A DNA stretch of 55,825 nt from an uncultured Pelagibacteraceae bacterium (GTDB lineage: Bacteria > Pseudomonadota > Alphaproteobacteria > Pelagibacterales > Pelagibacteraceae): assembly GCA_902536385.1 (NCBI GenBank), contig CACAWY010000007.1, positions 1 through 55,825 of the forward strand. Direction: 5' to 3'. The translations under genes were made by a program, and so were the position numbers. Each line of letters starts with the position of its first letter. The first letter of the stretch is position 1. Below the pieces are notes generated by a model that worked only from the letters and a program-made list of their open reading frames with translations, was not told the origin of the DNA and made no database searches. Positions 1 to 55,825 of this stretch are shown piece by piece.

Positions 1-565
1 GCAATAATTTTCCAATTCCAGTTGCTGACAAATCCCTTGCTATTCCTCTAATGCCTAAACAATCAGCTCTGTTAGGCGTAATTGAAATATCTATTGCTTT
101 TTCAGATTTATTTTTAAAGTAGCTTTTTCCAATTTCACTCCCTTTATTTTTTAACTCTATGATACCATCACTTTCATTCGAAATATTTAGTTCACTCGGG
201 GAACACAACATGCCACTTGACTCAATACCTCTTATTTTAACAACCTTTAGCAAAAGTTTTGTTTTGGGAATTGTCGCTCCGGGTGGAGCATAGATAGTTA
301 TTAAACCCTCTCTAGCATTTGGAGCTCCGCACACAACCTGTAACGTTTTTTTGCCGCCAACATTTACATCACAAACTTTTAATTTGTCTGCGTTTGGGTG
401 TTTTTCGACTTTTAAAATTTTTGCAATTTTAAATTCTGAAAGATTTCCCTGATTTTCCTTTATTCCTTCTACCTCTAAACCAATATTTGTAAGTTTATCA
501 ATTATCTCGGCTTCGCTAGCCTTAGTTTGAAGATGTTTTTTTAACCAAGGTATTGTAACTATCAT
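1..565 (-). CDS. pheT: Phenylalanyl-tRNA synthetase beta subunit, N-terminal part
   Basis: Beta chain of the alpha2-beta2 phenylalanyl-tRNA synthetase, which charges tRNA-Phe in the cytoplasm. Translating the minus strand from the ATG at 565-563 gives about 188 codons before the window edge cuts the gene. The visible part is the start of PheT followed by its EMAP/OB-fold tRNA-binding domain, with the recognisable stretches [22 protein letters not shown] and ESSGMLCS. It continues into [20 protein letters not shown], the beginning of the B3/4 region. The start codon overlaps the pheS stop codon in an ATGA arrangement, so the two subunits are translationally coupled, as expected for an obligate heterotetramer. 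The gene is incomplete only because the window ends; there is no sign of damage. Confidence 0.95.
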
Positions 566-1629
566 TTACTCAACCCTCTATAGTTTGTCGGAACATCTAA
601 AGGATCAAAGCCAAAATGACTTAACCAACGATAGTCTGTTTCAAAAAATGCTCTTAGATCATTAATGCCGTATTTAAGCATTGCAAGCCGATCTATTCCT
701 ATCCCAAATGCATAACCTTGATATTTTTTTGGATCAACTTTTACATTTTTTAGCACATTTGGATGAACCATACCGCATCCTAAAATTTCTAACCACTTAT
801 CACCTTCTCCAATAACCATTTTTTTGTTTTCAATTCTATAACCAATATCAACTTCTGCTGAAGGCTCTGTGAATGGAAAATGACTTGGTCGAAATCTCAT
901 TTTTACATTTTTAACCTCAAAAAATTCTTTAATAAAATAATCTAAGCATCCTTTAAGGTGTCCCATAGTAATATTTTTATCTATGTGAAGGCCTTCTAAT
1001 TGATGAAACATTGGAGCATGGGTCTGGTCGCTATCACAACGATAAGTTCTTCCTGGGACAATAATTTTAAATGGTGCTTTCCCATTTATCATTGTTCTGA
1101 TTTGAACTGGTGAGGTATGTGTTCTTAATAACAACTTTTTATCTTTTTCTAAATAAAAAGTGTCATGCATATCTCTTGCGGGATGATCTTCTGGAGTATT
1201 AAGGGCAGTGAAATTGTTGTATTCTGTTTCTACGTCTGGTCCTTCTGCAACTGAAAATCCGATTTCTGAGAATATCGACGAGATTTCATCTATCACTTGG
1301 GAGACCGGATGTATTTTTCCTTGTTGAAACGGTCTGATTGGTAAGGTTATATCTACTTTTTCATTTTTTAATTTTTCACTAATTTCTAGATTTTCAATTT
1401 CAAAATTTTTTTGTTCAATTTGATTTGTTAAATCATCTTTAATTTTATTTAGGTTGGATGCAAACTCTTTTCTTTTTTCCGCGTCTAATAAACCTAATGT
1501 TTTGAACTGTTGTGTGATTTGACCATTTTTCCCAAAAAACTCAGTTTTAATATTTTGCAAATCTTCCTTAGTTTTGACTGAGTCAATTTTTGCGTTGAAA
1601 ATAGAATTTATTTTTTCCAAATCACTCAT
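562..1629 (-). CDS. pheS: Phenylalanyl-tRNA synthetase alpha subunit
   Basis: Catalytic alpha chain of phenylalanyl-tRNA synthetase, 355 residues, a normal length for bacterial PheS. The N-terminal ~90 residues form the coiled-coil tRNA-binding arm. The class II synthetase core follows: motif 2 around [21 protein letters not shown] (split here as GRTYRCDSD and [10 protein letters not shown]) and motif 3 near the C terminus, GFAFGIG-like ([18 protein letters not shown]). The [10 protein letters not shown] stretch is typical of the phenylalanine pocket. The gene lies 48 bp downstream of rplT and overlaps pheT by 4 bases. The order infC-rpmI-rplT-pheS-pheT is the classical bacterial arrangement, so co-transcription with the ribosomal genes upstream is likely. 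Confidence 0.97.
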
Positions 1630-1677
1630 GGTGTAACTGATTTTTTATATTAAGTTTGAGTTAAATCAAAGGCCCTT

Positions 1678-2034
1678 TTAACTAAGGGAAGATTGAACTT
1701 TTTTTACTACTGATTTAAAGGCTTCTGGATTGTTATAGGCTAATTCAGCTAAAACTTTTCTATCTAATTTAATTTTAGATTTTGCCAAACCATTAATAAA
1801 TTTTGCGTATGTAAGGCCTTCTGCTCTCACTCCAGCATTTATTCTTTGTATCCAAAGAGATCTAAATTCTCTTTTTTTTGCTTTTCTATCTCGATAAGCA
1901 TATTGCATTGCTTTTTCCATGGCTTGACGAGCCATTCTAATAGTATTTTTTCTTCTGCCGAATTGGCCTTTGACTGATTTTAAAACTTTTTTGTGTTTAG
2001 CTCTACTTACAACTCCACGTTTTGTTCTAGCCAT
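1678..2034 (-). CDS. rplT: Large ribosomal subunit protein bL20
   Basis: Ribosomal protein L20, 118 residues, an early-assembly protein that binds 23S rRNA. The start [16 protein letters not shown] and the following basic, Arg/Lys-rich helical tail ([20 protein letters not shown]) are diagnostic. The C-terminal globular part ([20 protein letters not shown]) is complete. It follows rpmI with a single intervening base, so the two are almost certainly made from one message. In enterobacteria L20 represses this operon by binding a leader pseudoknot; I do not see enough in the short intergenic spaces here to claim that control. Confidence 0.97.
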
Positions 2035-2035
2035 A

Positions 2036-2242
2036 CTATCCTCTTAAATTATAAGGCATATACGATTTTACTATTTCAGAGTCTTGTTTTGACATTATCG
2101 TTGTGCCTCTTTGTTTTCTTATTTGTGAATTTGTTCTTTTGATCATACCGTGTCTTTTGCCAGCTTGTGGCATTTTAATTTTACCAGATGCTGTAAACCT
2201 AAATCTTTTTTTAGCTGAGCTTTTTGTTTTTAATTTTGGCAT
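2036..2242 (-). CDS. rpmI: Large ribosomal subunit protein bL35
   Basis: Ribosomal protein L35, 68 residues. The sequence begins [20 protein letters not shown] and continues with the GKRHGM and LRG-ending pattern of the family. Length and basic composition are normal. It sits 60 bp after infC and one base before rplT, the conserved infC-rpmI-rplT order. It is a structural component of the 50S subunit. No unusual feature was seen. Confidence 0.97.
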
Positions 2243-2302
2243 AAATATTTTCGGACTTATATAGGCATTAACTTATCTTAGCAAGTCGCATTTATGATTG
2301 AT

Positions 2303-2848
2303 TTAAATAGGCTGAATGATCATCACCATTTGCTTTCCCTCAAATTTAGGCTGACTTTCAACCTTGGCTATATCTTTGGTTTCATCGATAATTTTATTCA
2401 TCAATTCTTTACCTAAATTTGTATGTTGCATTTCTCGACCTTTAAATTTTACTGTAAATTTTACTTTGTCACCTTTGTTTATAAATTTTTTGGCATTTTT
2501 TATTTTAAAATTATAATCATGGGTCTCGGTTCCAGGTCTAAGTTTTATTTCCTTCAATGATACTATTTTTTGTTTTTTTTTGGCTTGGTTGGCTTTTTTT
2601 TGTAAATCATACTTATACTTTCCCATATCCATAATTTTACAGACGGGTGGATTTGTATTTGGAGAAATCTCTATTAAATCTAATTCTTCTTGCCTAGCTA
2701 ATTCAATTGCTTTCTTTAGCGGCATTACACCAAGATTGGAGCCTTCACTTCCAATTACTTGTACGTCCAGAGCTCTTATCCGTTCATTGGCTCTTGGACC
2801 TTGCGGTTTAGTCCTTCTATGAAAATAATTTGATTTTGAGTTGGACAC
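2303..2848 (-). CDS. infC: Translation initiation factor IF-3
   Basis: Initiation factor 3, 181 residues, which binds the 30S subunit, prevents premature 50S joining and checks the start codon and initiator tRNA. The N-terminal domain contains NERIRALDVQVIGSEGSNLG-like family sequence. The C-terminal domain contains KEIKLRPGTETHDYNFKIKNA and VKFTVKFKGREMQH, which are diagnostic. The apparent start is GTG at 2848-2846, immediately after the thrS stop codon. Rare starts are usual for infC because IF-3 autoregulates through start-codon discrimination, although GTG is less discriminated than the AUU used in E. coli. The upstream partner is thrS and the downstream partners are rpmI and rplT. Confidence 0.96.
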   Translation of the reverse strand: MSNSKSNYFHRRTKPQGPRANERIRALDVQVIGSEGSNLGVMPLKKAIELARQEELDLIEISPNTNPPVCKIMDMGKYKYDLQKKANQAKKKQKIVSLKEIKLRPGTETHDYNFKIKNAKKFINKGDKVKFTVKFKGREMQHTNLGKELMNKIIDETKDIAKVESQPKFEGKQMVMIIQPI

Positions 2849-4768
2849 TTAATTTAAAGGCAACTTATTTAATTCTAACATATTTTTGATTAGGTCTTCT
2901 CTTTTAATTGTCATTTGTTTATCGGATCCCAGTTTCCTTACTGTGACTGTATTTTCTTCAACCTCTTTTTTCCCGCAGACAATTATAAATGGAATTTTTG
3001 CAAGCGAATGTTCTCTTACTTTGTAATTTATTTTTTCATTTCTTAAATCCATTTCACATTTTATACCTTCTTTAAACAAATCTTCAAATAACTTTTTAAC
3101 ATAATTATTATTGTCCTCTGCAATAGTACAAACAACTGCTTGAGCAGGTGACAACCAAAAAGGTAGTTTACCGGCATAGTTTTCGATTAAAATACCTATA
3201 AATCTCTCCAATGATCCGAATAAAGCCCTATGAAGCATAACGGGAATTTTTTTTGTTCCATCTTTCGCAACATATGAGGCACCTAATCTTCCGGGTAAAT
3301 TTAAATCTACTTGAAGAGTTCCACACTGCCAATCTCTTCCTATAGCATCTCGTAAAACGAACTCAATTTTTGGACCATAAAAAGCACCCTCACCTTTATT
3401 TACTGAATACTCAAGTTTGGATTTTTTTATTGCAGTCAAAAGTGCTGCCTCCGATTTATCCCAAACAGTGTCATCACCAACTCTTTTTTCAGGTCTATCT
3501 GAGTATTTTAATATTATATCTTTAAAACCTAAGTCTTTATAAATTTCTAAAATTAAGTTTGTTACTGACAGTGACTCTTCTGTAATTTGGTCTTCAGTGC
3601 AAAATATGTGTGCATCATCTTGAGTAAAGGCTCTCACTCTTAATAACCCATGTAAAGCTCCAGAAGGCTCATATCTATGAACTTTTCCAAACTCAGAAAG
3701 TTTTAAAGGTAAGTCTCGATAACTTTTAAGACCTTGATTAAACACCTGAACACATCCTGGACAATTCATTGGCTTGACCGCAAAAGTTTTTTTGTCAGGT
3801 GTGTCTGATGTAAACATGTGATCTCCAAACTTTTCCCAATGACCAGATTTTTCCCATAACGTCTTATCTAAGAGTTCTGGAGTATTTATTTCTTTATAAC
3901 CTGCGAGTCTTTGTTTCATTCTCATATATTCAACTAATCTTTGAAATAATAGCCAACCTTTCTCATGCCAAAATACTGATCCGGGACTTTCTTCTCTAAA
4001 ATGAAAAAGATCCATTTCTTTACCCAGTTTTCTATGATCTCTTTTTTCTGCCTCTTCTAAACGATGAAGATACTCCTCTAACTCTTTTTTTGAAGCCCAA
4101 CATGTTCCATAAATTCTCTGTAACATTTCATTGTTAGAGTCCCCTCTCCAGTACGCCCCAGAAACTTTTGTTAATTTGAACGCTTTTCCGATTTTACCTG
4201 ATGATGATAAATGAGGACCCCTGCACAAATCATGCCAAGTTTCTCCATGATGATAAACAGATAATTCTTCGTTAGTTGGTATGCTTTCAATAATCTCTGC
4301 TTTATATTTTTCTCCAATCTTTTTAAAGTGTGTTATAGCTTTATCCCTTTTCCAAACCTCTCTTTTTGTTTTTACATCTCTATCTACTATCTCTGACATT
4401 TTTTTTTCAATCTTTTTTAAATCTTCGCTTGTGAAGGGTTCTTTTCTTGCAAAATCATAATAAAATCCATTTTCAATTACTGGTCCGATTGTAACTTGAG
4501 TGCCGGGAAATAATTCCTGAACAGACATTGCCATAATATGAGCAGCATCGTGCCTGATAACTTCTAAACCTTCTCTGTCTTTAGATGTAATTATTCTTAC
4601 ATTTGAATTATTAGTAATTTCATGACTTAGATCTTTAAGTTGCCCATTCACCTCCATTATCAAGGCAGATTTTTCTAGAGACTTGCTGATTTTTTTAGTA
4701 ATTTCAAAGCCATTAATTGATTTTGTAAAAGATAATTTTTTTCCGTCTAATAAGTGAATTTGAGGCAT
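2849..4768 (-). CDS. thrS: Threonyl-tRNA synthetase
   Basis: Class II synthetase charging tRNA-Thr, 639 residues, full length. Domain order is TGS domain (about 1-62), editing/SAD domain (about 63-225), catalytic core (about 245-540) and C-terminal anticodon-binding domain. The SAD domain shows the HDAAH metal motif and HDLCRGPH. The core shows the zinc-site cysteine in KPMNCPGCVQVF, motif 2 (VHRYEPSGALHGLLRVRAF) and motif 3 (HRALFGSLERF). The stop codon abuts the GTG start of infC, and the start overlaps the stop of the upstream glycosyltransferase by one base. It therefore heads the usual thrS-infC-rpmI-rplT-pheST block but may be transcribed from further upstream. Confidence 0.97.
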   Translation of the reverse strand: MPQIHLLDGKKLSFTKSINGFEITKKISKSLEKSALIMEVNGQLKDLSHEITNNSNVRIITSKDREGLEVIRHDAAHIMAMSVQELFPGTQVTIGPVIENGFYYDFARKEPFTSEDLKKIEKKMSEIVDRDVKTKREVWKRDKAITHFKKIGEKYKAEIIESIPTNEELSVYHHGETWHDLCRGPHLSSSGKIGKAFKLTKVSGAYWRGDSNNEMLQRIYGTCWASKKELEEYLHRLEEAEKRDHRKLGKEMDLFHFREESPGSVFWHEKGWLLFQRLVEYMRMKQRLAGYKEINTPELLDKTLWEKSGHWEKFGDHMFTSDTPDKKTFAVKPMNCPGCVQVFNQGLKSYRDLPLKLSEFGKVHRYEPSGALHGLLRVRAFTQDDAHIFCTEDQITEESLSVTNLILEIYKDLGFKDIILKYSDRPEKRVGDDTVWDKSEAALLTAIKKSKLEYSVNKGEGAFYGPKIEFVLRDAIGRDWQCGTLQVDLNLPGRLGASYVAKDGTKKIPVMLHRALFGSLERFIGILIENYAGKLPFWLSPAQAVVCTIAEDNNNYVKKLFEDLFKEGIKCEMDLRNEKINYKVREHSLAKIPFIIVCGKKEVEENTVTVRKLGSDKQMTIKREDLIKNMLELNKLPLN

Positions 4769-5925
4769 TAATTTTTAAATAATTTTTTATATTCTCTTAA
4801 ATTAGAATCACACATTACTTCAACATCAAATTTTTTTGTTACGTTTTTTCTACCTTCGTTTCCAATTAATTTCAACTCTTCTTGACTTAATTGAATAACA
4901 CCATTTAAATTTTTAGCAAGATCTCTTGGATCGTCATGTTTATATAAAAAACCGGACTTTTTATTTAAAACGGTTTCTTTTGAACCACCAATATTACTGG
5001 CAATAATTGGTTTTCCCATAGCCTGAGACTCAACTGCAACCCTTCCAAAAGCCTCTGGCTCAGTTGAAGCGGAAACTACAACGTCTGCAAGAGAATAAGC
5101 TAACGGCATTTCTTTACAATGGCTTATAAATTTTAATTTTTTAGTTAAGCCGTACCTTTCAACTAGGCTAAAAAGCTTTTTTGTATAAACTTTTCTTCCT
5201 TGATCAGATCCTAATAATATTGCCTGAAAGTTAGTAATATTGTAGTCCTCAATTAAAATATTTAATGCTTCAATAAACTTTTCTTGACCTTTCCAATATG
5301 TAAGTCTACCTGGCATTAAAATTGTAAATTTATTCGGTTCTAAATTCCATTCTTTTTTAAGTTTTTCTTGCTTTAAAATTGAAATATTTTTTTGATTAAA
5401 GTAATCAATATTTATCCCTCTAAAAATAACTCTAAGTTTTCTTTTTTTTTTTAGATATTCACTATAATTTTCATTTATGTGATTAAAAATGAAATTTGAA
5501 CCAGCAATAGTCAACTTTGATCTTAACATTATGCTATTATAAAATTTTTTCAATTTACTTTTGAAATTGTAGGTCCCATGAAATGTAGTCACAAAATTTG
5601 TATTTGTTAAAAGACAAGCAAAATAACAAGACCAAGCAGGCGCTCTACTTCTTGCGTGAACAATATTAATTTTTTTAAAAACTATAAAAAGTGATAAAAT
5701 TATTGCATTTAAAATTATTAATAATGGATTTTTTGTTTGAACAGGAATTTTTAAAATCCCAACTTTATTCTTTTTAATAAACTTTAATAGTTCACCTCCA
5801 GAAGTTGCAATATAAGATCGGCAATCTTTCTCTGCTAAATAATGGGCTAAATCATAGCAACCTGTTTCAGCGCCACCATAGCCAAGTTTTGGAATGACTT
5901 GTAAAATATTTATTTTAGTAATCAT
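4768..5925 (-). CDS. GT4-family glycosyltransferase
   Basis: Predicted GT-B fold glycosyltransferase of 385 residues, probably adding a sugar to an envelope polysaccharide or lipid from a nucleotide-sugar donor on the cytoplasmic face of the membrane. The N-terminal Rossmann domain begins INILQVIPKLGYGGAETGCYDLA, here cited as KLGYGGAET, the acceptor-side Gly-rich loop of GT4 enzymes. The C-terminal domain has MPGRLTYWKGQEKFIEAL and the EPEAFGRVAVESQAMG motif, with the E-x7-E pair that contacts the donor. No signal peptide is visible. The gene overlaps thrS by one base and is divergent from the hydrolase at 5965 across a 39-bp gap. The sugar donor and acceptor cannot be read from the sequence. 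Confidence 0.88.
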   Translation of the reverse strand: MITKINILQVIPKLGYGGAETGCYDLAHYLAEKDCRSYIATSGGELLKFIKKNKVGILKIPVQTKNPLLIILNAIILSLFIVFKKINIVHARSRAPAWSCYFACLLTNTNFVTTFHGTYNFKSKLKKFYNSIMLRSKLTIAGSNFIFNHINENYSEYLKKKRKLRVIFRGINIDYFNQKNISILKQEKLKKEWNLEPNKFTILMPGRLTYWKGQEKFIEALNILIEDYNITNFQAILLGSDQGRKVYTKKLFSLVERYGLTKKLKFISHCKEMPLAYSLADVVVSASTEPEAFGRVAVESQAMGKPIIASNIGGSKETVLNKKSGFLYKHDDPRDLAKNLNGVIQLSQEELKLIGNEGRKNVTKKFDVEVMCDSNLREYKKLFKN

Positions 5926-5964
5926 CTTTATTTTATATATAATAGCAAATTAGGTGAACCTTAT

Positions 5965-6720
5965 ATGAAAAAATTTAAATTTTTAAAATTCTCTAAGACT
6001 AAAAAACTTAGATATTCTCATAATTATTTCAAAGAAAGATTATATATAGTTTTTTTACCTGGTTTTATGTCGGATATAGAGGGAAAAAAACCTATTAGTC
6101 TATTTAGATTTGCTAAAAAGAAAAAACTAGGTTTTTTAAGTTTAGAATACTCAGGTCACGGAAAGTCTTCAGGTATTTTTGCTAGAGGAAATATTAGTAT
6201 TTGGTCAAATGATGCAAGAAAGATGATTAAAAAAATTGTAAAAAAAAATAATTTTATATTAATTGGCTCGAGCATGGGAGCTTGGATTGCTTTGAATCAG
6301 TTTAATTACTTTAATTCTCAAATTAAAGGTCTAATTGGAATAGGGTCAGCCCCTGAATTCTTAAAAAGACTAATGTGGAATAAATTTTCAAATAAAGTAA
6401 AAAAAGAAATTATATCTAAAGGAAAAACTATAGTCAAAAATGGAAAATATGAATATCCAATTTCTTATCAATTAATAAAAGATGGAAACAATAATAAAGT
6501 TTTGAACAGAAAAAATAATTTACAAATTAAAGTAACAATGATTCATGGCAAGAAAGATGAAGTTGTTCCAGTTGTATTTTCTAGATTAGTACTATCTAAG
6601 TTCAAAAAAGCTAACAAAAAATTGGTTTTGGTTAAAAATGGAGATCATAGTTTATCAAAAAAAAGTAATTTAAAAATTATTTTGAAAGAACTAACTAATA
6701 TCATTAAGAATGTGGTCTAA
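5965..6720 (+). CDS. Alpha/beta hydrolase, ABHD10-like esterase
   Basis: Serine hydrolase of 251 residues with the alpha/beta fold. The nucleophile elbow is GSSMGAW (G-x-S-x-G), preceded by the oxyanion-side VFLPGFMSD and EYSGHGKSSG. The acid lies in the MIHGKKDEVVP stretch and the catalytic histidine in KNGDHSLS. This arrangement resembles the alphaproteobacterial/mitochondrial ABHD10 group of small carboxylesterases or thioesterases (family memory, not a search). No signal peptide is visible, so it is likely cytoplasmic. The N-terminal ~20 residues are Lys/Phe-rich and variable. Its 3' end overlaps the convergent gene at 6691 by 30 bases. The natural substrate is unknown. Confidence 0.85.
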   Translation: MKKFKFLKFSKTKKLRYSHNYFKERLYIVFLPGFMSDIEGKKPISLFRFAKKKKLGFLSLEYSGHGKSSGIFARGNISIWSNDARKMIKKIVKKNNFILIGSSMGAWIALNQFNYFNSQIKGLIGIGSAPEFLKRLMWNKFSNKVKKEIISKGKTIVKNGKYEYPISYQLIKDGNNNKVLNRKNNLQIKVTMIHGKKDEVVPVVFSRLVLSKFKKANKKLVLVKNGDHSLSKKSNLKIILKELTNIIKNVV

Positions 6721-7572
6721 ACCTTCAACATACGTTGGATATTTTAATGTATAATTAAAAAAAGTTTTCATTTTCTTGTTATCAACCTTTTTCGAATCTT
6801 TATAAAAATTTCTTAACATTTCACTTTCTACTTCTTCTAATTTTATATACTCAGGTTCTGTTAGTCCCAGTAATTTTGAACCGTAAATTGCAACGTCTTT
6901 TTGAGATGCTGGCATGTCATCACAAATATTATAGGTTTCTTTATCTTTGAAACTTTTAAGTGATTTTAATAAAACACTTGCAATATCTTCAACATGAATT
7001 CTTGAAAAAAAATGATTCTTTTTATCAACTATTTGAACCTTTCCCATTTTTAGTCTTCGTAAAATGTTTTGATCCTCAGAATAAATTCCTGCAAGTCTAA
7101 AAATTTGTAAAGGTAAATTGTTTTTATATGAAAAGTCTTTCCATTGATTTTCGGCGGTTAATCTATAAACGCCATTTGTAGAGCTAGGCAATACCTTGCT
7201 TTCCTCTGTTACCCAATTACCTTTGTGATCGCCGTAAACACTTGTGGCTGATAAATAGGTGATCCACTTGCAATTCTTAACCTTTTTAAGACTCGATTCA
7301 AAATTTTTTAGAACAATATCTAAACCGTTTATAGGGGGTATAGAAATCAAAATATAATTAGAATCCTCTAATTTATTTATTAAAGAGTCATCAAAGTTAT
7401 TATCGTCAAATTTATAAGAGTTAATCTTTAGTTTGTTTTCAAATAATAATTGATGAGTTTTTTGTCTTGAAGTAATGTTAAAATCAAAATCTTTTTTTTC
7501 CTGAATTAACTTATTTAAGAATCTTTCTGCAACCTGACCATAACCAAAACAAAAGACTTTAAATTTGCTCAT
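6691..7572 (-). CDS. NAD(P)-binding epimerase/dehydratase-like protein
   Basis: Extended SDR-type Rossmann protein of 293 residues. The N terminus KVFCFGYGQVAERFLNKL gives a nucleotide-binding G-x-G-x-x-A loop. The middle part ITYLSATSVYGDHKGNWVTE is the strand and catalytic region shared with UDP-sugar epimerases and YeeZ-like proteins. SRIHVEDIASVL and YNICDDMP are also typical of epimerase-like SDRs. The usual Y-x3-K is replaced by YRLTAENQW, so oxidoreductase chemistry is uncertain. It overlaps gltB by one base at its start and the esterase gene by 30 bases at its end. Function is unassigned; placement downstream of gltB suggests co-transcription with gltDB. Confidence 0.75.
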   Translation of the reverse strand: MSKFKVFCFGYGQVAERFLNKLIQEKKDFDFNITSRQKTHQLLFENKLKINSYKFDDNNFDDSLINKLEDSNYILISIPPINGLDIVLKNFESSLKKVKNCKWITYLSATSVYGDHKGNWVTEESKVLPSSTNGVYRLTAENQWKDFSYKNNLPLQIFRLAGIYSEDQNILRRLKMGKVQIVDKKNHFFSRIHVEDIASVLLKSLKSFKDKETYNICDDMPASQKDVAIYGSKLLGLTEPEYIKLEEVESEMLRNFYKDSKKVDNKKMKTFFNYTLKYPTYVEGLDHILNDIS

Positions 7573-10500
7573 TAACCTGCTTTCTTAATATAAGGCTTTG
7601 AACTAATTGGGTTGTCTAATTTATCGAGCATTTCTACTGGGCAAACTTGTTTAAAGTTTTTAAGCTCATTTTCAAAATTATTTAAAATCTTCTTACCTTT
7701 TTTTGAAAGAGTCTTAAACTGGAATTCCTTGATACTATCCTTTAAAAATTTTTTCCAATATTCAGTTTCAACTGATTGCCAAATTATTGAAGCAGGATTA
7801 GCATAATTTTCGAAGTTATTATTCTCGTCGTAAATAAAAGCCATACCACCAGTCATTCCAGCACCAAAGTTATCTCCAACAGGTCCTAAAATAATTGCAG
7901 TTCCTCCTGTCATATATTCACACCCATGAGCACCACAACCCTCAACAATAGCAAAACTTCCAGAATTTCTAACAGCGAATCTTTCACCGGCTTGCCCAGA
8001 TGCAAAAAGTTTTCCCGAGGTAGCTCCATATAAAACTGTGTTTCCAATAATTGTATTTTGATCTGCAATTAATTTACTTTTTTGAGAAGTTTTAACGACT
8101 ATCGTGCCTCCTGATAAACCTTTGCCTACATAATCATTACAATCACCCTCTACGGTAAGACTTATTCCCTTTGTAAGAAAAGCTCCTAAAGATTGTCCAG
8201 CAGACCCTGTTAATTTTATATTTATAGTCTCGTCATTTAACTTTTCATTACCATATTTCTTATAAACATGATGTGAAAGTCTAGTTCCCACAGATCTAAA
8301 TGTATTTTCAATTTCATATGTATAATTATTTTTATTTGAAGGATTGATTTTATCTTTTATATCTTGCCATATTTTTTCATCTAATGTTTCTGGGACTTTA
8401 TTAATGTGATAGTCTTTACAGTATCTTGGGTTTTCACCTGGATCTGCTTGCACCAATAATGGATTTAAGTCTAAATCATCCAAATTTGATGCACCTTTAT
8501 TAACCTGAGATAAGAGATCAGTTCGACCTATAATTTCATTAATAGATTTAAATCCTAAAGAAGCTAGAATTTCTCTTACCTCAGTTGCTATAAATTTAAA
8601 TAAATTAACAACTTTTTCAGGTGTACCGCGAAACTTTTCTCTTAATGCAGCATCTTGGCTACAAACTCCAACAGGACATGTGTTGGAATGACATTGTCTT
8701 ACCATTATGCAACCCATAGCTACTAAAGAGGATGTTCCCATTCCATATTCTTCAGCGCCCATCATCGCAGCTATCACCACGTCTCTTCCAGTCTTTAGTC
8801 CTCCATCAGTTCTTAAAGTAACATTATGTCTAAGGTTGTTTAAAGTTAAAATTTGATTTGCCTCAGTCAAGCCCATCTCCCAAGGTATTCCTGCATATTT
8901 TATACTTGTTTGTGGACTTGCCCCAGTTCCGCCTGAGTGTCCGGAAATTAAAATTATATCTGCTTTTGCTTTTGCAACTCCAGCAGCAATAGTACCAATA
9001 CCTGTAGACGCAACAAGTTTTACCCCCACCCTTGCTTTTGGATTAATTTGTTTTAAATCATAAATTAATTGAGCTAGATCCTCTATTGAATAAATATCGT
9101 GATGTGGAGGAGGAGAAATTAAAGTTACCCCTGGAGTTGAGTGTCTAAGTCTAGCTATTTCTTCTGTTACTTTGAATCCAGGGAGTTGTCCACCTTCTCC
9201 AGGTTTTGCTCCTTGGGCAATCTTAATTTCAATTTCATTTGCATTATTAAGATAATCTACAGTAACTCCAAAACGTGCTGATGCGATCTGTTTTACTCTT
9301 GAATTTGAACTATCACCGTTAGATAAAACTTTAAATCTTTTTGCATCCTCACCTCCTTCACCGCTGCAAGAGGCGCCTTTAATTCTATTCATTCCTAGAG
9401 CTAATGTTTCATGCGCTTCAGCAGATAAAGCTCCGTGTGACATACTTCCGCTACCAAATCTTTTTAATATTTCCTCCAGTGGCTCGACCTCGTTAATACT
9501 TATTTGTTTATTTGTTTTTTTAAATTCTAACAAGTCTCTGATATTAATAGGTGGAAGATTATGTATACCTGCTGAATATTTTTTGTATTGTTCGTAAGAT
9601 CCAATTCCTACAGCGCTTTGAAGAAGATGAATTAATCTTCCCTGATACTGGTGATCCTCCCCACTTTTCCTATACCTATAGAGACCTCCAATTGGTAAGG
9701 TAAATATATTTTTTTCATTAAATTTTACGTGAAGTTCTTTAATTTTTTTCTCTATTCCTATTACACCTATGCCAGATATCCTTGATGACATCCCTGGAAA
9801 ATAATCAGAAACTATAGCTCTACTAAGTCCAACAGCTTCAAAATTACATCCTCCTCTGTAAGAACTTATTACTGAGATACCCATCTTAGACATAATTTTT
9901 AATAAACCAGCGTCTATAGATTTTTTAAATTTTACCACACAACTTTCAAAGTCAGATTTTCCAAACAATTTTTTTTCATATCTTTGATAGATACTATCAA
10001 TTGCGAGATAGGGGTTAACAGTGGTTGCACCTACTCCTATCAGCACAGCGAATGAATGTGTATCTAAAGCATCGGAACACTCCACGTTTAAAGAGCAATA
10101 ACCTCTAAGACCAAGTTTCACTAAATGGGAATGAACAGCACCTACTATCAATATGCTTGGTATGCTTGCTTTTCGATTTGAAATATTCTTGTCGGATAAA
10201 ATTAAGCAGGTGCTTCCCTCTCTAACAGAGGTTTCAGCTTCCTCTCTAATTTCCTCAATTCTATCTTTAAGCGATAGTGAAACATCGAAAGTACAATCAA
10301 TTACTTTTGCTTTTTTGGAAAAAAATTTTTTAAATTTTTTAAATTGTGAATTTGTAAGAATAGGACTATCTAGAACATAAATATTTTCTTCAGTTAAATT
10401 ATCAAAGTCTAAAATGTTTCCAAGATTACCAAATCTAGTTTTTAAACTCATCACTTTGTTTTCTCTCAAAGAATCTATCGGAGGATTTGTTACTTGGCTA

Positions 10501-12068
10501 AAGTTTTGTCTAAAGTAATGAGATACTGGCCTAAAATGACTTGATAATACTGCCACTGGCGTGTCGTCTCCCATTGAACCTGATGCCTCTTTTCCCTCTT
10601 CAGCCATTGGATGAAGAATTAATTCTAAATCTTCAATACTTAACCCTGACAAATATTGTCTCTTTCTCAATTCTTCACTTATATAATTTGGCTTTTCATC
10701 TTCATTTGAAATTTTCTTTTCTAAATCAATAATTTGTTTATTATATTTCCTATGATCTTTCGCTAATAAGTCTTTTATATCCTTATCTTTAAATAATTTG
10801 CCTTTTTTTAAATCTATCGCAATGATTTGGCCTGGGCCTAGTTTTCCTTTTTCAATTATATTTTCTTCAGGAATTTTTATCATTCCAGTTTCTGAGCCTG
10901 CAAAAAATAGATTGTCTGAAGTTATTGTGTACCTTAGTGGTCTCAATCCATTTCTATCAGAGGATGCTAGTACCCATTTAGCGTCAGTAGCACAAATGGC
11001 GGCTGGTCCATCCCAAGGTTCAATTGTGCTATTTAAGAAATTAAATAAATCTTGATGATTTTTTGGGACAGTTTTGCTTCTTTTAGACCATGCATCAGGT
11101 ATCATCATTAATTTTATCAAGGGCGCTAATTTTCCTGAGTGTACTAATAACTCAAAAACATTATCCAGTGCTCCTGAGTCTGAAGAACTTCTGATGACAG
11201 GTTTTAGGTCATTTACATTTTTAAATAATGAACTAGACATGTCTTGTTCATGTATTTTCATCCAATTGATATTTCCTTTCAGTGTATTTATCTCACCATT
11301 GTGTGCTAGCGTTCTGAATGGCTGTGCAAGATCCCAACTTGGAAAGGTATTAGTTGAATATCTCTGATGAAACACTGCAAACCTAGAAGTTAATTTTTTA
11401 TCATTTAGATCAGGATAAAACTCTGAAAGCATCTCTGCTAAAAACATGCCTTTATAGACAATAGATCTAGAACTGAATGAACAAATATAAAAATTTTTAA
11501 GCTGACTTTCCCTTGCAACTTTCTCTATTTTTTTTCTTGTTTCAAATAAGTCTCTCTCAAGGTCATTGGTCTTCAAATTTTCATTCTTTTTAAACATTAC
11601 TTGAGCTATTTCGGGTCTGCTTTGGTCAGCTGTTTTCCCAAGAACACTTGGGTTTATAGGAACTTGCCTCCAACCGTAAATGTAGTAATTTCCTTCTAGT
11701 AAAGCTGATTCAATTATTTCTCTACATTTTTCTTGCTCTGAATAATCAGTTCTTGGTAGAAAAACCATACCAACACAAATTCTTTTATGTTCGTCTAGTT
11801 TGTGACCTGTATTTAAAATTTTTTCTTTGAAAAAATCTGGAGCTATCTCAATTTGAATACCAGCTCCATCACCGGATTTTCCATCAGCGTCAACTGCTCC
11901 TCTATGCCAAATTGCTTTAAGAGCTTCAATGCCATACTCAACAACTTGTCTAGTTTTTTTTCCATTTGTTGAAGCAATTAATCCTACTCCGCAGGCATCG
12001 TGCTCCATTTCTGTTTTATAATTATGTGTTTTTTCTAAAAGAGTTTTATTCTTCTTATAATTATTCAT
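7572..12068 (-). CDS. gltB: Glutamate synthase (NADPH) large subunit
   Basis: Alpha subunit of NADPH-GOGAT, 1498 residues. It transfers the amide of glutamine to 2-oxoglutarate to give two glutamates, the main ammonium-assimilation route together with glutamine synthetase. The class II amidotransferase domain starts at the nucleophile Cys26 in HDACGVGLI after a short propeptide. A central domain follows, then the FMN-binding synthase domain (FGSGSMSHGALS, GGEDAKRF, KPGEGGQLPG, HSGGTGASP, RTDGGLKTGRDV). The 3Fe-4S cysteines are in CHSNTCPVGVC. The C-terminal beta-helix has repeated G-x-G strands (GSAGQSLGAF, GCGAHGCEYMTGG). It begins immediately after the gltD stop, as expected for two subunits of one enzyme. 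Confidence 0.98.
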   Translation of the reverse strand: MNNYKKNKTLLEKTHNYKTEMEHDACGVGLIASTNGKKTRQVVEYGIEALKAIWHRGAVDADGKSGDGAGIQIEIAPDFFKEKILNTGHKLDEHKRICVGMVFLPRTDYSEQEKCREIIESALLEGNYYIYGWRQVPINPSVLGKTADQSRPEIAQVMFKKNENLKTNDLERDLFETRKKIEKVARESQLKNFYICSFSSRSIVYKGMFLAEMLSEFYPDLNDKKLTSRFAVFHQRYSTNTFPSWDLAQPFRTLAHNGEINTLKGNINWMKIHEQDMSSSLFKNVNDLKPVIRSSSDSGALDNVFELLVHSGKLAPLIKLMMIPDAWSKRSKTVPKNHQDLFNFLNSTIEPWDGPAAICATDAKWVLASSDRNGLRPLRYTITSDNLFFAGSETGMIKIPEENIIEKGKLGPGQIIAIDLKKGKLFKDKDIKDLLAKDHRKYNKQIIDLEKKISNEDEKPNYISEELRKRQYLSGLSIEDLELILHPMAEEGKEASGSMGDDTPVAVLSSHFRPVSHYFRQNFSQVTNPPIDSLRENKVMSLKTRFGNLGNILDFDNLTEENIYVLDSPILTNSQFKKFKKFFSKKAKVIDCTFDVSLSLKDRIEEIREEAETSVREGSTCLILSDKNISNRKASIPSILIVGAVHSHLVKLGLRGYCSLNVECSDALDTHSFAVLIGVGATTVNPYLAIDSIYQRYEKKLFGKSDFESCVVKFKKSIDAGLLKIMSKMGISVISSYRGGCNFEAVGLSRAIVSDYFPGMSSRISGIGVIGIEKKIKELHVKFNEKNIFTLPIGGLYRYRKSGEDHQYQGRLIHLLQSAVGIGSYEQYKKYSAGIHNLPPINIRDLLEFKKTNKQISINEVEPLEEILKRFGSGSMSHGALSAEAHETLALGMNRIKGASCSGEGGEDAKRFKVLSNGDSSNSRVKQIASARFGVTVDYLNNANEIEIKIAQGAKPGEGGQLPGFKVTEEIARLRHSTPGVTLISPPPHHDIYSIEDLAQLIYDLKQINPKARVGVKLVASTGIGTIAAGVAKAKADIILISGHSGGTGASPQTSIKYAGIPWEMGLTEANQILTLNNLRHNVTLRTDGGLKTGRDVVIAAMMGAEEYGMGTSSLVAMGCIMVRQCHSNTCPVGVCSQDAALREKFRGTPEKVVNLFKFIATEVREILASLGFKSINEIIGRTDLLSQVNKGASNLDDLDLNPLLVQADPGENPRYCKDYHINKVPETLDEKIWQDIKDKINPSNKNNYTYEIENTFRSVGTRLSHHVYKKYGNEKLNDETINIKLTGSAGQSLGAFLTKGISLTVEGDCNDYVGKGLSGGTIVVKTSQKSKLIADQNTIIGNTVLYGATSGKLFASGQAGERFAVRNSGSFAIVEGCGAHGCEYMTGGTAIILGPVGDNFGAGMTGGMAFIYDENNNFENYANPASIIWQSVETEYWKKFLKDSIKEFQFKTLSKKGKKILNNFENELKNFKQVCPVEMLDKLDNPISSKPYIKKAG

Positions 12069-13514
12069 TTAGGCTGCTTCCGAAGATTTATTTTTATTTA
12101 TCTTTTTTTGTAGGTATTTTTCAATTTGAACTGCTGCATCTCTACCGTCTCTAATAGCCCAAACAACTAATGAAGCTCCTCTTACAATATCCCCAGCAGC
12201 AAATATCCCGTCTAAATTTGTTTGCATTGTTTGAAGGTCTATTTTAATTGTTCCCCACTGAGAAATTGCTAGTTCTTCAGCATTAAATAACTTTGGTAAA
12301 TTCTCTGGGTCAAATCCTAAAGATTTAATTACTAAGTCGGCTTTTAATTTATATTCTGATCCAATTTGAATTTCAGGTCTTCTTCTTCCAGATGAGTCAG
12401 GTTCTCCAAGTTTCATTTTATCAACCTCAACTGATTCTACCTTTGAATTACCAATGAAACTTTTTGGACTTGTCAACCATACAAATTCAACGCCTTCTTC
12501 AATAGCATTACCAACTTCTCTAGCTGACCCAGGCATATTTTCTCTATCTCTTCTATATAAACATTTAACTGATTTAGCATTTTGCCTTACAGATGTTCGC
12601 ACACAATCCATTGCAGTATCCCCTCCACCAATTACAACAACATCTTTTCCTTCAGCATTTAATGTTCCGTTGTCAAACAACTCAACCTTGTCACCCAGTC
12701 CTTTCCTGTTAGATGCTGTTAGAAAATCCATTGCTGGAAAGATATTTTTAAGATTGTGACCAGGAATTTCGATTTCTCTTGCTTTATAAACTCCAGTTGC
12801 AATTAAAACTGCATCATGTTTTTCTTTTAATTCATAAAGAGTTTTATCTTTTCCAACTTCAAAATTTTGAACAAATTTTATACCGCTGTCCTTCAAAAGA
12901 TTTGTCCGTCTTTCAACGACAAATTTTTCAAGCTTAAAATTAGGTATGCCATAAATTAAGAGACCACCTGGCCTATCATACCTGTCATATATTGTGACTT
13001 GATATCCTGATTTCCTCAGTTCCTCTGCACAGGCCATGCCAGCTGGACCAGCTCCTATTATTCCAATAGACTGATCTAGTTCTTTTTTAATTTTTATTGG
13101 TTTTACCCAACCTTTATCCCAAGCAGTATCATTTATATATTTCTCTACGGAACCAATTGTGACTGTGCCGTGTCCTGATTGCTCGATTACGCAATTTCCT
13201 TCACACAATCTGTCTTGAGGACAAATTCTGCCACAAACTTCAGGCATATTATTTGTGCTTTGTGAAATTTCATAAGCCTCTTTAAGTCTGCCTTCCGCAG
13301 TCAATTTTAACCAATCAGGGATATTGTTACTTAAAGGGCAATGTATTTGACAAAATGGAACTCCGCACTGAGAACATCTACTTGATTGCTCAGATGCTTT
13401 ATTAGTAATAAATTCTTTATAGATCTCGTTAAAATCACCTTTTCTTTTTTCCGTAGTCCTTTTTTCAGGTGTTTCTTGTTTTAAATCTACAAACTTAAGC
13501 ATTTTTTTTGTCAT
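12069..13514 (-). CDS. gltD: Glutamate synthase (NADPH) small subunit
   Basis: Beta subunit of NADPH-GOGAT, 481 residues. It oxidises NADPH and passes electrons through FAD and Fe-S clusters to GltB. The N-terminal Fe-S region has CSQCGVPFCQIHCPL and CGRICPQDRLCEGNC. The FAD site is IGIIGAGPAGMACAEELR and the NADPH site VVVIGGGDTAMDCVRT. The C-terminal FAD closing motif is GIFAAGDIVRGASLVVWAI. All expected motifs are intact. It is the first gene of a gltD-gltB operon, with the reversed order also seen in other bacteria. Its upstream region, shared with uppP, contains the perfect palindrome at 13613-13633 that could be a nitrogen-control operator. Confidence 0.97.
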   Translation of the reverse strand: MTKKMLKFVDLKQETPEKRTTEKRKGDFNEIYKEFITNKASEQSSRCSQCGVPFCQIHCPLSNNIPDWLKLTAEGRLKEAYEISQSTNNMPEVCGRICPQDRLCEGNCVIEQSGHGTVTIGSVEKYINDTAWDKGWVKPIKIKKELDQSIGIIGAGPAGMACAEELRKSGYQVTIYDRYDRPGGLLIYGIPNFKLEKFVVERRTNLLKDSGIKFVQNFEVGKDKTLYELKEKHDAVLIATGVYKAREIEIPGHNLKNIFPAMDFLTASNRKGLGDKVELFDNGTLNAEGKDVVVIGGGDTAMDCVRTSVRQNAKSVKCLYRRDRENMPGSAREVGNAIEEGVEFVWLTSPKSFIGNSKVESVEVDKMKLGEPDSSGRRRPEIQIGSEYKLKADLVIKSLGFDPENLPKLFNAEELAISQWGTIKIDLQTMQTNLDGIFAAGDIVRGASLVVWAIRDGRDAAVQIEKYLQKKINKNKSSEAA

Positions 13515-13612
13515 GACATAGCTAAATAAGATAAGATCCCTATAAATGATAGCTTTTAAAGGTCAATAACAATTACCTATATTACAAAAACCTTAGAAAA
13601 TTAATGTCATTT

Positions 13613-13633
13613 AATGCATACCTGATATGCATT
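13613..13633. promoter_or_regulatory. NtrC/NtrX-like palindrome upstream of gltD and uppP
   Basis: Perfect inverted repeat AATGCATA-CCTGA-TATGCATT in the 165-bp divergent gltD/uppP region. It has the TGC-N11-GCA spacing of the classical NtrC operator (TGCACC-N5-GGTGCA), although the inner bases differ. It lies about 100 bp upstream of the gltD start, a usual activator distance. It is also about 46 bp upstream of uppP, so it could affect either gene. Binding is inferred, not shown. Confidence 0.45.
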
Positions 13634-13679
13634 CACTAATGCCAATAAATAAACAACCTTTAATTTTAGTTTTTTAAGA

Positions 13680-14438
13680 GTGATTGAAATTTTTATATTA
13701 TCATTGATTCAAGGTGTAACAGAATTTTTGCCAGTAAGTTCATCTTCACATCTAATATTGGTATCTGAGTATTTGCAGTTTGAAAATCAAAATTTATCTA
13801 TAGATGTGAGTTTGCATATAGGATCATTCATAGCGGTAGTAATTTATTTTAAAAACGATATCATTAATTTTTATCAAAATAAAATTCTTTTTTTTAAGAT
13901 TTTACTAGCATCGCTTCCCGTGATGATAGTTGGATATATTTTAGCAGAAACAAACTATATAGATAAAATCAGAAACGTTAAAATTATCGCTTGGACTACA
14001 ATAATCTTTGGACTATTGCTTTTCTTAAGTGACAGATTTAAATTAAATAGGTCAATCAATAATGATTTGAATTTTAGATCAGTACTCTTCATAAGTTTTT
14101 TACAAATTTTTTCCTTGGTCCCGGGGGTAAGTAGATCTGGAATATCTATTACTGCAGCTAGATTGTTAAAATTTAAAAGAATTGATGCAGCTAAAATTTC
14201 ATTTTTATTATCAATACCAATATTAGGCGCTGTTTCCACTTTTGGTATTAAAAATATAATAGTTTCTGAAAGTAATTATTTTTCTATGATTAATTTATTG
14301 GCTATTTTACTATCGTTTATTTTTTCCTTAATTACAATAAAGTACTTTTTAGATTTTATAAAGAAATTTAATTTAAATGTTTTTGTTATTTATAGACTGT
14401 TATTAGGTGTAGTGCTTTTGGTTTTTGCGTATCTATAG
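13680..14438 (+). CDS. uppP: Undecaprenyl-diphosphate phosphatase
   Basis: Integral membrane enzyme (BacA/UppP family) of 252 residues that dephosphorylates undecaprenyl pyrophosphate to recycle the lipid carrier for peptidoglycan and surface glycans. The two diagnostic motifs are present: the E-rich motif GVTEFLPVSSSSHLIL near the N terminus and PGVSRSGISITAARLL in the middle. About seven hydrophobic segments are visible. The start is GTG at 13680, because a start further upstream would run into A/T-rich non-coding sequence. Length is close to the usual 250-290. It is divergent from gltD and converges on the small membrane ORF at 14433-14528. The context is a surface-glycan gene block, which fits a lipid-carrier role. 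Confidence 0.95.
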   Translation: MIEIFILSLIQGVTEFLPVSSSSHLILVSEYLQFENQNLSIDVSLHIGSFIAVVIYFKNDIINFYQNKILFFKILLASLPVMIVGYILAETNYIDKIRNVKIIAWTTIIFGLLLFLSDRFKLNRSINNDLNFRSVLFISFLQIFSLVPGVSRSGISITAARLLKFKRIDAAKISFLLSIPILGAVSTFGIKNIIVSESNYFSMINLLAILLSFIFSLITIKYFLDFIKKFNLNVFVIYRLLLGVVLLVFAYL

Positions 14439-14528
14439 AACTAAGCTTAATCCAATCAAAATAATTAACACAATAATAAAGAATACAATTACAGATTTTT
14501 GTAATGACAAATTTAATAAATTTTTCAT
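14433..14528 (-). CDS. 31-residue single-span membrane peptide coupled to GT2
   Basis: Small ORF read on the minus strand from ATG 14528-14526 to TAG 14435-14433. It begins MKNLLNLSLQKS, and the remaining ~19 residues are almost all Val, Ile, Leu and Phe, enough for one transmembrane helix. The ATG overlaps the TGA of the upstream glycosyltransferase (ATGA), a typical translational-coupling arrangement, which is the main reason to believe it. The 3' end overlaps the convergent uppP end by 6 bases. It could be a small membrane partner of the GT2 enzyme. I know of no named family, and conservation is untested. Confidence 0.5.
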   Translation of the reverse strand: MKNLLNLSLQKSVIVFFIIVLIILIGLSLVL

Positions 14529-15238
14529 TTTTTAATATTCAATAAATTTTTTTCTATAAAACAATAAATTAAAGTAAATAAATATTTTGCACCTAACTCT
14601 TTTATCTTAAACTTAGATGTTCCTTTTTTTCTACCAATCCAATTGATACTTACTATTTTATATTTATAATTTCTAGTAATTATCTTAAGAGGAATTTCCA
14701 AAAAGATATTAAAGCTTTCAGAAATTAATGGCATTATTTCAATTAATGCTGTTCTTTTATAAATTTTAAAAGCATTTGTGAAATCGTTGTATTTATTTAA
14801 AAAAATTATACTCACAAAAAAGTTAAAAAATCTATTTAAAATTAATTTTTGTATAGGATAGTCTAATACTTTTGAGTCTTTCATAAATCTTGATCCTAAT
14901 ATTGCGTCATAGTTATTTTGAAGCATTAACTCATTATACTTAATTAAATCATTAATATCGTCTGAGAGATCAGCCATCATAATTGAAATTAAATCTCCTT
15001 TAGCCTCTTTTATACCAAGGTTAATTGCTCCCCCTAAACCTTTTTTTTTATTATCCAAAACTCTGAAATTTTCGTACTTGTTACTTAATTCTTTAGATTT
15101 ATCAAAAGTACCATCATTACTAAAATCGTTAATTATTAGTACTTCATAATTAATGTTTTTGAGATTACGAAAAAAATAGTCAAAAACCTCATGAATTATA
15201 TTTGACTCATTTCTTACTGGTACTATTATCGAAAGCAT
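14525..15238 (-). CDS. GT2-family glycosyltransferase, polyprenyl-phosphate type
   Basis: GT-A fold glycosyltransferase of 237 residues, similar in layout to dolichol-phosphate mannosyltransferase and ArnC-like enzymes that load a sugar onto a polyprenyl phosphate. The N terminus LSIIVPVRNESNIIHEV and EVLIINDFSNDGT are the standard GT2 nucleotide-binding strands. IMMADLSDD provides the DxD-like metal site. ILGSRFMKDSK and the C-terminal RKKGTSKFKIKELGAKYLF (the RxxGxSKF-like motif) are typical. There are one or two short hydrophobic stretches but no large membrane domain. It is followed by a coupled membrane peptide. The probable role is donating a sugar for the envelope; the sugar is unknown. 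Confidence 0.88.
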   Translation of the reverse strand: MLSIIVPVRNESNIIHEVFDYFFRNLKNINYEVLIINDFSNDGTFDKSKELSNKYENFRVLDNKKKGLGGAINLGIKEAKGDLISIMMADLSDDINDLIKYNELMLQNNYDAILGSRFMKDSKVLDYPIQKLILNRFFNFFVSIIFLNKYNDFTNAFKIYKRTALIEIMPLISESFNIFLEIPLKIITRNYKYKIVSINWIGRKKGTSKFKIKELGAKYLFTLIYCFIEKNLLNIKK

Positions 15239-15281
15239 AAGTTAGTTTATTTTTATCCATTAGTAAGATATTTAGTTTACA

Positions 15282-16307
15282 ATGAAAATACTTATTACAG
15301 GCGGATGTGGTTTTGTTGGTTCAAATATAGCAATTTATCTTAAAAAAAATTATAAAAATGCTCAAATATATAGTTTAGATAATCTAATTCGTAATGGATC
15401 AAGGCTAAATAGAAATAGGCTCAAAGCTTATAAAATTAAAAATTATAATTTTGATATTAAAAAAAATGATAATTTTAAAAAATTGCCGATGTTTAATCTA
15501 ATAATTGACTGTTGTGCTGAACCAGCTATCGAAGTTTCAAAAAAGGAACCAGACAGAGTATTTAATACTAATTTAATTGGTACTTTTAATGTTCTAAAAA
15601 AATGCATAAAAGATAAAACGGATATAATTTTTTTATCATCCAGTAGAGTCTACTCGATTGAAAAGCTTAGAAGTTTGGTAAAGTCAGAAAAATTATTAAA
15701 ACCTCTGAAAATAAAGAGAGAAATTGATGAGTCATTCAGTGTTGACTCTGCCAGTTCTTTGTATGGTTTTACAAAATTGGCTTCAGAAAAACTCATAAGA
15801 GAAATGTTTTTTAAAACAAATTTAAAATATATAATTAATCGATTTGGAGTAATTGCAGGACCTTGGCAATTTGGCAAACAAGATCAAGGCTTTGTGACTT
15901 TGTGGTTAGCAAGACATTTGTTCAAAAAAAAGCTTGCATATATAGGTTTTGGTGGAAATGGATTCCAAGTTAGAGATTTACTACACATTGATGATGTTTG
16001 TAAAATAGTAAGTCTTCAAATTAAAAAACTAAAGAAAATTAATAATGAAACTTTTAACATCGGTGGAGGACTGAAAAATACTATTTCATTAAAAAATTTA
16101 ACTAGAAAATGTGAAATAATGACAAATAATAAAATCAGAATTCAAAAAATTTCCAAGACCTCTGATTATGATATTCCTTACTATGTAACCAATAATAATA
16201 AAATCAAAAAATTTTATAACTGGATGCCTTCAAAAAAAATAGAAAGTATTTTAAACGATATTTATTTTTGGTTAAAAAATAATAAAAAAATTAGGGATTA
16301 TTTTTAA
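15282..16307 (+). CDS. NAD-dependent sugar-nucleotide epimerase, CDP-paratose 2-epimerase-like
   Basis: Extended SDR of 341 residues acting on a nucleotide sugar in the cytoplasm. The NAD-binding loop is GGCGFVGSNIA, and YSLDNLIRNGSRLNRNRL closely matches the second-strand region of CDP-paratose/CDP-tyvelose epimerase-like proteins. The catalytic triad region is intact: IIFLSSSRVYS supplies the Ser and YGFTKLASE the Y-x3-K. RFGVIAGPWQFGKQDQGFVTLW and VRDLLHIDDV are family-typical. It overlaps the following epimerase gene by one base, so both are made together. The exact substrate is not certain, and family annotation of this group is often only approximate. Confidence 0.82.
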   Translation: MKILITGGCGFVGSNIAIYLKKNYKNAQIYSLDNLIRNGSRLNRNRLKAYKIKNYNFDIKKNDNFKKLPMFNLIIDCCAEPAIEVSKKEPDRVFNTNLIGTFNVLKKCIKDKTDIIFLSSSRVYSIEKLRSLVKSEKLLKPLKIKREIDESFSVDSASSLYGFTKLASEKLIREMFFKTNLKYIINRFGVIAGPWQFGKQDQGFVTLWLARHLFKKKLAYIGFGGNGFQVRDLLHIDDVCKIVSLQIKKLKKINNETFNIGGGLKNTISLKNLTRKCEIMTNNKIRIQKISKTSDYDIPYYVTNNNKIKKFYNWMPSKKIESILNDIYFWLKNNKKIRDYF

Positions 16308-17359
16308 TGAAAATAGCAATTGTTACTGGATCTTGTGGTTTAGTAGGGTCAGAATCAGTCTCTTTTTTTTCAAAAAAGGGTTTTAAAGTTGTTGGTATTG
16401 ATAATAACGCGAGAAAGTTATTTTTTGGAAAAGATGGTGATATATCTTGGATTAAAAGGAAATTAATTAAAAAAATTAAAAATTACAGTCATCATAATAT
16501 TGATATTCAAAATTTCAATCTCTTAAAAAAAATTTTTATTAAACATAAAAAAAATATAAAATTAATAATTCACTGTGCTGCTCAACCCTCACATGATTGG
16601 GCTAAAAATAAACCTTTTATTGATTTTCAAATTAATGCTAGGGGAACACTAAATCTTTTAGAATTAACAAAAAAATATTGTAATAAGGCACCTTTTATTT
16701 TTATGTCGACAAATAAAGTTTATGGCGATAGTCCAAATTTTTTACCATTAAGTGAAAAAAAAACTCGATGGGAAATAAAAAAAAGTCATAAATTTTTTAG
16801 AGGAATAGATGAGACAATGTCTATTGACAATTGTATACATAGTTTTTTTGGAGTTTCTAAATCTTATGCTGATTTGGTTGTGCAAGAATACGGAAAAAAC
16901 GCAGGTCTAAAAACAGTTTGTTTTAGAGCTGGTTGTATAACTGGACCAAATCATTCGGGTGCAAAATTACATGGTTTTCTAGCTTACTTAGTAAAAATTT
17001 CTCTTCTAAAAAAAGAGTACAGTATAATCGGATATAAAGGCAAACAAGTTAGAGATAACATTCATAGCTATGATTTAATTAGATGTTTTTGGGAGTTTTA
17101 TAAAAAGCCAAAAAAAGGAGAAGTTTACAATGTAGGAGGTACAAGATATTCGAATTGCTCAATCATTGAGGCGTTAAATTTTATTGAGAAAAAAACTAAA
17201 ATAAAGATTAAAAGAATTTTTAAAAAGGCAAATAGAATTGGTGACCATATTTGGTATGTATCGAGTATGAAAAAATTTAAAAAACATTACCCTAATTGGA
17301 AGCAAAAATACAATACAAAAATAATTATTAACGAACTTATTGAAAATTTTAATAATTAA
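16307..17359 (+). CDS. Second NAD-dependent epimerase family protein, Tyr-to-Phe active site
   Basis: Extended SDR of 350 residues translated directly after the first epimerase (ATG inside the preceding TAATG). It has GSCGLVGSESVSFF for NAD binding, then IIHCAAQPSHDW and FIFMSTNKVYGDSP. TGPNHSGAKLHGF and GYKGKQVRDNIHSYD are strong hallmarks of the group annotated as CDP-paratose 2-epimerase-like. The position of the catalytic Tyr in Y-x3-K is Phe (FFGVSK). From memory this substitution is common in this subgroup, but it means classical SDR chemistry should not be assumed. It may work with its neighbour on one sugar pathway. The 3' end overlaps the convergent FkbM gene by 4 bases. Confidence 0.8.
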   Translation: MKIAIVTGSCGLVGSESVSFFSKKGFKVVGIDNNARKLFFGKDGDISWIKRKLIKKIKNYSHHNIDIQNFNLLKKIFIKHKKNIKLIIHCAAQPSHDWAKNKPFIDFQINARGTLNLLELTKKYCNKAPFIFMSTNKVYGDSPNFLPLSEKKTRWEIKKSHKFFRGIDETMSIDNCIHSFFGVSKSYADLVVQEYGKNAGLKTVCFRAGCITGPNHSGAKLHGFLAYLVKISLLKKEYSIIGYKGKQVRDNIHSYDLIRCFWEFYKKPKKGEVYNVGGTRYSNCSIIEALNFIEKKTKIKIKRIFKKANRIGDHIWYVSSMKKFKKHYPNWKQKYNTKIIINELIENFNN

Positions 17360-18048
17360 TTCTGAACTTTTCGATAAATACAATCTTTAAAAAACATAAA
17401 AGGAAAATTAAATGTTTTTAGCAAAATAAAATTATTTTTTTTTAAAAAGTCTTCGATTTTTTCTTTTGAATACTCGCTGTACATATCATTTTTTTGTACC
17501 TCTAACATTATAAAGCTAACGTTTTTTATTATATTTTTTGCACCCAATAAAACCTTATGTTCATAGCCCTCAACATCGATCTTCAGAAAATCAATTTGTT
17601 TAATTTTTTTTGATTTACAAAAGTTATTTAGCGAAACTACTCTAATTTTTTTGTAAGAAGCCTTTTCGTTTGTTTTAGATAAAATTAAGTTTTTGATTTT
17701 TAGATATGTAGATTTCTTGTTTACATTTGAAAGTGTGTTAGTTAAATCAATTTTACTTACGAATATTTTTTTTTCTTCATTTTTCTGTCCCACAGCATAA
17801 TTGTAAACTTTAATATTATTTCCAATTTTTTTTAGGCTAGAATTCATCGACTTGTTAGGTTCAAAACAGTAAATCAGAGCATCTTGATACAAATCGCTCA
17901 TTATTTTTACCATCTTACCTTTATGTGAGCCTATATCGAAAATCACTGGATCCTGTAAAAAAATATTTTTAGATAAATATACTTTTATTCTTTTAAAATG
18001 ATAGTAATCCTCAATTAAATTATAAAAAAATAGGAAAAGATTCTTCAT
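17356..18048 (-). CDS. FkbM-family SAM-dependent methyltransferase
   Basis: Methyltransferase of 230 residues, FkbM type, probably O-methylating a surface sugar. SAM motif I is VIFDIGSHKGKMVKIM, followed by YCFEPNKSMNSSL, the acidic post-II strand. The FkbM signature near the middle is IDFLKIDVEGYEHKVLLGAKNII, given here as KIDVEGYE. VSFIMLEVQKND follows. Length is typical of the domain alone. Its start overlaps the stop of the upstream GT39-like gene by 4 bases (ATGA), placing both in one minus-strand transcript that begins near tRNA-Arg. The substrate is inferred only from the glycan-gene context. Confidence 0.87.
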   Translation of the reverse strand: MKNLFLFFYNLIEDYYHFKRIKVYLSKNIFLQDPVIFDIGSHKGKMVKIMSDLYQDALIYCFEPNKSMNSSLKKIGNNIKVYNYAVGQKNEEKKIFVSKIDLTNTLSNVNKKSTYLKIKNLILSKTNEKASYKKIRVVSLNNFCKSKKIKQIDFLKIDVEGYEHKVLLGAKNIIKNVSFIMLEVQKNDMYSEYSKEKIEDFLKKNNFILLKTFNFPFMFFKDCIYRKVQN

Positions 18049-19301
18049 TGTTTCAATTTATTTTTTGTAATTTTTTCAAATAAATATTCGAAAAAGAAAA
18101 GAGAGAATAAAATTTGAAAACTTAATATTGAAATCTTATATCTTGGTAAAATAAAAAATATAGATAAGAAACAAACTAAAAAACACGTTAATAAAAATAA
18201 ATAGATTATTTGAGAACTTCTTATCTTCTTTAAACCTACAATTGCTCCAGGTATACTGCAGATTGAAAATAAAATTATTGGTATGACATGAGCGGGATTA
18301 TAATAATTTTTAATACTAGAATTTAAATCTATAAAAAAATAACTAAATACTTTTTTTAGGTAAAGCAAAAAATATTTTTTCTTTTCTAATAGAATATTAT
18401 TTAATGCTTCATCTTTAAAAATTTTGTCACGATTAGTTTCATAATTTTTATCTTTATTAATTTTGTCTAATTTATTGTATAAATTTTCAAATTCTTTAAT
18501 TTTTGGCCAATCCTCTCTATAGTCGGGATGAAGTCCATTATGAAACCCTTCAACTTTATTCATCTGATTATTCCCCTTCCACAAAGCATACCCGGTTACG
18601 TTAACTAGGTGAATACTACCAGTGTTAATATAGTTTCTTATTAGATACGGAGAAATTAACATTACGGTTAATGATAGAATTAATAATGAGTGTAAAATAT
18701 TTTTTTTTTCTAAAAACATTAAAAATATTAATGAAAATAAAAAAATAACTAAAAACTCACCTCTTAGAATTAATGTGAGAGCACTTACAAGAACTAAAAA
18801 TATCAAATTTTTTCTGTTCAATGAATTATCAAATATTTTTAAAAATAAATTAATAAATGACAAATACAAAAATAATTGTAGACATGCTGATGAAATTAAT
18901 CCATTGCTAAAAATTATTAAGGGAAAAACTGAGAATATTAGAGCTCCTAATAGAGACATTCTTTCGTCAAAGAAATTTTGACATAATCTGTAGAATAAAA
19001 AAACAGTAAAAGATGATATTACGATTTGATTAAAATAAATTAAGTATAAGAAATTTATTTTGTCAAAACTTATAATTTTATTAAAGTAAATGAAGAAAAA
19101 ATATAATGGAGGCATGTATGAACTTGGTATTTCCTGGCCTTCAAAAATATAGTAGCTATAGGATTTATAGCTTTGAAAATTTTGAAATAAAACCGCCCAT
19201 TCATCGCTAAGAGACCTTTCATGAAAAAATATGACGAATACTGATTTTATTAAAAATGAAAAAAATATAATTAAATTTATTTTTTTATTTAATATTCTCA
19301 T
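18045..19301 (-). CDS. GT39/ArnT-like multi-span membrane glycosyltransferase
   Basis: Polytopic membrane protein of about 418 residues with roughly ten hydrophobic segments. The first luminal loop contains SYMPPLYFFFIYFNKII after an acidic/aromatic region (RSLSDEWAVLFQNF), like GT-C enzymes of the GT39/PMT/ArnT class. These transfer sugars from polyprenyl-phosphate donors on the periplasmic side. The C terminus is Lys-rich and cytoplasmic. I place the start at ATG 19301-19299 (MRILNKKINLI). The frame stays open 18 codons further upstream, but that extension is the antisense translation of tRNA-Arg and is spurious. The start is only five bases after the tRNA 3' end. The GT2 enzyme in the same block could make its lipid-linked donor; this is inference. 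Confidence 0.78.
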   Translation of the reverse strand: MRILNKKINLIIFFSFLIKSVFVIFFHERSLSDEWAVLFQNFQSYKSYSYYIFEGQEIPSSYMPPLYFFFIYFNKIISFDKINFLYLIYFNQIVISSFTVFLFYRLCQNFFDERMSLLGALIFSVFPLIIFSNGLISSACLQLFLYLSFINLFLKIFDNSLNRKNLIFLVLVSALTLILRGEFLVIFLFSLIFLMFLEKKNILHSLLILSLTVMLISPYLIRNYINTGSIHLVNVTGYALWKGNNQMNKVEGFHNGLHPDYREDWPKIKEFENLYNKLDKINKDKNYETNRDKIFKDEALNNILLEKKKYFLLYLKKVFSYFFIDLNSSIKNYYNPAHVIPIILFSICSIPGAIVGLKKIRSSQIIYLFLLTCFLVCFLSIFFILPRYKISILSFQILFSLFFFEYLFEKITKNKLKQ

Positions 19302-19306
19302 TTTCT

Positions 19307-19383
19307 TGGTGCGCCTGCTAGGATTTGAACCCAGAACCTCCTGGTCCGTAGCCAAGCGCTCTATCCAGTTGAGCTACAGGCGC
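19307..19383 (-). tRNA. tRNA-Arg(ACG)
   Basis: 77-nt tRNA on the minus strand with encoded CCA. The 7-bp acceptor stem is GCGCCTG with CAGGCGC. The anticodon stem CTTGG/CCAGG encloses the loop CTACGGA, giving anticodon ACG (read as ICG after deamination; decodes CGU, CGC and CGA). The T arm contains GGGTTCAAATCC. It is complete, has no insertion, and is immediately followed by the GT39-like gene. Confidence 0.97.
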
Positions 19384-19454
19384 TTCAACTCTTTTTTTAA
19401 TTTTTTTCTAAATTAAAAAACATGATATAAGTATCACATATCCTTTAAAAAAAA

Positions 19455-20789
19455 ATGAAATTGTTTTCCACCACTGAAAAATTTGAAAAAAATTATTTTA
19501 GCTGTCTTATAGCTTTGCTTCCAATAAGCTTTATAGCTGGAAATCTTATAATAAATGCGAACATAATTATATTAATTATGTCTGCCGTTTTATTATACAG
19601 AAGTCAGCTTTTTTCGATAAAATATTTTCATATAGATAAATTACTTTTCATATATTTTGCTCTAATTATCTTTACAGGTATTTATAATGATATAGAAATC
19701 AGACAAGCTAATGTTGGCTATTCAGATTTTGTTGGAAGTTATCATACCTCAATAAAATCTTTTCTATTTTTAAAATATTTATTTTTATATTTAGTTATAA
19801 GATTTTTAATTCAAAATGACATTTTAAATCTCAAGATTTTTTTTATTATTTGTTCCTTGTCATCGTTATTTGTTTGTTTTGATATTTTTTTTCAATTTAT
19901 TTATGGTAAGGATATATTTGGCTATGGCAGTTCTTTTTCTGGCAGAAAACTAGGTGGACCCTTTGGAGACGAACTGATAGCAGGAGGGTATATACAAAGA
20001 TTCTCACTATTTACTTTTTTTGCGATACCTCTTTTTTTTCGAGATACTCTTATAAATAAATATAAAAATTTTATAGTGCCAATTCTACTTTCTATTTTTC
20101 TAGTTGGTATAATTTTATCAGGTAATAGAATGCCATTTATTTTATACTTAATTCTTTTAAGCTTGGTTGTCCTTTTTCAACAACAGACTAGAAAGTTTTT
20201 TTTCCCATTTATAATTTTATTTTCTTTGATTTTTTTGTTTGCTTTTAATTTTAATGCAAAAGTTAAAAATAATTTTATTAATTTTTATGGTCAAATAAAT
20301 AAGATGCAGACTGTTTTAAAAACAAATAATTTTGAGAGCAGAACAACGCCGTTATATTTAAAAGAATTTCATTCCTTTTACGATACCTGGTTAATGAACA
20401 AGTATCTTGGGGGTGGTTTGAAAAATTTTAGATATTATTGTCATGTAAGAGATAATATAGACAAAGATATTAAATTTAAATGCAACATGCATCCTCATAA
20501 TTATTATTTAGAAATTCTAACCGAAACTGGGATGCTAGGTTTTTTTATTGTTATAAGCATTATATTACTTGTTTTATATGTCAGTTTTTATAAAAAATAT
20601 TTTTCTAAATTAGCTTATCAAGAAAACAACATAATAATTCCATTTATTTTTTTATTTATGATTGAAATTTTTCCCTTTAAGAGCACTGGAAGTTTTTTCA
20701 CTACTGGAAATACTACATATTTATTTTTAATTCTTTCTATACTTGTAGGTTTAGCTAAAAAAGATATTTCAATTGAAAACAAATTTTAA
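19455..20789 (+). CDS. O-antigen ligase/polymerase-like membrane protein
   Basis: Polytopic protein of 444 residues with about ten to twelve membrane segments, belonging by pattern to the Wzy_C/O-antigen ligase (WaaL-like) group. The family motif in the large periplasmic loop is HPHNYYLEILTETGMLGF, which contains the conserved His, and GNRMPFILYLILL precedes it. The short KFKCNMHPHN region and a conserved Arg (GNRM) are the usual catalytic candidates. Such proteins join or polymerise undecaprenyl-linked glycans at the outer face of the inner membrane. It is the last glycan gene before the metabolic block at 20807. Ligase and polymerase cannot be distinguished from sequence alone. Confidence 0.85.
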   Translation: MKLFSTTEKFEKNYFSCLIALLPISFIAGNLIINANIIILIMSAVLLYRSQLFSIKYFHIDKLLFIYFALIIFTGIYNDIEIRQANVGYSDFVGSYHTSIKSFLFLKYLFLYLVIRFLIQNDILNLKIFFIICSLSSLFVCFDIFFQFIYGKDIFGYGSSFSGRKLGGPFGDELIAGGYIQRFSLFTFFAIPLFFRDTLINKYKNFIVPILLSIFLVGIILSGNRMPFILYLILLSLVVLFQQQTRKFFFPFIILFSLIFLFAFNFNAKVKNNFINFYGQINKMQTVLKTNNFESRTTPLYLKEFHSFYDTWLMNKYLGGGLKNFRYYCHVRDNIDKDIKFKCNMHPHNYYLEILTETGMLGFFIVISIILLVLYVSFYKKYFSKLAYQENNIIIPFIFLFMIEIFPFKSTGSFFTTGNTTYLFLILSILVGLAKKDISIENKF

Positions 20790-20806
20790 AAATATAAATT
20801 AGTATT

Positions 20807-21979
20807 ATGAAAAATATATATATAACTGCTGCAAAAAGAACTGCTGTAGGGTCTTTAGGTAAATCTTTGAAGAATATCAAAGCAGAGGACCTTGGTTCAG
20901 AAGTTATTTCAAGCGTAGTAAAAGAGTCAAAATTAAAATCGGATGATCTTGATGAAGTGATAATGGGACAAGTTTTAACTAGTGGAAGTGGTCAAAATCC
21001 AGCTAGACAGGCTGCAATGAAATCAGGAGTGCCAAAGGAAAAACCTGCTTACGTTGTGAATCAGGTTTGTGGTTCTGGAATAAGATCTGTGGCTTCAGGA
21101 TTTCAAAGCATTAAATCTGGGGACTCAAATATTATAGTTGCTGGGGGCCAAGAAAATATGTCTTTAGCTCCCCACGCTATTCACTTAAGAGATGGAAAAA
21201 AACTTGGTGATGCTGAATTGATAGACACAATGATCAAAGATGGATTATGGGATGCATTTCATGGTTACCATATGGGTGTAACAGCAGAAAATGTTGCAGA
21301 AAAGTTTCAGGTAACGAGGGAAGAGCAAGATAAATTTGCACTTAACTCTCAGGAAAAGGCTTTAAGAGCGCAAAAAGATAAAAAATTTATAAAGGAAATA
21401 GCTAATCTTAAAATAAAATCAAAAAAATCTGAGATAATTTTTGATAAGGATGAACATCCAAGAGAGGGTATAAATTTAGATGGTCTTTCAAGATTAAAAC
21501 CTGTTTTTAAAAAGGATGGAACTGTAACAGCTGGAAATGCTTCGGGCATTAATGATGGAGCTGCTGCAGTAATTTTAATGAATAGCATTGAAGCAGAAAA
21601 AAGAAACTTAGAGAAATTAGTGTCTGTAAAATCATGGGCAAGTTGCGGTGTAGATCCTGCTTTGATGGGCACAGGTCCAATTCCCTCGACAAAGAAAGCT
21701 TTAGATTTAGCTGGATGGTCAATTAAAGACGTAGATCTTTTTGAGATCAATGAAGCTTTTGCTGCTCAGAGTATTGCAGTTATCAAAACACTTTCAATTC
21801 CAGATGAGAAAGTAAACGTAAATGGAGGTGCGATAGCTTTAGGCCATCCTATTGGAGCATCAGGAACTAGAATACTTGTCACGCTAATTCATGAAATGGT
21901 TAAAAGAGATGTAAAAAAAGGTTTAGCGACTCTTTGTATCGGTGGTGGAATGGGTATTGCAATTTGTGTTGAAAGATAA
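20807..21979 (+). CDS. atoB/phaA-like: Acetyl-CoA C-acetyltransferase (biosynthetic-type thiolase)
   Basis: Thiolase of 390 residues, full length, interconverting two acetyl-CoA and acetoacetyl-CoA. The nucleophilic Cys is in VVNQVCGSGIRSV. The second region NEAFAAQSIAV, the His motif GGAIALGHPIGASGTR and the C-terminal acid/base Cys in LCIGGGMGIA are all present. It lies 14 bp before an HDAC-like gene and near an acetoacetyl-CoA synthetase (22988-24916, opposite strand). Together the enzymes suggest activation of acetoacetate and its cleavage to acetyl-CoA. The direction of the reaction in vivo is inferred from this context. The atoB/phaA names are functional equivalents, not proven orthologues. 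Confidence 0.95.
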   Translation: MKNIYITAAKRTAVGSLGKSLKNIKAEDLGSEVISSVVKESKLKSDDLDEVIMGQVLTSGSGQNPARQAAMKSGVPKEKPAYVVNQVCGSGIRSVASGFQSIKSGDSNIIVAGGQENMSLAPHAIHLRDGKKLGDAELIDTMIKDGLWDAFHGYHMGVTAENVAEKFQVTREEQDKFALNSQEKALRAQKDKKFIKEIANLKIKSKKSEIIFDKDEHPREGINLDGLSRLKPVFKKDGTVTAGNASGINDGAAAVILMNSIEAEKRNLEKLVSVKSWASCGVDPALMGTGPIPSTKKALDLAGWSIKDVDLFEINEAFAAQSIAVIKTLSIPDEKVNVNGGAIALGHPIGASGTRILVTLIHEMVKRDVKKGLATLCIGGGMGIAICVER

Positions 21980-21993
21980 AATATTAATTTTCA

Positions 21994-22887
21994 ATGGAAC
22001 TTCCTGTAGTAAATCACCCTGATTATGTAGCAAAAATTAACGATGATAATAAATTTCCAATCAAAAAGTTTGGAGCTTTAGCAAATCATCTTTTACAAAC
22101 TGGCGTAGTAAAAAAATTTCATATTCCCAAGGAATGCTCCATAGAAACGATGAGATCTTCCCATTCTATGAAGTATATAAATGATATTAAGAATAAGACG
22201 CTAGATGCTAAAGCCCAAAAAAAAATAGGATTTCCAATAAATGACAGTGTTGTTAGAAGATCCTTTGTAGCAACTGGTGGCACAGTTCTTGCAAGTAAAT
22301 TGGCTTTGGAATCAAAACTCGCTTGTAATACAGCTGGAGGAAGTCATCATGCAACTTTTGACTTTGGAGCAGGATATTGTGTTTTTAACGATACAGCTGT
22401 TGCTGCTAACTATCTAAAAAATAAAGGATACGCTAAAAAAATATTGATTTTAGATCTAGATGTCCACCAAGGTAACGGAAATTCTGAAATATTTCAAAAA
22501 GACAAGAATGTTTTAACATTTAGCATGCATTGTGCATCTAATTATCCTGCAAAAAAATCTAAAAGTGATTTCGATGTTGAACTTAAAGATAACATGGAAG
22601 ATCAAGAATACATTGAGGTTTTAAATGATAATCTTAGAAAATTAAATCAAAATACCTATGATTTTGTTTTTTATGTTGCAGGAGTCGATATTCATCATGA
22701 AGATAGGCTGGGCAAGCTTAAAATTACTGATGAAGGTATTAACAAGAGAGATCAAATAGTAATAGAAAACTTTTTCTCAAAGAAGATTCCATTATGTGGT
22801 GTGCTTGGTGGTGGTTATAATAAAAGCTTTAATAAACTCATAGAACTTCATTCAATGCTTCATAAAAATTGCGCTGAATATTTTTAA
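21994..22887 (+). CDS. Histone-deacetylase-family (AcuC/APAH-like) deacetylase
   Basis: Arginase-fold zinc hydrolase of 297 residues from the HDAC superfamily. The catalytic His pair is in GGSHHATFDFGAGYCVFND (cited as GGSHHA). The zinc ligands are in ILDLDVHQGNGN (D-x-H) and YVAGVDIHHEDRLG (Asp), and GGGYN is the C-terminal Gly-rich loop with the transition-state Tyr. Substrates in bacteria include acetyl-lysine on proteins and acetylpolyamines; none can be chosen here. The short spacing to the thiolase suggests co-transcription and perhaps a link to acetyl-CoA metabolism, for example reversing acetylation of an acyl-CoA synthetase, which is speculative. A perfect hairpin follows the stop codon. 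Confidence 0.88.
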   Translation: MELPVVNHPDYVAKINDDNKFPIKKFGALANHLLQTGVVKKFHIPKECSIETMRSSHSMKYINDIKNKTLDAKAQKKIGFPINDSVVRRSFVATGGTVLASKLALESKLACNTAGGSHHATFDFGAGYCVFNDTAVAANYLKNKGYAKKILILDLDVHQGNGNSEIFQKDKNVLTFSMHCASNYPAKKSKSDFDVELKDNMEDQEYIEVLNDNLRKLNQNTYDFVFYVAGVDIHHEDRLGKLKITDEGINKRDQIVIENFFSKKIPLCGVLGGGYNKSFNKLIELHSMLHKNCAEYF

Positions 22888-22893
22888 CTCGGC

Positions 22894-22933
22894 CTTGGCT
22901 TTAGATGGACTTAACTTAGGGACTAAAGCCAAG
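22894..22933. terminator. 11-bp perfect hairpin between convergent genes
   Basis: CTTGGCTTTAG at 22894-22904 pairs perfectly with CTAAAGCCAAG at 22923-22933 around an 18-nt loop. It lies between the convergent ends of the HDAC-like gene and the acetoacetyl-CoA synthetase gene. No long T tract follows on either strand, so it may act as a bidirectional 3'-end stabiliser rather than a classical intrinsic terminator. Confidence 0.5.
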
Positions 22934-22987
22934 ACTTAAGTAACTATAATTCAATTATCTTAGATCTTAACTTATAAAACTGACGCG

Positions 22988-24916
22988 CTACAATTTTAAC
23001 TGCGGTAGATTTTCAAAAAATTTTAAAGACTCAGGATTTGCAATTGCCTCTTTATTATTTATTTTTTCCCCGTTTATTATCTGTCTTACTGCCAATTCAA
23101 CAATCTTTCCACTTTTAGTTCTTGGAATTTCAGGAACCTTAATGATCATTGTAGGTACATGCTTTGGAGAACAATTTTTTCTAATTTTAGATTTAATTAA
23201 TTTAATTTTTTCATCATTAATTTCTTGGCCGTTTTTAGTAGTAACAAATAAAATAATTCTTACATCGTCATCAAAGTCTTGACCTACAACTAGCCCCTCG
23301 GTGATAAAATCTATATCTTCCACTTGCTGGTAAATTTCAGAAGTTCCTATTCTTACTCCTCCAGGATTTAACGTAGCATCAGATCTACCACGCATAATAA
23401 ATCCATTTTTATCCGTTCTCTCAATAAAATCTCCATGATGCCAAATATTTTTAAATTTTGTAAAATAAGCCTTATGATATTTTTGACCGTCTTCATCCCC
23501 CCAAAACTTAACAGGCATAGAGGGAAAAGGTTGTTTAACAACTAATTCTCCTTTATCTCCATCTACCGTACTATTTCCATCATCGGTGTAGACATCAACA
23601 TCGATACCTAAACTTTGACCTTGGATCTCTCCTTTATGTACATTTGAAAAAAGATTTCCAAGCACTAAACATCCTACTAAGTCTGTTCCTCCAGCAATCG
23701 ATGCAAGGTGAACATCTTTCTTAATATTGTTGTACACATATTTAAAACTTTCCTCTGCTAAAGGGGAGCCAGTCGAAGTTATAATTTTTACAGAATTTAA
23801 ATCAAACCTTTTATTCTTATACTTTTCATTTTTAAGATGATCTATATATTTTGCACTAACACCGAATAAATTAATTTTTTTATTTTGACAATATTCAAGT
23901 AATACATCGATCTTGGGATAAACAGGAGCTCCATCAAAAAGAAAAATTGATGATCCTGTAGCTAGTCCTCCAATAAGCCAATTCCACATCATCCAACCAG
24001 TTGTTGTGTAATAAAACAACTTTTCATTATCTCTAATATCACAATGAAGCATGAACTCCTTGTTATGCTCAATTAATACATTTCCAGTTCCATGAGTAAT
24101 GCATTTTGGTTTTCCAGTCGTGCCGCTTGAAAAAAGTATATAAATTGGATGATTAAATTCAAACCTCTCAAAAGTTTCGTCTAGTTCAACTTTTAAAGTT
24201 TCTTTAAAATCAATAAATTTATTTGAGTTTTCTTTTTCTTTTTTATAATAATTATAAACTATTACTCTTTCAATTGAAGGGATCCGCTTTAGTATCTCGT
24301 CAACTTTATCTAAAATATCAATTTTTTTTCCATTATAAAAATAATAATCACTTGTAATTAAAATTCTTGGCTTGATTTGTTTAAACCTATCAACCACACC
24401 TTGAACGCCAAAATCTGGGGAACATGAGGACCATATAATTCCATTTTTGGCACAACCTAAAAAACTAATAACAGTTTCGATTTTGTTTGGTACATATGCA
24501 GCCACTCTATCTCCTTTTTTCAAATTAATATTTTTGAGATAATTAGAAAACTTACAAACTTTTTCATATAAATTATTCCAAGAAATATGTTCTTCGAAAC
24601 CTTTTTCAGATAAAAAATTTATAGCTATATCATTAGATTTTTTCTTTAAAATATTTTCTGCATAATTCAACTTTGAGTCAGGGAAAAATCTCGATTGATT
24701 AAAAATTTTATTTTTTTTAATTATTTCTGATCCTTTGTCGCCAATAATTTTAGAATAATCCCAAAATTTTGACCAAAACTCTTCGGGATTTTTAATTGAC
24801 CATTGCCAGAGTTCTTTGAAATTATTTAAAGATTTAAAATTTATAAAATGACAAAAATCTTGCAAGATTGAGTCTTGTTTTAACTTTTGAGAAGGCTGCC
24901 AGAGCGGTTTATTCAT
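22988..24916 (-). CDS. Acetoacetyl-CoA synthetase
   Basis: ATP-dependent (AMP-forming) ligase of 642 residues, close in length and layout to acetoacetate-CoA ligase. The adenylation P-loop is YILFSSGTTGKPKCITHGTG, cited as FSSGTTGKPK. FYYTTTGWMMWNWLIGGLA and ASIAGGTDLVGC are characteristic of the acetoacetyl/acetyl-CoA synthetase branch. The A8 hinge is GRSDATLNPGGVRIGTSEIY, and the catalytic Lys near the C terminus is in PRTKSGKIVELAV. The N-terminal PLWQPSQKL start is typical of AACS. It is transcribed toward the thiolase/HDAC pair, which would use its product, acetoacetyl-CoA. Acetoacetate is the preferred call; other short beta-keto or hydroxy acids are possible. Confidence 0.92.
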   Translation of the reverse strand: MNKPLWQPSQKLKQDSILQDFCHFINFKSLNNFKELWQWSIKNPEEFWSKFWDYSKIIGDKGSEIIKKNKIFNQSRFFPDSKLNYAENILKKKSNDIAINFLSEKGFEEHISWNNLYEKVCKFSNYLKNINLKKGDRVAAYVPNKIETVISFLGCAKNGIIWSSCSPDFGVQGVVDRFKQIKPRILITSDYYFYNGKKIDILDKVDEILKRIPSIERVIVYNYYKKEKENSNKFIDFKETLKVELDETFERFEFNHPIYILFSSGTTGKPKCITHGTGNVLIEHNKEFMLHCDIRDNEKLFYYTTTGWMMWNWLIGGLATGSSIFLFDGAPVYPKIDVLLEYCQNKKINLFGVSAKYIDHLKNEKYKNKRFDLNSVKIITSTGSPLAEESFKYVYNNIKKDVHLASIAGGTDLVGCLVLGNLFSNVHKGEIQGQSLGIDVDVYTDDGNSTVDGDKGELVVKQPFPSMPVKFWGDEDGQKYHKAYFTKFKNIWHHGDFIERTDKNGFIMRGRSDATLNPGGVRIGTSEIYQQVEDIDFITEGLVVGQDFDDDVRIILFVTTKNGQEINDEKIKLIKSKIRKNCSPKHVPTMIIKVPEIPRTKSGKIVELAVRQIINGEKINNKEAIANPESLKFFENLPQLKL

Positions 24917-25183
24917 AAAAGCTAATTTAGCTCTTATAAAATTATCTTAATAGATACTTTTTTAGAAGAAATTTCTGAACAATATGGCCTTTATTGCCTC
25001 TGATTTCCTTCTTTTTGAATAAAAAATTAATTAACCATTTCATACTTAATATGAGCATTTAGACATGACAAAAAGTGGCAAAAAATGTGTCAAAATTTGA
25101 ACTATTCAACTAATAAGCGCTATTCTTTCTAGTTTATTATTCAATAACTTTTTTATATGTTCCATCCAGTTTATAATAGACTT

Positions 25184-28100
25184 ATGGCTCAAAATATTTC
25201 AGTTCCAGATATAGGCGATTTTAAAGACGTAGAAGTAATTGAAATTCTAGTGAAACCAGGCGACCAAATTAATAAAAATGATCCAATCGTTACTATCGAA
25301 AGTGATAAATCAAGTGTTGAAATTCCATCACCTTCATCAGGCTTAATAAAAGATTTAAAAGTTAAGGTTGGAGACAAAGTATCAGAAGGTAGTTTGCTTG
25401 CTACTATAGAAAATGGCCAAGCTGCAAAAGTACCGAAAAAGATTAAAGAAACTAAAGTTGAAGAAATAAAAGAAAAACCTAAATCCAACGGAAATTTGAG
25501 TCCAGTAAAACAAGTCAAAAAAGTATATGCTGAGCCTGCCTCTAAAGATGATATTGATCCTTTAGAAACAAATGAGTGGATAGAGTCTTTAAATTCAGTA
25601 ATTGAAAATGACGGAGCTCCAAGAGCTAGCTATCTTTTAAATAAAGTTATAGATCAAGCATATAAGTCTGGATTAGTTCTCCCAGATACTAGAACTACCC
25701 CTTATATAAATACGATCCCTCCTGAAATAGAAGTTAAATCTCCTGGTGATCAAAATATAGAAAAAAAAATTAGGGCCTACATAAGGTGGAATGCTGCAGC
25801 AATGGTTGTTAAAGCCAATAAGAAAAGTTCCGAACTTGGTGGCCATATTGGAACATTTGCTTCTGCTGCAACTTTGTATGATGTTGGAATGAACCATTTT
25901 TGGAGAGCCAAAAATAACAAATTTGGTGGAGATCTCATTTATTTTCAAGGACATTCTGCTCCTGGAATGTATGCCAGAGCATTTTTAGAAGGAAGAATGA
26001 CATCCAAACAACTTGATGGTTTTAGACAAGAAGTTTCTAAAGGTGGCTTATCTTCTTATCCTCATCCTTGGTTAATGCCAAACTTCTGGCAGTTCCCAAC
26101 GGTCTCCATGGGCTTAGGACCAATTATGGCCATTTATCAAGCGCGTTTTTTAAAATATTTAATTAATAGAGGTTTAGTTAAAGATGAAGGAAGAAAAATT
26201 TGGGTTTTCCTTGGAGACGGTGAAATGGATGAACCAGAGTCTTTAGGTGCAATAGGTTTAGCTGCAAGAGAAAAATTAGATAATTTAATTTTTGTTATCA
26301 ATTGTAATCTTCAAAGGTTGGACGGCCCAGTTAGAGGTAATGGTAAAATTATTCAAGAATTAGAGGGAAGCTTTAGGGGTACAGGTTGGAATGTAATAAA
26401 GGTCATATGGGGATCTTATTGGGATCAATTATTAGCAAAAGATAAAACAGGTTTACTAGTAAAAAGAATGAACGAGTGTGTTGATGGTGAATATCAAGCT
26501 TTTAAGGCTAAAGGTGGTGAATATGTGAGAAATAATTTTTTTGGAAAATATCCAGAACTTAAAGAGCTTGTTTCTTCAATGACAGATAAAGATATTTGGA
26601 GACTAAATAGAGGTGGACATGATCCACACAAAGTTTATGCAGCTTACCATGCCGCGATGCAGCATACAGGGTCCCCTTCTGTAATACTTGCAAAAACAAT
26701 TAAAGGTTATGGAATGGGTAAATCAGGAGAGAGTATCAATACTACTCACCAACAAAAAAAGTTAGATGAAGAGGATTTACTTTATTACAGAGATAGGTTT
26801 GGAGTACCCCTTACAGATAAGCAAGTTAAAAATATTGAATATTATAAACCTAGCGAAAATTCAGAAGAAATTAAGTACTTAAAGGAAAAAAGAATTAAGC
26901 TCGGTGGTTTTATTCCAGAGAGATCATCATATGCAAAAGCAATCAAGGCTCCGCCAAAAGATATTTTTGATAATTTTATGAAATCTACGGGAGATAAAGA
27001 GATGTCTACAACAATGGCTCTCGTTAGAATGTTAACTGCTTTACTTCGAGATAAAAATTTATCACCTAGACTTGTGCCAATAATACCAGATGAAGCAAGA
27101 ACTTTTGGAATGGAGGGTTTCTTTCAGAAAATTGGAATTTATGCCCACGAAGGGCAAAAGTATGAACCCGTTGACTCAGAGCAATTAAGTTCATATCGAG
27201 AGGACAAAAGTGGTCAAGTGTTAGAAGAAGGTATTAACGAGTCAGGCGCAATGTCTTCTTGGATCGCTGCAGGAACCTCGTACACAAATCATGATTTAGA
27301 AATGATACCAATTTATATTTTTTACTCTATGTTTGGTTTTCAAAGAGTTGGGGATCTTGCATGGGCCGCTGGCGACTCCCAGGCTAGAGGTTTTTTGATT
27401 GGAGCAACTGCTGGAAGAACTACTTTAGCTGGTGAAGGACTTCAGCACCAGGATGGTCATAGTCATTTGTTAGCATCCAATATACCAAATTGTGTAAGTT
27501 ACGACCCTACATTTGCTTATGAAATGGCAGTCATACTTCAGGATGGTCTTAAAAGAATGCATGAGAAAAAAGAGAATATTTTTTATTATATTACTGCAAT
27601 GAACGAAAACTACACTCATCCTCAAAAGCCAAAAGGAAGTGATGATGGAATCTTAAAAGGGATGTATTTATTTAAAGAAAATAATAACAAAGGTAAAACA
27701 AAAGTACAACTTCTCGGTTCGGGAACAATCTTAAGGGAAATAATTTCAGCATCAGAAATATTATCAAAAGAATATGGTATCGACTCTGATGTATGGAGTG
27801 TAACAAGTTTTAATGAATTAAGAAAAGATGGAATGGAAACTGAAAGATGGAATTTATTAAATTCAAATAAAAAGAAAAAGTCCTATGTTGAGAAATGTTT
27901 AGAAAAAAGAGATGGTCCAATTATAGCTGCATCTGATTATACAAGAGCGTTTTCTGATCAAATAAGACCGTACACTGAAAAACCATTTTATTCTCTTGGG
28001 ACAGATGGTTATGGAAGAAGTGATACTAGAAAAAATTTAAGAAAGTTTTTTGAAGTTGATAAAGAACATATTGTTGCTTACACTTTGAGTGCATTAGCTA

Positions 28101-28189
28101 AAGAACAATTAATAGGTTCTGATCAAGCTGAAAAAGCAATTAAGAAATATAAAATTGATAAAGAGAGAGAATTTCCTGCGAACTTATAA
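25184..28189 (+). CDS. aceE: Pyruvate dehydrogenase E1, homodimeric type, with N-terminal lipoyl domain
   Basis: Thiamine-diphosphate E1 component that decarboxylates pyruvate and passes the acetyl group to lipoyl domains. I start it at ATG 25184 (MAQNISVPDIGDF), 1001 residues; an in-frame ATG at 25157 adds nine unconvincing residues. Residues ~1-75 are a complete lipoyl domain with the lipoylation lysine Lys42 in ESDKSSVE, followed by a Lys/Pro-rich linker. The homodimeric E1 core follows (DPLETNEWIESLNSVI, HIGTFASAATLYDVG, the ThDP motif GDGEMDEPES, GLQHQDGHSHLLAS). Standard AceE (~890 residues) lacks the lipoyl domain, so this is a fusion. Its lipoyl domain matches that of the adjacent aceF closely, suggesting duplication. 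aceF follows after two bases. Confidence 0.95.
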   Translation: MAQNISVPDIGDFKDVEVIEILVKPGDQINKNDPIVTIESDKSSVEIPSPSSGLIKDLKVKVGDKVSEGSLLATIENGQAAKVPKKIKETKVEEIKEKPKSNGNLSPVKQVKKVYAEPASKDDIDPLETNEWIESLNSVIENDGAPRASYLLNKVIDQAYKSGLVLPDTRTTPYINTIPPEIEVKSPGDQNIEKKIRAYIRWNAAAMVVKANKKSSELGGHIGTFASAATLYDVGMNHFWRAKNNKFGGDLIYFQGHSAPGMYARAFLEGRMTSKQLDGFRQEVSKGGLSSYPHPWLMPNFWQFPTVSMGLGPIMAIYQARFLKYLINRGLVKDEGRKIWVFLGDGEMDEPESLGAIGLAAREKLDNLIFVINCNLQRLDGPVRGNGKIIQELEGSFRGTGWNVIKVIWGSYWDQLLAKDKTGLLVKRMNECVDGEYQAFKAKGGEYVRNNFFGKYPELKELVSSMTDKDIWRLNRGGHDPHKVYAAYHAAMQHTGSPSVILAKTIKGYGMGKSGESINTTHQQKKLDEEDLLYYRDRFGVPLTDKQVKNIEYYKPSENSEEIKYLKEKRIKLGGFIPERSSYAKAIKAPPKDIFDNFMKSTGDKEMSTTMALVRMLTALLRDKNLSPRLVPIIPDEARTFGMEGFFQKIGIYAHEGQKYEPVDSEQLSSYREDKSGQVLEEGINESGAMSSWIAAGTSYTNHDLEMIPIYIFYSMFGFQRVGDLAWAAGDSQARGFLIGATAGRTTLAGEGLQHQDGHSHLLASNIPNCVSYDPTFAYEMAVILQDGLKRMHEKKENIFYYITAMNENYTHPQKPKGSDDGILKGMYLFKENNNKGKTKVQLLGSGTILREIISASEILSKEYGIDSDVWSVTSFNELRKDGMETERWNLLNSNKKKKSYVEKCLEKRDGPIIAASDYTRAFSDQIRPYTEKPFYSLGTDGYGRSDTRKNLRKFFEVDKEHIVAYTLSALAKEQLIGSDQAEKAIKKYKIDKEREFPANL

Positions 28190-28191
28190 TT

Positions 28192-29448
28192 ATGTCAGAT
28201 CTTAAAATTACAGTTCCTGATATGGGTGATTTTAAGGATGTAGAAATTATTGAGGTTCTTGTAAAGGAAGGTCAAGCAATAAATAAAAATGACTCTTTAA
28301 TTACTCTTGAAAGTGACAAATCTAGTGTTGAAGTTCCATCTACTCAATCAGGAACTGTTAACAAAATAAATGTAAAAGTCGGTGATAAAGTAAATCAAGG
28401 TGATCTCATTTTGACTTTGAAATCATCTGAAATGGTGAAGCAAGTAAAAGAACCTGTTGCAAAGACACCTGAAAAAAAAATAGATATAGAAAAAGATCAA
28501 CCTAAGAAAATTAAAACTCCTCCTCCTGCAGTTGTTAAGACAACTACAGGTACAAAATTAGCTAGTCCTAAAGTTAGAAAATTCGCAAGAGAATTAGGAG
28601 CTAACGTATTAGAAATTCCTGGCTCTCAAAGGTCAGGGAGAGTTTCTGAAGAAGATGTAAAAGAATTTGTTCGATCACAAGTAACAGTCAATAAAGGAAC
28701 GGTCGAGAAAAAAGAATATAAAGAAGAGTTTTCTCACGAGGAATTCGGCCAGATTGAAACAAAGGAAATTCCTAGGGTAAAAAGATTATCTGGTCCTCAT
28801 TTAGTTAGATCTTGGACTGAGATCCCGCATGTTACTCAACATGATGAGGTAGACGTAACTGAGATGGAGCAATTTCGGTCATCATTATATGACTATTACT
28901 CTGGTGAAGTTATTAAAGTGACTCCGTTAGCATTTATAGCTAAGGCTTTAGTCAGTGCTTTAAAAGAGTTTCCTAATTTTAATGCCTCAATTGATCCAAA
29001 TCAAAATAAGATTGTATATAAAAAATATTTTCATATAGGTTTTGCCGTTGATACACCTCATGGATTAATGGTGCCTAAGATTAGGGATGTTGATCAAATG
29101 AGCATTAAAGAAATTGGTGAAGCATTAAAAAAAACAAGTAAGCTTTGCAGAGAATTAAAAATTGATAAAAAAGAGTTTTTTGGTGGTTCGATGACAATTT
29201 CAAGTTTGGGGGGGATAGGTGGAACCTTCTTTACTCCAATAATTAATCCACCGGAAGTAGCTATTCTTGGTGTTGGAAAAACTTTTGATAGATTAATGAA
29301 ATTAAAAGGGAAAATTGTTTCAAGAAAAATACTTCCTCTGTCATTATCTTACGACCATAGATTAATTGATGGAGCTGAGGGTGCAAGATTTTGTGTTTAT
29401 TTAGGAAAATGTCTAGGCAAAGACTTTGCTTTTAAACTTGCCGTTTAA
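28192..29448 (+). CDS. aceF: Dihydrolipoyllysine acetyltransferase (PDH E2)
   Basis: E2 core of pyruvate dehydrogenase, 418 residues; it moves the acetyl group from lipoyl-lysine to CoA. Domain order is one lipoyl domain (1-77, lipoyl Lys43 in ESDKSSVE), a Lys/Pro-rich linker, the peripheral subunit-binding domain (about 124-160, ASPKVRKFARELGANVLEI) and the catalytic CAT domain. The active-site motif SLSYDHRLIDGAEGARF carries the catalytic His and Asp. Only one lipoyl domain is present, where E. coli AceF has three; the E1 partner here carries another. The E3 gene (lpd) is not in the window. The start is two bases after aceE, so expression is coupled. Confidence 0.96.
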   Translation: MSDLKITVPDMGDFKDVEIIEVLVKEGQAINKNDSLITLESDKSSVEVPSTQSGTVNKINVKVGDKVNQGDLILTLKSSEMVKQVKEPVAKTPEKKIDIEKDQPKKIKTPPPAVVKTTTGTKLASPKVRKFARELGANVLEIPGSQRSGRVSEEDVKEFVRSQVTVNKGTVEKKEYKEEFSHEEFGQIETKEIPRVKRLSGPHLVRSWTEIPHVTQHDEVDVTEMEQFRSSLYDYYSGEVIKVTPLAFIAKALVSALKEFPNFNASIDPNQNKIVYKKYFHIGFAVDTPHGLMVPKIRDVDQMSIKEIGEALKKTSKLCRELKIDKKEFFGGSMTISSLGGIGGTFFTPIINPPEVAILGVGKTFDRLMKLKGKIVSRKILPLSLSYDHRLIDGAEGARFCVYLGKCLGKDFAFKLAV

Positions 29449-29471
29449 TCAATTATAAAATAGTACAAAGC

Positions 29472-30371
29472 ATGAATAAAAAAGTTTTCTCTCTTATTTG
29501 TGCAGTTAGCTGCTCTTTAATTTGGGGATCTGCTTTTGTCGCACAAGATATGGGTATGGATTATAACGGCCCATTCACTTTTACTTTTGGTAGACTATTT
29601 CTTGGATTTCTCACGTTAATCCCTTTTTTATTTATTTTCGAATATAAAAAAGTTAATTCGATAATTTTTAAAAAAGAAAATATTTTAAACCTTTTACTTA
29701 TTGGATTTCTTCTCTCGATGGGAAATGTTTTACAGCAGTTTGCTCTTCTGTATACAGATGTTGCAAACACGGCGGTTTTTACAATTTTTTATGTAGTTTT
29801 AGTTCCATTTGTGGCTTATTACTTTTTTTCAAAAAATATTCATAAATCTGTTTGGCTATCTATCATTATTTGTTTATTCGGTGGTATCCTTTTAACTGAG
29901 TTTGATAACATTCAAGTAAGAATAGGAGATAGTATTGCAGTTTTTAATGCATTGTTTTGGGCATTTCACATTGTTTTTATTTCAAGATTTTTAAGAATAT
30001 TTAATTATCCAATTACTATTGCATGCCTCCAATGTTTAATTGCATCAATGTTTGCATTAATGCCTGCTGTTGTTTTTGAAAGTGTAAAATTTTCTAATAT
30101 GATTTTGGATGGAAAAGAAATGTTATACGCTGGAGTTCTATCTAGTGGGATTGCCTTTCTACTACAAATTTATGGGCAGCAAAACCTTTCTCCAGCACCA
30201 GTAGCTATTATATTTTCACTTGAAGGTGTGTTTGCATCAATTTTTGGATGGATTATTTTAAGCCAGTTTTTAAACGAAATAAAAATTTCAGGAATAGTTC
30301 TTATTTTATTTGCAGTTATTTTTTCACAATTAGCTCCGTTATATGATAAAAAAAAGTATGGACGAGTCTAA
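29472..30371 (+). CDS. DMT-superfamily EamA transporter
   Basis: Membrane protein of 299 residues with about ten transmembrane helices formed by two EamA repeats, the usual DMT (drug/metabolite transporter) architecture. The first repeat begins ICAVSCSLIWGSAFVAQDMG. The second includes AVFNALFWAFHIVFISRF and the end motif SLEGVFASIFGWIIL, where the Glu-containing SLEGVFA is conserved. Members export or import small metabolites such as amino acids and nucleobases, so the substrate cannot be inferred. The last bases overlap the following thioesterase gene, suggesting coupled expression. No signal peptide beyond the first membrane segment was seen. Confidence 0.88.
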   Translation: MNKKVFSLICAVSCSLIWGSAFVAQDMGMDYNGPFTFTFGRLFLGFLTLIPFLFIFEYKKVNSIIFKKENILNLLLIGFLLSMGNVLQQFALLYTDVANTAVFTIFYVVLVPFVAYYFFSKNIHKSVWLSIIICLFGGILLTEFDNIQVRIGDSIAVFNALFWAFHIVFISRFLRIFNYPITIACLQCLIASMFALMPAVVFESVKFSNMILDGKEMLYAGVLSSGIAFLLQIYGQQNLSPAPVAIIFSLEGVFASIFGWIILSQFLNEIKISGIVLILFAVIFSQLAPLYDKKKYGRV

Positions 30372-30735
30372 TCAAGGGTTTATGAAACATCTTGGCGGTT
30401 TAGAGCTAAAAAAAATTAACGAAACTCAATATGAGTTTTCAGTAGAGGTTAAAGAAATACATTTGAACACTGGTAAAATTGCTCATGGTGGATTTCTCTC
30501 TACTATCGCCGACACAGGGATGGGAACCGCCGCACATAGAGTCGCTGGTGACAAGAGATGTGTAACAATTAATTTAGATATGAAATTTATCTCTGTTGGC
30601 CAACTAGGTGATAAACTTATTGGCAAAGTTAAAATTTTAAAAATAACTAAAACACTAGTTTTTATTTCTTGCGAAATTTCTAATTCAAGCGACATAGTTG
30701 CCTCTGCAAGTGGTACTTGGAAAATACTAAAGTAG
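30358..30735 (+). CDS. PaaI-like hotdog-fold thioesterase
   Basis: Hotdog-fold acyl-CoA thioesterase of 125 residues, which hydrolyses acyl-CoA to free acid and CoA. The family motif HGGFLSTIADTGMGTAAH contains the HGG loop and the catalytic Asp region. CVTINLDMKFISVG and KTLVFISCEI are the other conserved strands. I choose ATG 30358 (MDESNQGFM), which gives a 14-base overlap with the transporter gene; an ATG 15 bases earlier is possible. It probably acts as a dimer or tetramer in the cytoplasm. The substrate is unknown; PaaI members often act on aromatic or hydroxylated acyl-CoAs. Confidence 0.88.
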   Translation: MDESNQGFMKHLGGLELKKINETQYEFSVEVKEIHLNTGKIAHGGFLSTIADTGMGTAAHRVAGDKRCVTINLDMKFISVGQLGDKLIGKVKILKITKTLVFISCEISNSSDIVASASGTWKILK

Positions 30736-30741
30736 GACTTA

Positions 30742-32193
30742 ATGAAATCAAAATCTGTCCTAGTTTCAGTATTATTAATTTTTATTTCAATAAAAAGTGC
30801 GTCAGCAAATTTTTTTAATAACATTACGAATTTAATAGAAAACAATTATGAAAGTCTTAGATATGGTATTTCTGTAGCTGATATAAATAATGATGGGTCT
30901 TACGAGTTTATAGTAGCTGGTTTTGGAAGTGAAAATTTAGCTTTAACTTACAAAAACAACAAACTAACAAACATTATAAACGATGCAAAATTTAATGATA
31001 AAAGAAGTTTTACTATTGGTGTGGCTGCTTGTGATATTGATTCTGATGGTTACGAGGAAATTTATTTTTTAAACACGGATACTTATAGCGGTGAAAAGAA
31101 ATATTCTGATCGTTTAATAGATCTAAAAAATGAGAAATTTTTTGATATTTTTGAACAAAAGAAAAATCAAATAGATTTAAACTTTACAGCGGGCCGCTCA
31201 GTTGTTTGTGTAGACAGAAAAGGAAATGGGAAATATGGAATTTATGTTGCTAATTATGGTGGTCCAACAAGATTTTATGAACAGTTTAAGGGAAAAATTA
31301 AGGATAGAGCGGCAGAATTTGGTTTAGATAAAATAACCGGAGGAAGAGCAGTAGTCGCTGGTCATATATTATCAAACAATATTGATATTTTCGCAGCTAA
31401 TGAAAGAGGTGTAAACTTTTTGTATAAAAACGTTGATGGTACTTTTTACGATGTAGCATCTGGGTACAATGTTTTAGACCCTTATGAAAATGGAAGAGGA
31501 ACAGCATTAAGTGATATTTTGTACAGAGGTCAACTAGATATTGTAAGTGGAAATTGGGATGGGGAACACCGTATATTTATAAAAAAAGAAAACTCTTTTA
31601 AAGACATTGCTGATAGAAATTTTAAAAGGCCATCTAAAATTCGAACAGTTATCACAGCTGACTTTGATAATGATGGATATGATGAAATATTCTTAAATAA
31701 TATCGGTGAACCAAATAAATTATTTAAAATTAGAGAGAATGGAAAACTAGAAGAGATTGATATTACGTCTAATTCTGAAGCTAATGGTCTTGGAACTGGT
31801 GCTGCTGTAGCAGACATTGATAAAGATGGAATTTTAGAATTATTAATTGCACATGGAGAGACAGGAAATCAAATTCTTACACTTTACAAAGCAAACGTAA
31901 AAAAAAATAAGAACTACTTAAGAATAAAAGCTTTAAATAAAAATGGAGCTCCAGCCAGAGGAGCAACTGTAACACTTTCATCTAATTTAAGAAAACATTC
32001 TAAAACAATCGACTCTGGTTCGGGATATCTATGCCAAATGGAACCTGTTGCGCACTATGGAATTAGAAATGGTGAAAAAGAGTTTGAAGTACAAATTAAA
32101 TGGACAAACGGAAAAACCAATAAATATAAAATAACAGAAACGGGAAAAACCTATATTTTCAAACAAAGTAAAATGACTATCTCGCCATCTTAA
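30742..32193 (+). CDS. Exported FG-GAP/VCBS repeat protein with ASPIC/UnbV C-terminus
   Basis: Secreted protein of 483 residues. An N-terminal signal peptide (VLVSVLLIFISIKSASA, cut before NFF) is followed by a beta-propeller-like set of FG-GAP/VCBS repeats. The Ca-binding loops are clear: ADINNDGSYEF, CDIDSDGYEEI, ADFDNDGYDEI and ADIDKDGILEL. The last ~90 residues form an ASPIC/UnbV domain (NYLRIKALNKNGAPARGATV, then GSGYLCQMEPVAHYGI). Such proteins are abundant in marine bacteria; suggested roles in adhesion or polymer binding are not established. It follows the thioesterase gene closely but need not share its function. Its 3' end overlaps the convergent gene by 17 bases. Confidence 0.85.
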   Translation: MKSKSVLVSVLLIFISIKSASANFFNNITNLIENNYESLRYGISVADINNDGSYEFIVAGFGSENLALTYKNNKLTNIINDAKFNDKRSFTIGVAACDIDSDGYEEIYFLNTDTYSGEKKYSDRLIDLKNEKFFDIFEQKKNQIDLNFTAGRSVVCVDRKGNGKYGIYVANYGGPTRFYEQFKGKIKDRAAEFGLDKITGGRAVVAGHILSNNIDIFAANERGVNFLYKNVDGTFYDVASGYNVLDPYENGRGTALSDILYRGQLDIVSGNWDGEHRIFIKKENSFKDIADRNFKRPSKIRTVITADFDNDGYDEIFLNNIGEPNKLFKIRENGKLEEIDITSNSEANGLGTGAAVADIDKDGILELLIAHGETGNQILTLYKANVKKNKNYLRIKALNKNGAPARGATVTLSSNLRKHSKTIDSGSGYLCQMEPVAHYGIRNGEKEFEVQIKWTNGKTNKYKITETGKTYIFKQSKMTISPS

Positions 32194-32875
32194 TAAAAAT
32201 ATCACCCATACCAATATTTATATCCTCTAATGGGATATCGTTTTTAAAAGCACAAAATCTACCTGTTATTTCATTAGCTTCTATTTTTTTAACTTCAGAT
32301 TTGTTACATTTTTTTGCTTCATAGAGAAGACCTATTACGAGTTTACCATCAACTATAAATACTTCATCAACATTTAGTCTTTGCTGTTTACAAAAATAAT
32401 TTCTATTTACTTCTTTAGGAAAATCTTTTTTTGAGCAAGGATTATCAATTAATAAAACATTAATTTTTTTAGAACCATCTTTAAATTTATGATTAATTTT
32501 TTTGACTTTTGTATAATTCATGAGATCACAAGAGCAAGGCCAACAACATCTATAAAGTTCGCCACAAATATTTTTTTGGGTTCTTAATTCTTTAACAAAA
32601 ATATAGTCAGGTTTTTCACCAGGGTTAATAAGTGAACCTGAAACAGGACAATAAAGTTTATTATACTCTTTGAATTCCTCATAGGTTAAATCTTGGTCTA
32701 TTAAGTATTTGAAAAATCTTGGACCTGCTGCGTTCCTATTGCTGTCTGGAAATATTTTAGACCAATTTTTAACTAAATTTTCGTAGTAAAATTTTTTTTG
32801 CTGCAAATTAACCTCAGCAATACTTGATGTATATAAAAATAAACTAAAAAATAAAGCTTTTAAAATAATTCTCAT
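32177..32875 (-). CDS. Exported cysteine-rich protein of unknown function
   Basis: Protein of 232 residues that I do not recognise. It starts with a clear signal peptide (MRIILKALFFSLFLYTSSIA). The mature part has at least nine cysteines, including YCPVSGSL, RCCWPCSCDL and later FCKQQR and FCAFK. This suggests disulfides or a metal site in the periplasm. RNAAGPRFFKYLIDQDLTYEEF and EVFIVDGKLVIGLLYEAKKC look like conserved globular segments. It precedes the TRAP permease terminus and overlaps the convergent VCBS gene by 17 bases. A DsbB-like gene elsewhere in the window shows the cell can form periplasmic disulfides. No function is proposed. Confidence 0.6.
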   Translation of the reverse strand: MRIILKALFFSLFLYTSSIAEVNLQQKKFYYENLVKNWSKIFPDSNRNAAGPRFFKYLIDQDLTYEEFKEYNKLYCPVSGSLINPGEKPDYIFVKELRTQKNICGELYRCCWPCSCDLMNYTKVKKINHKFKDGSKKINVLLIDNPCSKKDFPKEVNRNYFCKQQRLNVDEVFIVDGKLVIGLLYEAKKCNKSEVKKIEANEITGRFCAFKNDIPLEDINIGMGDIFIKMAR

Positions 32876-32916
32876 TTAATTATTTAATAAGATCTGAACA
32901 TAAATGCACTGCGCTT

Positions 32917-35253
32917 TTATGATGCTGTAGAGGTCTTGTTTCGGTAGTTAAAATAACCAAATATAAATAGAAGTAATAAAGCTATAGGGTAAACAACTGC
33001 TTTATTTGGTCTATCTGGATTTTCAATTTTAAAATTACTTATAATGTCACCCATTTGAATACCAGATTTTTTGGCCTCACCTTTCCAATTTAATTTATCA
33101 ACTGTCAATTGATCGTTCTGGTCTGTTAAAGTCACGCCATATTCTTCTAAGTTATAGTTGTTTTCAAATTTACCTTTATCGATAACAAATAATTTATATC
33201 TTTCTCCGTATTCAGTAACTCGAGTGACTTTAATATGAACCTCCTTTGACGGGTCAAAAGATAAACTTTGAATACTTTCCGCCGAAAGTTTTTGCTCATT
33301 ATATTTAGGGTAGAATTTACTTAAAACATAGTCTGGAGCTAAAAACGATAAAGATATAACTAAGAAAGCTATGATCTCGTACCATCTTAATTTATTTATA
33401 AACCATTGTTGTGTTGCTGCAGTAAAAACTAAAATTCCGATTAATGATGTAGCTATCACCAATAAAGCTTGCCAGATACTCTCTACTCCAATTAATAACA
33501 GCTCGTGATTAAACAAAAAGACAATCGGTAAAATTCCAGTTCTCAAGCTATACCATATAGCTTGTAAACCGGTCCTTAGCGGATCTCCACCTGAAATAGC
33601 AGCTGCTGCATATGAAGCTAAACCGACTGGTGGTGTTACATCTGCCATTAAGCCAAAATAAAATACAAATAAATGAACTGCGATTAGTGGAAAAATAAAT
33701 CCTGAGGCATTGCCAACATCAACTAAAACCGTTGCCATTAGAGAGGCCACAACAACATAGTTTGCAGTAGTTGGTAGACCCATTCCAAGTAGCAGGCAAA
33801 GTATAATAGTTAATAAAATTAGTATAATTACATTATCTCTTGCAATCGTCTCAATAACTATAATTAAGTTAGTGCTAAGTCCTGTTGAACCTACTGCGCC
33901 TACAATTATTCCTGCTGTAGCGATTGCGATTCCTACCCCTACCATATTAATCGCACCTTTTTGAAGACCAACTATTGTTTGATTATACCAGTCAATTAAT
34001 CCAGTTTTTAAATTTGAATTTTTGATTATACGGCTTACCAGGTTTACTAATATTAAAGATAAGGTTGCGTAAAAGATGGAAAAGCCTGCTGTATATCTCA
34101 TATAAACAAGTAAAAAAATCAAAACAAAAATGGGTATTAAAAAATGTAAACCAGATAAAAAAGTTTTCTTTAAGTGAGGAACATCAGCATCATTCATTCC
34201 TTTCAATCCTAATTTAAGGGCCTCTAAATGAGATATATAGAATAAAGCTATGTAAGAAATGATAGCAGGTAAGAAAGCGTGTTTAACAACTTCAAAATAA
34301 GTAACACCAATAAAGCTTGCCATAACAAATGCAGCCGCTCCCATAACTGGAGGCATTATTTGACCATTAACTGATGAAGAAACTTCTATAGCCCCTGCTT
34401 TTTCTTGGGAGAAACCAGTTTTTTTCATAATAGGGATTGTGAAGGTTCCTGTTGTTACAGTGTTCGCAATTGAAGAACCTGAGATCATACCAGTCATTCC
34501 AGATCCTAATATTGCTGCTTTAGCTGGGCCTCCTCTCATTTTTCCAACCATTGCAAAAGCTAAATCTAAAAAATATTTTCCACCACCTGCTGTTTCTAAT
34601 AAAGCTCCAAATAATACAAATAAGAATATGAAATCTACTGAAACACCTATTGGAATTCCAAATATTGCTTCTTGATCGAACCATTGAAATCCTACTAATC
34701 TTTTTACAGAAAGCCCTCCATGAGAAATTATTTCAGGCGCATATTTTCCAAAATAAGAAAATAAAAGGAAACAAACTGCAATTATAACTAGAGGTAAACC
34801 AATAGCTCTTCTAGTTGCCTCTAATAAAATAAATATGCCTGTAGCACCAATTATAAGTTCAATTGGGACTTTAAAACCAAATATTTCTTTTACTAAAAGA
34901 ATCCCACCTCTATTTACTAAATCATCATAAAAAATATAAATATATAGGCAACATAATGCGCCAGTTATACTTATTAGAATATCAACTAATGAAATCTTTT
35001 TTCCTCTCACTGCAGGAAAAATTAAAAAAGCTAAAGTTAAAGCAAATCCTAAGTGTATAGCTCTTACGGGTAATCCTTTGAACATTCCAAAATTAAACCA
35101 AAAAGGAAACGGAGAAGCATACCAAAGTTGAAAAAATGTCCAGAGTATTGCGATCCCAAAAACTATTTTCAAATGAACCCCGGACAAATTTCTTGTTGGA
35201 GAAATATCTTCTTGAATTTTATCTTTTATTTTACTTTGAATGTTTTGATTCAT
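32917..35253 (-). CDS. TRAP transporter fused permease (4TM/12TM), TAXI-associated
   Basis: Fused small and large membrane subunits of a TRAP transporter, 778 residues, which imports a carboxylate-type solute with Na+ using the adjacent binding protein. The N-terminal ~180 residues contain the 4-TM Q part. The M part follows with GSGMTGMISGSSIANTVTTGTFTIP (cited as GSGMTGMISGSSIAN), INGQIMPPVMGAAAF-like NGQIMPPVMGAAAF, and GLPTTANYVVVASL. The C-terminal ~120 residues outside the membrane resemble the DUF3394/PDZ-like tail (WKGEAKKSGIQMGDII) of TAXI-linked permeases. It lies downstream of the TAXI binding protein and is separated from it by an intrinsic terminator, which should lower its expression relative to the binding protein. 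The substrate is unknown. Confidence 0.93.
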   Translation of the reverse strand: MNQNIQSKIKDKIQEDISPTRNLSGVHLKIVFGIAILWTFFQLWYASPFPFWFNFGMFKGLPVRAIHLGFALTLAFLIFPAVRGKKISLVDILISITGALCCLYIYIFYDDLVNRGGILLVKEIFGFKVPIELIIGATGIFILLEATRRAIGLPLVIIAVCFLLFSYFGKYAPEIISHGGLSVKRLVGFQWFDQEAIFGIPIGVSVDFIFLFVLFGALLETAGGGKYFLDLAFAMVGKMRGGPAKAAILGSGMTGMISGSSIANTVTTGTFTIPIMKKTGFSQEKAGAIEVSSSVNGQIMPPVMGAAAFVMASFIGVTYFEVVKHAFLPAIISYIALFYISHLEALKLGLKGMNDADVPHLKKTFLSGLHFLIPIFVLIFLLVYMRYTAGFSIFYATLSLILVNLVSRIIKNSNLKTGLIDWYNQTIVGLQKGAINMVGVGIAIATAGIIVGAVGSTGLSTNLIIVIETIARDNVIILILLTIILCLLLGMGLPTTANYVVVASLMATVLVDVGNASGFIFPLIAVHLFVFYFGLMADVTPPVGLASYAAAAISGGDPLRTGLQAIWYSLRTGILPIVFLFNHELLLIGVESIWQALLVIATSLIGILVFTAATQQWFINKLRWYEIIAFLVISLSFLAPDYVLSKFYPKYNEQKLSAESIQSLSFDPSKEVHIKVTRVTEYGERYKLFVIDKGKFENNYNLEEYGVTLTDQNDQLTVDKLNWKGEAKKSGIQMGDIISNFKIENPDRPNKAVVYPIALLLLFIFGYFNYRNKTSTAS

Positions 35254-35284
35254 CCTAAATAAGATACCTTATTCTAAAAAAAAA

Positions 35285-35304
35285 GGCCCAAGAAATATTG
35301 GGCC
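35285..35304 (-). terminator. Intrinsic terminator between TAXI binding protein and permease
   Basis: GGCCCAA (35285-35291) pairs with TTGGGCC (35298-35304) around a 6-nt loop. On the minus strand the stem is followed by a run of T (A tract at 35277-35284 on the plus strand). On the plus strand it is also followed by T6, so it could work both ways. It sits just downstream of the binding-protein stop codon. Confidence 0.8.
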
Positions 35305-35330
35305 TTTTTTAATAAAACTAAAAAGTTGAA

Positions 35331-36335
35331 TTACATTAATCCAGCTTCTTTGTAGTACTTTATTGCACCTGGATGTAATGGAGCCGATAAACCATCAGCT
35401 ATCATATTTTTCTTTTCCAGTGGTCCAAAAGCAGGGTGTTGAGCTCTGAAATCATCAAAGTTTTCCATTACCGCTTTTGTTACTAAGTATACAAGTTCTT
35501 CAGAAACATCTGCGCTTGTAACAACTGTAGCTTTTACACCAAATGTTGTAGCGTCTTTTTTCTGATTTGAATAAGTTCCTTTTGGAATAACAGCTTTTGC
35601 ATAGTAGTCGGCTCCATCAATTAAGCCTTGAATTGGCGCACCAGTTAAATTAATTGGGCTAGCTTTTGCTTTACAAGTCGCTGCTTGCTCCATAGCTCCA
35701 TTAGGAAATCCTACTGAATATCCAAATGCATCTATTTTTCCATCACAAAGTGCTTTTACTTGTTCAGAAGAAGTAAGTTCAGTAGTTGCTTTGAACATAC
35801 TCATGTCTGCTCCCATCGCTTTCATTAATTCTTCCATAGTTCCTCTTTGACCAGAACCAGGATTACCGATGTTTACTGTTTTTCCTTTTAAGCCTTTAAA
35901 ATCTTTAATTTTAGATTTTTTACTTGCCCAAATTTGGAAAGGTTCATTGTGAACAGAAAACACGGCTCTTAAATTACTAAATTGTTTTCCTTCCCATTTA
36001 CTTGAACCATTGTAAGCATGATACTGCCAGTCTGATTGTGCAACACCAAATTGAAACTCACCATCTTTGATTTGCCCAATGTTATAGTTTGAACCACCTG
36101 TTGATGGTGCAGTACATCTGTAAGCTTTAGCTGTACCTTTTTTTCTACCATGATCAGCACTTATTGCTGATTTATGTAACATTTTGCAAATTGCGTTACC
36201 TGTTTGGAAATATACTCCAGTAGGTCCGCCTGTTCCTATTGTAAAGAACTCTGCTGATTTTGCGATCGAAGTAATAGGGCTTGAAAAAGCAAACATTACT
36301 AGCACCGCAGAAATCAATGACATCATTTTTTTCAT
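35331..36335 (-). CDS. TRAP transporter TAXI-family solute-binding protein
   Basis: Periplasmic binding protein of 334 residues, TAXI family. The signal peptide is followed by the defining EFFTIGTGGPTGVYFQTGNAI start, here cited as IGTGGPTGVYFQTG. GKTVNIGNPGSGQRGTMEEL and LCDGKIDAFGYSVGFPNGA are the ligand-cleft and hinge regions of this family. Two cysteines in ICKML and YRCTAPS may form a disulfide. It delivers solute to the fused permease encoded downstream. An intrinsic terminator after it would give excess binding protein over permease, a common expression pattern for such systems. The ligand is not readable from the sequence. Confidence 0.93.
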   Translation of the reverse strand: MKKMMSLISAVLVMFAFSSPITSIAKSAEFFTIGTGGPTGVYFQTGNAICKMLHKSAISADHGRKKGTAKAYRCTAPSTGGSNYNIGQIKDGEFQFGVAQSDWQYHAYNGSSKWEGKQFSNLRAVFSVHNEPFQIWASKKSKIKDFKGLKGKTVNIGNPGSGQRGTMEELMKAMGADMSMFKATTELTSSEQVKALCDGKIDAFGYSVGFPNGAMEQAATCKAKASPINLTGAPIQGLIDGADYYAKAVIPKGTYSNQKKDATTFGVKATVVTSADVSEELVYLVTKAVMENFDDFRAQHPAFGPLEKKNMIADGLSAPLHPGAIKYYKEAGLM

Positions 36336-36398
36336 GTGTACTCCTCTTGTTATAATGATTAATTTAACTACGTTATACGTTAGAGGTCAAAGAGATTC

Positions 36399-37637
36399 TT
36401 ATAGATTTTTGGCCCAATTTGACAGTTTGGAAACCCCTTCTACTACATTTGGAGCAAATTTTTTTATCATCTCATTATCTATCTGGCTACAATCAGTAAC
36501 ATTTTTAAAAAATTCTTTTCCGTCAAAATCAGTATAGCTTAATCTTGTCAACATCTTTTTTGGTTTAAAGCCAAAATCTGAACCTGGCAACATGGCTACT
36601 CCGGTATCCCTCAAAATTGCTTCACATAATTTTGCTGAGCTTTTATATTTTTTATTTTTAAATTCAGGCATTAAATAAAAAGCACCTTGTGGCGGTGCCA
36701 TTAAAATCTTATTTGATTTTAAATTATTGTAAACATAATTTCCAACAGCTTGAAGAATAGCCCTCACTTTTAACTTATATTTTTTATGTTCATATGCGTA
36801 AGCTTCAACTGAGGCATATTGCGTTGGAGTATTTACGGTTGAATAAGACTCACTTGCTAAAGATTTTAGGCTTTTTAGAAATTCAGTAAGTTTTTTTGGT
36901 ACAGCTAGAAATCCAAGCCTCCATCCACCCGCGCCGCACCATTTACTTAGACCACCAGTGATGAAAGTTAATTCTGGATAGTACTTTGATATAGATTTGT
37001 AATTATTACTAAAAGTTAAATCTGTATAAATTTCATCTGATAAAACTAAAATTTTATATTTTTTAGCTATTTTAGCTAATTCTTCTATGTTATTACAAAC
37101 AGTTCCAGAAGGATTGTTAGGTGAATTAAGTATTAAAATTAAATTTTTACCTTTTCCTATTGATTTAATTTTTTTTTCAAGTTCTTTGCTTGATGGAAAC
37201 CAATTATTTGATCTAGAAGTTTCTAACCAATGAACTTTATTAGATCCAATTTCTGCTTGAGGTTCATAAGAAACCCAGCCTGGCGCAGGAATTATAATTT
37301 CACCATTAAATGCTATATGAATTAGTAACATTGCTTCTTTTGAACCAGGTGTTATCAAAATGTTTTCTTTTGGATAGTCATTTCCAGTTTTATTAAGTAA
37401 ATATTTTGAAATTTTTTCTCTTAATTCAGTTAATCCTTGAATTGGCAAATATTCTTTTCTATGAGCATTAATTTTCAATGCTTCGACAATTTTTTCTGGA
37501 ACTGGAAAGGGAGACTGACCAAAACCAAATTGATAAACTTTTTTTCCTTTAGAAATCAGTTCTTTAGATTTTTCATTAATTACAAGAGTCGAAGATTCTT
37601 TTAGCTTAAGAATTTTATTTTTAACTTTTGATGTCAT
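36399..37637 (-). CDS. Class I/II pyridoxal-phosphate aminotransferase
   Basis: Fold-type I PLP enzyme of 412 residues, aspartate-aminotransferase superfamily. Key segments are YQFGFGQSPFPVPEKI (substrate-binding N terminus), LNSPNNPSGTV (the PLP-pyridine Asn), LSDEIYTDLTF (Asp/Tyr contacts) and the PLP lysine in GGLSKWCGAGGWRLGF, with the following Arg. The C terminus has FGFKPKKMLTRLSYTDFD, containing the carboxylate-binding Arg. It is the most upstream gene of the minus-strand group with the TAXI-TRAP transporter, 63 bp from the binding-protein gene. The imported solute could be an amino or keto acid used by this enzyme, which is inference. Amino-acid specificity is not assigned. Confidence 0.88.
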   Translation of the reverse strand: MTSKVKNKILKLKESSTLVINEKSKELISKGKKVYQFGFGQSPFPVPEKIVEALKINAHRKEYLPIQGLTELREKISKYLLNKTGNDYPKENILITPGSKEAMLLIHIAFNGEIIIPAPGWVSYEPQAEIGSNKVHWLETSRSNNWFPSSKELEKKIKSIGKGKNLILILNSPNNPSGTVCNNIEELAKIAKKYKILVLSDEIYTDLTFSNNYKSISKYYPELTFITGGLSKWCGAGGWRLGFLAVPKKLTEFLKSLKSLASESYSTVNTPTQYASVEAYAYEHKKYKLKVRAILQAVGNYVYNNLKSNKILMAPPQGAFYLMPEFKNKKYKSSAKLCEAILRDTGVAMLPGSDFGFKPKKMLTRLSYTDFDGKEFFKNVTDCSQIDNEMIKKFAPNVVEGVSKLSNWAKNL

Positions 37638-37676
37638 TTGAACTTAAATTACCTATACGGGGACTGTCTATTGGAA

Positions 37677-37710
37677 GTCAAATCAATTGTTTAAAATAGG
37701 AACATTTGAC
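37677..37710. promoter_or_regulatory. Interlocked inverted repeats in divergent aminotransferase/helicase region
   Basis: GTCAAAT (37677-37683) mirrors ATTTGAC (37704-37710). A second pair, AATCAATT just inside the first arm and AATTGATT just after the second, interlocks with it. The 156-bp intergenic region separates divergent genes, so this is a possible operator. In such AT-rich DNA chance repeats are also common. Confidence 0.3.
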
Positions 37711-37793
37711 AAATTGATTCGGTCATGTTTTAATCCTACTTTGTTCTCAACTTTGATCTACATATAGTATAAATAAATTTATCAAACACAAAA

Positions 37794-40259
37794 ATGGAAA
37801 AAAAATCAGATAGAATAATTGCATTACTTGGACCTACCAATACCGGCAAGACACATGTTGCTATAGAAAAAATGTTTGAATTTGAGACCGGGATATTTGG
37901 ACTACCTTTAAGACTCTTGGCAAGGGAAGTATATGATAAATGCGTAAATAGAGTGGGTGGTGAAAAAGTGGCATTAATAACAGGTGAAGAAAAAATAATC
38001 CCAAGTTCAGCAAATTATTTTATTTGCACCGTAGAGTCGATGCCAAAAGATAAACAGGTTGATTTCGTCGCCATAGATGAAATTCAAATGTGTGCTGATA
38101 GAGAGAGAGGTCATATATTTACACAAAGATTACTAGAGTCACGTGGCAACAAACTTACAATGTTTTTAGGTTCACAAGTAATGAAAAGTATTATTAATGA
38201 TTTAGTTGAAAATGTAGAATTTGAAAAAAAAGAAAGATATTCAAAACTAAGCTACTCTGGGGTTAAAAAAATTTCAAGATTAGATAGAAAAGTTGCAATA
38301 ATAGCTTTTTCTATCGAGGAAGTTTATGCAATTGCTGAATTGGTAAGAAGACAAAAAGGAGGAGCGGCTGTAATTATGGGATCATTAAGTCCTAAAACAA
38401 GAAACTCACAGGTGGGATTATACCAATCTGGTGATGTAGATTATCTCATTGCTACAGATGCTATCGGTATGGGGCTTAATATGGATATTAACGAAATTTA
38501 TTTTTCAAATTTAAAAAAATTTGATGGAAAAAAAACAAGAAGATTAAATCTAATCGAAATGTCTCAAATTGCAGGTCGAGCTGGCAGGTATAAAAATGAT
38601 GGTGGCTTTGGTACAACTGGTGAATGTGAAACACTTAATTCAGATGAAATTGAAAAGATTGAAACCCATCAATTGCCTGATACAAAAACTATTTACTGGA
38701 GAAATTCTAATTTAAACTTTAAAAATCCTGAAAAATTGATTTCGTCCCTTGAGCTAAAGCCAAATAGAAAAAATCTTTGGAGAACAAACGACTCGCTAGA
38801 TGAGAGTGTTTTAAGGTTTTTTATAAAAAAAGGAGCTAATAATATAATTTACCATAAAAATTTAGAATTACTTTGGGAATGTTGTCAAATACCTGATTTT
38901 GAAAAAAAGGCTTACGGACAGCACATAAATATTATTGATAAAGTTTTTCAATTCTTAACTACTAGAAAAAATAGGATACCTAGCACTTTTATGAAAGAAC
39001 AACTTAAAGGTCTTGAAAAAGATCATGGTAACGTAGATTTGCTTTCTCATAGATTGTCTAATGTAAGGACTTGGTCATATGTTGCAAATAAAAAAAATTG
39101 GGTAGAAAATTCAGATTATTGGATTCAACTCACAAAAAATATTGAAGATAAATTGTCAGATAAACTACATGATGAACTGACGAAAAGCTTTATAGATAAA
39201 AAAATAAGTATTCTATCAAGAAGTTTAAAACAAGATCTTATTTTAAATACAGAGATAAATGATGAAAATAAAGTTCATATTGATGGACAATTGATAGGGG
39301 AACTTAAAGGACTTAAATTTATCATAGAAATTACCTCGAAAACTTTAGACACCGATATAAAGTCTATAAAAAAGGCTGCGAGAAAAGGTGTTGAAAAAGA
39401 ACTAATAAAAAGAGTTGATGAGATTTTAGATAAAGGTGAAATAGATCTTAATAAAGATTGTAACTTTATTTGGAAAAATAACCCTATTGCAAGACTTAGA
39501 AAAGGCAATAGCTATTTAAATCCAGAAATAGATATTATTGCAGATGAGTCATTAAACATTGAGTCGAAATTAAAACTAATTAAATATCTGAGTGATTGGT
39601 TAGCTAAGTATATTAACGATATATTAGGTGATCTCGTCCTTCTCACAAAACATAAAATTTCAAACCAATATTTAAGAGGTTTAATATTTCAACTTTATGA
39701 AAATAATGGAGTAATTAAACGAAATGAAGTAGAAAAAATTGTAAAGTCTATTCCAGCAGATGAAAGAAGGAAATTATGGGGTATGGGAATTAAAATAGGA
39801 AGATATCATATTTATTTACCAAAAATGCTTAAACCAAAAGCAGTGGAGTTTAGAATTAGCTTGTGGAAAATATTTCACAATCTTCCAGATCAAAACTCAA
39901 TTCCTAAATCAGGATTAAATTTTCTAAGTAACGTCAAAATGGAAAAAAAATTTCTTTTATTATGTGGATTTGAAAATTTTAAAGATTTTTATGTTAGAAT
40001 AGATATTTTAGAGAAATTATTTATTAAAATTATTGAAAATACAAAAGAAAAAAAATTTAAAATTAATGCTGAAATGATGAATCTATTGGGATGTTCCAAA
40101 GAGAATTTTTATAAATTAATGAGTTACATGAACTATAAAAAGGATAAAGTAGCAGATACCTATATTTTTAAAGGTGAGACAAAGAAAAAAAAGAAAATAA
40201 TACGATTTGACAAAAAAGATAATCCATTTAAAAAACTACTTTCTTTAAATATTAAATAA
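37794..40259 (+). CDS. Suv3-like superfamily 2 RNA helicase
   Basis: ATP-dependent helicase of 821 residues, related to the mitochondrial SUV3 and alphaproteobacterial helicase group. Walker A is ALLGPTNTGKTHVAIEKM and Walker B is FVAIDEIQMCADRERGH. The SF2 C-terminal motifs are present: YLIATDAIGMGLNMDI (motif V) and QIAGRAGRY (motif VI). The long C-terminal region is helical and Lys-rich and ends with a short winged-helix-like segment (NAEMMNLLGCSKENFYKLM). Its probable role is RNA turnover or structural remodelling. In many alphaproteobacteria this gene precedes an S4-domain gene, fdxA and carD; here a TerB-like gene takes the S4 position. Its stop abuts the next start. Confidence 0.9.
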   Translation: MEKKSDRIIALLGPTNTGKTHVAIEKMFEFETGIFGLPLRLLAREVYDKCVNRVGGEKVALITGEEKIIPSSANYFICTVESMPKDKQVDFVAIDEIQMCADRERGHIFTQRLLESRGNKLTMFLGSQVMKSIINDLVENVEFEKKERYSKLSYSGVKKISRLDRKVAIIAFSIEEVYAIAELVRRQKGGAAVIMGSLSPKTRNSQVGLYQSGDVDYLIATDAIGMGLNMDINEIYFSNLKKFDGKKTRRLNLIEMSQIAGRAGRYKNDGGFGTTGECETLNSDEIEKIETHQLPDTKTIYWRNSNLNFKNPEKLISSLELKPNRKNLWRTNDSLDESVLRFFIKKGANNIIYHKNLELLWECCQIPDFEKKAYGQHINIIDKVFQFLTTRKNRIPSTFMKEQLKGLEKDHGNVDLLSHRLSNVRTWSYVANKKNWVENSDYWIQLTKNIEDKLSDKLHDELTKSFIDKKISILSRSLKQDLILNTEINDENKVHIDGQLIGELKGLKFIIEITSKTLDTDIKSIKKAARKGVEKELIKRVDEILDKGEIDLNKDCNFIWKNNPIARLRKGNSYLNPEIDIIADESLNIESKLKLIKYLSDWLAKYINDILGDLVLLTKHKISNQYLRGLIFQLYENNGVIKRNEVEKIVKSIPADERRKLWGMGIKIGRYHIYLPKMLKPKAVEFRISLWKIFHNLPDQNSIPKSGLNFLSNVKMEKKFLLLCGFENFKDFYVRIDILEKLFIKIIENTKEKKFKINAEMMNLLGCSKENFYKLMSYMNYKKDKVADTYIFKGETKKKKKIIRFDKKDNPFKKLLSLNIK

Positions 40260-40649
40260 ATGAATAAATTAGATAAAGAGAGTATTGTTGGTATATCTGC
40301 ATTATTGGTTCACGCAGCAAACATTGATGAGATTTATTCTGATCATGAGAAAGATTTAGTAAAAAGTTTTATTAAATCTTACTTAAAGGATGAGGACCCT
40401 GATGAAATTTTACAGAAAGCCGAAAATTTAGAAAATGATTCAAACCAACTTTTAAATTATACAAATATTATTAAAGAAAATACTTTTGAAGTTAAAAAAG
40501 ATATTATTGAACATCTTTGGAAAGTAATTATATCCGATAATTCAATTGACCAGTACGAGGCAAATTTGATGAGAAGAGTATGTGGTTTAATTTATTTTCC
40601 TGACAAAGAATGTGCCGAAATTAAATTAAAATTAATGGATTCTAAATGA
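40260..40649 (+). CDS. TerB-like helical protein
   Basis: Protein of 129 residues with the helical TerB fold pattern. It shows [28 protein letters not shown] with acidic residues placed like the TerB metal-binding positions, and [22 protein letters not shown], the second half-repeat. No signal peptide or membrane segment is visible. The ATG directly follows the helicase stop and the 3' end overlaps fdxA by four bases, so it is embedded in a tightly coupled operon. TerB proteins are linked to tellurite resistance and membrane-associated stress complexes, but the role of stand-alone members in this position is unknown. Confidence 0.75.
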
Positions 40650-40987
40650 CTTATATTGTTAAAGACGAATGTATAAAATGCAAATTGACAGATTGTGTGG
40701 AAGTCTGCCCAGTTGATTGTTTTTACGAAGGTGAAAATATGTTGGTAATTAATCCTGACGAATGTATCGATTGTGGAGTTTGCGAACCAGAATGTCCAAT
40801 TGATGCAATTAAAGCAGATAGTGATGAAAGTGTAAATGATAAAGAAAAATGGTTGTTGCTTAATAAAAAGTTTTCTGCAATATGGCCTAATATTTCAAAA
40901 AAAAAAGAACCTATGAAAGACCATGAAAAATTCAAAAATATGAAAAATAAATATGATAAACATTTTTCGGAAAAACCTGGAAATTGA
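40646..40987 (+). CDS. fdxA: Seven-iron ferredoxin
   Basis: Bacterial FdxA-type 7Fe-8S ferredoxin of 113 residues, a cytoplasmic electron carrier. The cluster-binding part is [21 protein letters not shown] followed by [16 protein letters not shown]: the first motif (C-x7-C-x3-C form) supports a 3Fe-4S cluster and the second (C-x2-C-x2-C-x3-CP) a 4Fe-4S cluster. The C-terminal ~55 residues form the usual long tail with [17 protein letters not shown]. Overlap with TerB and a 4-bp gap to carD keep it inside the conserved helicase-fdxA-carD operon. Physiological partners are not shown by the sequence. Confidence 0.96.
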
Positions 40988-40991
40988 ATAA

Positions 40992-41654
40992 ATGGTAAAA
41001 AAGAAAAAAACAAAAAAAACAAAAAAAATTAAAATTTCTAAAAAAGCTAAAGTAAAGGCTTCCAAAAAAATAATTGATAAAAAAAGTACCTCACAAAATC
41101 TTGATGAAAAACCTGAGATAAAAAAAATTAAAAAACAAGCCACAGAAAAAAAAATTTATAACTTGAAAGACTTTGTTGTATATCCCAAACACGGTGTGGG
41201 GAGAATTACTGCTATTGAAAAAGCTAAAATAGGAGATATTGATATTCAGTTTTATAAAATATTAGTTGAAAAAGAAAAATTGACTTTAACAGTACCTATA
41301 AATCAGCAATCAAAACTTAGACCCATAGCATCCATAAATCAAATTAATAAGTGTATTTCTATTTTAAAAACTAAACCCAAGATAAAAAGAACAATGTGGA
41401 GTAGACGTGCTCAAGAGTATGAACAAAAAATTAATTCTGGAAAAATATACGAACTTGCAGAAGTTGTAAAAGATCTAAATAAAAATACCGATATAATTGC
41501 GGATCAATCTTACTCTGAAAGGCAACTATTTGAAAAAGCTTATGAAAGACTAAAATCTGAGTTTGAAGCAGTATTAAAGGTAAATCCAGAGGACGTACAG
41601 AAAAAAATGGATAAGGCTTTAGGCAGAGTAAAAATTTTAGAGACGAATGAATAA
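40992..41654 (+). CDS. carD: CarD-family RNA-polymerase-binding regulator
   Basis: CarD/CdnL-type transcription regulator of 220 residues that binds the RNA polymerase beta subunit and stabilises open complexes. The N-terminal ~50 residues are a Lys-rich, low-complexity extension (KKKKTKKTKKIKISKKAK). The RNAP-interaction Tudor-like domain follows: LKDFVVYPKHGVGRITAIE through LTLTVPINQQSKLRPI. The C-terminal helical DNA-binding domain includes RTMWSRRAQEYEQKINSG, VVKDLNKN and SYSERQLFEKAYERLKSE. The extension is longer than the core family needs and may contact nucleic acid. It is the last gene of the helicase-TerB-fdxA-carD operon and is followed by a strong hairpin. Confidence 0.93.
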   Translation: MVKKKKTKKTKKIKISKKAKVKASKKIIDKKSTSQNLDEKPEIKKIKKQATEKKIYNLKDFVVYPKHGVGRITAIEKAKIGDIDIQFYKILVEKEKLTLTVPINQQSKLRPIASINQINKCISILKTKPKIKRTMWSRRAQEYEQKINSGKIYELAEVVKDLNKNTDIIADQSYSERQLFEKAYERLKSEFEAVLKVNPEDVQKKMDKALGRVKILETNE

Positions 41655-41656
41655 AA

Positions 41657-41690
41657 AAACGCCCTTCTTAAAAATTTAAAAAGGGCGTTT
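41657..41690. terminator. Intrinsic terminator after carD
   Basis: AAACGCCCTT (41657-41666) pairs with AAGGGCGTTT (41681-41690), a 10-bp stem with a 14-nt A/T loop, just after the carD stop. A/T tracts on both sides suggest it can also serve the convergent micro-gene at 41705-41779. Confidence 0.8.
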
Positions 41691-41704
41691 AGTTAAAGAG
41701 AAAA

Positions 41705-41779
41705 CTATCTTCTTTTTCTTCTTCTTTTTTTAGCTTTCTTTTTAGTTTTCTTTTTAGCTTTTTTTCTTCTTTTAGCCAT
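41705..41779 (-). CDS. 24-residue polybasic micro-protein
   Basis: Small ORF from ATG 41779-41777 to TAG 41707-41705. It encodes Met-Ala followed almost only by Lys and Arg (MAKRRKKAKKKTKK, then more Lys/Arg, ending RRKRR), with three Ala and one Thr. A good Shine-Dalgarno sequence, GGGAGAAAAG, ends directly before the ATG. The ORF is bounded by the shared terminator on its 3' side. Composition resembles tiny ribosomal proteins such as bTHX or eL41, or a histone-H1-like tail, but this is compositional similarity only. About 210 bp of A/T-rich sequence upstream (41780-41989), with no gene that I can see, would hold its promoter. Expression is unproven. Confidence 0.6.
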   Translation of the reverse strand: MAKRRKKAKKKTKKKAKKRRRKRR

Positions 41780-41989
41780 CTTTTCTCCCTTGTTATTAAA
41801 CAAATCTTAATGATTCGTTTGTTATTTCAACATTAATTATTAAAAGATTCATGTCAAATATAAATTAATTTGCAAATTTGTTTCAAAATTAAAATTTTTA
41901 ATTAATTTTTTTTTAATTTTAGCAAAATTAAAAAAAGTTAGTAATATCAATGTTTTTTTAAGCAAATTAAATAAGTTTTAATTTAATTT

Positions 41990-43666
41990 TTAATAAAGAT
42001 TTTCTAGTTGTTGTTTATAAATATTAATTATTTCTTTTCTTTTTAACTTTAAAGTTGGTGTAAGCATTCCGTTTTTAATTGAAAATTCTTCATGAATTAA
42101 GACAAATTTTTTAATTTTTTCTATTAAAGTTAACTTTTTATTTATATTTTCAATTATAAGTTTAATTTTTTCTTTATTAATTTCTTTATCGCTAACAATT
42201 AATGCAACTAAATAATTTTTTTTATCTCCGTAAACAAAAGATTGTTTAATATTTTCATTTAAACATAAAATATTTTCAACTTTACTAGGAGAAATGTTGT
42301 CACCACCAAAATTTACTATAATATCTTTTTTTCTATCTGTAATTTTTAAATAATTATTACTATCTAATTCTCCTATATCTCCAGTGTGTAACCACCCATC
42401 TTTAATTACTTTTTCTGTTTCTTCCTTTAAATTCCAATATCCCAACATGACGTTTTCACCCCTAATAAGAATTTCCCCATCTTTTGCAATTTTAACTTCA
42501 TTAGTTCTGAAGGGAGGGCCTACTGACTCGACCTTGACTAAATTTGGTAAGTTACAACTCACGACTGGGGAGGCTTCTGTTAAACCATATCCTTGTAATG
42601 TAGGTAAACCAACTGCATTTAAAAATTCTCCAATATTTTTATCTAGTGCCCCTCCTCCAGATATGAAGGCTTGGAGATTACCGCCAAACTGATTTCTGAT
42701 TTTTTTTCTTACTAATTTTTCACACAAAAAATTTGTAATTTTTTCACCAAATTTCAATTGCTCTTTATTGAGTGTTTTTTTACCTAATTTTAAAGTTTGA
42801 TTTATCAGTTTTCTTTTTAACCCTGATTGCCTTTCAAAATTCATATTTATTTTTGTAAAAAGATTTTGATAAAATCTAGGAACAGCTGTCATGATTGAAG
42901 GCTTTGCAATTCCCATATTAGAAATCAATTTTTCTAAACTTTCGGCATAGAAAACTTTTGCTTCAACTATAATTTGTATAAATTGAACTGTATGTTCATA
43001 AGAATGTGATAATGGTAACCAGGTCAAAAATACCGGATCTTTTTTTTTAGTTAAAATTTCTAGTAATTCTACTGCACCTTCACAGTTAGACAGAATACCG
43101 CCATGACTTAAAACAACTCCTTTAGGATTTCCAGAAGTACCTGAGGTATAAATTATACAAGCAGGCATATTCCGTTTTAAATCTTTATTAACAATTTTTT
43201 CATTAACTTCTTCATTTAATATTTCTTCAATTAATAAGGTTTCAGCATCTACTTCTTCAAAGGATATTATTTTCTTAACATCGCTATTTATAAAATTTTT
43301 AATTTTAAGGAATTGATCTTGATTTGACACAAAGATCAATGAGGGCTTACAATCGTTTAAAATATATTCATAATCATTTGAAGAATAAGTTGTAAAAATA
43401 GGAACTGAAATCCCTCCTGCATTCATGATAGCGATATCGGTCATCAACCAATACGGTCTATTCTCAGAAAGAATTAAACATCTATCACCTTTTTTTATTA
43501 ACGATTTAATTTTTGCAGTAAGTTTATAAATTCTTTGAGTTGTATCTTCCCAATTATAAATTCGATTATGTGGTTTTAACCATTTTAAGAATGGTCTTTT
43601 ACCATCAACTTCTTCTGTTTTTTTGAAATAAAGTTCAACTAAGCTGTTTAATTTACTTATATCCAT
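41990..43666 (-). CDS. Long-chain acyl-CoA synthetase (AMP-forming)
   Basis: Adenylate-forming ligase of 558 residues of the FadD/ACSL class, activating fatty acids to acyl-CoA with ATP. The P-loop is IIYTSGTSGNPKGVVLSHGG and the A5 motif GYGLTEASPVVSC. The hinge motif is TDRKKDIIVNFGGDNISP, where the G-G-D-N-I-S-P form is typical of long-chain enzymes. LTWLPLSHSYEHT is also typical of ACSL proteins. The C terminus is slightly short of the usual length, ending KLKRKEIINIYKQQLENLY. It lies just downstream of the tRNA-Leu locus on the same strand, five bases from the tRNA 3' end. Before the element inserted it would have followed an intact tRNA gene. Confidence 0.9.
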   Translation of the reverse strand: MDISKLNSLVELYFKKTEEVDGKRPFLKWLKPHNRIYNWEDTTQRIYKLTAKIKSLIKKGDRCLILSENRPYWLMTDIAIMNAGGISVPIFTTYSSNDYEYILNDCKPSLIFVSNQDQFLKIKNFINSDVKKIISFEEVDAETLLIEEILNEEVNEKIVNKDLKRNMPACIIYTSGTSGNPKGVVLSHGGILSNCEGAVELLEILTKKKDPVFLTWLPLSHSYEHTVQFIQIIVEAKVFYAESLEKLISNMGIAKPSIMTAVPRFYQNLFTKINMNFERQSGLKRKLINQTLKLGKKTLNKEQLKFGEKITNFLCEKLVRKKIRNQFGGNLQAFISGGGALDKNIGEFLNAVGLPTLQGYGLTEASPVVSCNLPNLVKVESVGPPFRTNEVKIAKDGEILIRGENVMLGYWNLKEETEKVIKDGWLHTGDIGELDSNNYLKITDRKKDIIVNFGGDNISPSKVENILCLNENIKQSFVYGDKKNYLVALIVSDKEINKEKIKLIIENINKKLTLIEKIKKFVLIHEEFSIKNGMLTPTLKLKRKEIINIYKQQLENLY

Positions 43667-43670
43667 AACT

Positions 43671-43726
43671 TGGTGGGCGAAGAGAGACTCGAACTCTCAA
43701 GGTATTGCTACCACCGGATTTTGAGT
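43671..43726 (-). pseudogene. 3' half of host tRNA-Leu(CAA), split by insertion
   Basis: This is the minus-strand 3' part of a tRNA-Leu. It holds the anticodon loop (ACTCAAAAT), the 3' anticodon stem CCGG, the long variable arm (GGTA-GCAA-TACC), the T arm with GTTCGAGTC, the acceptor strand TTCGCCC, the discriminator A and encoded CCA. It has no 5' half next to it: the bases upstream on the minus strand belong to the mobile element. The matching 5' half is at 48752-48791, and together they rebuild a normal 87-nt tRNA. Confidence 0.93.
43718..43726. repeat. Attachment-site core, left copy
   Basis: ATTTTGAGT, identical to 48752-48760. The central TTTTGAG is the complement of the 7-nt anticodon loop CTCAAAA and is the likely crossover region. 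In the rebuilt empty site it is flanked by CCGGA/TCCGG, the anticodon stem. In the rebuilt element circle it is flanked by ACAC/GTGT, a separate short inverted repeat. Both have the usual layout of integrase core sites. Confidence 0.88.
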
Positions 43727-43756
43727 AGTGTGAGTGCTTCATTAACCCAGTAAATC

Positions 43757-43804
43757 TTACGCAAATTACACATAAAATTATGATGTAAGAGTAATGTAAG
43801 ACTA
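43757..43804. repeat. Left attachment arm: integrase arm-type sites
   Basis: Tandem 11-bp repeats ATGTAAGAGTA (43783-43793) and ATGTAAGACTA (43794-43804) match the pair near the right end. A TTACGCAA at 43757-43764 is mirrored by TTGCGTAA at 48705-48712. The rest of 43727-44052 (326 bp) holds no gene that I can see; it should contain this arm and the promoter of the plus-strand operon. Confidence 0.65.
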
Positions 43805-44052
43805 TTCCTTTCTTTTATCAGTCTAATTTATACGCAACAGAAAATAAATTAAAAAAAAATATCAAATCCAGCACTCTGCTTGTCTAAATAGTTATGTAAT
43901 GTTGAAGTATATTGAATGACCTGCGTAAGATACAATTAAATGCTCGTTTAAATAGTATCTTCTCTTGTCTTCTTACTGAAACATTTATCACTAGATAATT
44001 TTAGTCTACGACACTTTTATTGATGATGTGAGAAATAATAAAGTCGTCTTTG

Positions 44053-44553
44053 ATGACTTACGCTGAAATGCGTTTAAACGAAAGATACGAAATGAGATAC
44101 AAACGAGACTACGATAGAGAACAATTGAATAAGAGTTTTAAGTTAATAAAAGATACTGATGAGAATATACATTTAAAAGACAGACTAATTTCAGTATCAA
44201 CTCAAAAGACTAATTACTCAAAGAAGAAACTGCTTAAAATATTGTCTGTTTTAAACGCAATGCTGAACAGACGATTTTTGACTAGAAATTATATGACTAG
44301 AACAGATAGAGTAATTTTTTACTCATTTTTAGAGAAGTCACCAAGTAAGAAATTGCTTCATTCTCATATGATTTTGAGAGTGCCAAAATTCATAATGACT
44401 AATTATGAAAAATTAAGAGAGTTTTTTAGATACTTTAAAAAGAAAGTATTGAACTTCAATATGACTTATACGAACTATAAAAGACGAGATATTGCTACTA
44501 GATATTCGTCAAAAGAGTTCAACTCAAAAAACGATAATTACTTCGTATTTTGA
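44053..44553 (+). CDS. Candidate HUH-type Rep/relaxase-like endonuclease
   Basis: Basic protein of 166 residues from ATG 44053 (a TTG one codon earlier is open but not needed). No family was certain on reading, but three motifs in the right order suggest a single-Tyr HUH endonuclease. These are a strand ending in LISVSTQ (about 45-51), HSHMIL with His103 and His105 (about 103-108), and RYSSKE with Tyr151 and Lys154 (a Y-x2-K). YSFLEKSPSKKLLHSHMILRVP resembles the EK..HxH.l..P pattern of rolling-circle Rep proteins (cited here as FLEKSPS and HSHMILRVP). The length fits a stand-alone nuclease domain. It is the first gene of the plus-strand operon, followed by a hairpin at 44557-44574. A role in replicating or mobilising the excised element is inferred. 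Confidence 0.45.
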   Translation: MTYAEMRLNERYEMRYKRDYDREQLNKSFKLIKDTDENIHLKDRLISVSTQKTNYSKKKLLKILSVLNAMLNRRFLTRNYMTRTDRVIFYSFLEKSPSKKLLHSHMILRVPKFIMTNYEKLREFFRYFKKKVLNFNMTYTNYKRRDIATRYSSKEFNSKNDNYFVF

Positions 44554-44556
44554 TGA

Positions 44557-44574
44557 ATGAGTACAACTACTCAT
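44557..44574. repeat. Short hairpin after the Rep-like gene
   Basis: ATGAGTA and TACTCAT form a perfect 7-bp inverted repeat around the tetraloop CAAC, three bases after the stop codon of the Rep-like gene. There is no T tract, so it is not a clear terminator. A nick-site hairpin or an mRNA 3' structure is possible. The region 44554-44643 otherwise holds only a competing 43-codon frame starting at 44622. Confidence 0.45.
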
Positions 44575-44643
44575 AAATATCAAAAGAACTCATCTATGCG
44601 TTTCTGAAAAGATTTAACAAGATGAAAAAAAAGAGAACTAGAT

Positions 44644-44802
44644 ATGAACCCAAAGATAAAAGAACTACAAAGAAAAATAGACAACGCAATAAGTCAAAAG
44701 AAAAGAATGATGACCTTATCTTTATTAGACGAATTGCGTGCCGAACAAAATAAAGAAGAAAAACAAATTATACAGAAATTAAAACAAGAGAAGAAGTTAT
44801 GA
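44644..44802 (+). CDS. Small coiled-coil-like protein, 52 residues
   Basis: ORF from ATG 44644 to TGA 44800-44802. It encodes a highly charged helical peptide (MNPKIKELQRKIDNAISQKK, then LSLLDELRAEQ and a Lys/Glu-rich tail) with heptad-like Leu/Ile spacing. Its stop overlaps the ATG of the next gene in an ATGA arrangement, which supports it as a real, coupled gene. A second frame from ATG 44622 overlaps it and encodes a Lys/Arg-rich 43-residue peptide; the coupling makes me prefer the 52-residue one. No function is recognised. Confidence 0.45.
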   Translation: MNPKIKELQRKIDNAISQKKRMMTLSLLDELRAEQNKEEKQIIQKLKQEKKL

Positions 44803-45164
44803 CCTTAATAACAAGAAATTTAGAACAAATAAGAAGAGTTGCTAGTCAACATACAAAAGATTTAAAAAAACAAAATACTCAACCTGACTATTCAAATATT
44901 ACAGATACAATGAAGATAGACATTGCGTCTATGAGAAAGTCTAAATTCCATAAAGAGACAAAGAATTACCTATCAACAGATGTTGCTGAAGAAGAGTTAA
45001 TGATGACTTTAAATCATTATTCACTTCACTCTTATAGAGATAGAGTAATGTCGTTTATTACTAAAATTACTCAACAACAACCAAGTGCTTTTACTATGCG
45101 AGTTTGTGCTGAATTTTTGAGTGATATTTTAAACGAATATAAAATAAAGAAAAACATAAAGTAA
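44799..45164 (+). CDS. Element-encoded protein of unknown function, 121 residues
   Basis: I do not recognise this protein. It is predicted to be largely helical and charged, with no signal peptide or membrane segment. The central part ELMMTLNHYSLHSYRDRVMSF and the end MRVCAEFLSDILNEYKIKKN look like two amphipathic helices. It is translated through an ATGA overlap with the 52-residue ORF and is followed after 10 bases by the ribbon-helix-helix-like gene. Operon position suggests a replication or control accessory; nothing in the sequence proves that. Confidence 0.6.
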   Translation: MTLITRNLEQIRRVASQHTKDLKKQNTQPDYSNITDTMKIDIASMRKSKFHKETKNYLSTDVAEEELMMTLNHYSLHSYRDRVMSFITKITQQQPSAFTMRVCAEFLSDILNEYKIKKNIK

Positions 45165-45174
45165 AGATAAGACA

Positions 45175-45363
45175 ATGAAACAAAGAAACTCCCAAAAAAA
45201 GAAAAATATAACGATTTGTGTTGACCCAGTTCAATACGAAATTTTTAAAAACAGAAGAACTAACAATCTTCAATCTGTATCGTCCTTCATTAACCAATTT
45301 ATTACTTACTCAAATCAATCTACAATCGCTGAAAGTAAGATTTTGAATGCGATAAATAGTTAA
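45175..45363 (+). CDS. Ribbon-helix-helix-like small DNA-binding protein
   Basis: Protein of 62 residues. A basic N terminus (KQRNSQKKK) precedes NITICVDPVQYEIFKNRRT, which fits the beta strand and first helix of the RHH/CopG fold. LQSVSSFINQFI fits the second helix with the conserved Ser before it. Such proteins bind short palindromes as dimers and often repress copy number or recombination genes. Candidate operators in the element are the inverted repeat at 47116-47139 and the repeats in the attachment arms. It is the last gene of the plus-strand operon. The fold call rests on pattern only. Confidence 0.55.
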   Translation: MKQRNSQKKKNITICVDPVQYEIFKNRRTNNLQSVSSFINQFITYSNQSTIAESKILNAINS

Positions 45364-45377
45364 TGATTTAACATAAC

Positions 45378-45447
45378 GAGTGTGTGTGCTTTTCTATCAG
45401 CAAACTTTGTATCGTATCTTGTAAAGTTTTCATTAACACACACACTC
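45378..45447. repeat. Nested hairpin/cruciform between convergent element operons
   Basis: GAGTGTGTGTG (45378-45388) pairs perfectly with CACACACACTC (45437-45447). Inside it AAACTTT (45402-45408) pairs with AAAGTTT (45423-45429). It fills the 90-bp space between the 3' ends of the plus and minus operons, so a bidirectional terminator is the simple reading. Its elaborate form also allows a replication-origin role. Confidence 0.6.
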
Positions 45448-45453
45448 ACTCAT

Positions 45454-45900
45454 TTAAGTGTCTAACTTGTATTCAATAACAATATAACTTCTATACTTTC
45501 CACCTTGTACAAAAGTTTTATCATAAACAATTTTGTATTGATTTAAATTAGTCTCAAATATTTGTGCTACTTCATTTGAAGTATAAGATTTATTGATACC
45601 AGACTTTGTATCTTCTTTAATAGTTTGACTTTCATTTTTAATTAACGAATTAGACAAACTATCACTTACTAAAACCTTTGCTTGTAAAAGTGCTTTAGAT
45701 TTTGCTAGTTCAAACGATTTGCTAGTAGAAGTACCGCAACCATAAATCTTGCTATCGCTACTTTTGTATTTACTACAAACTGCTTCATTAACTTTAAGAA
45801 AGTCCGACATATTGCTAATAGTAGTTTTATTCTTTGCTATATTGTTTGATGAACAACCAACAAGAACAAGACCGACTAATAAGACTAGAATAGTCCTCAT
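45454..45900 (-). CDS. LPP20-like lipoprotein
   Basis: Protein of 148 residues with a lipoprotein signal peptide: MRTILVLLVGLVLVGC gives a lipobox L-V-G-C with Cys16 as the lipidated residue. The mature part has IYGCGTSTSKSFELAKSKALLQAKVLVSDSL. This is the A-x3-A-type helical pattern of LPP20/FlgP-like outer-membrane lipoproteins, followed by a beta-rich C terminus (YRSYIVIEYKL). A strong Shine-Dalgarno (AAAGGGGG) precedes the ATG. It is the last gene of the minus-strand operon that starts with the serine recombinase. A surface role such as altering the host envelope is possible but not shown. Confidence 0.7.
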   Translation of the reverse strand: MRTILVLLVGLVLVGCSSNNIAKNKTTISNMSDFLKVNEAVCSKYKSSDSKIYGCGTSTSKSFELAKSKALLQAKVLVSDSLSNSLIKNESQTIKEDTKSGINKSYTSNEVAQIFETNLNQYKIVYDKTFVQGGKYRSYIVIEYKLDT

Positions 45901-45914
45901 TTATTTACCCCCTT

Positions 45915-46154
45915 TCAAAGATTTTCTAAAATTCCCATAAACACCATAATTACCGAGTTTTGATACCTCTCATCAGTTAACCAAGTGACCAAGAAATTTT
46001 GTTTGTTAAGTGTTTCTGTTTCAGTACAAGACTTGATGATTTTTTCGCTAATTACTTTACCATTTTCAATAACTTGTTGTGTTTGATAAACGCAATTGTC
46101 TTCTGCCTTTGCTACTGAAATTAAAAATAGAAATATAAAAACAAATCTAATCAT
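45915..46154 (-). CDS. Small exported protein, 79 residues
   Basis: I choose ATG 46154 (MIRFVFIFLFLISVAKA), which has a GAAAGG Shine-Dalgarno seven bases upstream; an upstream in-frame ATG at 46172 would place a charged tail before the signal peptide. A signal peptide is clear, with cleavage likely after AKA. The mature part has two cysteines (NCVYQ and KSCTE), suggesting one disulfide, and a hydrophobic C terminus (NSVIMVFMGILENL). The 5' end overlaps the upstream gene by 8 bases. The family is unknown. Confidence 0.6.
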   Translation of the reverse strand: MIRFVFIFLFLISVAKAEDNCVYQTQQVIENGKVISEKIIKSCTETETLNKQNFLVTWLTDERYQNSVIMVFMGILENL

Positions 46155-46392
46155 AGATTTGCCTTTCAACATTCAACAATTCTTTTTGAAGTTTAGTACC
46201 TATCAATTTTAATAGTAGAATAGTCGCATAATCCGCCTCATTTTTAATGATTTTTGAACGACAATGACTATTACATTCAGAACTGAACATATGAGTAATT
46301 GTTGCCTCAAAATATGAAGTAGAACGACCAAATGCTACTGCTGTTGTTAATAGACAGAAACTAAAGAAAAGAATTGTTAACAATCTAAACAT
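46147..46392 (-). CDS. Small exported protein, 81 residues
   Basis: Starts at ATG 46392 (MFRLLTILFFSFCLL), within the end of the serine recombinase gene (8-base overlap), with AAAGGAAT as a plausible ribosome site. The signal peptide probably ends at AVA/FGRS. The mature part contains SSECNSHCRSK, a close cysteine pair, then NEADYATILLLKLIGTKL, an amphipathic helix. It resembles small periplasmic accessory proteins but no family is recognised. It overlaps the next exported protein gene by 8 bases, so the operon is tightly coupled. Confidence 0.6.
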   Translation of the reverse strand: MFRLLTILFFSFCLLTTAVAFGRSTSYFEATITHMFSSECNSHCRSKIIKNEADYATILLLKLIGTKLQKELLNVERQIYD

Positions 46393-47095
46393 CACACATA
46401 TTCCTTTCTAACTCTACATTGCTAATGTTTTTGATTAGTTGTTCTTCTCTATCTCTAGTTAAGAGTTTGTTAATGAAAGAAAAATGCCATTTTCTACTAG
46501 TATATTTTTCCATAAATGACTTAATCTCTTTATACTTTTTACCTTTTGCTCTTAACGATTTAACGAGATTAATTTCTTTCTGTTCTTTTTCACAAACAAC
46601 AAGTTGACCATTTTCACCCAAGTCATAACCTTTTTTGACTTTGCCACCTGTGTATTTGCCTTGTTTTATCATTTTATCTTTTGCTATTTTTTGTTTTTCA
46701 GATAACGATTTTCTGTACCATTCAGACATAATAGAAAGTATCTGATAAAAGACTGACCCAAGACTATCAGATGAAATAACATCTCCTAAATCAGTAAAGA
46801 TTAGTCTGATTTTAAGTCTTCTATATTTCTCAACATCATTAACTAACCCATAATGAGAACGAGAATATCTATCTAATGCTGAACAGATAATAGTATCGCC
46901 TTTTTTAAGTTTAGTAGTTAACAAACCACCTTGCTCTCTTTGATAAAGTAATAATCCACCAGAACACACATCTTCAAACCATTCGTTAACTCTTAAATTG
47001 TGAATATTACAATACGAATTTATTTTGAATTTTTGTGTATCAAAAGAACTTGTTTTACCTTCTTCACTAGACTTTCGTAAGTATCCATAAATCAT
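46385..47095 (-). CDS. Serine recombinase (resolvase/invertase type)
   Basis: Site-specific recombinase of 236 residues. The N-terminal catalytic domain begins IYGYLRKSSEEG, with Ser9 as the nucleophile and Arg7 nearby. GDTIICSALDRYSRSHYG is the conserved D-R-x-S-R block, and SEWYRKSLSEKQK ends the E helix. The C-terminal part (INLVKSLRAKGKKYKEIKSF) is a helix-turn-helix DNA-binding region. The AAAGGAG Shine-Dalgarno is strong. A perfect 9+9 inverted repeat lies 21 bases before the start. It probably resolves dimers or inverts a segment, or controls its own operon; a main integrase role is already covered by the tyrosine recombinase. It is the first gene of an operon carrying three exported proteins. 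Confidence 0.93.
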   Translation of the reverse strand: MIYGYLRKSSEEGKTSSFDTQKFKINSYCNIHNLRVNEWFEDVCSGGLLLYQREQGGLLTTKLKKGDTIICSALDRYSRSHYGLVNDVEKYRRLKIRLIFTDLGDVISSDSLGSVFYQILSIMSEWYRKSLSEKQKIAKDKMIKQGKYTGGKVKKGYDLGENGQLVVCEKEQKEINLVKSLRAKGKKYKEIKSFMEKYTSRKWHFSFINKLLTRDREEQLIKNISNVELERNMCDV

Positions 47096-47115
47096 AAAAA
47101 ACTCCTTTCAATTAA

Positions 47116-47139
47116 TTCACTATGATAAGACATAGTGAA
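47116..47139. promoter_or_regulatory. 24-bp palindrome at the serine recombinase promoter
   Basis: TTCACTATG-ATAAGA-CATAGTGAA, perfect 9-bp arms, ends 21 bases before the recombinase start codon. Position and symmetry suggest an operator, for the RHH-like protein or for the recombinase itself, or a recombination half-site pair. Confidence 0.6.
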
Positions 47140-47267
47140 AACGCTAACAAAAACCTAGTCCTAGTCAACCATTTGCTTGTATTGATACTCTTACACAATC
47201 CAATAGACAATTATGACTTACACAAAAAGAACGACTATTTGATGAATTTTTATGATTTTAAAGTGAG

Positions 47268-47353
47268 TGGTGCGAGAGATGGGACTTGAACCCATACGTC
47301 CTTACGAACAAAAGTTTTTGAAACTTTCTTGTCTGCCTTTCCAACACTCTCGC
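47268..47353 (-). tRNA. Element-borne complete tRNA-Leu(CAA)
   Basis: 86-nt tRNA on the minus strand with encoded CCA. The acceptor GCGAGAG pairs with CTCTCGC, the discriminator is A, and the long variable arm is GTTC-GTAA-GGAC. The anticodon stem AAAGT/ACTTT encloses the loop TTCAAAA, giving anticodon CAA (decodes UUG). The T arm contains GGGTTCAAGTCCC. It differs throughout from the split host gene, including the anticodon stem and loop position 32, yet has the same anticodon. It lies 20 bases after the integrase stop codon on the same strand. Confidence 0.95.
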
Positions 47354-47373
47354 ATAAAGTTTTATTAAAAAAA

Positions 47374-48630
47374 TTAAGATACTGATTTTAGTTTAGTTCG
47401 TCCTGTAGTCAACCAGACATCTAACATACTTTCTATTGCTGAATTTGCTGTGTAATGATTATCAATCATTGCTGTACTTGTTCCACAATTCTTTGCTATT
47501 GCGTTTGAATGTACACCTTTGTCCAACATAAATTGAATAAACATATTTCTAAAAGACTTACTATCAATAGTAAGAACAGCATCACCTCTTTTGATAGTCT
47601 TTAATTTTGCCTCATTAAGTAAAGAGTTAAGTCCTTCTCTAAAAGAATTAACACCCCATATTCTACCTTTTAACTGACCAAGACCTGTTGTCTTATATAA
47701 AGTGATTAGTCGTTTGTATGCGAAATATGCTGATGAAACAGACTTACAAAATCGTTCATTAGTTTTAGATTTTCTGACCCATATTTTTAGATAGTACCTT
47801 GAGTTATCGTCTAATTTAATTTCATTCAACAATGCTTGTTTAGACTTTTGCCTATCAACCAAAGTCACATCTTCAAAGTGTAAATTAAGACATTCATCAA
47901 CCCTTAAACCAGTACCGACCATAAACACTATAAATTGATGTAATCGTTCTCTTTCAAATCTAATTCTTAAAGTACGACCAGATTGATACCTTTTCCTAGA
48001 GACAGATTGTAAAGTTTTATATTGTTCATAAGTAAGACCTGCTCTTTTAGTCCTTTGTGACCTTAATTTTTTAGATAGTATTTTTGCTATATTCTCTAAC
48101 TTATCTTTTCTGATTTTGTTATTATAACACCATTTATTAAAACCTGAGATTGCCATTAAATCTCCTTTTAAAGTTGCCCCTCTTAATACTTTAGATTGTG
48201 CTTTTGCTCTTGCTAATCTCCAAACCATATAAGTCTTTTGTAAATCAGTTGATGTATAAGTCGCTGCCTTTAAATTCATAAAGTCATTACATTTAGAAAT
48301 GTAGTTCCATCTCTCTTTGTACCAAGTCTTTGTTCGTTGCTCTTTATCAGTTGAATTTTGAATATCAGATAAGAAACGATTTAATAAATCTTTGATTGAA
48401 TTTTGATGTATTTGAATATTATGTTTCTTTTTAAATTGTAGTTCATCATACCATTTAAAAAGTATGTCTTTTGCCTTTGTGAAGTTAGAAGTACCAGATG
48501 ATTTAATAGTTTGTTTAGATTGTATGAAAGTTCTACCTACCCAATTTTTAGACCTTAACTTACCATTGTATCTGTCTGTACGAACATAGATGTGTAATTT
48601 ATTGTCTTTAAATGAGTGAATTTTGCCCAT
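47374..48630 (-). CDS. int: Tyrosine recombinase (integrase)
   Basis: Phage-type integrase of 418 residues. The N-terminal ~70 residues are a basic arm-binding domain (KLRSKNWVGRTFIQSKQT). A helical core-binding domain spans about 80-180, and the catalytic domain about 200-400. Catalytic residues visible are Arg243 in GTGLRVDECLNL, a Lys near 287 (VRKSKTNE), Arg361 in SKSFRNMF and the nucleophile Tyr393 in MIDNHYTAN. The usual His of H-x-x-R is Lys358 here, a tolerated variant, and the second His/Trp position is Thr (NCGTST). The start lies about 120 bases downstream of the tRNA 5' half on the same strand. The replacement tRNA follows 20 bases after the stop codon. Confidence 0.95.
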   Translation of the reverse strand: MGKIHSFKDNKLHIYVRTDRYNGKLRSKNWVGRTFIQSKQTIKSSGTSNFTKAKDILFKWYDELQFKKKHNIQIHQNSIKDLLNRFLSDIQNSTDKEQRTKTWYKERWNYISKCNDFMNLKAATYTSTDLQKTYMVWRLARAKAQSKVLRGATLKGDLMAISGFNKWCYNNKIRKDKLENIAKILSKKLRSQRTKRAGLTYEQYKTLQSVSRKRYQSGRTLRIRFERERLHQFIVFMVGTGLRVDECLNLHFEDVTLVDRQKSKQALLNEIKLDDNSRYYLKIWVRKSKTNERFCKSVSSAYFAYKRLITLYKTTGLGQLKGRIWGVNSFREGLNSLLNEAKLKTIKRGDAVLTIDSKSFRNMFIQFMLDKGVHSNAIAKNCGTSTAMIDNHYTANSAIESMLDVWLTTGRTKLKSVS

Positions 48631-48676
48631 ACTTTAGAAAAGTATAACACATTTTAATCAATGCGTGTATAGAATG

Positions 48677-48712
48677 ATGTTAGAGTGATGTAAGATAATG
48701 CGTATTGCGTAA
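48677..48712. repeat. Right attachment arm: integrase arm-type sites
   Basis: Tandem 11-bp repeats ATGTTAGAGTG (48677-48687) and ATGTAAGATAA (48688-48698) are in the same orientation as the left pair. TTGCGTAA at 48705-48712 is the inverse of the left TTACGCAA. The 54-bp distance to the core nearly matches the 57 bp on the left. Confidence 0.65.
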
Positions 48713-48724
48713 AACCTAGACCTA
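48711..48724. repeat. Copy of a 14-bp motif also at 47150-47163
   Basis: AAAACCTAGACCTA here and AAAACCTAGTCCTA at 47150-47163 differ at one base, in the same orientation. They flank the integrase plus tRNA-Leu module. They could be accessory-protein sites or a trace of module acquisition; chance is not excluded. Confidence 0.35.
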
Positions 48725-48751
48725 ATTTGACTTATTTGAACTAATTAACAC

Positions 48752-48791
48752 ATTTTGAGTCCGGCGCGTCTACCAGTTCCACCATTCGCCC
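48752..48791 (-). pseudogene. 5' half of host tRNA-Leu(CAA), split by insertion
   Basis: This is the minus-strand 5' part of the split tRNA. It holds the acceptor strand GGGCGAA, the D arm (GGTGGAACTGGTAGACGCG), the 5' anticodon stem CCGG and the loop up to ACTCAAAAT. Downstream bases (GTGTTAATTAG) cannot form the 3' anticodon stem, T arm or acceptor strand, so no functional tRNA can form here. The host promoter upstream of 48791 is retained and now points into the element toward integrase. The last 9 bases (48752-48760) are the right copy of the core repeat. Confidence 0.93.
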
Positions 48792-48805
48792 TTTTTTTAA
48801 ACAAT

Positions 48806-49651
48806 CTAATTGATTTTTCTTACTATGAGAACAAAAATAATAGAGGTACAAAGCATAACTAAAGCGTAGGCTGCTGTAGGTACCATAAACATAATATCAT
48901 CAAATAATTGTGTTGTTACAAACACTGCTAAAGTTCCGTTTTGTAAGCCACATTCTAATGAAATACATTTTCTTTGCGCAATACCTGTTGTCCAAAATTT
49001 TGCAACATAATATCCAACAAAAATCATAGTCATATTTAAAATGAAAGCTATTAACCCTGCTTTAGTTATATAAGAAACAATATTATCCCACTCCTCTACA
49101 TAAATTGCGATAAATACTACTAAAAATAAAATTACTGACAATCTTTGAATAATTAGAGTTTTGGAAATAATAAAATTAGGCATTAAGCTTCTAACAGTCA
49201 TTCCAAAAATAACAGGAACGGTTACTACAAAGAACATTTTAATTGATATATTAAACATTGATATATCTTTTGCTGTCTCAATCCCTAAAAATTCAGCCGA
49301 ATTAAAGATTATTAATGGAACGGTGAAAATACTTAATAAACTGACAATCGATGTTAGACTTACTGATAAAGCAACATCTCCATCAGCAAACTTGGTAAGA
49401 ATATTAGAGGTTACTCCTCCTGGTGCTGCAGCTATTACCATAACTCCTAAAGCTATTTCTGGTGTAAGCGAAATAATGTTAATTAAAATTAAAGCAATTA
49501 TTGGAAGCAAAATAACCTGACATAAAAAACCTACAAAGAAATCTCTTGGGCTTTTTAAGACTCTTGTAAAATTTCCAACCGTTAAGCCAAGACCTAAACC
49601 GAACATTATTATGGCGAGACATACGGGTGCTATTTTAGTTACGATTTCCAC
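48806..49651 (-). CDS. Bile-acid:sodium symporter family (BASS) transporter
   Basis: Membrane protein of 281 residues with about nine to ten transmembrane helices, BASS/SBF family. It shows IIMFGLGLGLTVGNFTRVLKSP near the start (cited as FGLGLGLTVGNF), MVIAAAPGGVTSNILTKFADGDVALS with the conserved P-G-G crossover helix, and SLECGLQNGTLAVFV with the E-x-G-x-Q-N signature that forms the Na+ site. Bacterial members import organic anions such as pantoate or keto acids; the substrate is not assigned. It is transcribed toward the split tRNA gene and is preceded by the tandem-HTH gene after 17 bases. Confidence 0.9.
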   Translation of the reverse strand: MEIVTKIAPVCLAIIMFGLGLGLTVGNFTRVLKSPRDFFVGFLCQVILLPIIALILINIISLTPEIALGVMVIAAAPGGVTSNILTKFADGDVALSVSLTSIVSLLSIFTVPLIIFNSAEFLGIETAKDISMFNISIKMFFVVTVPVIFGMTVRSLMPNFIISKTLIIQRLSVILFLVVFIAIYVEEWDNIVSYITKAGLIAFILNMTMIFVGYYVAKFWTTGIAQRKCISLECGLQNGTLAVFVTTQLFDDIMFMVPTAAYALVMLCTSIIFVLIVRKIN

Positions 49652-49668
49652 TGCTTTTTATTAATTGT

Positions 49669-50718
49669 TTATTCTACTTTAAATGATGAGTTCTTCATTA
49701 GGTCGAAAATTGTGGTTACGAAACCAGCTTTATGCTTTTGGTTATGCATATAATTTTGTTCAAAAGATTTTATGTTTTTAGGAGATGGTAAAAGCATATA
49801 TTCTAGCTTTTTGTTTTTTGTAACTAATTTTTGTTTTAAAAGGTATTTTAATTTTCTAATCACAGTGGCTCTAGGGATCGTTGAAATTTCAGAAATAGAA
49901 GATGCGTTTATTCCATTTTTAGGAGTATGCCTTAAAAGATCCAAATATAAGTCAGCGTAAGTTCTTGGATCTTCAACAACTCTGCTTTTTACTTGTTTTG
50001 AATAATCGGTAAATTGTGAGATACCAATAGCACCCCAAACATTCCACGTTTCTAAATCACCAAAAAAAAATCTGTGTCTTACTAAAAAGGGAATCTGAAG
50101 CCTTAGCCAATGTTGCCAACATATAGTAAAGTAAGTGTCTATAAATTTCTCGATTTCTTCTTTTGTGAATGGTCTTCCAAACCAGTCCTCTTTCCCAAGG
50201 ATGGAGCTGGTTTTTTCTAAGAAGTTCGCCATCATTGTTTTTGAATTAGATGGTTTTTGAACACGATTTATTGTGTTATTAAAAAATATAGTTTTCCCCT
50301 TTCTAAAAATTATATTTTGACTTTGTAAAAAATTAACTTTTCTTCTTATTGTTTCTTTAGGAATATTAAGCTCTTTTGAAATCTCAATAAGGTTAATCTT
50401 ATCAATATTTAATTCGTTTTTTTCGTAGAATTCTTGAAATGAAAGATATTGAAAACGATCTGAATATTTTTGAAAAACTTGATTTACCAAATAAATTAGA
50501 ATTAGATAACTATCATAATCTCTAAAGGTGCTATAAGCATTATTGCACCATGATTGCTGTAACTTAAACCACAAAGATACTGTATCATTGGAGTGTTTAG
50601 ATAAAACTTCATAAACACTTTCAGAATTAAGAGTTTTGTATACTTTATTTTCAAGTGAAGGTTTCTTCTTTAAATGCTCGAATATTTTAACTGTTTTCAA
50701 ATCTACCGGTTTAGACAT
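49669..50718 (-). CDS. Protein with two helix-turn-helix segments, unknown function
   Basis: Protein of 349 residues with no family that I can name. Two similar winged-helix-like motifs are visible: ISKELNIPKETIRRKVNFL (about 113-131) and ISEISTIPRATVIRKLKYL (about 275-293). Both have the I-P-x-x-T-x-x-R-K pattern and are followed by a basic wing (IIFRKGKTIFF and LVTKNKKLEYM). Between them is an aromatic-rich region (CWQHWLRLQIPFLVRHRFFF). Two DNA-binding units on one chain suggest a regulator binding a two-part or looped site. Neighbours are a BASS transporter downstream and a tiny membrane protein upstream, which may be its targets or partners. Confidence 0.7.
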   Translation of the reverse strand: MSKPVDLKTVKIFEHLKKKPSLENKVYKTLNSESVYEVLSKHSNDTVSLWFKLQQSWCNNAYSTFRDYDSYLILIYLVNQVFQKYSDRFQYLSFQEFYEKNELNIDKINLIEISKELNIPKETIRRKVNFLQSQNIIFRKGKTIFFNNTINRVQKPSNSKTMMANFLEKTSSILGKEDWFGRPFTKEEIEKFIDTYFTICWQHWLRLQIPFLVRHRFFFGDLETWNVWGAIGISQFTDYSKQVKSRVVEDPRTYADLYLDLLRHTPKNGINASSISEISTIPRATVIRKLKYLLKQKLVTKNKKLEYMLLPSPKNIKSFEQNYMHNQKHKAGFVTTIFDLMKNSSFKVE

Positions 50719-50719
50719 T

Positions 50720-50905
50720 TTATTTTTTCCACGTTACACTTTGATTGATTAAAATAGCCATTAAGATCCATATAATAAATGTTCCTTCCGGCGAAAAACC
50801 GTAATCAGCCCCAAACATTCCTGCAACTATGACGATTGAATAAATAGCAACAGTAGATAATATTAAACTTGCCAGATACCTAAGGATTGTGCATTTTAAA
50901 TTCAT
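50720..50905 (-). CDS. Small two-span membrane protein, 61 residues
   Basis: Hydrophobic protein with two predicted membrane helices: YLASLILSTVAIYSIVIVAG and TFIIWILMAILINQSV, separated by a short loop (MFGADYGFSPEG). It ends in a basic VTWKK. One base separates its stop from the start of the tandem-HTH gene, so they are probably one transcript. Its ATG overlaps the divergent DedA start in a CATG. It may be a membrane partner or sensor for the regulator downstream; this is inference. Confidence 0.6.
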   Translation of the reverse strand: MNLKCTILRYLASLILSTVAIYSIVIVAGMFGADYGFSPEGTFIIWILMAILINQSVTWKK

Positions 50906-51503
50906 GATTTTGAAAAAATTATACGATAGATGTGTTGAGCTTGCTAGACATAAATTTTCAAAGCCTTTACTAGGTTTTGTAGCATTTATCGAAAGTTTCT
51001 TTTTTCCAGTTCCTCCTGATTTAATGATTGTACCAATGGTAGTGGCAAAAAGAGAAGATTATCTTAAAATTTTTTTTATAGCCACAACTGGATCAGTATT
51101 AGGTGGTTTGTTTGGGTATATGTTAGGGGTTTTCTTTTTAGATGCCTCAATGGTCATTATTGAATTTTATGGTTACGAAGAAAAAGTTTTTGAAATGCAA
51201 GATAAGATGTCTACAAAAGGTGGATTTTTAGCTTGGCTTGGAATTATGTTTTTAGCTGGCTTTACCCCACTTCCTTTTAAAGTTTTTACTATTACGAGTG
51301 GAGTGATCGCCTATAATCTTCCAGTATTTTTCTTTATATGTTTATTTACTAGAGGATTAAGATTTTTCTTAGTTTCTTATTTAACATTTCTTTTTGGTAA
51401 GAAATTTGGTGATTTCATCGAGAAAAGAGGGGCGCTGTGGTTTACTTTAACTGGAATTTTTATTGTGGTTTTAGCCGTCGTCCTTTATATAATTTTCACC
51501 TAA
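50904..51503 (+). CDS. DedA/YqaA-family membrane protein
   Basis: DedA/SNARE-associated (VTT) protein of 199 residues with about five membrane segments, implicated in lipid-carrier or phospholipid translocation in other bacteria. The family motif FIESFFFPVPPDLMIVPMV and the later GFTPLPFKVFTITSG (the F/Y-x-R/K-containing re-entrant loop) place it in the YqaA branch. I choose ATG 50904; a GTG at 50889 would lengthen the N terminus by five residues. Its stop overlaps the dsbB-like start as TAATG, so the two are coupled. It starts in the same CATG as the divergent small membrane gene. Confidence 0.88.
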   Translation: MILKKLYDRCVELARHKFSKPLLGFVAFIESFFFPVPPDLMIVPMVVAKREDYLKIFFIATTGSVLGGLFGYMLGVFFLDASMVIIEFYGYEEKVFEMQDKMSTKGGFLAWLGIMFLAGFTPLPFKVFTITSGVIAYNLPVFFFICLFTRGLRFFLVSYLTFLFGKKFGDFIEKRGALWFTLTGIFIVVLAVVLYIIFT

Positions 51504-51985
51504 TGTTGAGTAAAAACAAGTTAATTTTAAACAGTATATTAGCCTTAAGTTTTTTATCTTTGGCTTCAGCTTATTTTATTCAATACGTATTGGGACATGA
51601 ACCTTGTAATTTATGCCTAATTGAGAGAATTCCTTATTTAGCCTCTTTAATATTTATTTCGTTAATATTTATAATCAATAAGTTTGAAAAATTGATTTCT
51701 AGTGTTGTGCTATTATTTTTTATATTTGGCTCAGTGGTTTCTTTTTACCATGTAGGAATTGAACAAGGATTTTTTAGTGAGTCTTTTGTGTGCGATTTGG
51801 GTTCATCTGGTGGAGATATTTCTAAAGAAGATTTGCTAAAACAACTTCAAAATAAAACTCCAATAAGCTGCAAAGACGTAACTTTTAGGTTTTTTGGACT
51901 TTCTCTTGCTACAATAAATACAGTTATATCGATACTGTTAAGTGGTATTATGATTAAGGTAATTAAAAATTATGGAAAAAACTAA
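51503..51985 (+). CDS. dsbB: DsbB-like disulfide bond formation protein
   Basis: Four-span inner-membrane protein of 160 residues that would reoxidise periplasmic DsbA with quinone. The first periplasmic loop has GHEPCNLCLIERIPYL, the C-x-x-C pair in the family context. The second loop has SFVCDLG and later ISCKDVTF, the distal cysteine pair. I start it at ATG 51503 (MLSKNKLIL), overlapping the DedA stop; an open frame 22 codons further upstream translates the out-of-frame DedA end and is not used. It overlaps COQ7 by 14 bases, and COQ7 belongs to ubiquinone synthesis, the DsbB electron acceptor. Confidence 0.88.
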   Translation: MLSKNKLILNSILALSFLSLASAYFIQYVLGHEPCNLCLIERIPYLASLIFISLIFIINKFEKLISSVVLLFFIFGSVVSFYHVGIEQGFFSESFVCDLGSSGGDISKEDLLKQLQNKTPISCKDVTFRFFGLSLATINTVISILLSGIMIKVIKNYGKN

Positions 51986-52505
51986 TAAAAAAATTTTAGA
52001 AGAAATTATAAGAGTAGATCATGCTGGAGAACGAGGTGCTATTAAAATTTACGAAGGTCAGCTACTTGCTCTAAAAACTTTCAAACAAAATGCTTCTTTA
52101 AAAAGAAAGATTGAAGAAATGAAAGAGCACGAAAGAGAGCATTACGAATACTTTGATAGCGAAATTAAAAAGAGAAATATAAAGCCGACTAGACTTTTGC
52201 CTCTGTGGGATTTAATGGGAGTTACTTTAGGCTTTGGAACTGCCATGCTTGGTGAGAAAGCAGCTATGTTATGTACTGCTTCGGTTGAAGAGGTAATAGA
52301 TGGTCATTATAAAGATCAAACTTACAAACTTGGTAAAGATGAGGAAGAGTTAAAAAAGAAAATTATGAAGTTTAGACAAGATGAACTTGACCATAAAGAT
52401 ATAGCTTATGACAATGGTGCAACAAAAAAAGGTTTATTTGGAGTTTTGGACAAAGTAATTAAAACTTCATCAAGAATAGCTATTACAATTTCTGAAAAAA
52501 TTTAA
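51972..52505 (+). CDS. coq7: Demethoxyubiquinone hydroxylase (COQ7)
   Basis: Di-iron hydroxylase of 177 residues that performs the penultimate ring hydroxylation in ubiquinone synthesis. The ferritin-like metal ligands are visible: IIRVDHAGERGAIKIYEGQ (first Glu), EHEREHYEYF (E-x2-H), SVEEVIDGHY (Glu) and DELDHKDIA (E-x2-H). Length fits the compact bacterial form. A short hydrophobic helix after the first domain (GVTLGFGTAML) would sit at the membrane surface. It overlaps the DsbB-like gene by 14 bases and abuts the convergent HNH gene. The link to DsbB through quinone supply is plausible. Confidence 0.96.
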   Translation: MEKTNKKILEEIIRVDHAGERGAIKIYEGQLLALKTFKQNASLKRKIEEMKEHEREHYEYFDSEIKKRNIKPTRLLPLWDLMGVTLGFGTAMLGEKAAMLCTASVEEVIDGHYKDQTYKLGKDEEELKKKIMKFRQDELDHKDIAYDNGATKKGLFGVLDKVIKTSSRIAITISEKI

Positions 52506-53075
52506 TTACGGTTCTAATTCAATATCCCAATATAGATAATCCATCCAGCTTTCGTGTAAAAAATTAGGTGGAAAGTTTCTACCATTTCTGTGTAGATCTT
52601 CTACGGTTGGAGCGTAAGGTTTATTGGTCAATTTTAAATCACAATCTTTATAAAGTTTTCCACCTTTTTTAACATTACAGCTTGAGCAAGCAGTAACTAC
52701 ATTGTTCCAGTCTGTTAGGCCACCTTTAGATTTTGGAAGAAGGTGATCAAAAGTTAAATCTTTTTTATCGCCGCAATATTGGCAAGTAAACTTATCTCTT
52801 AAAAAAACATTAAATCTTGTGAAGTTTGGATTTTTTGATGGTTGTATAAAATTTTTTAAAGCTATCACGCTTGGTAGATTCATTTCGAAAGATGGACTTC
52901 TAATTTTTCTTTTATAATTCGAAACAATACTTACTCTATCTAAAAAAACTGATTTAACTGCATCTTGCCAGCACCAAATAGAAAGTGGATAATAGCTTAA
53001 AGGTCTAAAATCAGCATTTAAAACTAGGGCCGGGCATTTTTCTAACGGAACTTTATCTGCAGAAGAAATAATCAT
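52506..53075 (-). CDS. HNH endonuclease
   Basis: HNH-family nuclease of 189 residues, related to the widespread alphaproteobacterial housekeeping HNH proteins. The N-terminal part (CPALVLNADFRPLSYYPLSIW, cited as VLNADFRPLSYYPLS) is a typical start. The HNH core is FTCQYCGDKKDLTFDHLLPKSKGG followed by NNVVTACSSCNVKKG, with two C-x-x-C zinc pairs and the His of the D-H motif. The C terminus ends LHESWMDYLYWDIELEP. No neighbouring methyltransferase or mobile element suggests a restriction system, so a DNA-repair or housekeeping role is more likely. Function is not established. Confidence 0.9.
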   Translation of the reverse strand: MIISSADKVPLEKCPALVLNADFRPLSYYPLSIWCWQDAVKSVFLDRVSIVSNYKRKIRSPSFEMNLPSVIALKNFIQPSKNPNFTRFNVFLRDKFTCQYCGDKKDLTFDHLLPKSKGGLTDWNNVVTACSSCNVKKGGKLYKDCDLKLTNKPYAPTVEDLHRNGRNFPPNFLHESWMDYLYWDIELEP

Positions 53076-53139
53076 ACATAAAGCTAACTGATAAAAAAAA
53101 ATTTATCAAGTTATAATTATGTTACATGTAAAATAGTTA

Positions 53140-53793
53140 TTAATTAAAATGTTTTTTAATGAATTGTAGACCCAAACTTGACCCTTCTGTTGGTATACGA
53201 TGTTCGCAGTGTTTAAATATTTTTGTTTCTATTTGATAATTATTTTTTCCAAAAAATTCTTTAGCTTCAAGCAGTGACTCGATTGGAACAACTTGGTCAA
53301 GATCACCATGCATTAAGAGAATATTAGGTCTAGAAATTATATTTTTAGAAAGGTGGTTCGTGCTTATAATTCTCCCGGAATAACCAAGAATAGAATTTAT
53401 AGTATCTTTTCTTTTTATTCCAGTTTGTAATGTTATCATACAGCCTTGACTAAAACCTCCAATAATAATTTTATTAGCTTTTAATTCATATTTTTTCTTT
53501 ACTTCATCTATTAATTTATTAAGTTTATTTTCAGCTACCAAAGATTTAGATAAAATTTGTTCTGGAGTTTGATCCATTAAATCAAACCATTGAAATCCTG
53601 ATGGGCTTGCTGCACATTTTTCAGGTGCATCAGGACAAATAAAAATTGTTTCTGTTAGATGGGCTCTCCAATAACTTGCAAGTATAGATATATCCTTACC
53701 ATCGCCTCCATATCCGTGGCAAAGAATTACAGCGTTTTTTGGTTTTTCTTTAGAGAGTGGCTCTAAAATAATTGTATTTAATGAGAAGGTCAT
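53140..53793 (-). CDS. Alpha/beta carboxylesterase/phospholipase family
   Basis: Serine hydrolase of 217 residues, acyl-protein thioesterase/carboxylesterase (YpfH/EstB-like) group. The catalytic Ser is in IIGGFSQGCMITLQ (G-F-S-Q-G), the Asp in LMHGDLDQVVPIESL and the His in KHCEHRIPTEG. VILCHGYGGDGKDI forms the oxyanion region. There is no signal peptide. It is divergent from the HIG1-like gene over 15 bases. The substrate is unknown; members hydrolyse short acyl esters or lysophospholipids. Confidence 0.9.
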   Translation of the reverse strand: MTFSLNTIILEPLSKEKPKNAVILCHGYGGDGKDISILASYWRAHLTETIFICPDAPEKCAASPSGFQWFDLMDQTPEQILSKSLVAENKLNKLIDEVKKKYELKANKIIIGGFSQGCMITLQTGIKRKDTINSILGYSGRIISTNHLSKNIISRPNILLMHGDLDQVVPIESLLEAKEFFGKNNYQIETKIFKHCEHRIPTEGSSLGLQFIKKHFN

Positions 53794-53808
53794 ATAGATA
53801 AAATATCA

Positions 53809-54009
53809 ATGTCTGAATTTTTATTTAATTTTATTGGTTTCACATTATTAGGAGCTGTAGCCATAGTTTTAATTATGGGTATTTATACTTTATTTAAAGG
53901 TGGAAGTACTAGTAAAAAATATTCAAACAAACTAATGCAGCTTAGAGTTCTTTTGCAATTTATCGCAATAATTGTTTTGGTATTATTGGCGTATTTTTTT
54001 AAGGACTAA
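53809..54009 (+). CDS. HIG1-domain small membrane protein
   Basis: Protein of 66 residues with two transmembrane helices (IGFTLLGAVAIVLIMGIYTLF and LLQFIAIIVLVLLAYFF, cited in parts). Between them is a basic loop, KGGSTSKKYSNKLMQLRVLL, containing the S-N-K-x-M-x-x-R-V pattern of the HIG1 domain. In alphaproteobacteria and mitochondria such proteins associate with respiratory complexes, especially cytochrome c oxidase. The 3' end overlaps the convergent TlpA-like gene by 4 bases. The role is inferred from the family. Confidence 0.8.
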   Translation: MSEFLFNFIGFTLLGAVAIVLIMGIYTLFKGGSTSKKYSNKLMQLRVLLQFIAIIVLVLLAYFFKD

Positions 54010-54533
54010 ATATACTTCTTCATTAAATTTAAGAAATCCTCACTTGCAAAATCTACCTCGCCTATAACTCTTCCAAATTCTTCTCCATTTTTATCGATCA
54101 GTATGCTTGTAGGAAGGCCTCTAAGTTTAAAAGTTTTAACTAAGCTAAGATCTGGGTCGTAGTAGGTATTTAATGTAGTTACTCCGACACTTCTAAAAAA
54201 ATCTCTCGTCCTTATTTTATTTGGTTTTTCAGTATTAACTGCGAAAACCTTTATTTCAGGGTATTTGAAAGTTAACTTTTCAAGTGAAGGCATTTCTCTT
54301 TTACAAGGAGCACACCAAGTTGCCCAAAAATTAATAATCATGATATTGCCTTTTTTGTTAGTTAAATCGATAGCTAAAAGATCAGAATCTTTAAATTTAA
54401 TTTCTTTAATAGCTATTGGTTTTTCGTGAATAACAACATTTTTTGAAAAATCTTCGGCTCCAATTAGATTTTGGTTAAAGAGATATAAAACTATTATGTG
54501 AATATAGATTTTAAAAGATTTACTAATTTTCAT
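54006..54533 (-). CDS. TlpA/ResA-like thioredoxin-family protein
   Basis: Exported thiol-disulfide protein of 175 residues. An N-terminal hydrophobic segment (YIHIIVLYLFNQNLIGAE) acts as signal peptide or anchor. The thioredoxin fold has MIINFWATWCAPCKREMPSLE with the W-C-A-P-C active site and the cis-Pro in LRGLPTSILID. This is typical of TlpA/ResA/CcmG reductases for cytochrome c maturation or other periplasmic thiols. It lies between the HIG1-like gene and argH and is divergent from argH, with 30 bases between the two starts. The specific partner is unknown. Confidence 0.9.
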   Translation of the reverse strand: MKISKSFKIYIHIIVLYLFNQNLIGAEDFSKNVVIHEKPIAIKEIKFKDSDLLAIDLTNKKGNIMIINFWATWCAPCKREMPSLEKLTFKYPEIKVFAVNTEKPNKIRTRDFFRSVGVTTLNTYYDPDLSLVKTFKLRGLPTSILIDKNGEEFGRVIGEVDFASEDFLNLMKKYI

Positions 54534-54563
54534 ATTAATTTAAATTAGAAATAACATAGTAAA

Positions 54564-55825
54564 ATGAAAAATAAAACAATTTGGTCTAATAGATTTAAAT
54601 ACAAAACGTCTCAATCTTTTCAAAAGATTGGGTCTTCAATTCATATTGATAAAAGACTTTATGAACAAGATATAGTTGCATCTGTTGTACACACCAAAAT
54701 GCTCATGAAACAAAAGATCATTAAAAGTGAAGACGGTAACAAAATTATCAATGGGCTCAAAAAAATTAAAACTCAGATAGATAAGGGAAATTTTGAGTTT
54801 AAAGAGAAATATGAAGATATCCATTTAAACATAGAAAAAGCATTATTCGAGATCATCGGTCCTTCAGCAGGATTTCTGCACACTGCAAGATCAAGAAACG
54901 ATCAGGTGGTAACTGATTTTAAATTATGGATTAAAGAAGCATCAAACGAAATTATAAAATGTATTTCAGTTGTTATGAAAAATCTGATTAAAAAAGCTGA
55001 AAAAAATACAGATACCGTTATGCCTGGATTGACGCATTTAAAAAATGCACAACCTATTTCATTCGCTCATTATTTATTGTCATACTATGAGATGTTAAAA
55101 AGAGATAAAAAAAGATTTGAAAATAATCTTGATCTTTTAGATGAGTGTCCGCTTGGATCTGCGGCGTTATCAGGAACATCTTATAAGATAGATAGATATT
55201 ATACAGCAAAAAAACTTGGTTTTAAAAAACCTACAGATAATTCCATGGACTCCGTATCCGATAGAGATTTTGCAATCGATTTTTTATATGCTGCTGCCAT
55301 TTGTGCAATGCACTTATCAAGGTTAGCTGAAGATTTTATCATTTATAATTCCGATGCCTTTAATTTAATTTCATTTAAAGACAGTATGCTTACAGGGTCT
55401 TCAATTATGCCTCAAAAAAAGAATCCCGATCCTGTAGAACTGATTAGAGGAAAAGTTGGAATAAATTATGGAAAGTTAAATGCTATGCTTACAATAATGA
55501 AGGGTCTCCCTATGTCATATTTTAAAGATATGCAGGATGATAAAGAATTAGTTTTCGATGGCTTTGATGCTTTAAAAGATACTTTAACTATTAGTGCTGA
55601 ATTAATCAATGCTGTGAATGCTAATAAAATAAATATGCTTTTTATGGCTAACCAAGGTTATACAACAGCAACTGATTTTGCTGATTATCTTGCTAAAAAT
55701 AAAAATTTATCGTTTAGAGAGTCTTATGTTATTTCAGCAAAACTTGTTAATTACGCAGAAAAAAATAAAAAAATGTTATCTGAATTAAATTTAGAAGAAA
55801 TCAAAAAATTTTATAAAGATTTAGA
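54564..55825 (+). CDS. argH: Argininosuccinate lyase, N-terminal part
   Basis: Arginine biosynthesis enzyme splitting argininosuccinate into arginine and fumarate. The visible 420 codons start MKNKTIWSNRFKY and contain TARSRNDQVVTDFKLW, the T-H-L-x-x-A-Q-P block (GLTHLKNAQPISFAHYL) and the fumarase-superfamily signature GSSIMPQKKNPDP with the catalytic Ser loop. The window ends inside the C-terminal domain, so the last residues are missing. The start is 30 bases from the divergent TlpA-like start. No damage is seen. Confidence 0.96.
   Translation, partial: MKNKTIWSNRFKYKTSQSFQKIGSSIHIDKRLYEQDIVASVVHTKMLMKQKIIKSEDGNKIINGLKKIKTQIDKGNFEFKEKYEDIHLNIEKALFEIIGPSAGFLHTARSRNDQVVTDFKLWIKEASNEIIKCISVVMKNLIKKAEKNTDTVMPGLTHLKNAQPISFAHYLLSYYEMLKRDKKRFENNLDLLDECPLGSAALSGTSYKIDRYYTAKKLGFKKPTDNSMDSVSDRDFAIDFLYAAAICAMHLSRLAEDFIIYNSDAFNLISFKDSMLTGSSIMPQKKNPDPVELIRGKVGINYGKLNAMLTIMKGLPMSYFKDMQDDKELVFDGFDALKDTLTISAELINAVNANKINMLFMANQGYTTATDFADYLAKNKNLSFRESYVISAKLVNYAEKNKKMLSELNLEEIKKFYKDL

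Follow-up and report, generated by a model that had tools for sequence, protein, structure and literature searches.

A 5-kb integrative element of SAR11-type bacteria that interrupts a host tRNA-Leu(CAA) gene and carries a tRNA-Leu(CAA) gene of its own

We describe an element inserted into the tRNA-Leu(CAA) gene of an uncultured Pelagibacteraceae bacterium, which leaves the gene split and carries a complete, different tRNA-Leu(CAA) gene. In our judgement (probability of roughly 0.86), the insertion is best explained as a small integrative element of SAR11-type bacteria whose integration is tRNA-dependent.

Within the window (the whole 55,825-nt stretch of DNA analyzed), the 5,034-bp element interrupts the host gene in the anticodon loop. 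The 5′ half of the gene (48752..48791, minus strand; 40 nt, attR side) ends with, and the 3′ half (43671..43726, minus strand; 56 nt with CCA, attL side) starts with, the 9-bp core ACTCAAAAT (tRNA strand), which comprises the anticodon loop plus one base on either side. The same 9-mer is thus found at attR (48752..48760, minus strand) and attL (43718..43726, minus strand); the sequence between the cores (43727..48751) measures 5,025 bp, or 5,034 bp when one core is counted, and the halves, overlapping in the core, give 87 nt when rejoined. This split was reported in the preliminary description, whose coordinates and 9-bp overlap proved correct, as did its statement that neither end restores the gene: ARAGORN called no tRNA at either junction in the window, and no complementary extensions flanking the two halves were seen by eye. 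Arm-type-like repeats are located inside attR (CTCTAACA, 48678..48685, minus strand, with paired copies in the related elements L067 and L068) and inside attL (CTCTTACA, 43784..43791, minus strand). The host flanks contain an acyl-CoA synthetase-like gene (AMP-binding; 41990..43666, minus strand) and a gene of the bile-acid/sodium symporter family (48806..49651, minus strand).

The insertion is real. Chance similarity of the halves was rejected, since the rejoined 87-nt gene, i.e. the intact empty site that the preliminary description expected in element-free relatives, was found letter-perfect in 46 of 60 genomes of the same genus. Four more genomes contained it with 93–98% identity, and the remaining 10 (61–82% complete) had neither the intact gene nor the two halves. 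From the 46 genomes with the exact gene, 30 loci were retrieved for flank comparison; the rejoined gene was present in every one of them, and in all 30 the flanks of the window abutted, overlapping by precisely the nine bases of the core. Both flanks aligned over at least 869 bp in 24 of these loci, while in the other six one flank aligned over only 42–82 bp beside the joint. Among 120 other genomes from the genus of L067, 42 contained an exact copy of the L067 rejoined gene and 94 a full-length match with at least 83% identity; the host gene was also matched in each of the 20 genomes of that genus with a completeness of 90% or higher (19 besides the split one).

Two Pelagibacteraceae genome records of other species (with elements L067 and L069) had the gene split in this way at the orthologous locus, host flanks included. 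The shared core measures 9 bp in both the window element and L067 and 8 bp in L069, and ARAGORN found no junction tRNAs in the relatives. The fourth element, L068, is known from a 15.5-kb contig made up of three copies in tandem (approx. 3.06 copies in the full contig, L163), in which attP is uncut and read through. This one contig indicates a tandem or circular form of the element, and could itself be the assembly product of a small circle. The gene order integrase-tRNA-resolvase is identical in all four elements. The element cores are 95.7–97.8% identical at the DNA level, compared with 62–68% amino acid identity for the flanking host gene; judging from this difference, the element moves between species. 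The host halves were undecayed in all three insertions, which is more compatible with a recent insertion, or with excision occurring often, than with a long-standing dependence.

The element-borne tRNA-Leu(CAA) gene (47268..47353, minus strand) lies 20 bp downstream of the stop codon of the integrase gene. Its detection by ARAGORN, together with identity to the host gene at only 48 of 82 aligned positions, agrees with the earlier claim that the element contains a full and different tRNA of this type. The CAA anticodon and the cloverleaf are present, and the window copy scores 50.5 bits, below 26 of the 27 other tRNAs of the genome. The four element tRNAs are approx. 64–78% alike among themselves, and their isotype and anticodon match those of the gene interrupted by the three integrated elements. 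Across the four, 98.9% of the cells are paired, and 15 of 24 stem pairs have changed on both sides, giving a covariation score reached by none of 500 shuffles. Such double-sided changes, with pairing kept despite divergence, make the element tRNAs look selected as tRNAs. The tRNA diverges faster than its neighbors. A candidate promoter (a 10/12 match ending approx. 30 nt upstream of the tRNA) carries no weight, since the scan yielded fewer sites than shuffled sequences (6 versus a mean of 11.3).

The sole tRNA-Leu(CAA) gene found in the genome of the window is the copy in the element. The absence of a second host copy, on which the preliminary description made its dependence argument hinge, thus stands, although not strictly, since this genome (23 contigs) is 81.5% complete. 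In the two other Pelagibacteraceae carriers, 8 and 7 tRNA matches of at least 81 nt were read, the only CAA being that of the element, and a second host copy was rejected as far as those genomes are complete.

Nine proteins are encoded by the element. The tyrosine integrase (418 aa; 47374..48630, minus strand) was recognized by PF00589 (E=6.2e-6; 26.5 bits, cut-off 27.1) and by a PHROG annotated as integrase (E=1.7e-12), and is 87, 74 and 67% identical to its relatives. It is accompanied by a serine recombinase of the resolvase/invertase type (236 aa; 46385..47095, minus strand; PF00239, E=7.5e-23), two small proteins with a signal-like N-terminus as judged by eye (82 aa, 46147..46395, and 85 aa, 45915..46172, both minus strand; the DNA of the former is 100% identical in L067 and L069), and a lipoprotein-like protein (148 aa; 45454..45900, minus strand) with a weak LPP20 match under the cut-off and distant relatives in five IMG/VR contigs (L031–L035). 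The plus strand encodes a small conserved protein (62 aa; 45175..45363), a conserved protein without assigned function (121 aa; 44799..45164), whose PF11865 ("mTOR") match was dismissed as being under its cut-off, and a small ORF (52 aa; 44644..44802) with no match in Pfam or PHROG, which by eye resembles the 49–52-aa ORFs that occupy the corresponding position in L067, L068 and L069. The ninth protein (167 aa; 44050..44553, plus strand) is a candidate replication initiator with invariant HxH and YxxK motifs. This assignment is weak: the match to Pfam REP_ORF2-G2P (E=0.036; 14.8 bits, cut-off 27.8) was obtained for one of four members, the predicted fold has a mean pLDDT of 60 and a pTM of 0.59, and the fold search returned one viral match at 6.5e-4 and nothing from the PDB at E ≤ 0.001; a sequence search of the PDB likewise gave no match. 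Pfam and PHROGs revealed no virion structural-gene families among the nine proteins, nor any recognizable relaxase or mating-pair genes, which distinguish integrative conjugative elements.

In IMG/VR, the full integrase query matched five contigs with its N-terminal domain only, and the resolvase, the C-terminal integrase profile, the candidate initiator, the 121-aa protein and one exact 26-mer gave no match. Since no virus-derived copy was seen in IMG/VR, a satellite nature of the element is at most a candidate reading. A tblastn search of 50,697 phage records with the integrase produced no match at E 1e-5. Plasmid records contained only distant recombinases related to the integrase (23–30% identity in 4 records) and distant resolvases (below 60% identity in 22 records; 28–32% in the 5 matches listed). 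Phage searches with the host and element tRNAs retrieved tRNA-Leu genes of many unrelated phages, with Gaia and Nebkiss among the best matches to the host gene; no phage among the matches listed was named as infecting SAR11.

We propose that the tyrosine integrase recombines the 9-bp core of attP with its identical counterpart in the anticodon loop of the host gene. Following integration the host halves sit 5 kb apart, rebuilt at neither end, and the lost isoacceptor would be supplied by the tRNA-Leu(CAA) gene lying directly 3′ of, and co-oriented with, the integrase gene, which is probably expressed and charged. Loss of or damage to this tRNA would deprive the cell of tRNA-Leu(CAA) and the integrated element would thereby be protected, whereas precise excision would restore the host gene. 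A helper phage may serve as the vehicle of spread, although this is a guess.

Misassembly or faulty binning would account for the split without any biology, and the window genome is indeed fragmented and incomplete. We give this almost no credence: the same arrangement, with host flanks, at the orthologous locus in two other Pelagibacteraceae records makes misassembly unlikely and upholds the split against the doubt raised in the preliminary description, and in the fourth copy attP has the form predicted. It is also highly improbable that the host halves still yield a functional tRNA, through frequent excision in the population or joining in trans. Their undecayed state and the indicated tandem or circular form would fit this, but the junctions offer neither complementary extensions nor an ARAGORN tRNA, and we know of no trans-joined tRNAs in bacteria.

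Unlikely, but to be taken more seriously, is ordinary tRNA-gene integration in which the internal tRNA is cargo serving the codon usage of the element itself or of a helper phage, the host tolerating the loss of the CAA gene while its tRNA-Leu(UAA) reads UUG. A tRNA-Leu(UAA) gene is present in the window genome, and tRNAs of this type can in general read UUG by wobble. UUG makes up a small share of the codons in the window's host ORFs (10.3 per 1000), so that, with tRNA-Leu(UAA) present, loss of tRNA-Leu(CAA) may be tolerable; its frequency in the element is somewhat higher (15.9 per 1000, from only 818 codons). Against mere cargo stand the CAA isoacceptor carried by all four elements, matching the target gene of the three integrated ones, the conservation of the host gene throughout the near-complete genomes of L067's genus, and the fold retained by the element tRNAs despite strong divergence. 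The preliminary description had regarded the host gene as sacrificed, the isoacceptor as its substitute, and host UUG decoding as tied to the element. The finding of no other tRNA-Leu(CAA) supports substitution, but with tRNA-Leu(UAA) present and possibly also reading UUG the dependence is weaker than claimed, and the host may be able to decode UUG partly without the element.

Three features are new with respect to tRNA-dependent integration: the use of tRNA replacement by a 5-kb element without recognizable phage structural genes, a carried tRNA whose divergence outpaces that of its neighbors, and a related element that rebuilds the tRNA instead. The last of these, L154, a gene-sharing element of the same order, rebuilds the tRNA at the same crossover point. 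With the present element, tRNA-dependent integration reaches beyond whole phages to 5 kb of DNA in a highly abundant group of ocean bacteria. Replacement is seen here at a single tRNA in hosts of two genera, and dozens of relatives have the empty site intact. We tentatively suggest, as a possible but rather doubtful generalization, a minimal (approx. 5-kb) SAR11 satellite family in which the tRNA is an anchoring module that undergoes exchange or re-tuning at a higher rate than its neighbors, the related element rebuilding the tRNA at the same crossover point. In this reading, integration places the integrase-tRNA unit 3′ of the sequence that normally precedes the interrupted host tRNA, and may therefore itself switch on the replacement.

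Among known systems, the tycheposons of Prochlorococcus are likewise marine, tRNA-associated and equipped with a tyrosine recombinase, according to a secondary account. As the preliminary description has it, these and other tRNA-targeting elements usually carry the restoring tRNA end. PICMIs and, by description, VEIMEs are likewise very small marine integrative elements. The PICMI satellites of marine Vibrionaceae replicate by rolling circle, are packaged as concatemers and integrate next to fis (PMC10803314), whereas the present element lies in tRNA-Leu(CAA), and its tandem array (L068/L163) is known from the sequence of one contig, with a Rep that is only a candidate.

The insertion design is not new in principle (PMC10865867, PMC6811365, PMC11476347). 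In the part of the Sinorhizobium meliloti account considered here, an inactivated tRNA gene is replaced by the foreign isoacceptor of a phage-related insertion (PMC11476347); those cases concern prophages or phage-derived islands, another bacterial group and other tRNAs. Closer is the prophage uv-Fonsiphage-EPL of Fonsibacter (freshwater SAR11), which resides in a host tRNA-Leu and whose own tRNA-Leu was described as replacing the lost function (Chen et al. 2019, PMC6811365). It comes from the same bacterial group and shares both target type and cargo with our element, but is, by description, a 39-kb HTVC019P-type phage at tRNA-Leu(TAG).

The closest parallel is the tRNA-dependent lysogeny of actinobacteriophages (Guerrero-Bustamante and Hatfull 2024, PMC10865867), characterized by a tyrosine integrase, an attB in a tRNA gene, a core of approx. 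10 bp, no reconstruction and a carried cognate tRNA. Mycobacterium phage Gaia has its attB in tRNA-Leu-CAA, an 8-bp core and its own tRNA-Leu-CAA downstream of Int (PMC10865867). Our elements have the tyrosine integrase, the attB inside a tRNA gene, a core of 8–9 bp and junctions that are not rebuilt, and all four carry a tRNA with the anticodon CAA, L068 being known without its target gene. Those phages, however, are temperate and infect Actinobacteria (the Gaia record is 90 kb), whereas the 5-kb element occurs in SAR11-type bacteria and none of its nine proteins was recognized as a virion protein by Pfam or PHROGs. Whether tRNA carriage came before or after loss of the restoring end was left open in 2024 (PMC10865867). 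Phage Omega, which has a related integrase, rebuilds the tRNA (PMC10865867) and is paralleled here by L154; since this gene-sharing element of the same order rebuilds the tRNA at the same crossover point, the order of the two events becomes directly testable by comparison.

The host tRNA-Leu(CAA) gene is encoded on the minus strand in two parts, a 5′ half at 48752-48791 and a 3′ half, with CCA encoded, at 43671-43726. The halves share ACTCAAAAT, which comprises the anticodon loop and one base on each side of it. The only tRNA called in the split region by ARAGORN was the tRNA-Leu(CAA) at 47268-47353. Both features recognized in the preliminary description, the split host gene and the separate tRNA of the element, were borne out at the positions given there. 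The intact empty site proposed there as a check also exists: of 60 same-genus genomes, 46 have an exact match to the rejoined 87-nt gene and 4 others a match at 93-98% identity; in the remaining 10 (completeness 61-82%) neither the intact gene nor the two halves were found. In none of the 60 did the host gene have a second close copy. Thirty of the 46 exact-match loci were fetched for comparison of the flanks, and in all 30 the rejoined gene was present and the window flanks joined with overlap of the 9-bp core. Both flanks could be aligned over at least 869 bp in 24 of these loci; in L039, L043, L045, L047, L051 and L062 one flank was alignable over only 42-82 bp at the joint, which indicates that the neighbouring sequence differs there.

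A scan of genome contigs for the full integrase yielded three loci with related elements: L067 (Pelagibacteraceae AG-447-K09; integrase 87% identical to that of the window), L068 (a contig from the bin Verrucomicrobia TMED44; 74%) and L069 (Pelagibacteraceae AG-920-D05; 67%). The L067 and L069 elements occupy the orthologous tRNA-Leu(CAA), with an acyl-CoA synthetase gene on its 3′ side, and their two junctions have 9 and 8 bp in common, respectively. Full-length integrase relatives are rare: 3 of 397 genomes of the family (the window's own included) have one and, within the L067 genus, 2 of 399. Of the 51 matches in the 397 family genomes, 48 are confined to the N-terminal region of the profile. 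This domain of approx. 70-100 aa recurs in numerous long open frames of relatives (the 48 partial matches), forms the N-terminus of a PilM-like pilus protein of a same-genus genome (Pfam PilM_2) and, as judged by eye, is present in small proteins encoded on IMG/VR contigs, with a hydrophobic segment after it; the places noted are L030 (1498-3204), L034 (5980-6330) and the partial-match loci of the family scan. A weak integrase match interrupted by several stop codons, in a near-complete genome (L146; G106:C1:940822-941004), is perhaps a decayed relative.

We class the genome of the window (974 kb in 23 contigs, 81.5% complete) as SAR11-type because it belongs to the same family as G240, the genome behind L067, whose record bears the name Pelagibacteraceae. 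Among the 28 tRNAs found in the window's genome are four tRNA-Leu genes (TAG, TAA, GAG and the CAA of the element). The single tRNA-Leu(CAA) found is the one carried by the element, in agreement with the replacement proposed earlier. The same applies to the L067 genome (G240, 96% complete) and the L069 genome (G410, 89% complete), both assigned by identical coordinates: among the tRNA matches of at least 81 nt fetched (8 and 7, respectively), the tRNA of the element was the only CAA tRNA, beside Leu TAA, TAG and GAG. In the L067 genus, the host gene was full-length at no less than 83% identity in 94 of 120 other genomes, 42 of them with an exact match, and all 20 genomes at least 90% complete gave a match, one of which was the split copy itself.

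Any two of the element tRNAs match at 53-63 of the 80-82 positions compared. In the cloverleaf of the four sequences 98.9% of cells pair, and 15 of the 24 pairs show changes on both sides. The covariation score was 0.764, versus 0.259 in shuffles (0 of 500 reached the score) and at most 0.132 with slid partners; the alignment has only four rows, and the structure was written from the same sequences, which favours it against the slid controls, although the double changes are independent of this. Addition of the host gene gave the same picture. Judged by sequence, the element tRNAs look functional.

We suggest that the integrase cuts within the anticodon loop, the anticodon stem supplying symmetric core sites, and that the host tRNA-Leu(CAA) gene is probably destroyed and substituted by the tRNA of the element. 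In all four elements this tRNA starts 20-21 bp past the stop codon of the integrase gene and shares its strand. In the three insertions the 5′ half of the host gene is upstream of the integrase-tRNA pair and has the same orientation, so transcription of the host tRNA could extend into the pair. Were the element to excise precisely, the host gene would be restored; if only the element tRNA were lost, there would be no rescue.

The L068 contig (15,522 bases) consists of approx. 3.06 tandem copies (period 5,064-5,065, about 98.7% alike) and has no host flank along its whole length. Its G+C content of 0.30 lies outside the 0.35-0.48 of ten loci binned with it, and the array (L163, the whole contig) is therefore probably misbinned, a likely contamination of that public genome. 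The uncut site, attP, is read through as TTATCGT-ACTCAAAAT-GTGTCG, whose sides closely match the element sides in L067 (attL TTATCGT, attR GTATCG). This indicates a circular or concatemeric form, although assembly of a small circle could also produce such an array. The octamers CTCTTACA or CTCTAACA flank attP on both sides: in L067 and L068 they form pairs 11 bp apart, in the window they are single, and in L069 one was found, on a single side. A few similar octamers lie within the elements as well, and those beside attP look like putative integrase arm sites.

Protein identity of the host flank gene is 62-68% among the three insertions, against 95.7-97.8% DNA identity for the element core, from resolvase to lipoprotein, so the element has moved between species. 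Between the window and L067, the integrase is 89%, the resolvase 95% and the candidate Rep 59% identical, and the three small exported-type genes are 100% identical; the corresponding values for L069 are 71%, 92%, 58% and 98-100%. Divergence is greatest at the candidate-Rep end. The tRNA (69% and 66%, respectively) diverges more than the genes on either side, if only slightly more than the integrase in the comparison with L069; this suggests that it is replaced or fast-changing. Lying between integrase and resolvase, the window tRNA (47268-47353) and that of L067 (9279-9362) differ as if the tRNA alone had been exchanged.

The element also encodes a serine recombinase, proteins of 121, 62 and 52 aa, and three small proteins with signal-like N-termini, one of them weakly LPP20-like, with a distant relative (27-29%) encoded on five IMG/VR contigs. 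In the 151-167-aa protein (44050-44553, plus strand, in the window) HxH and YxxK are invariant, motifs that occur in rolling-circle initiators; it is a possible candidate for this function, a weak assignment. No phage structural family was recognized among the nine element proteins.

Resolvase and lipoprotein relatives lie a few kb at most from a tmRNA gene in two genomes (L157 and L158), which suggests sister elements using tmRNA as integration site. The sister family has an island bounded by a partial 5′ copy and a complete tRNA (L155, 4382-10255; L156, 4159-10001); in L156 its contents include large type I restriction-modification-like genes, as judged by eye. tRNA-Leu(CAA) looks like an integration hotspot in this family.

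The insertion is real and well supported; its kind is known, though only recently, and its carrier is of a new sort. tRNA-dependent lysogeny was defined by Guerrero-Bustamante and Hatfull 2024 (PMC10865867), with cases including tRNA-Leu-CAA with an 8-bp core. Chen et al. 2019 (PMC6811365) describe a prophage of the freshwater SAR11 bacterium Fonsibacter, uv-Fonsiphage-EPL (39 kb, HTVC019P-type), which sits at tRNA-Leu(TAG) and bears a tRNA-Leu of its own in place of the lost function. tRNA replacement is reported for S. meliloti insertions (PMC11476347) and reported absent in another prophage group (PMC12429752), and tycheposons are described at second hand in PMC10872708. No report of the same design in a ~5-kb element without phage genes appeared among the papers listed by full-text library searches, where subscription papers are largely missing. 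PICMI satellites (PMC10803314) are similar in size and form concatemers. The opposite solution appears to be used at tRNA-Leu(CAA) in L154, from a genome in a different family of the same order, by an element with relatives of the window resolvase (42%), a small protein (42%) and the lipoprotein (37%). The 40-nt 5′ half of the tRNA is duplicated exactly there, alone at 4553-4592 and within a complete tRNA at 11335-11419 adjoining an integrase-like gene (Pfam matches below cut-off), from which we infer a rebuilt tRNA whose 5′ half comes from the element. Target and crossover point are identical to those of the window element, and the two are paired in the same way as the phages Omega, in which the tRNA is rebuilt, and Gaia, in which it is not.
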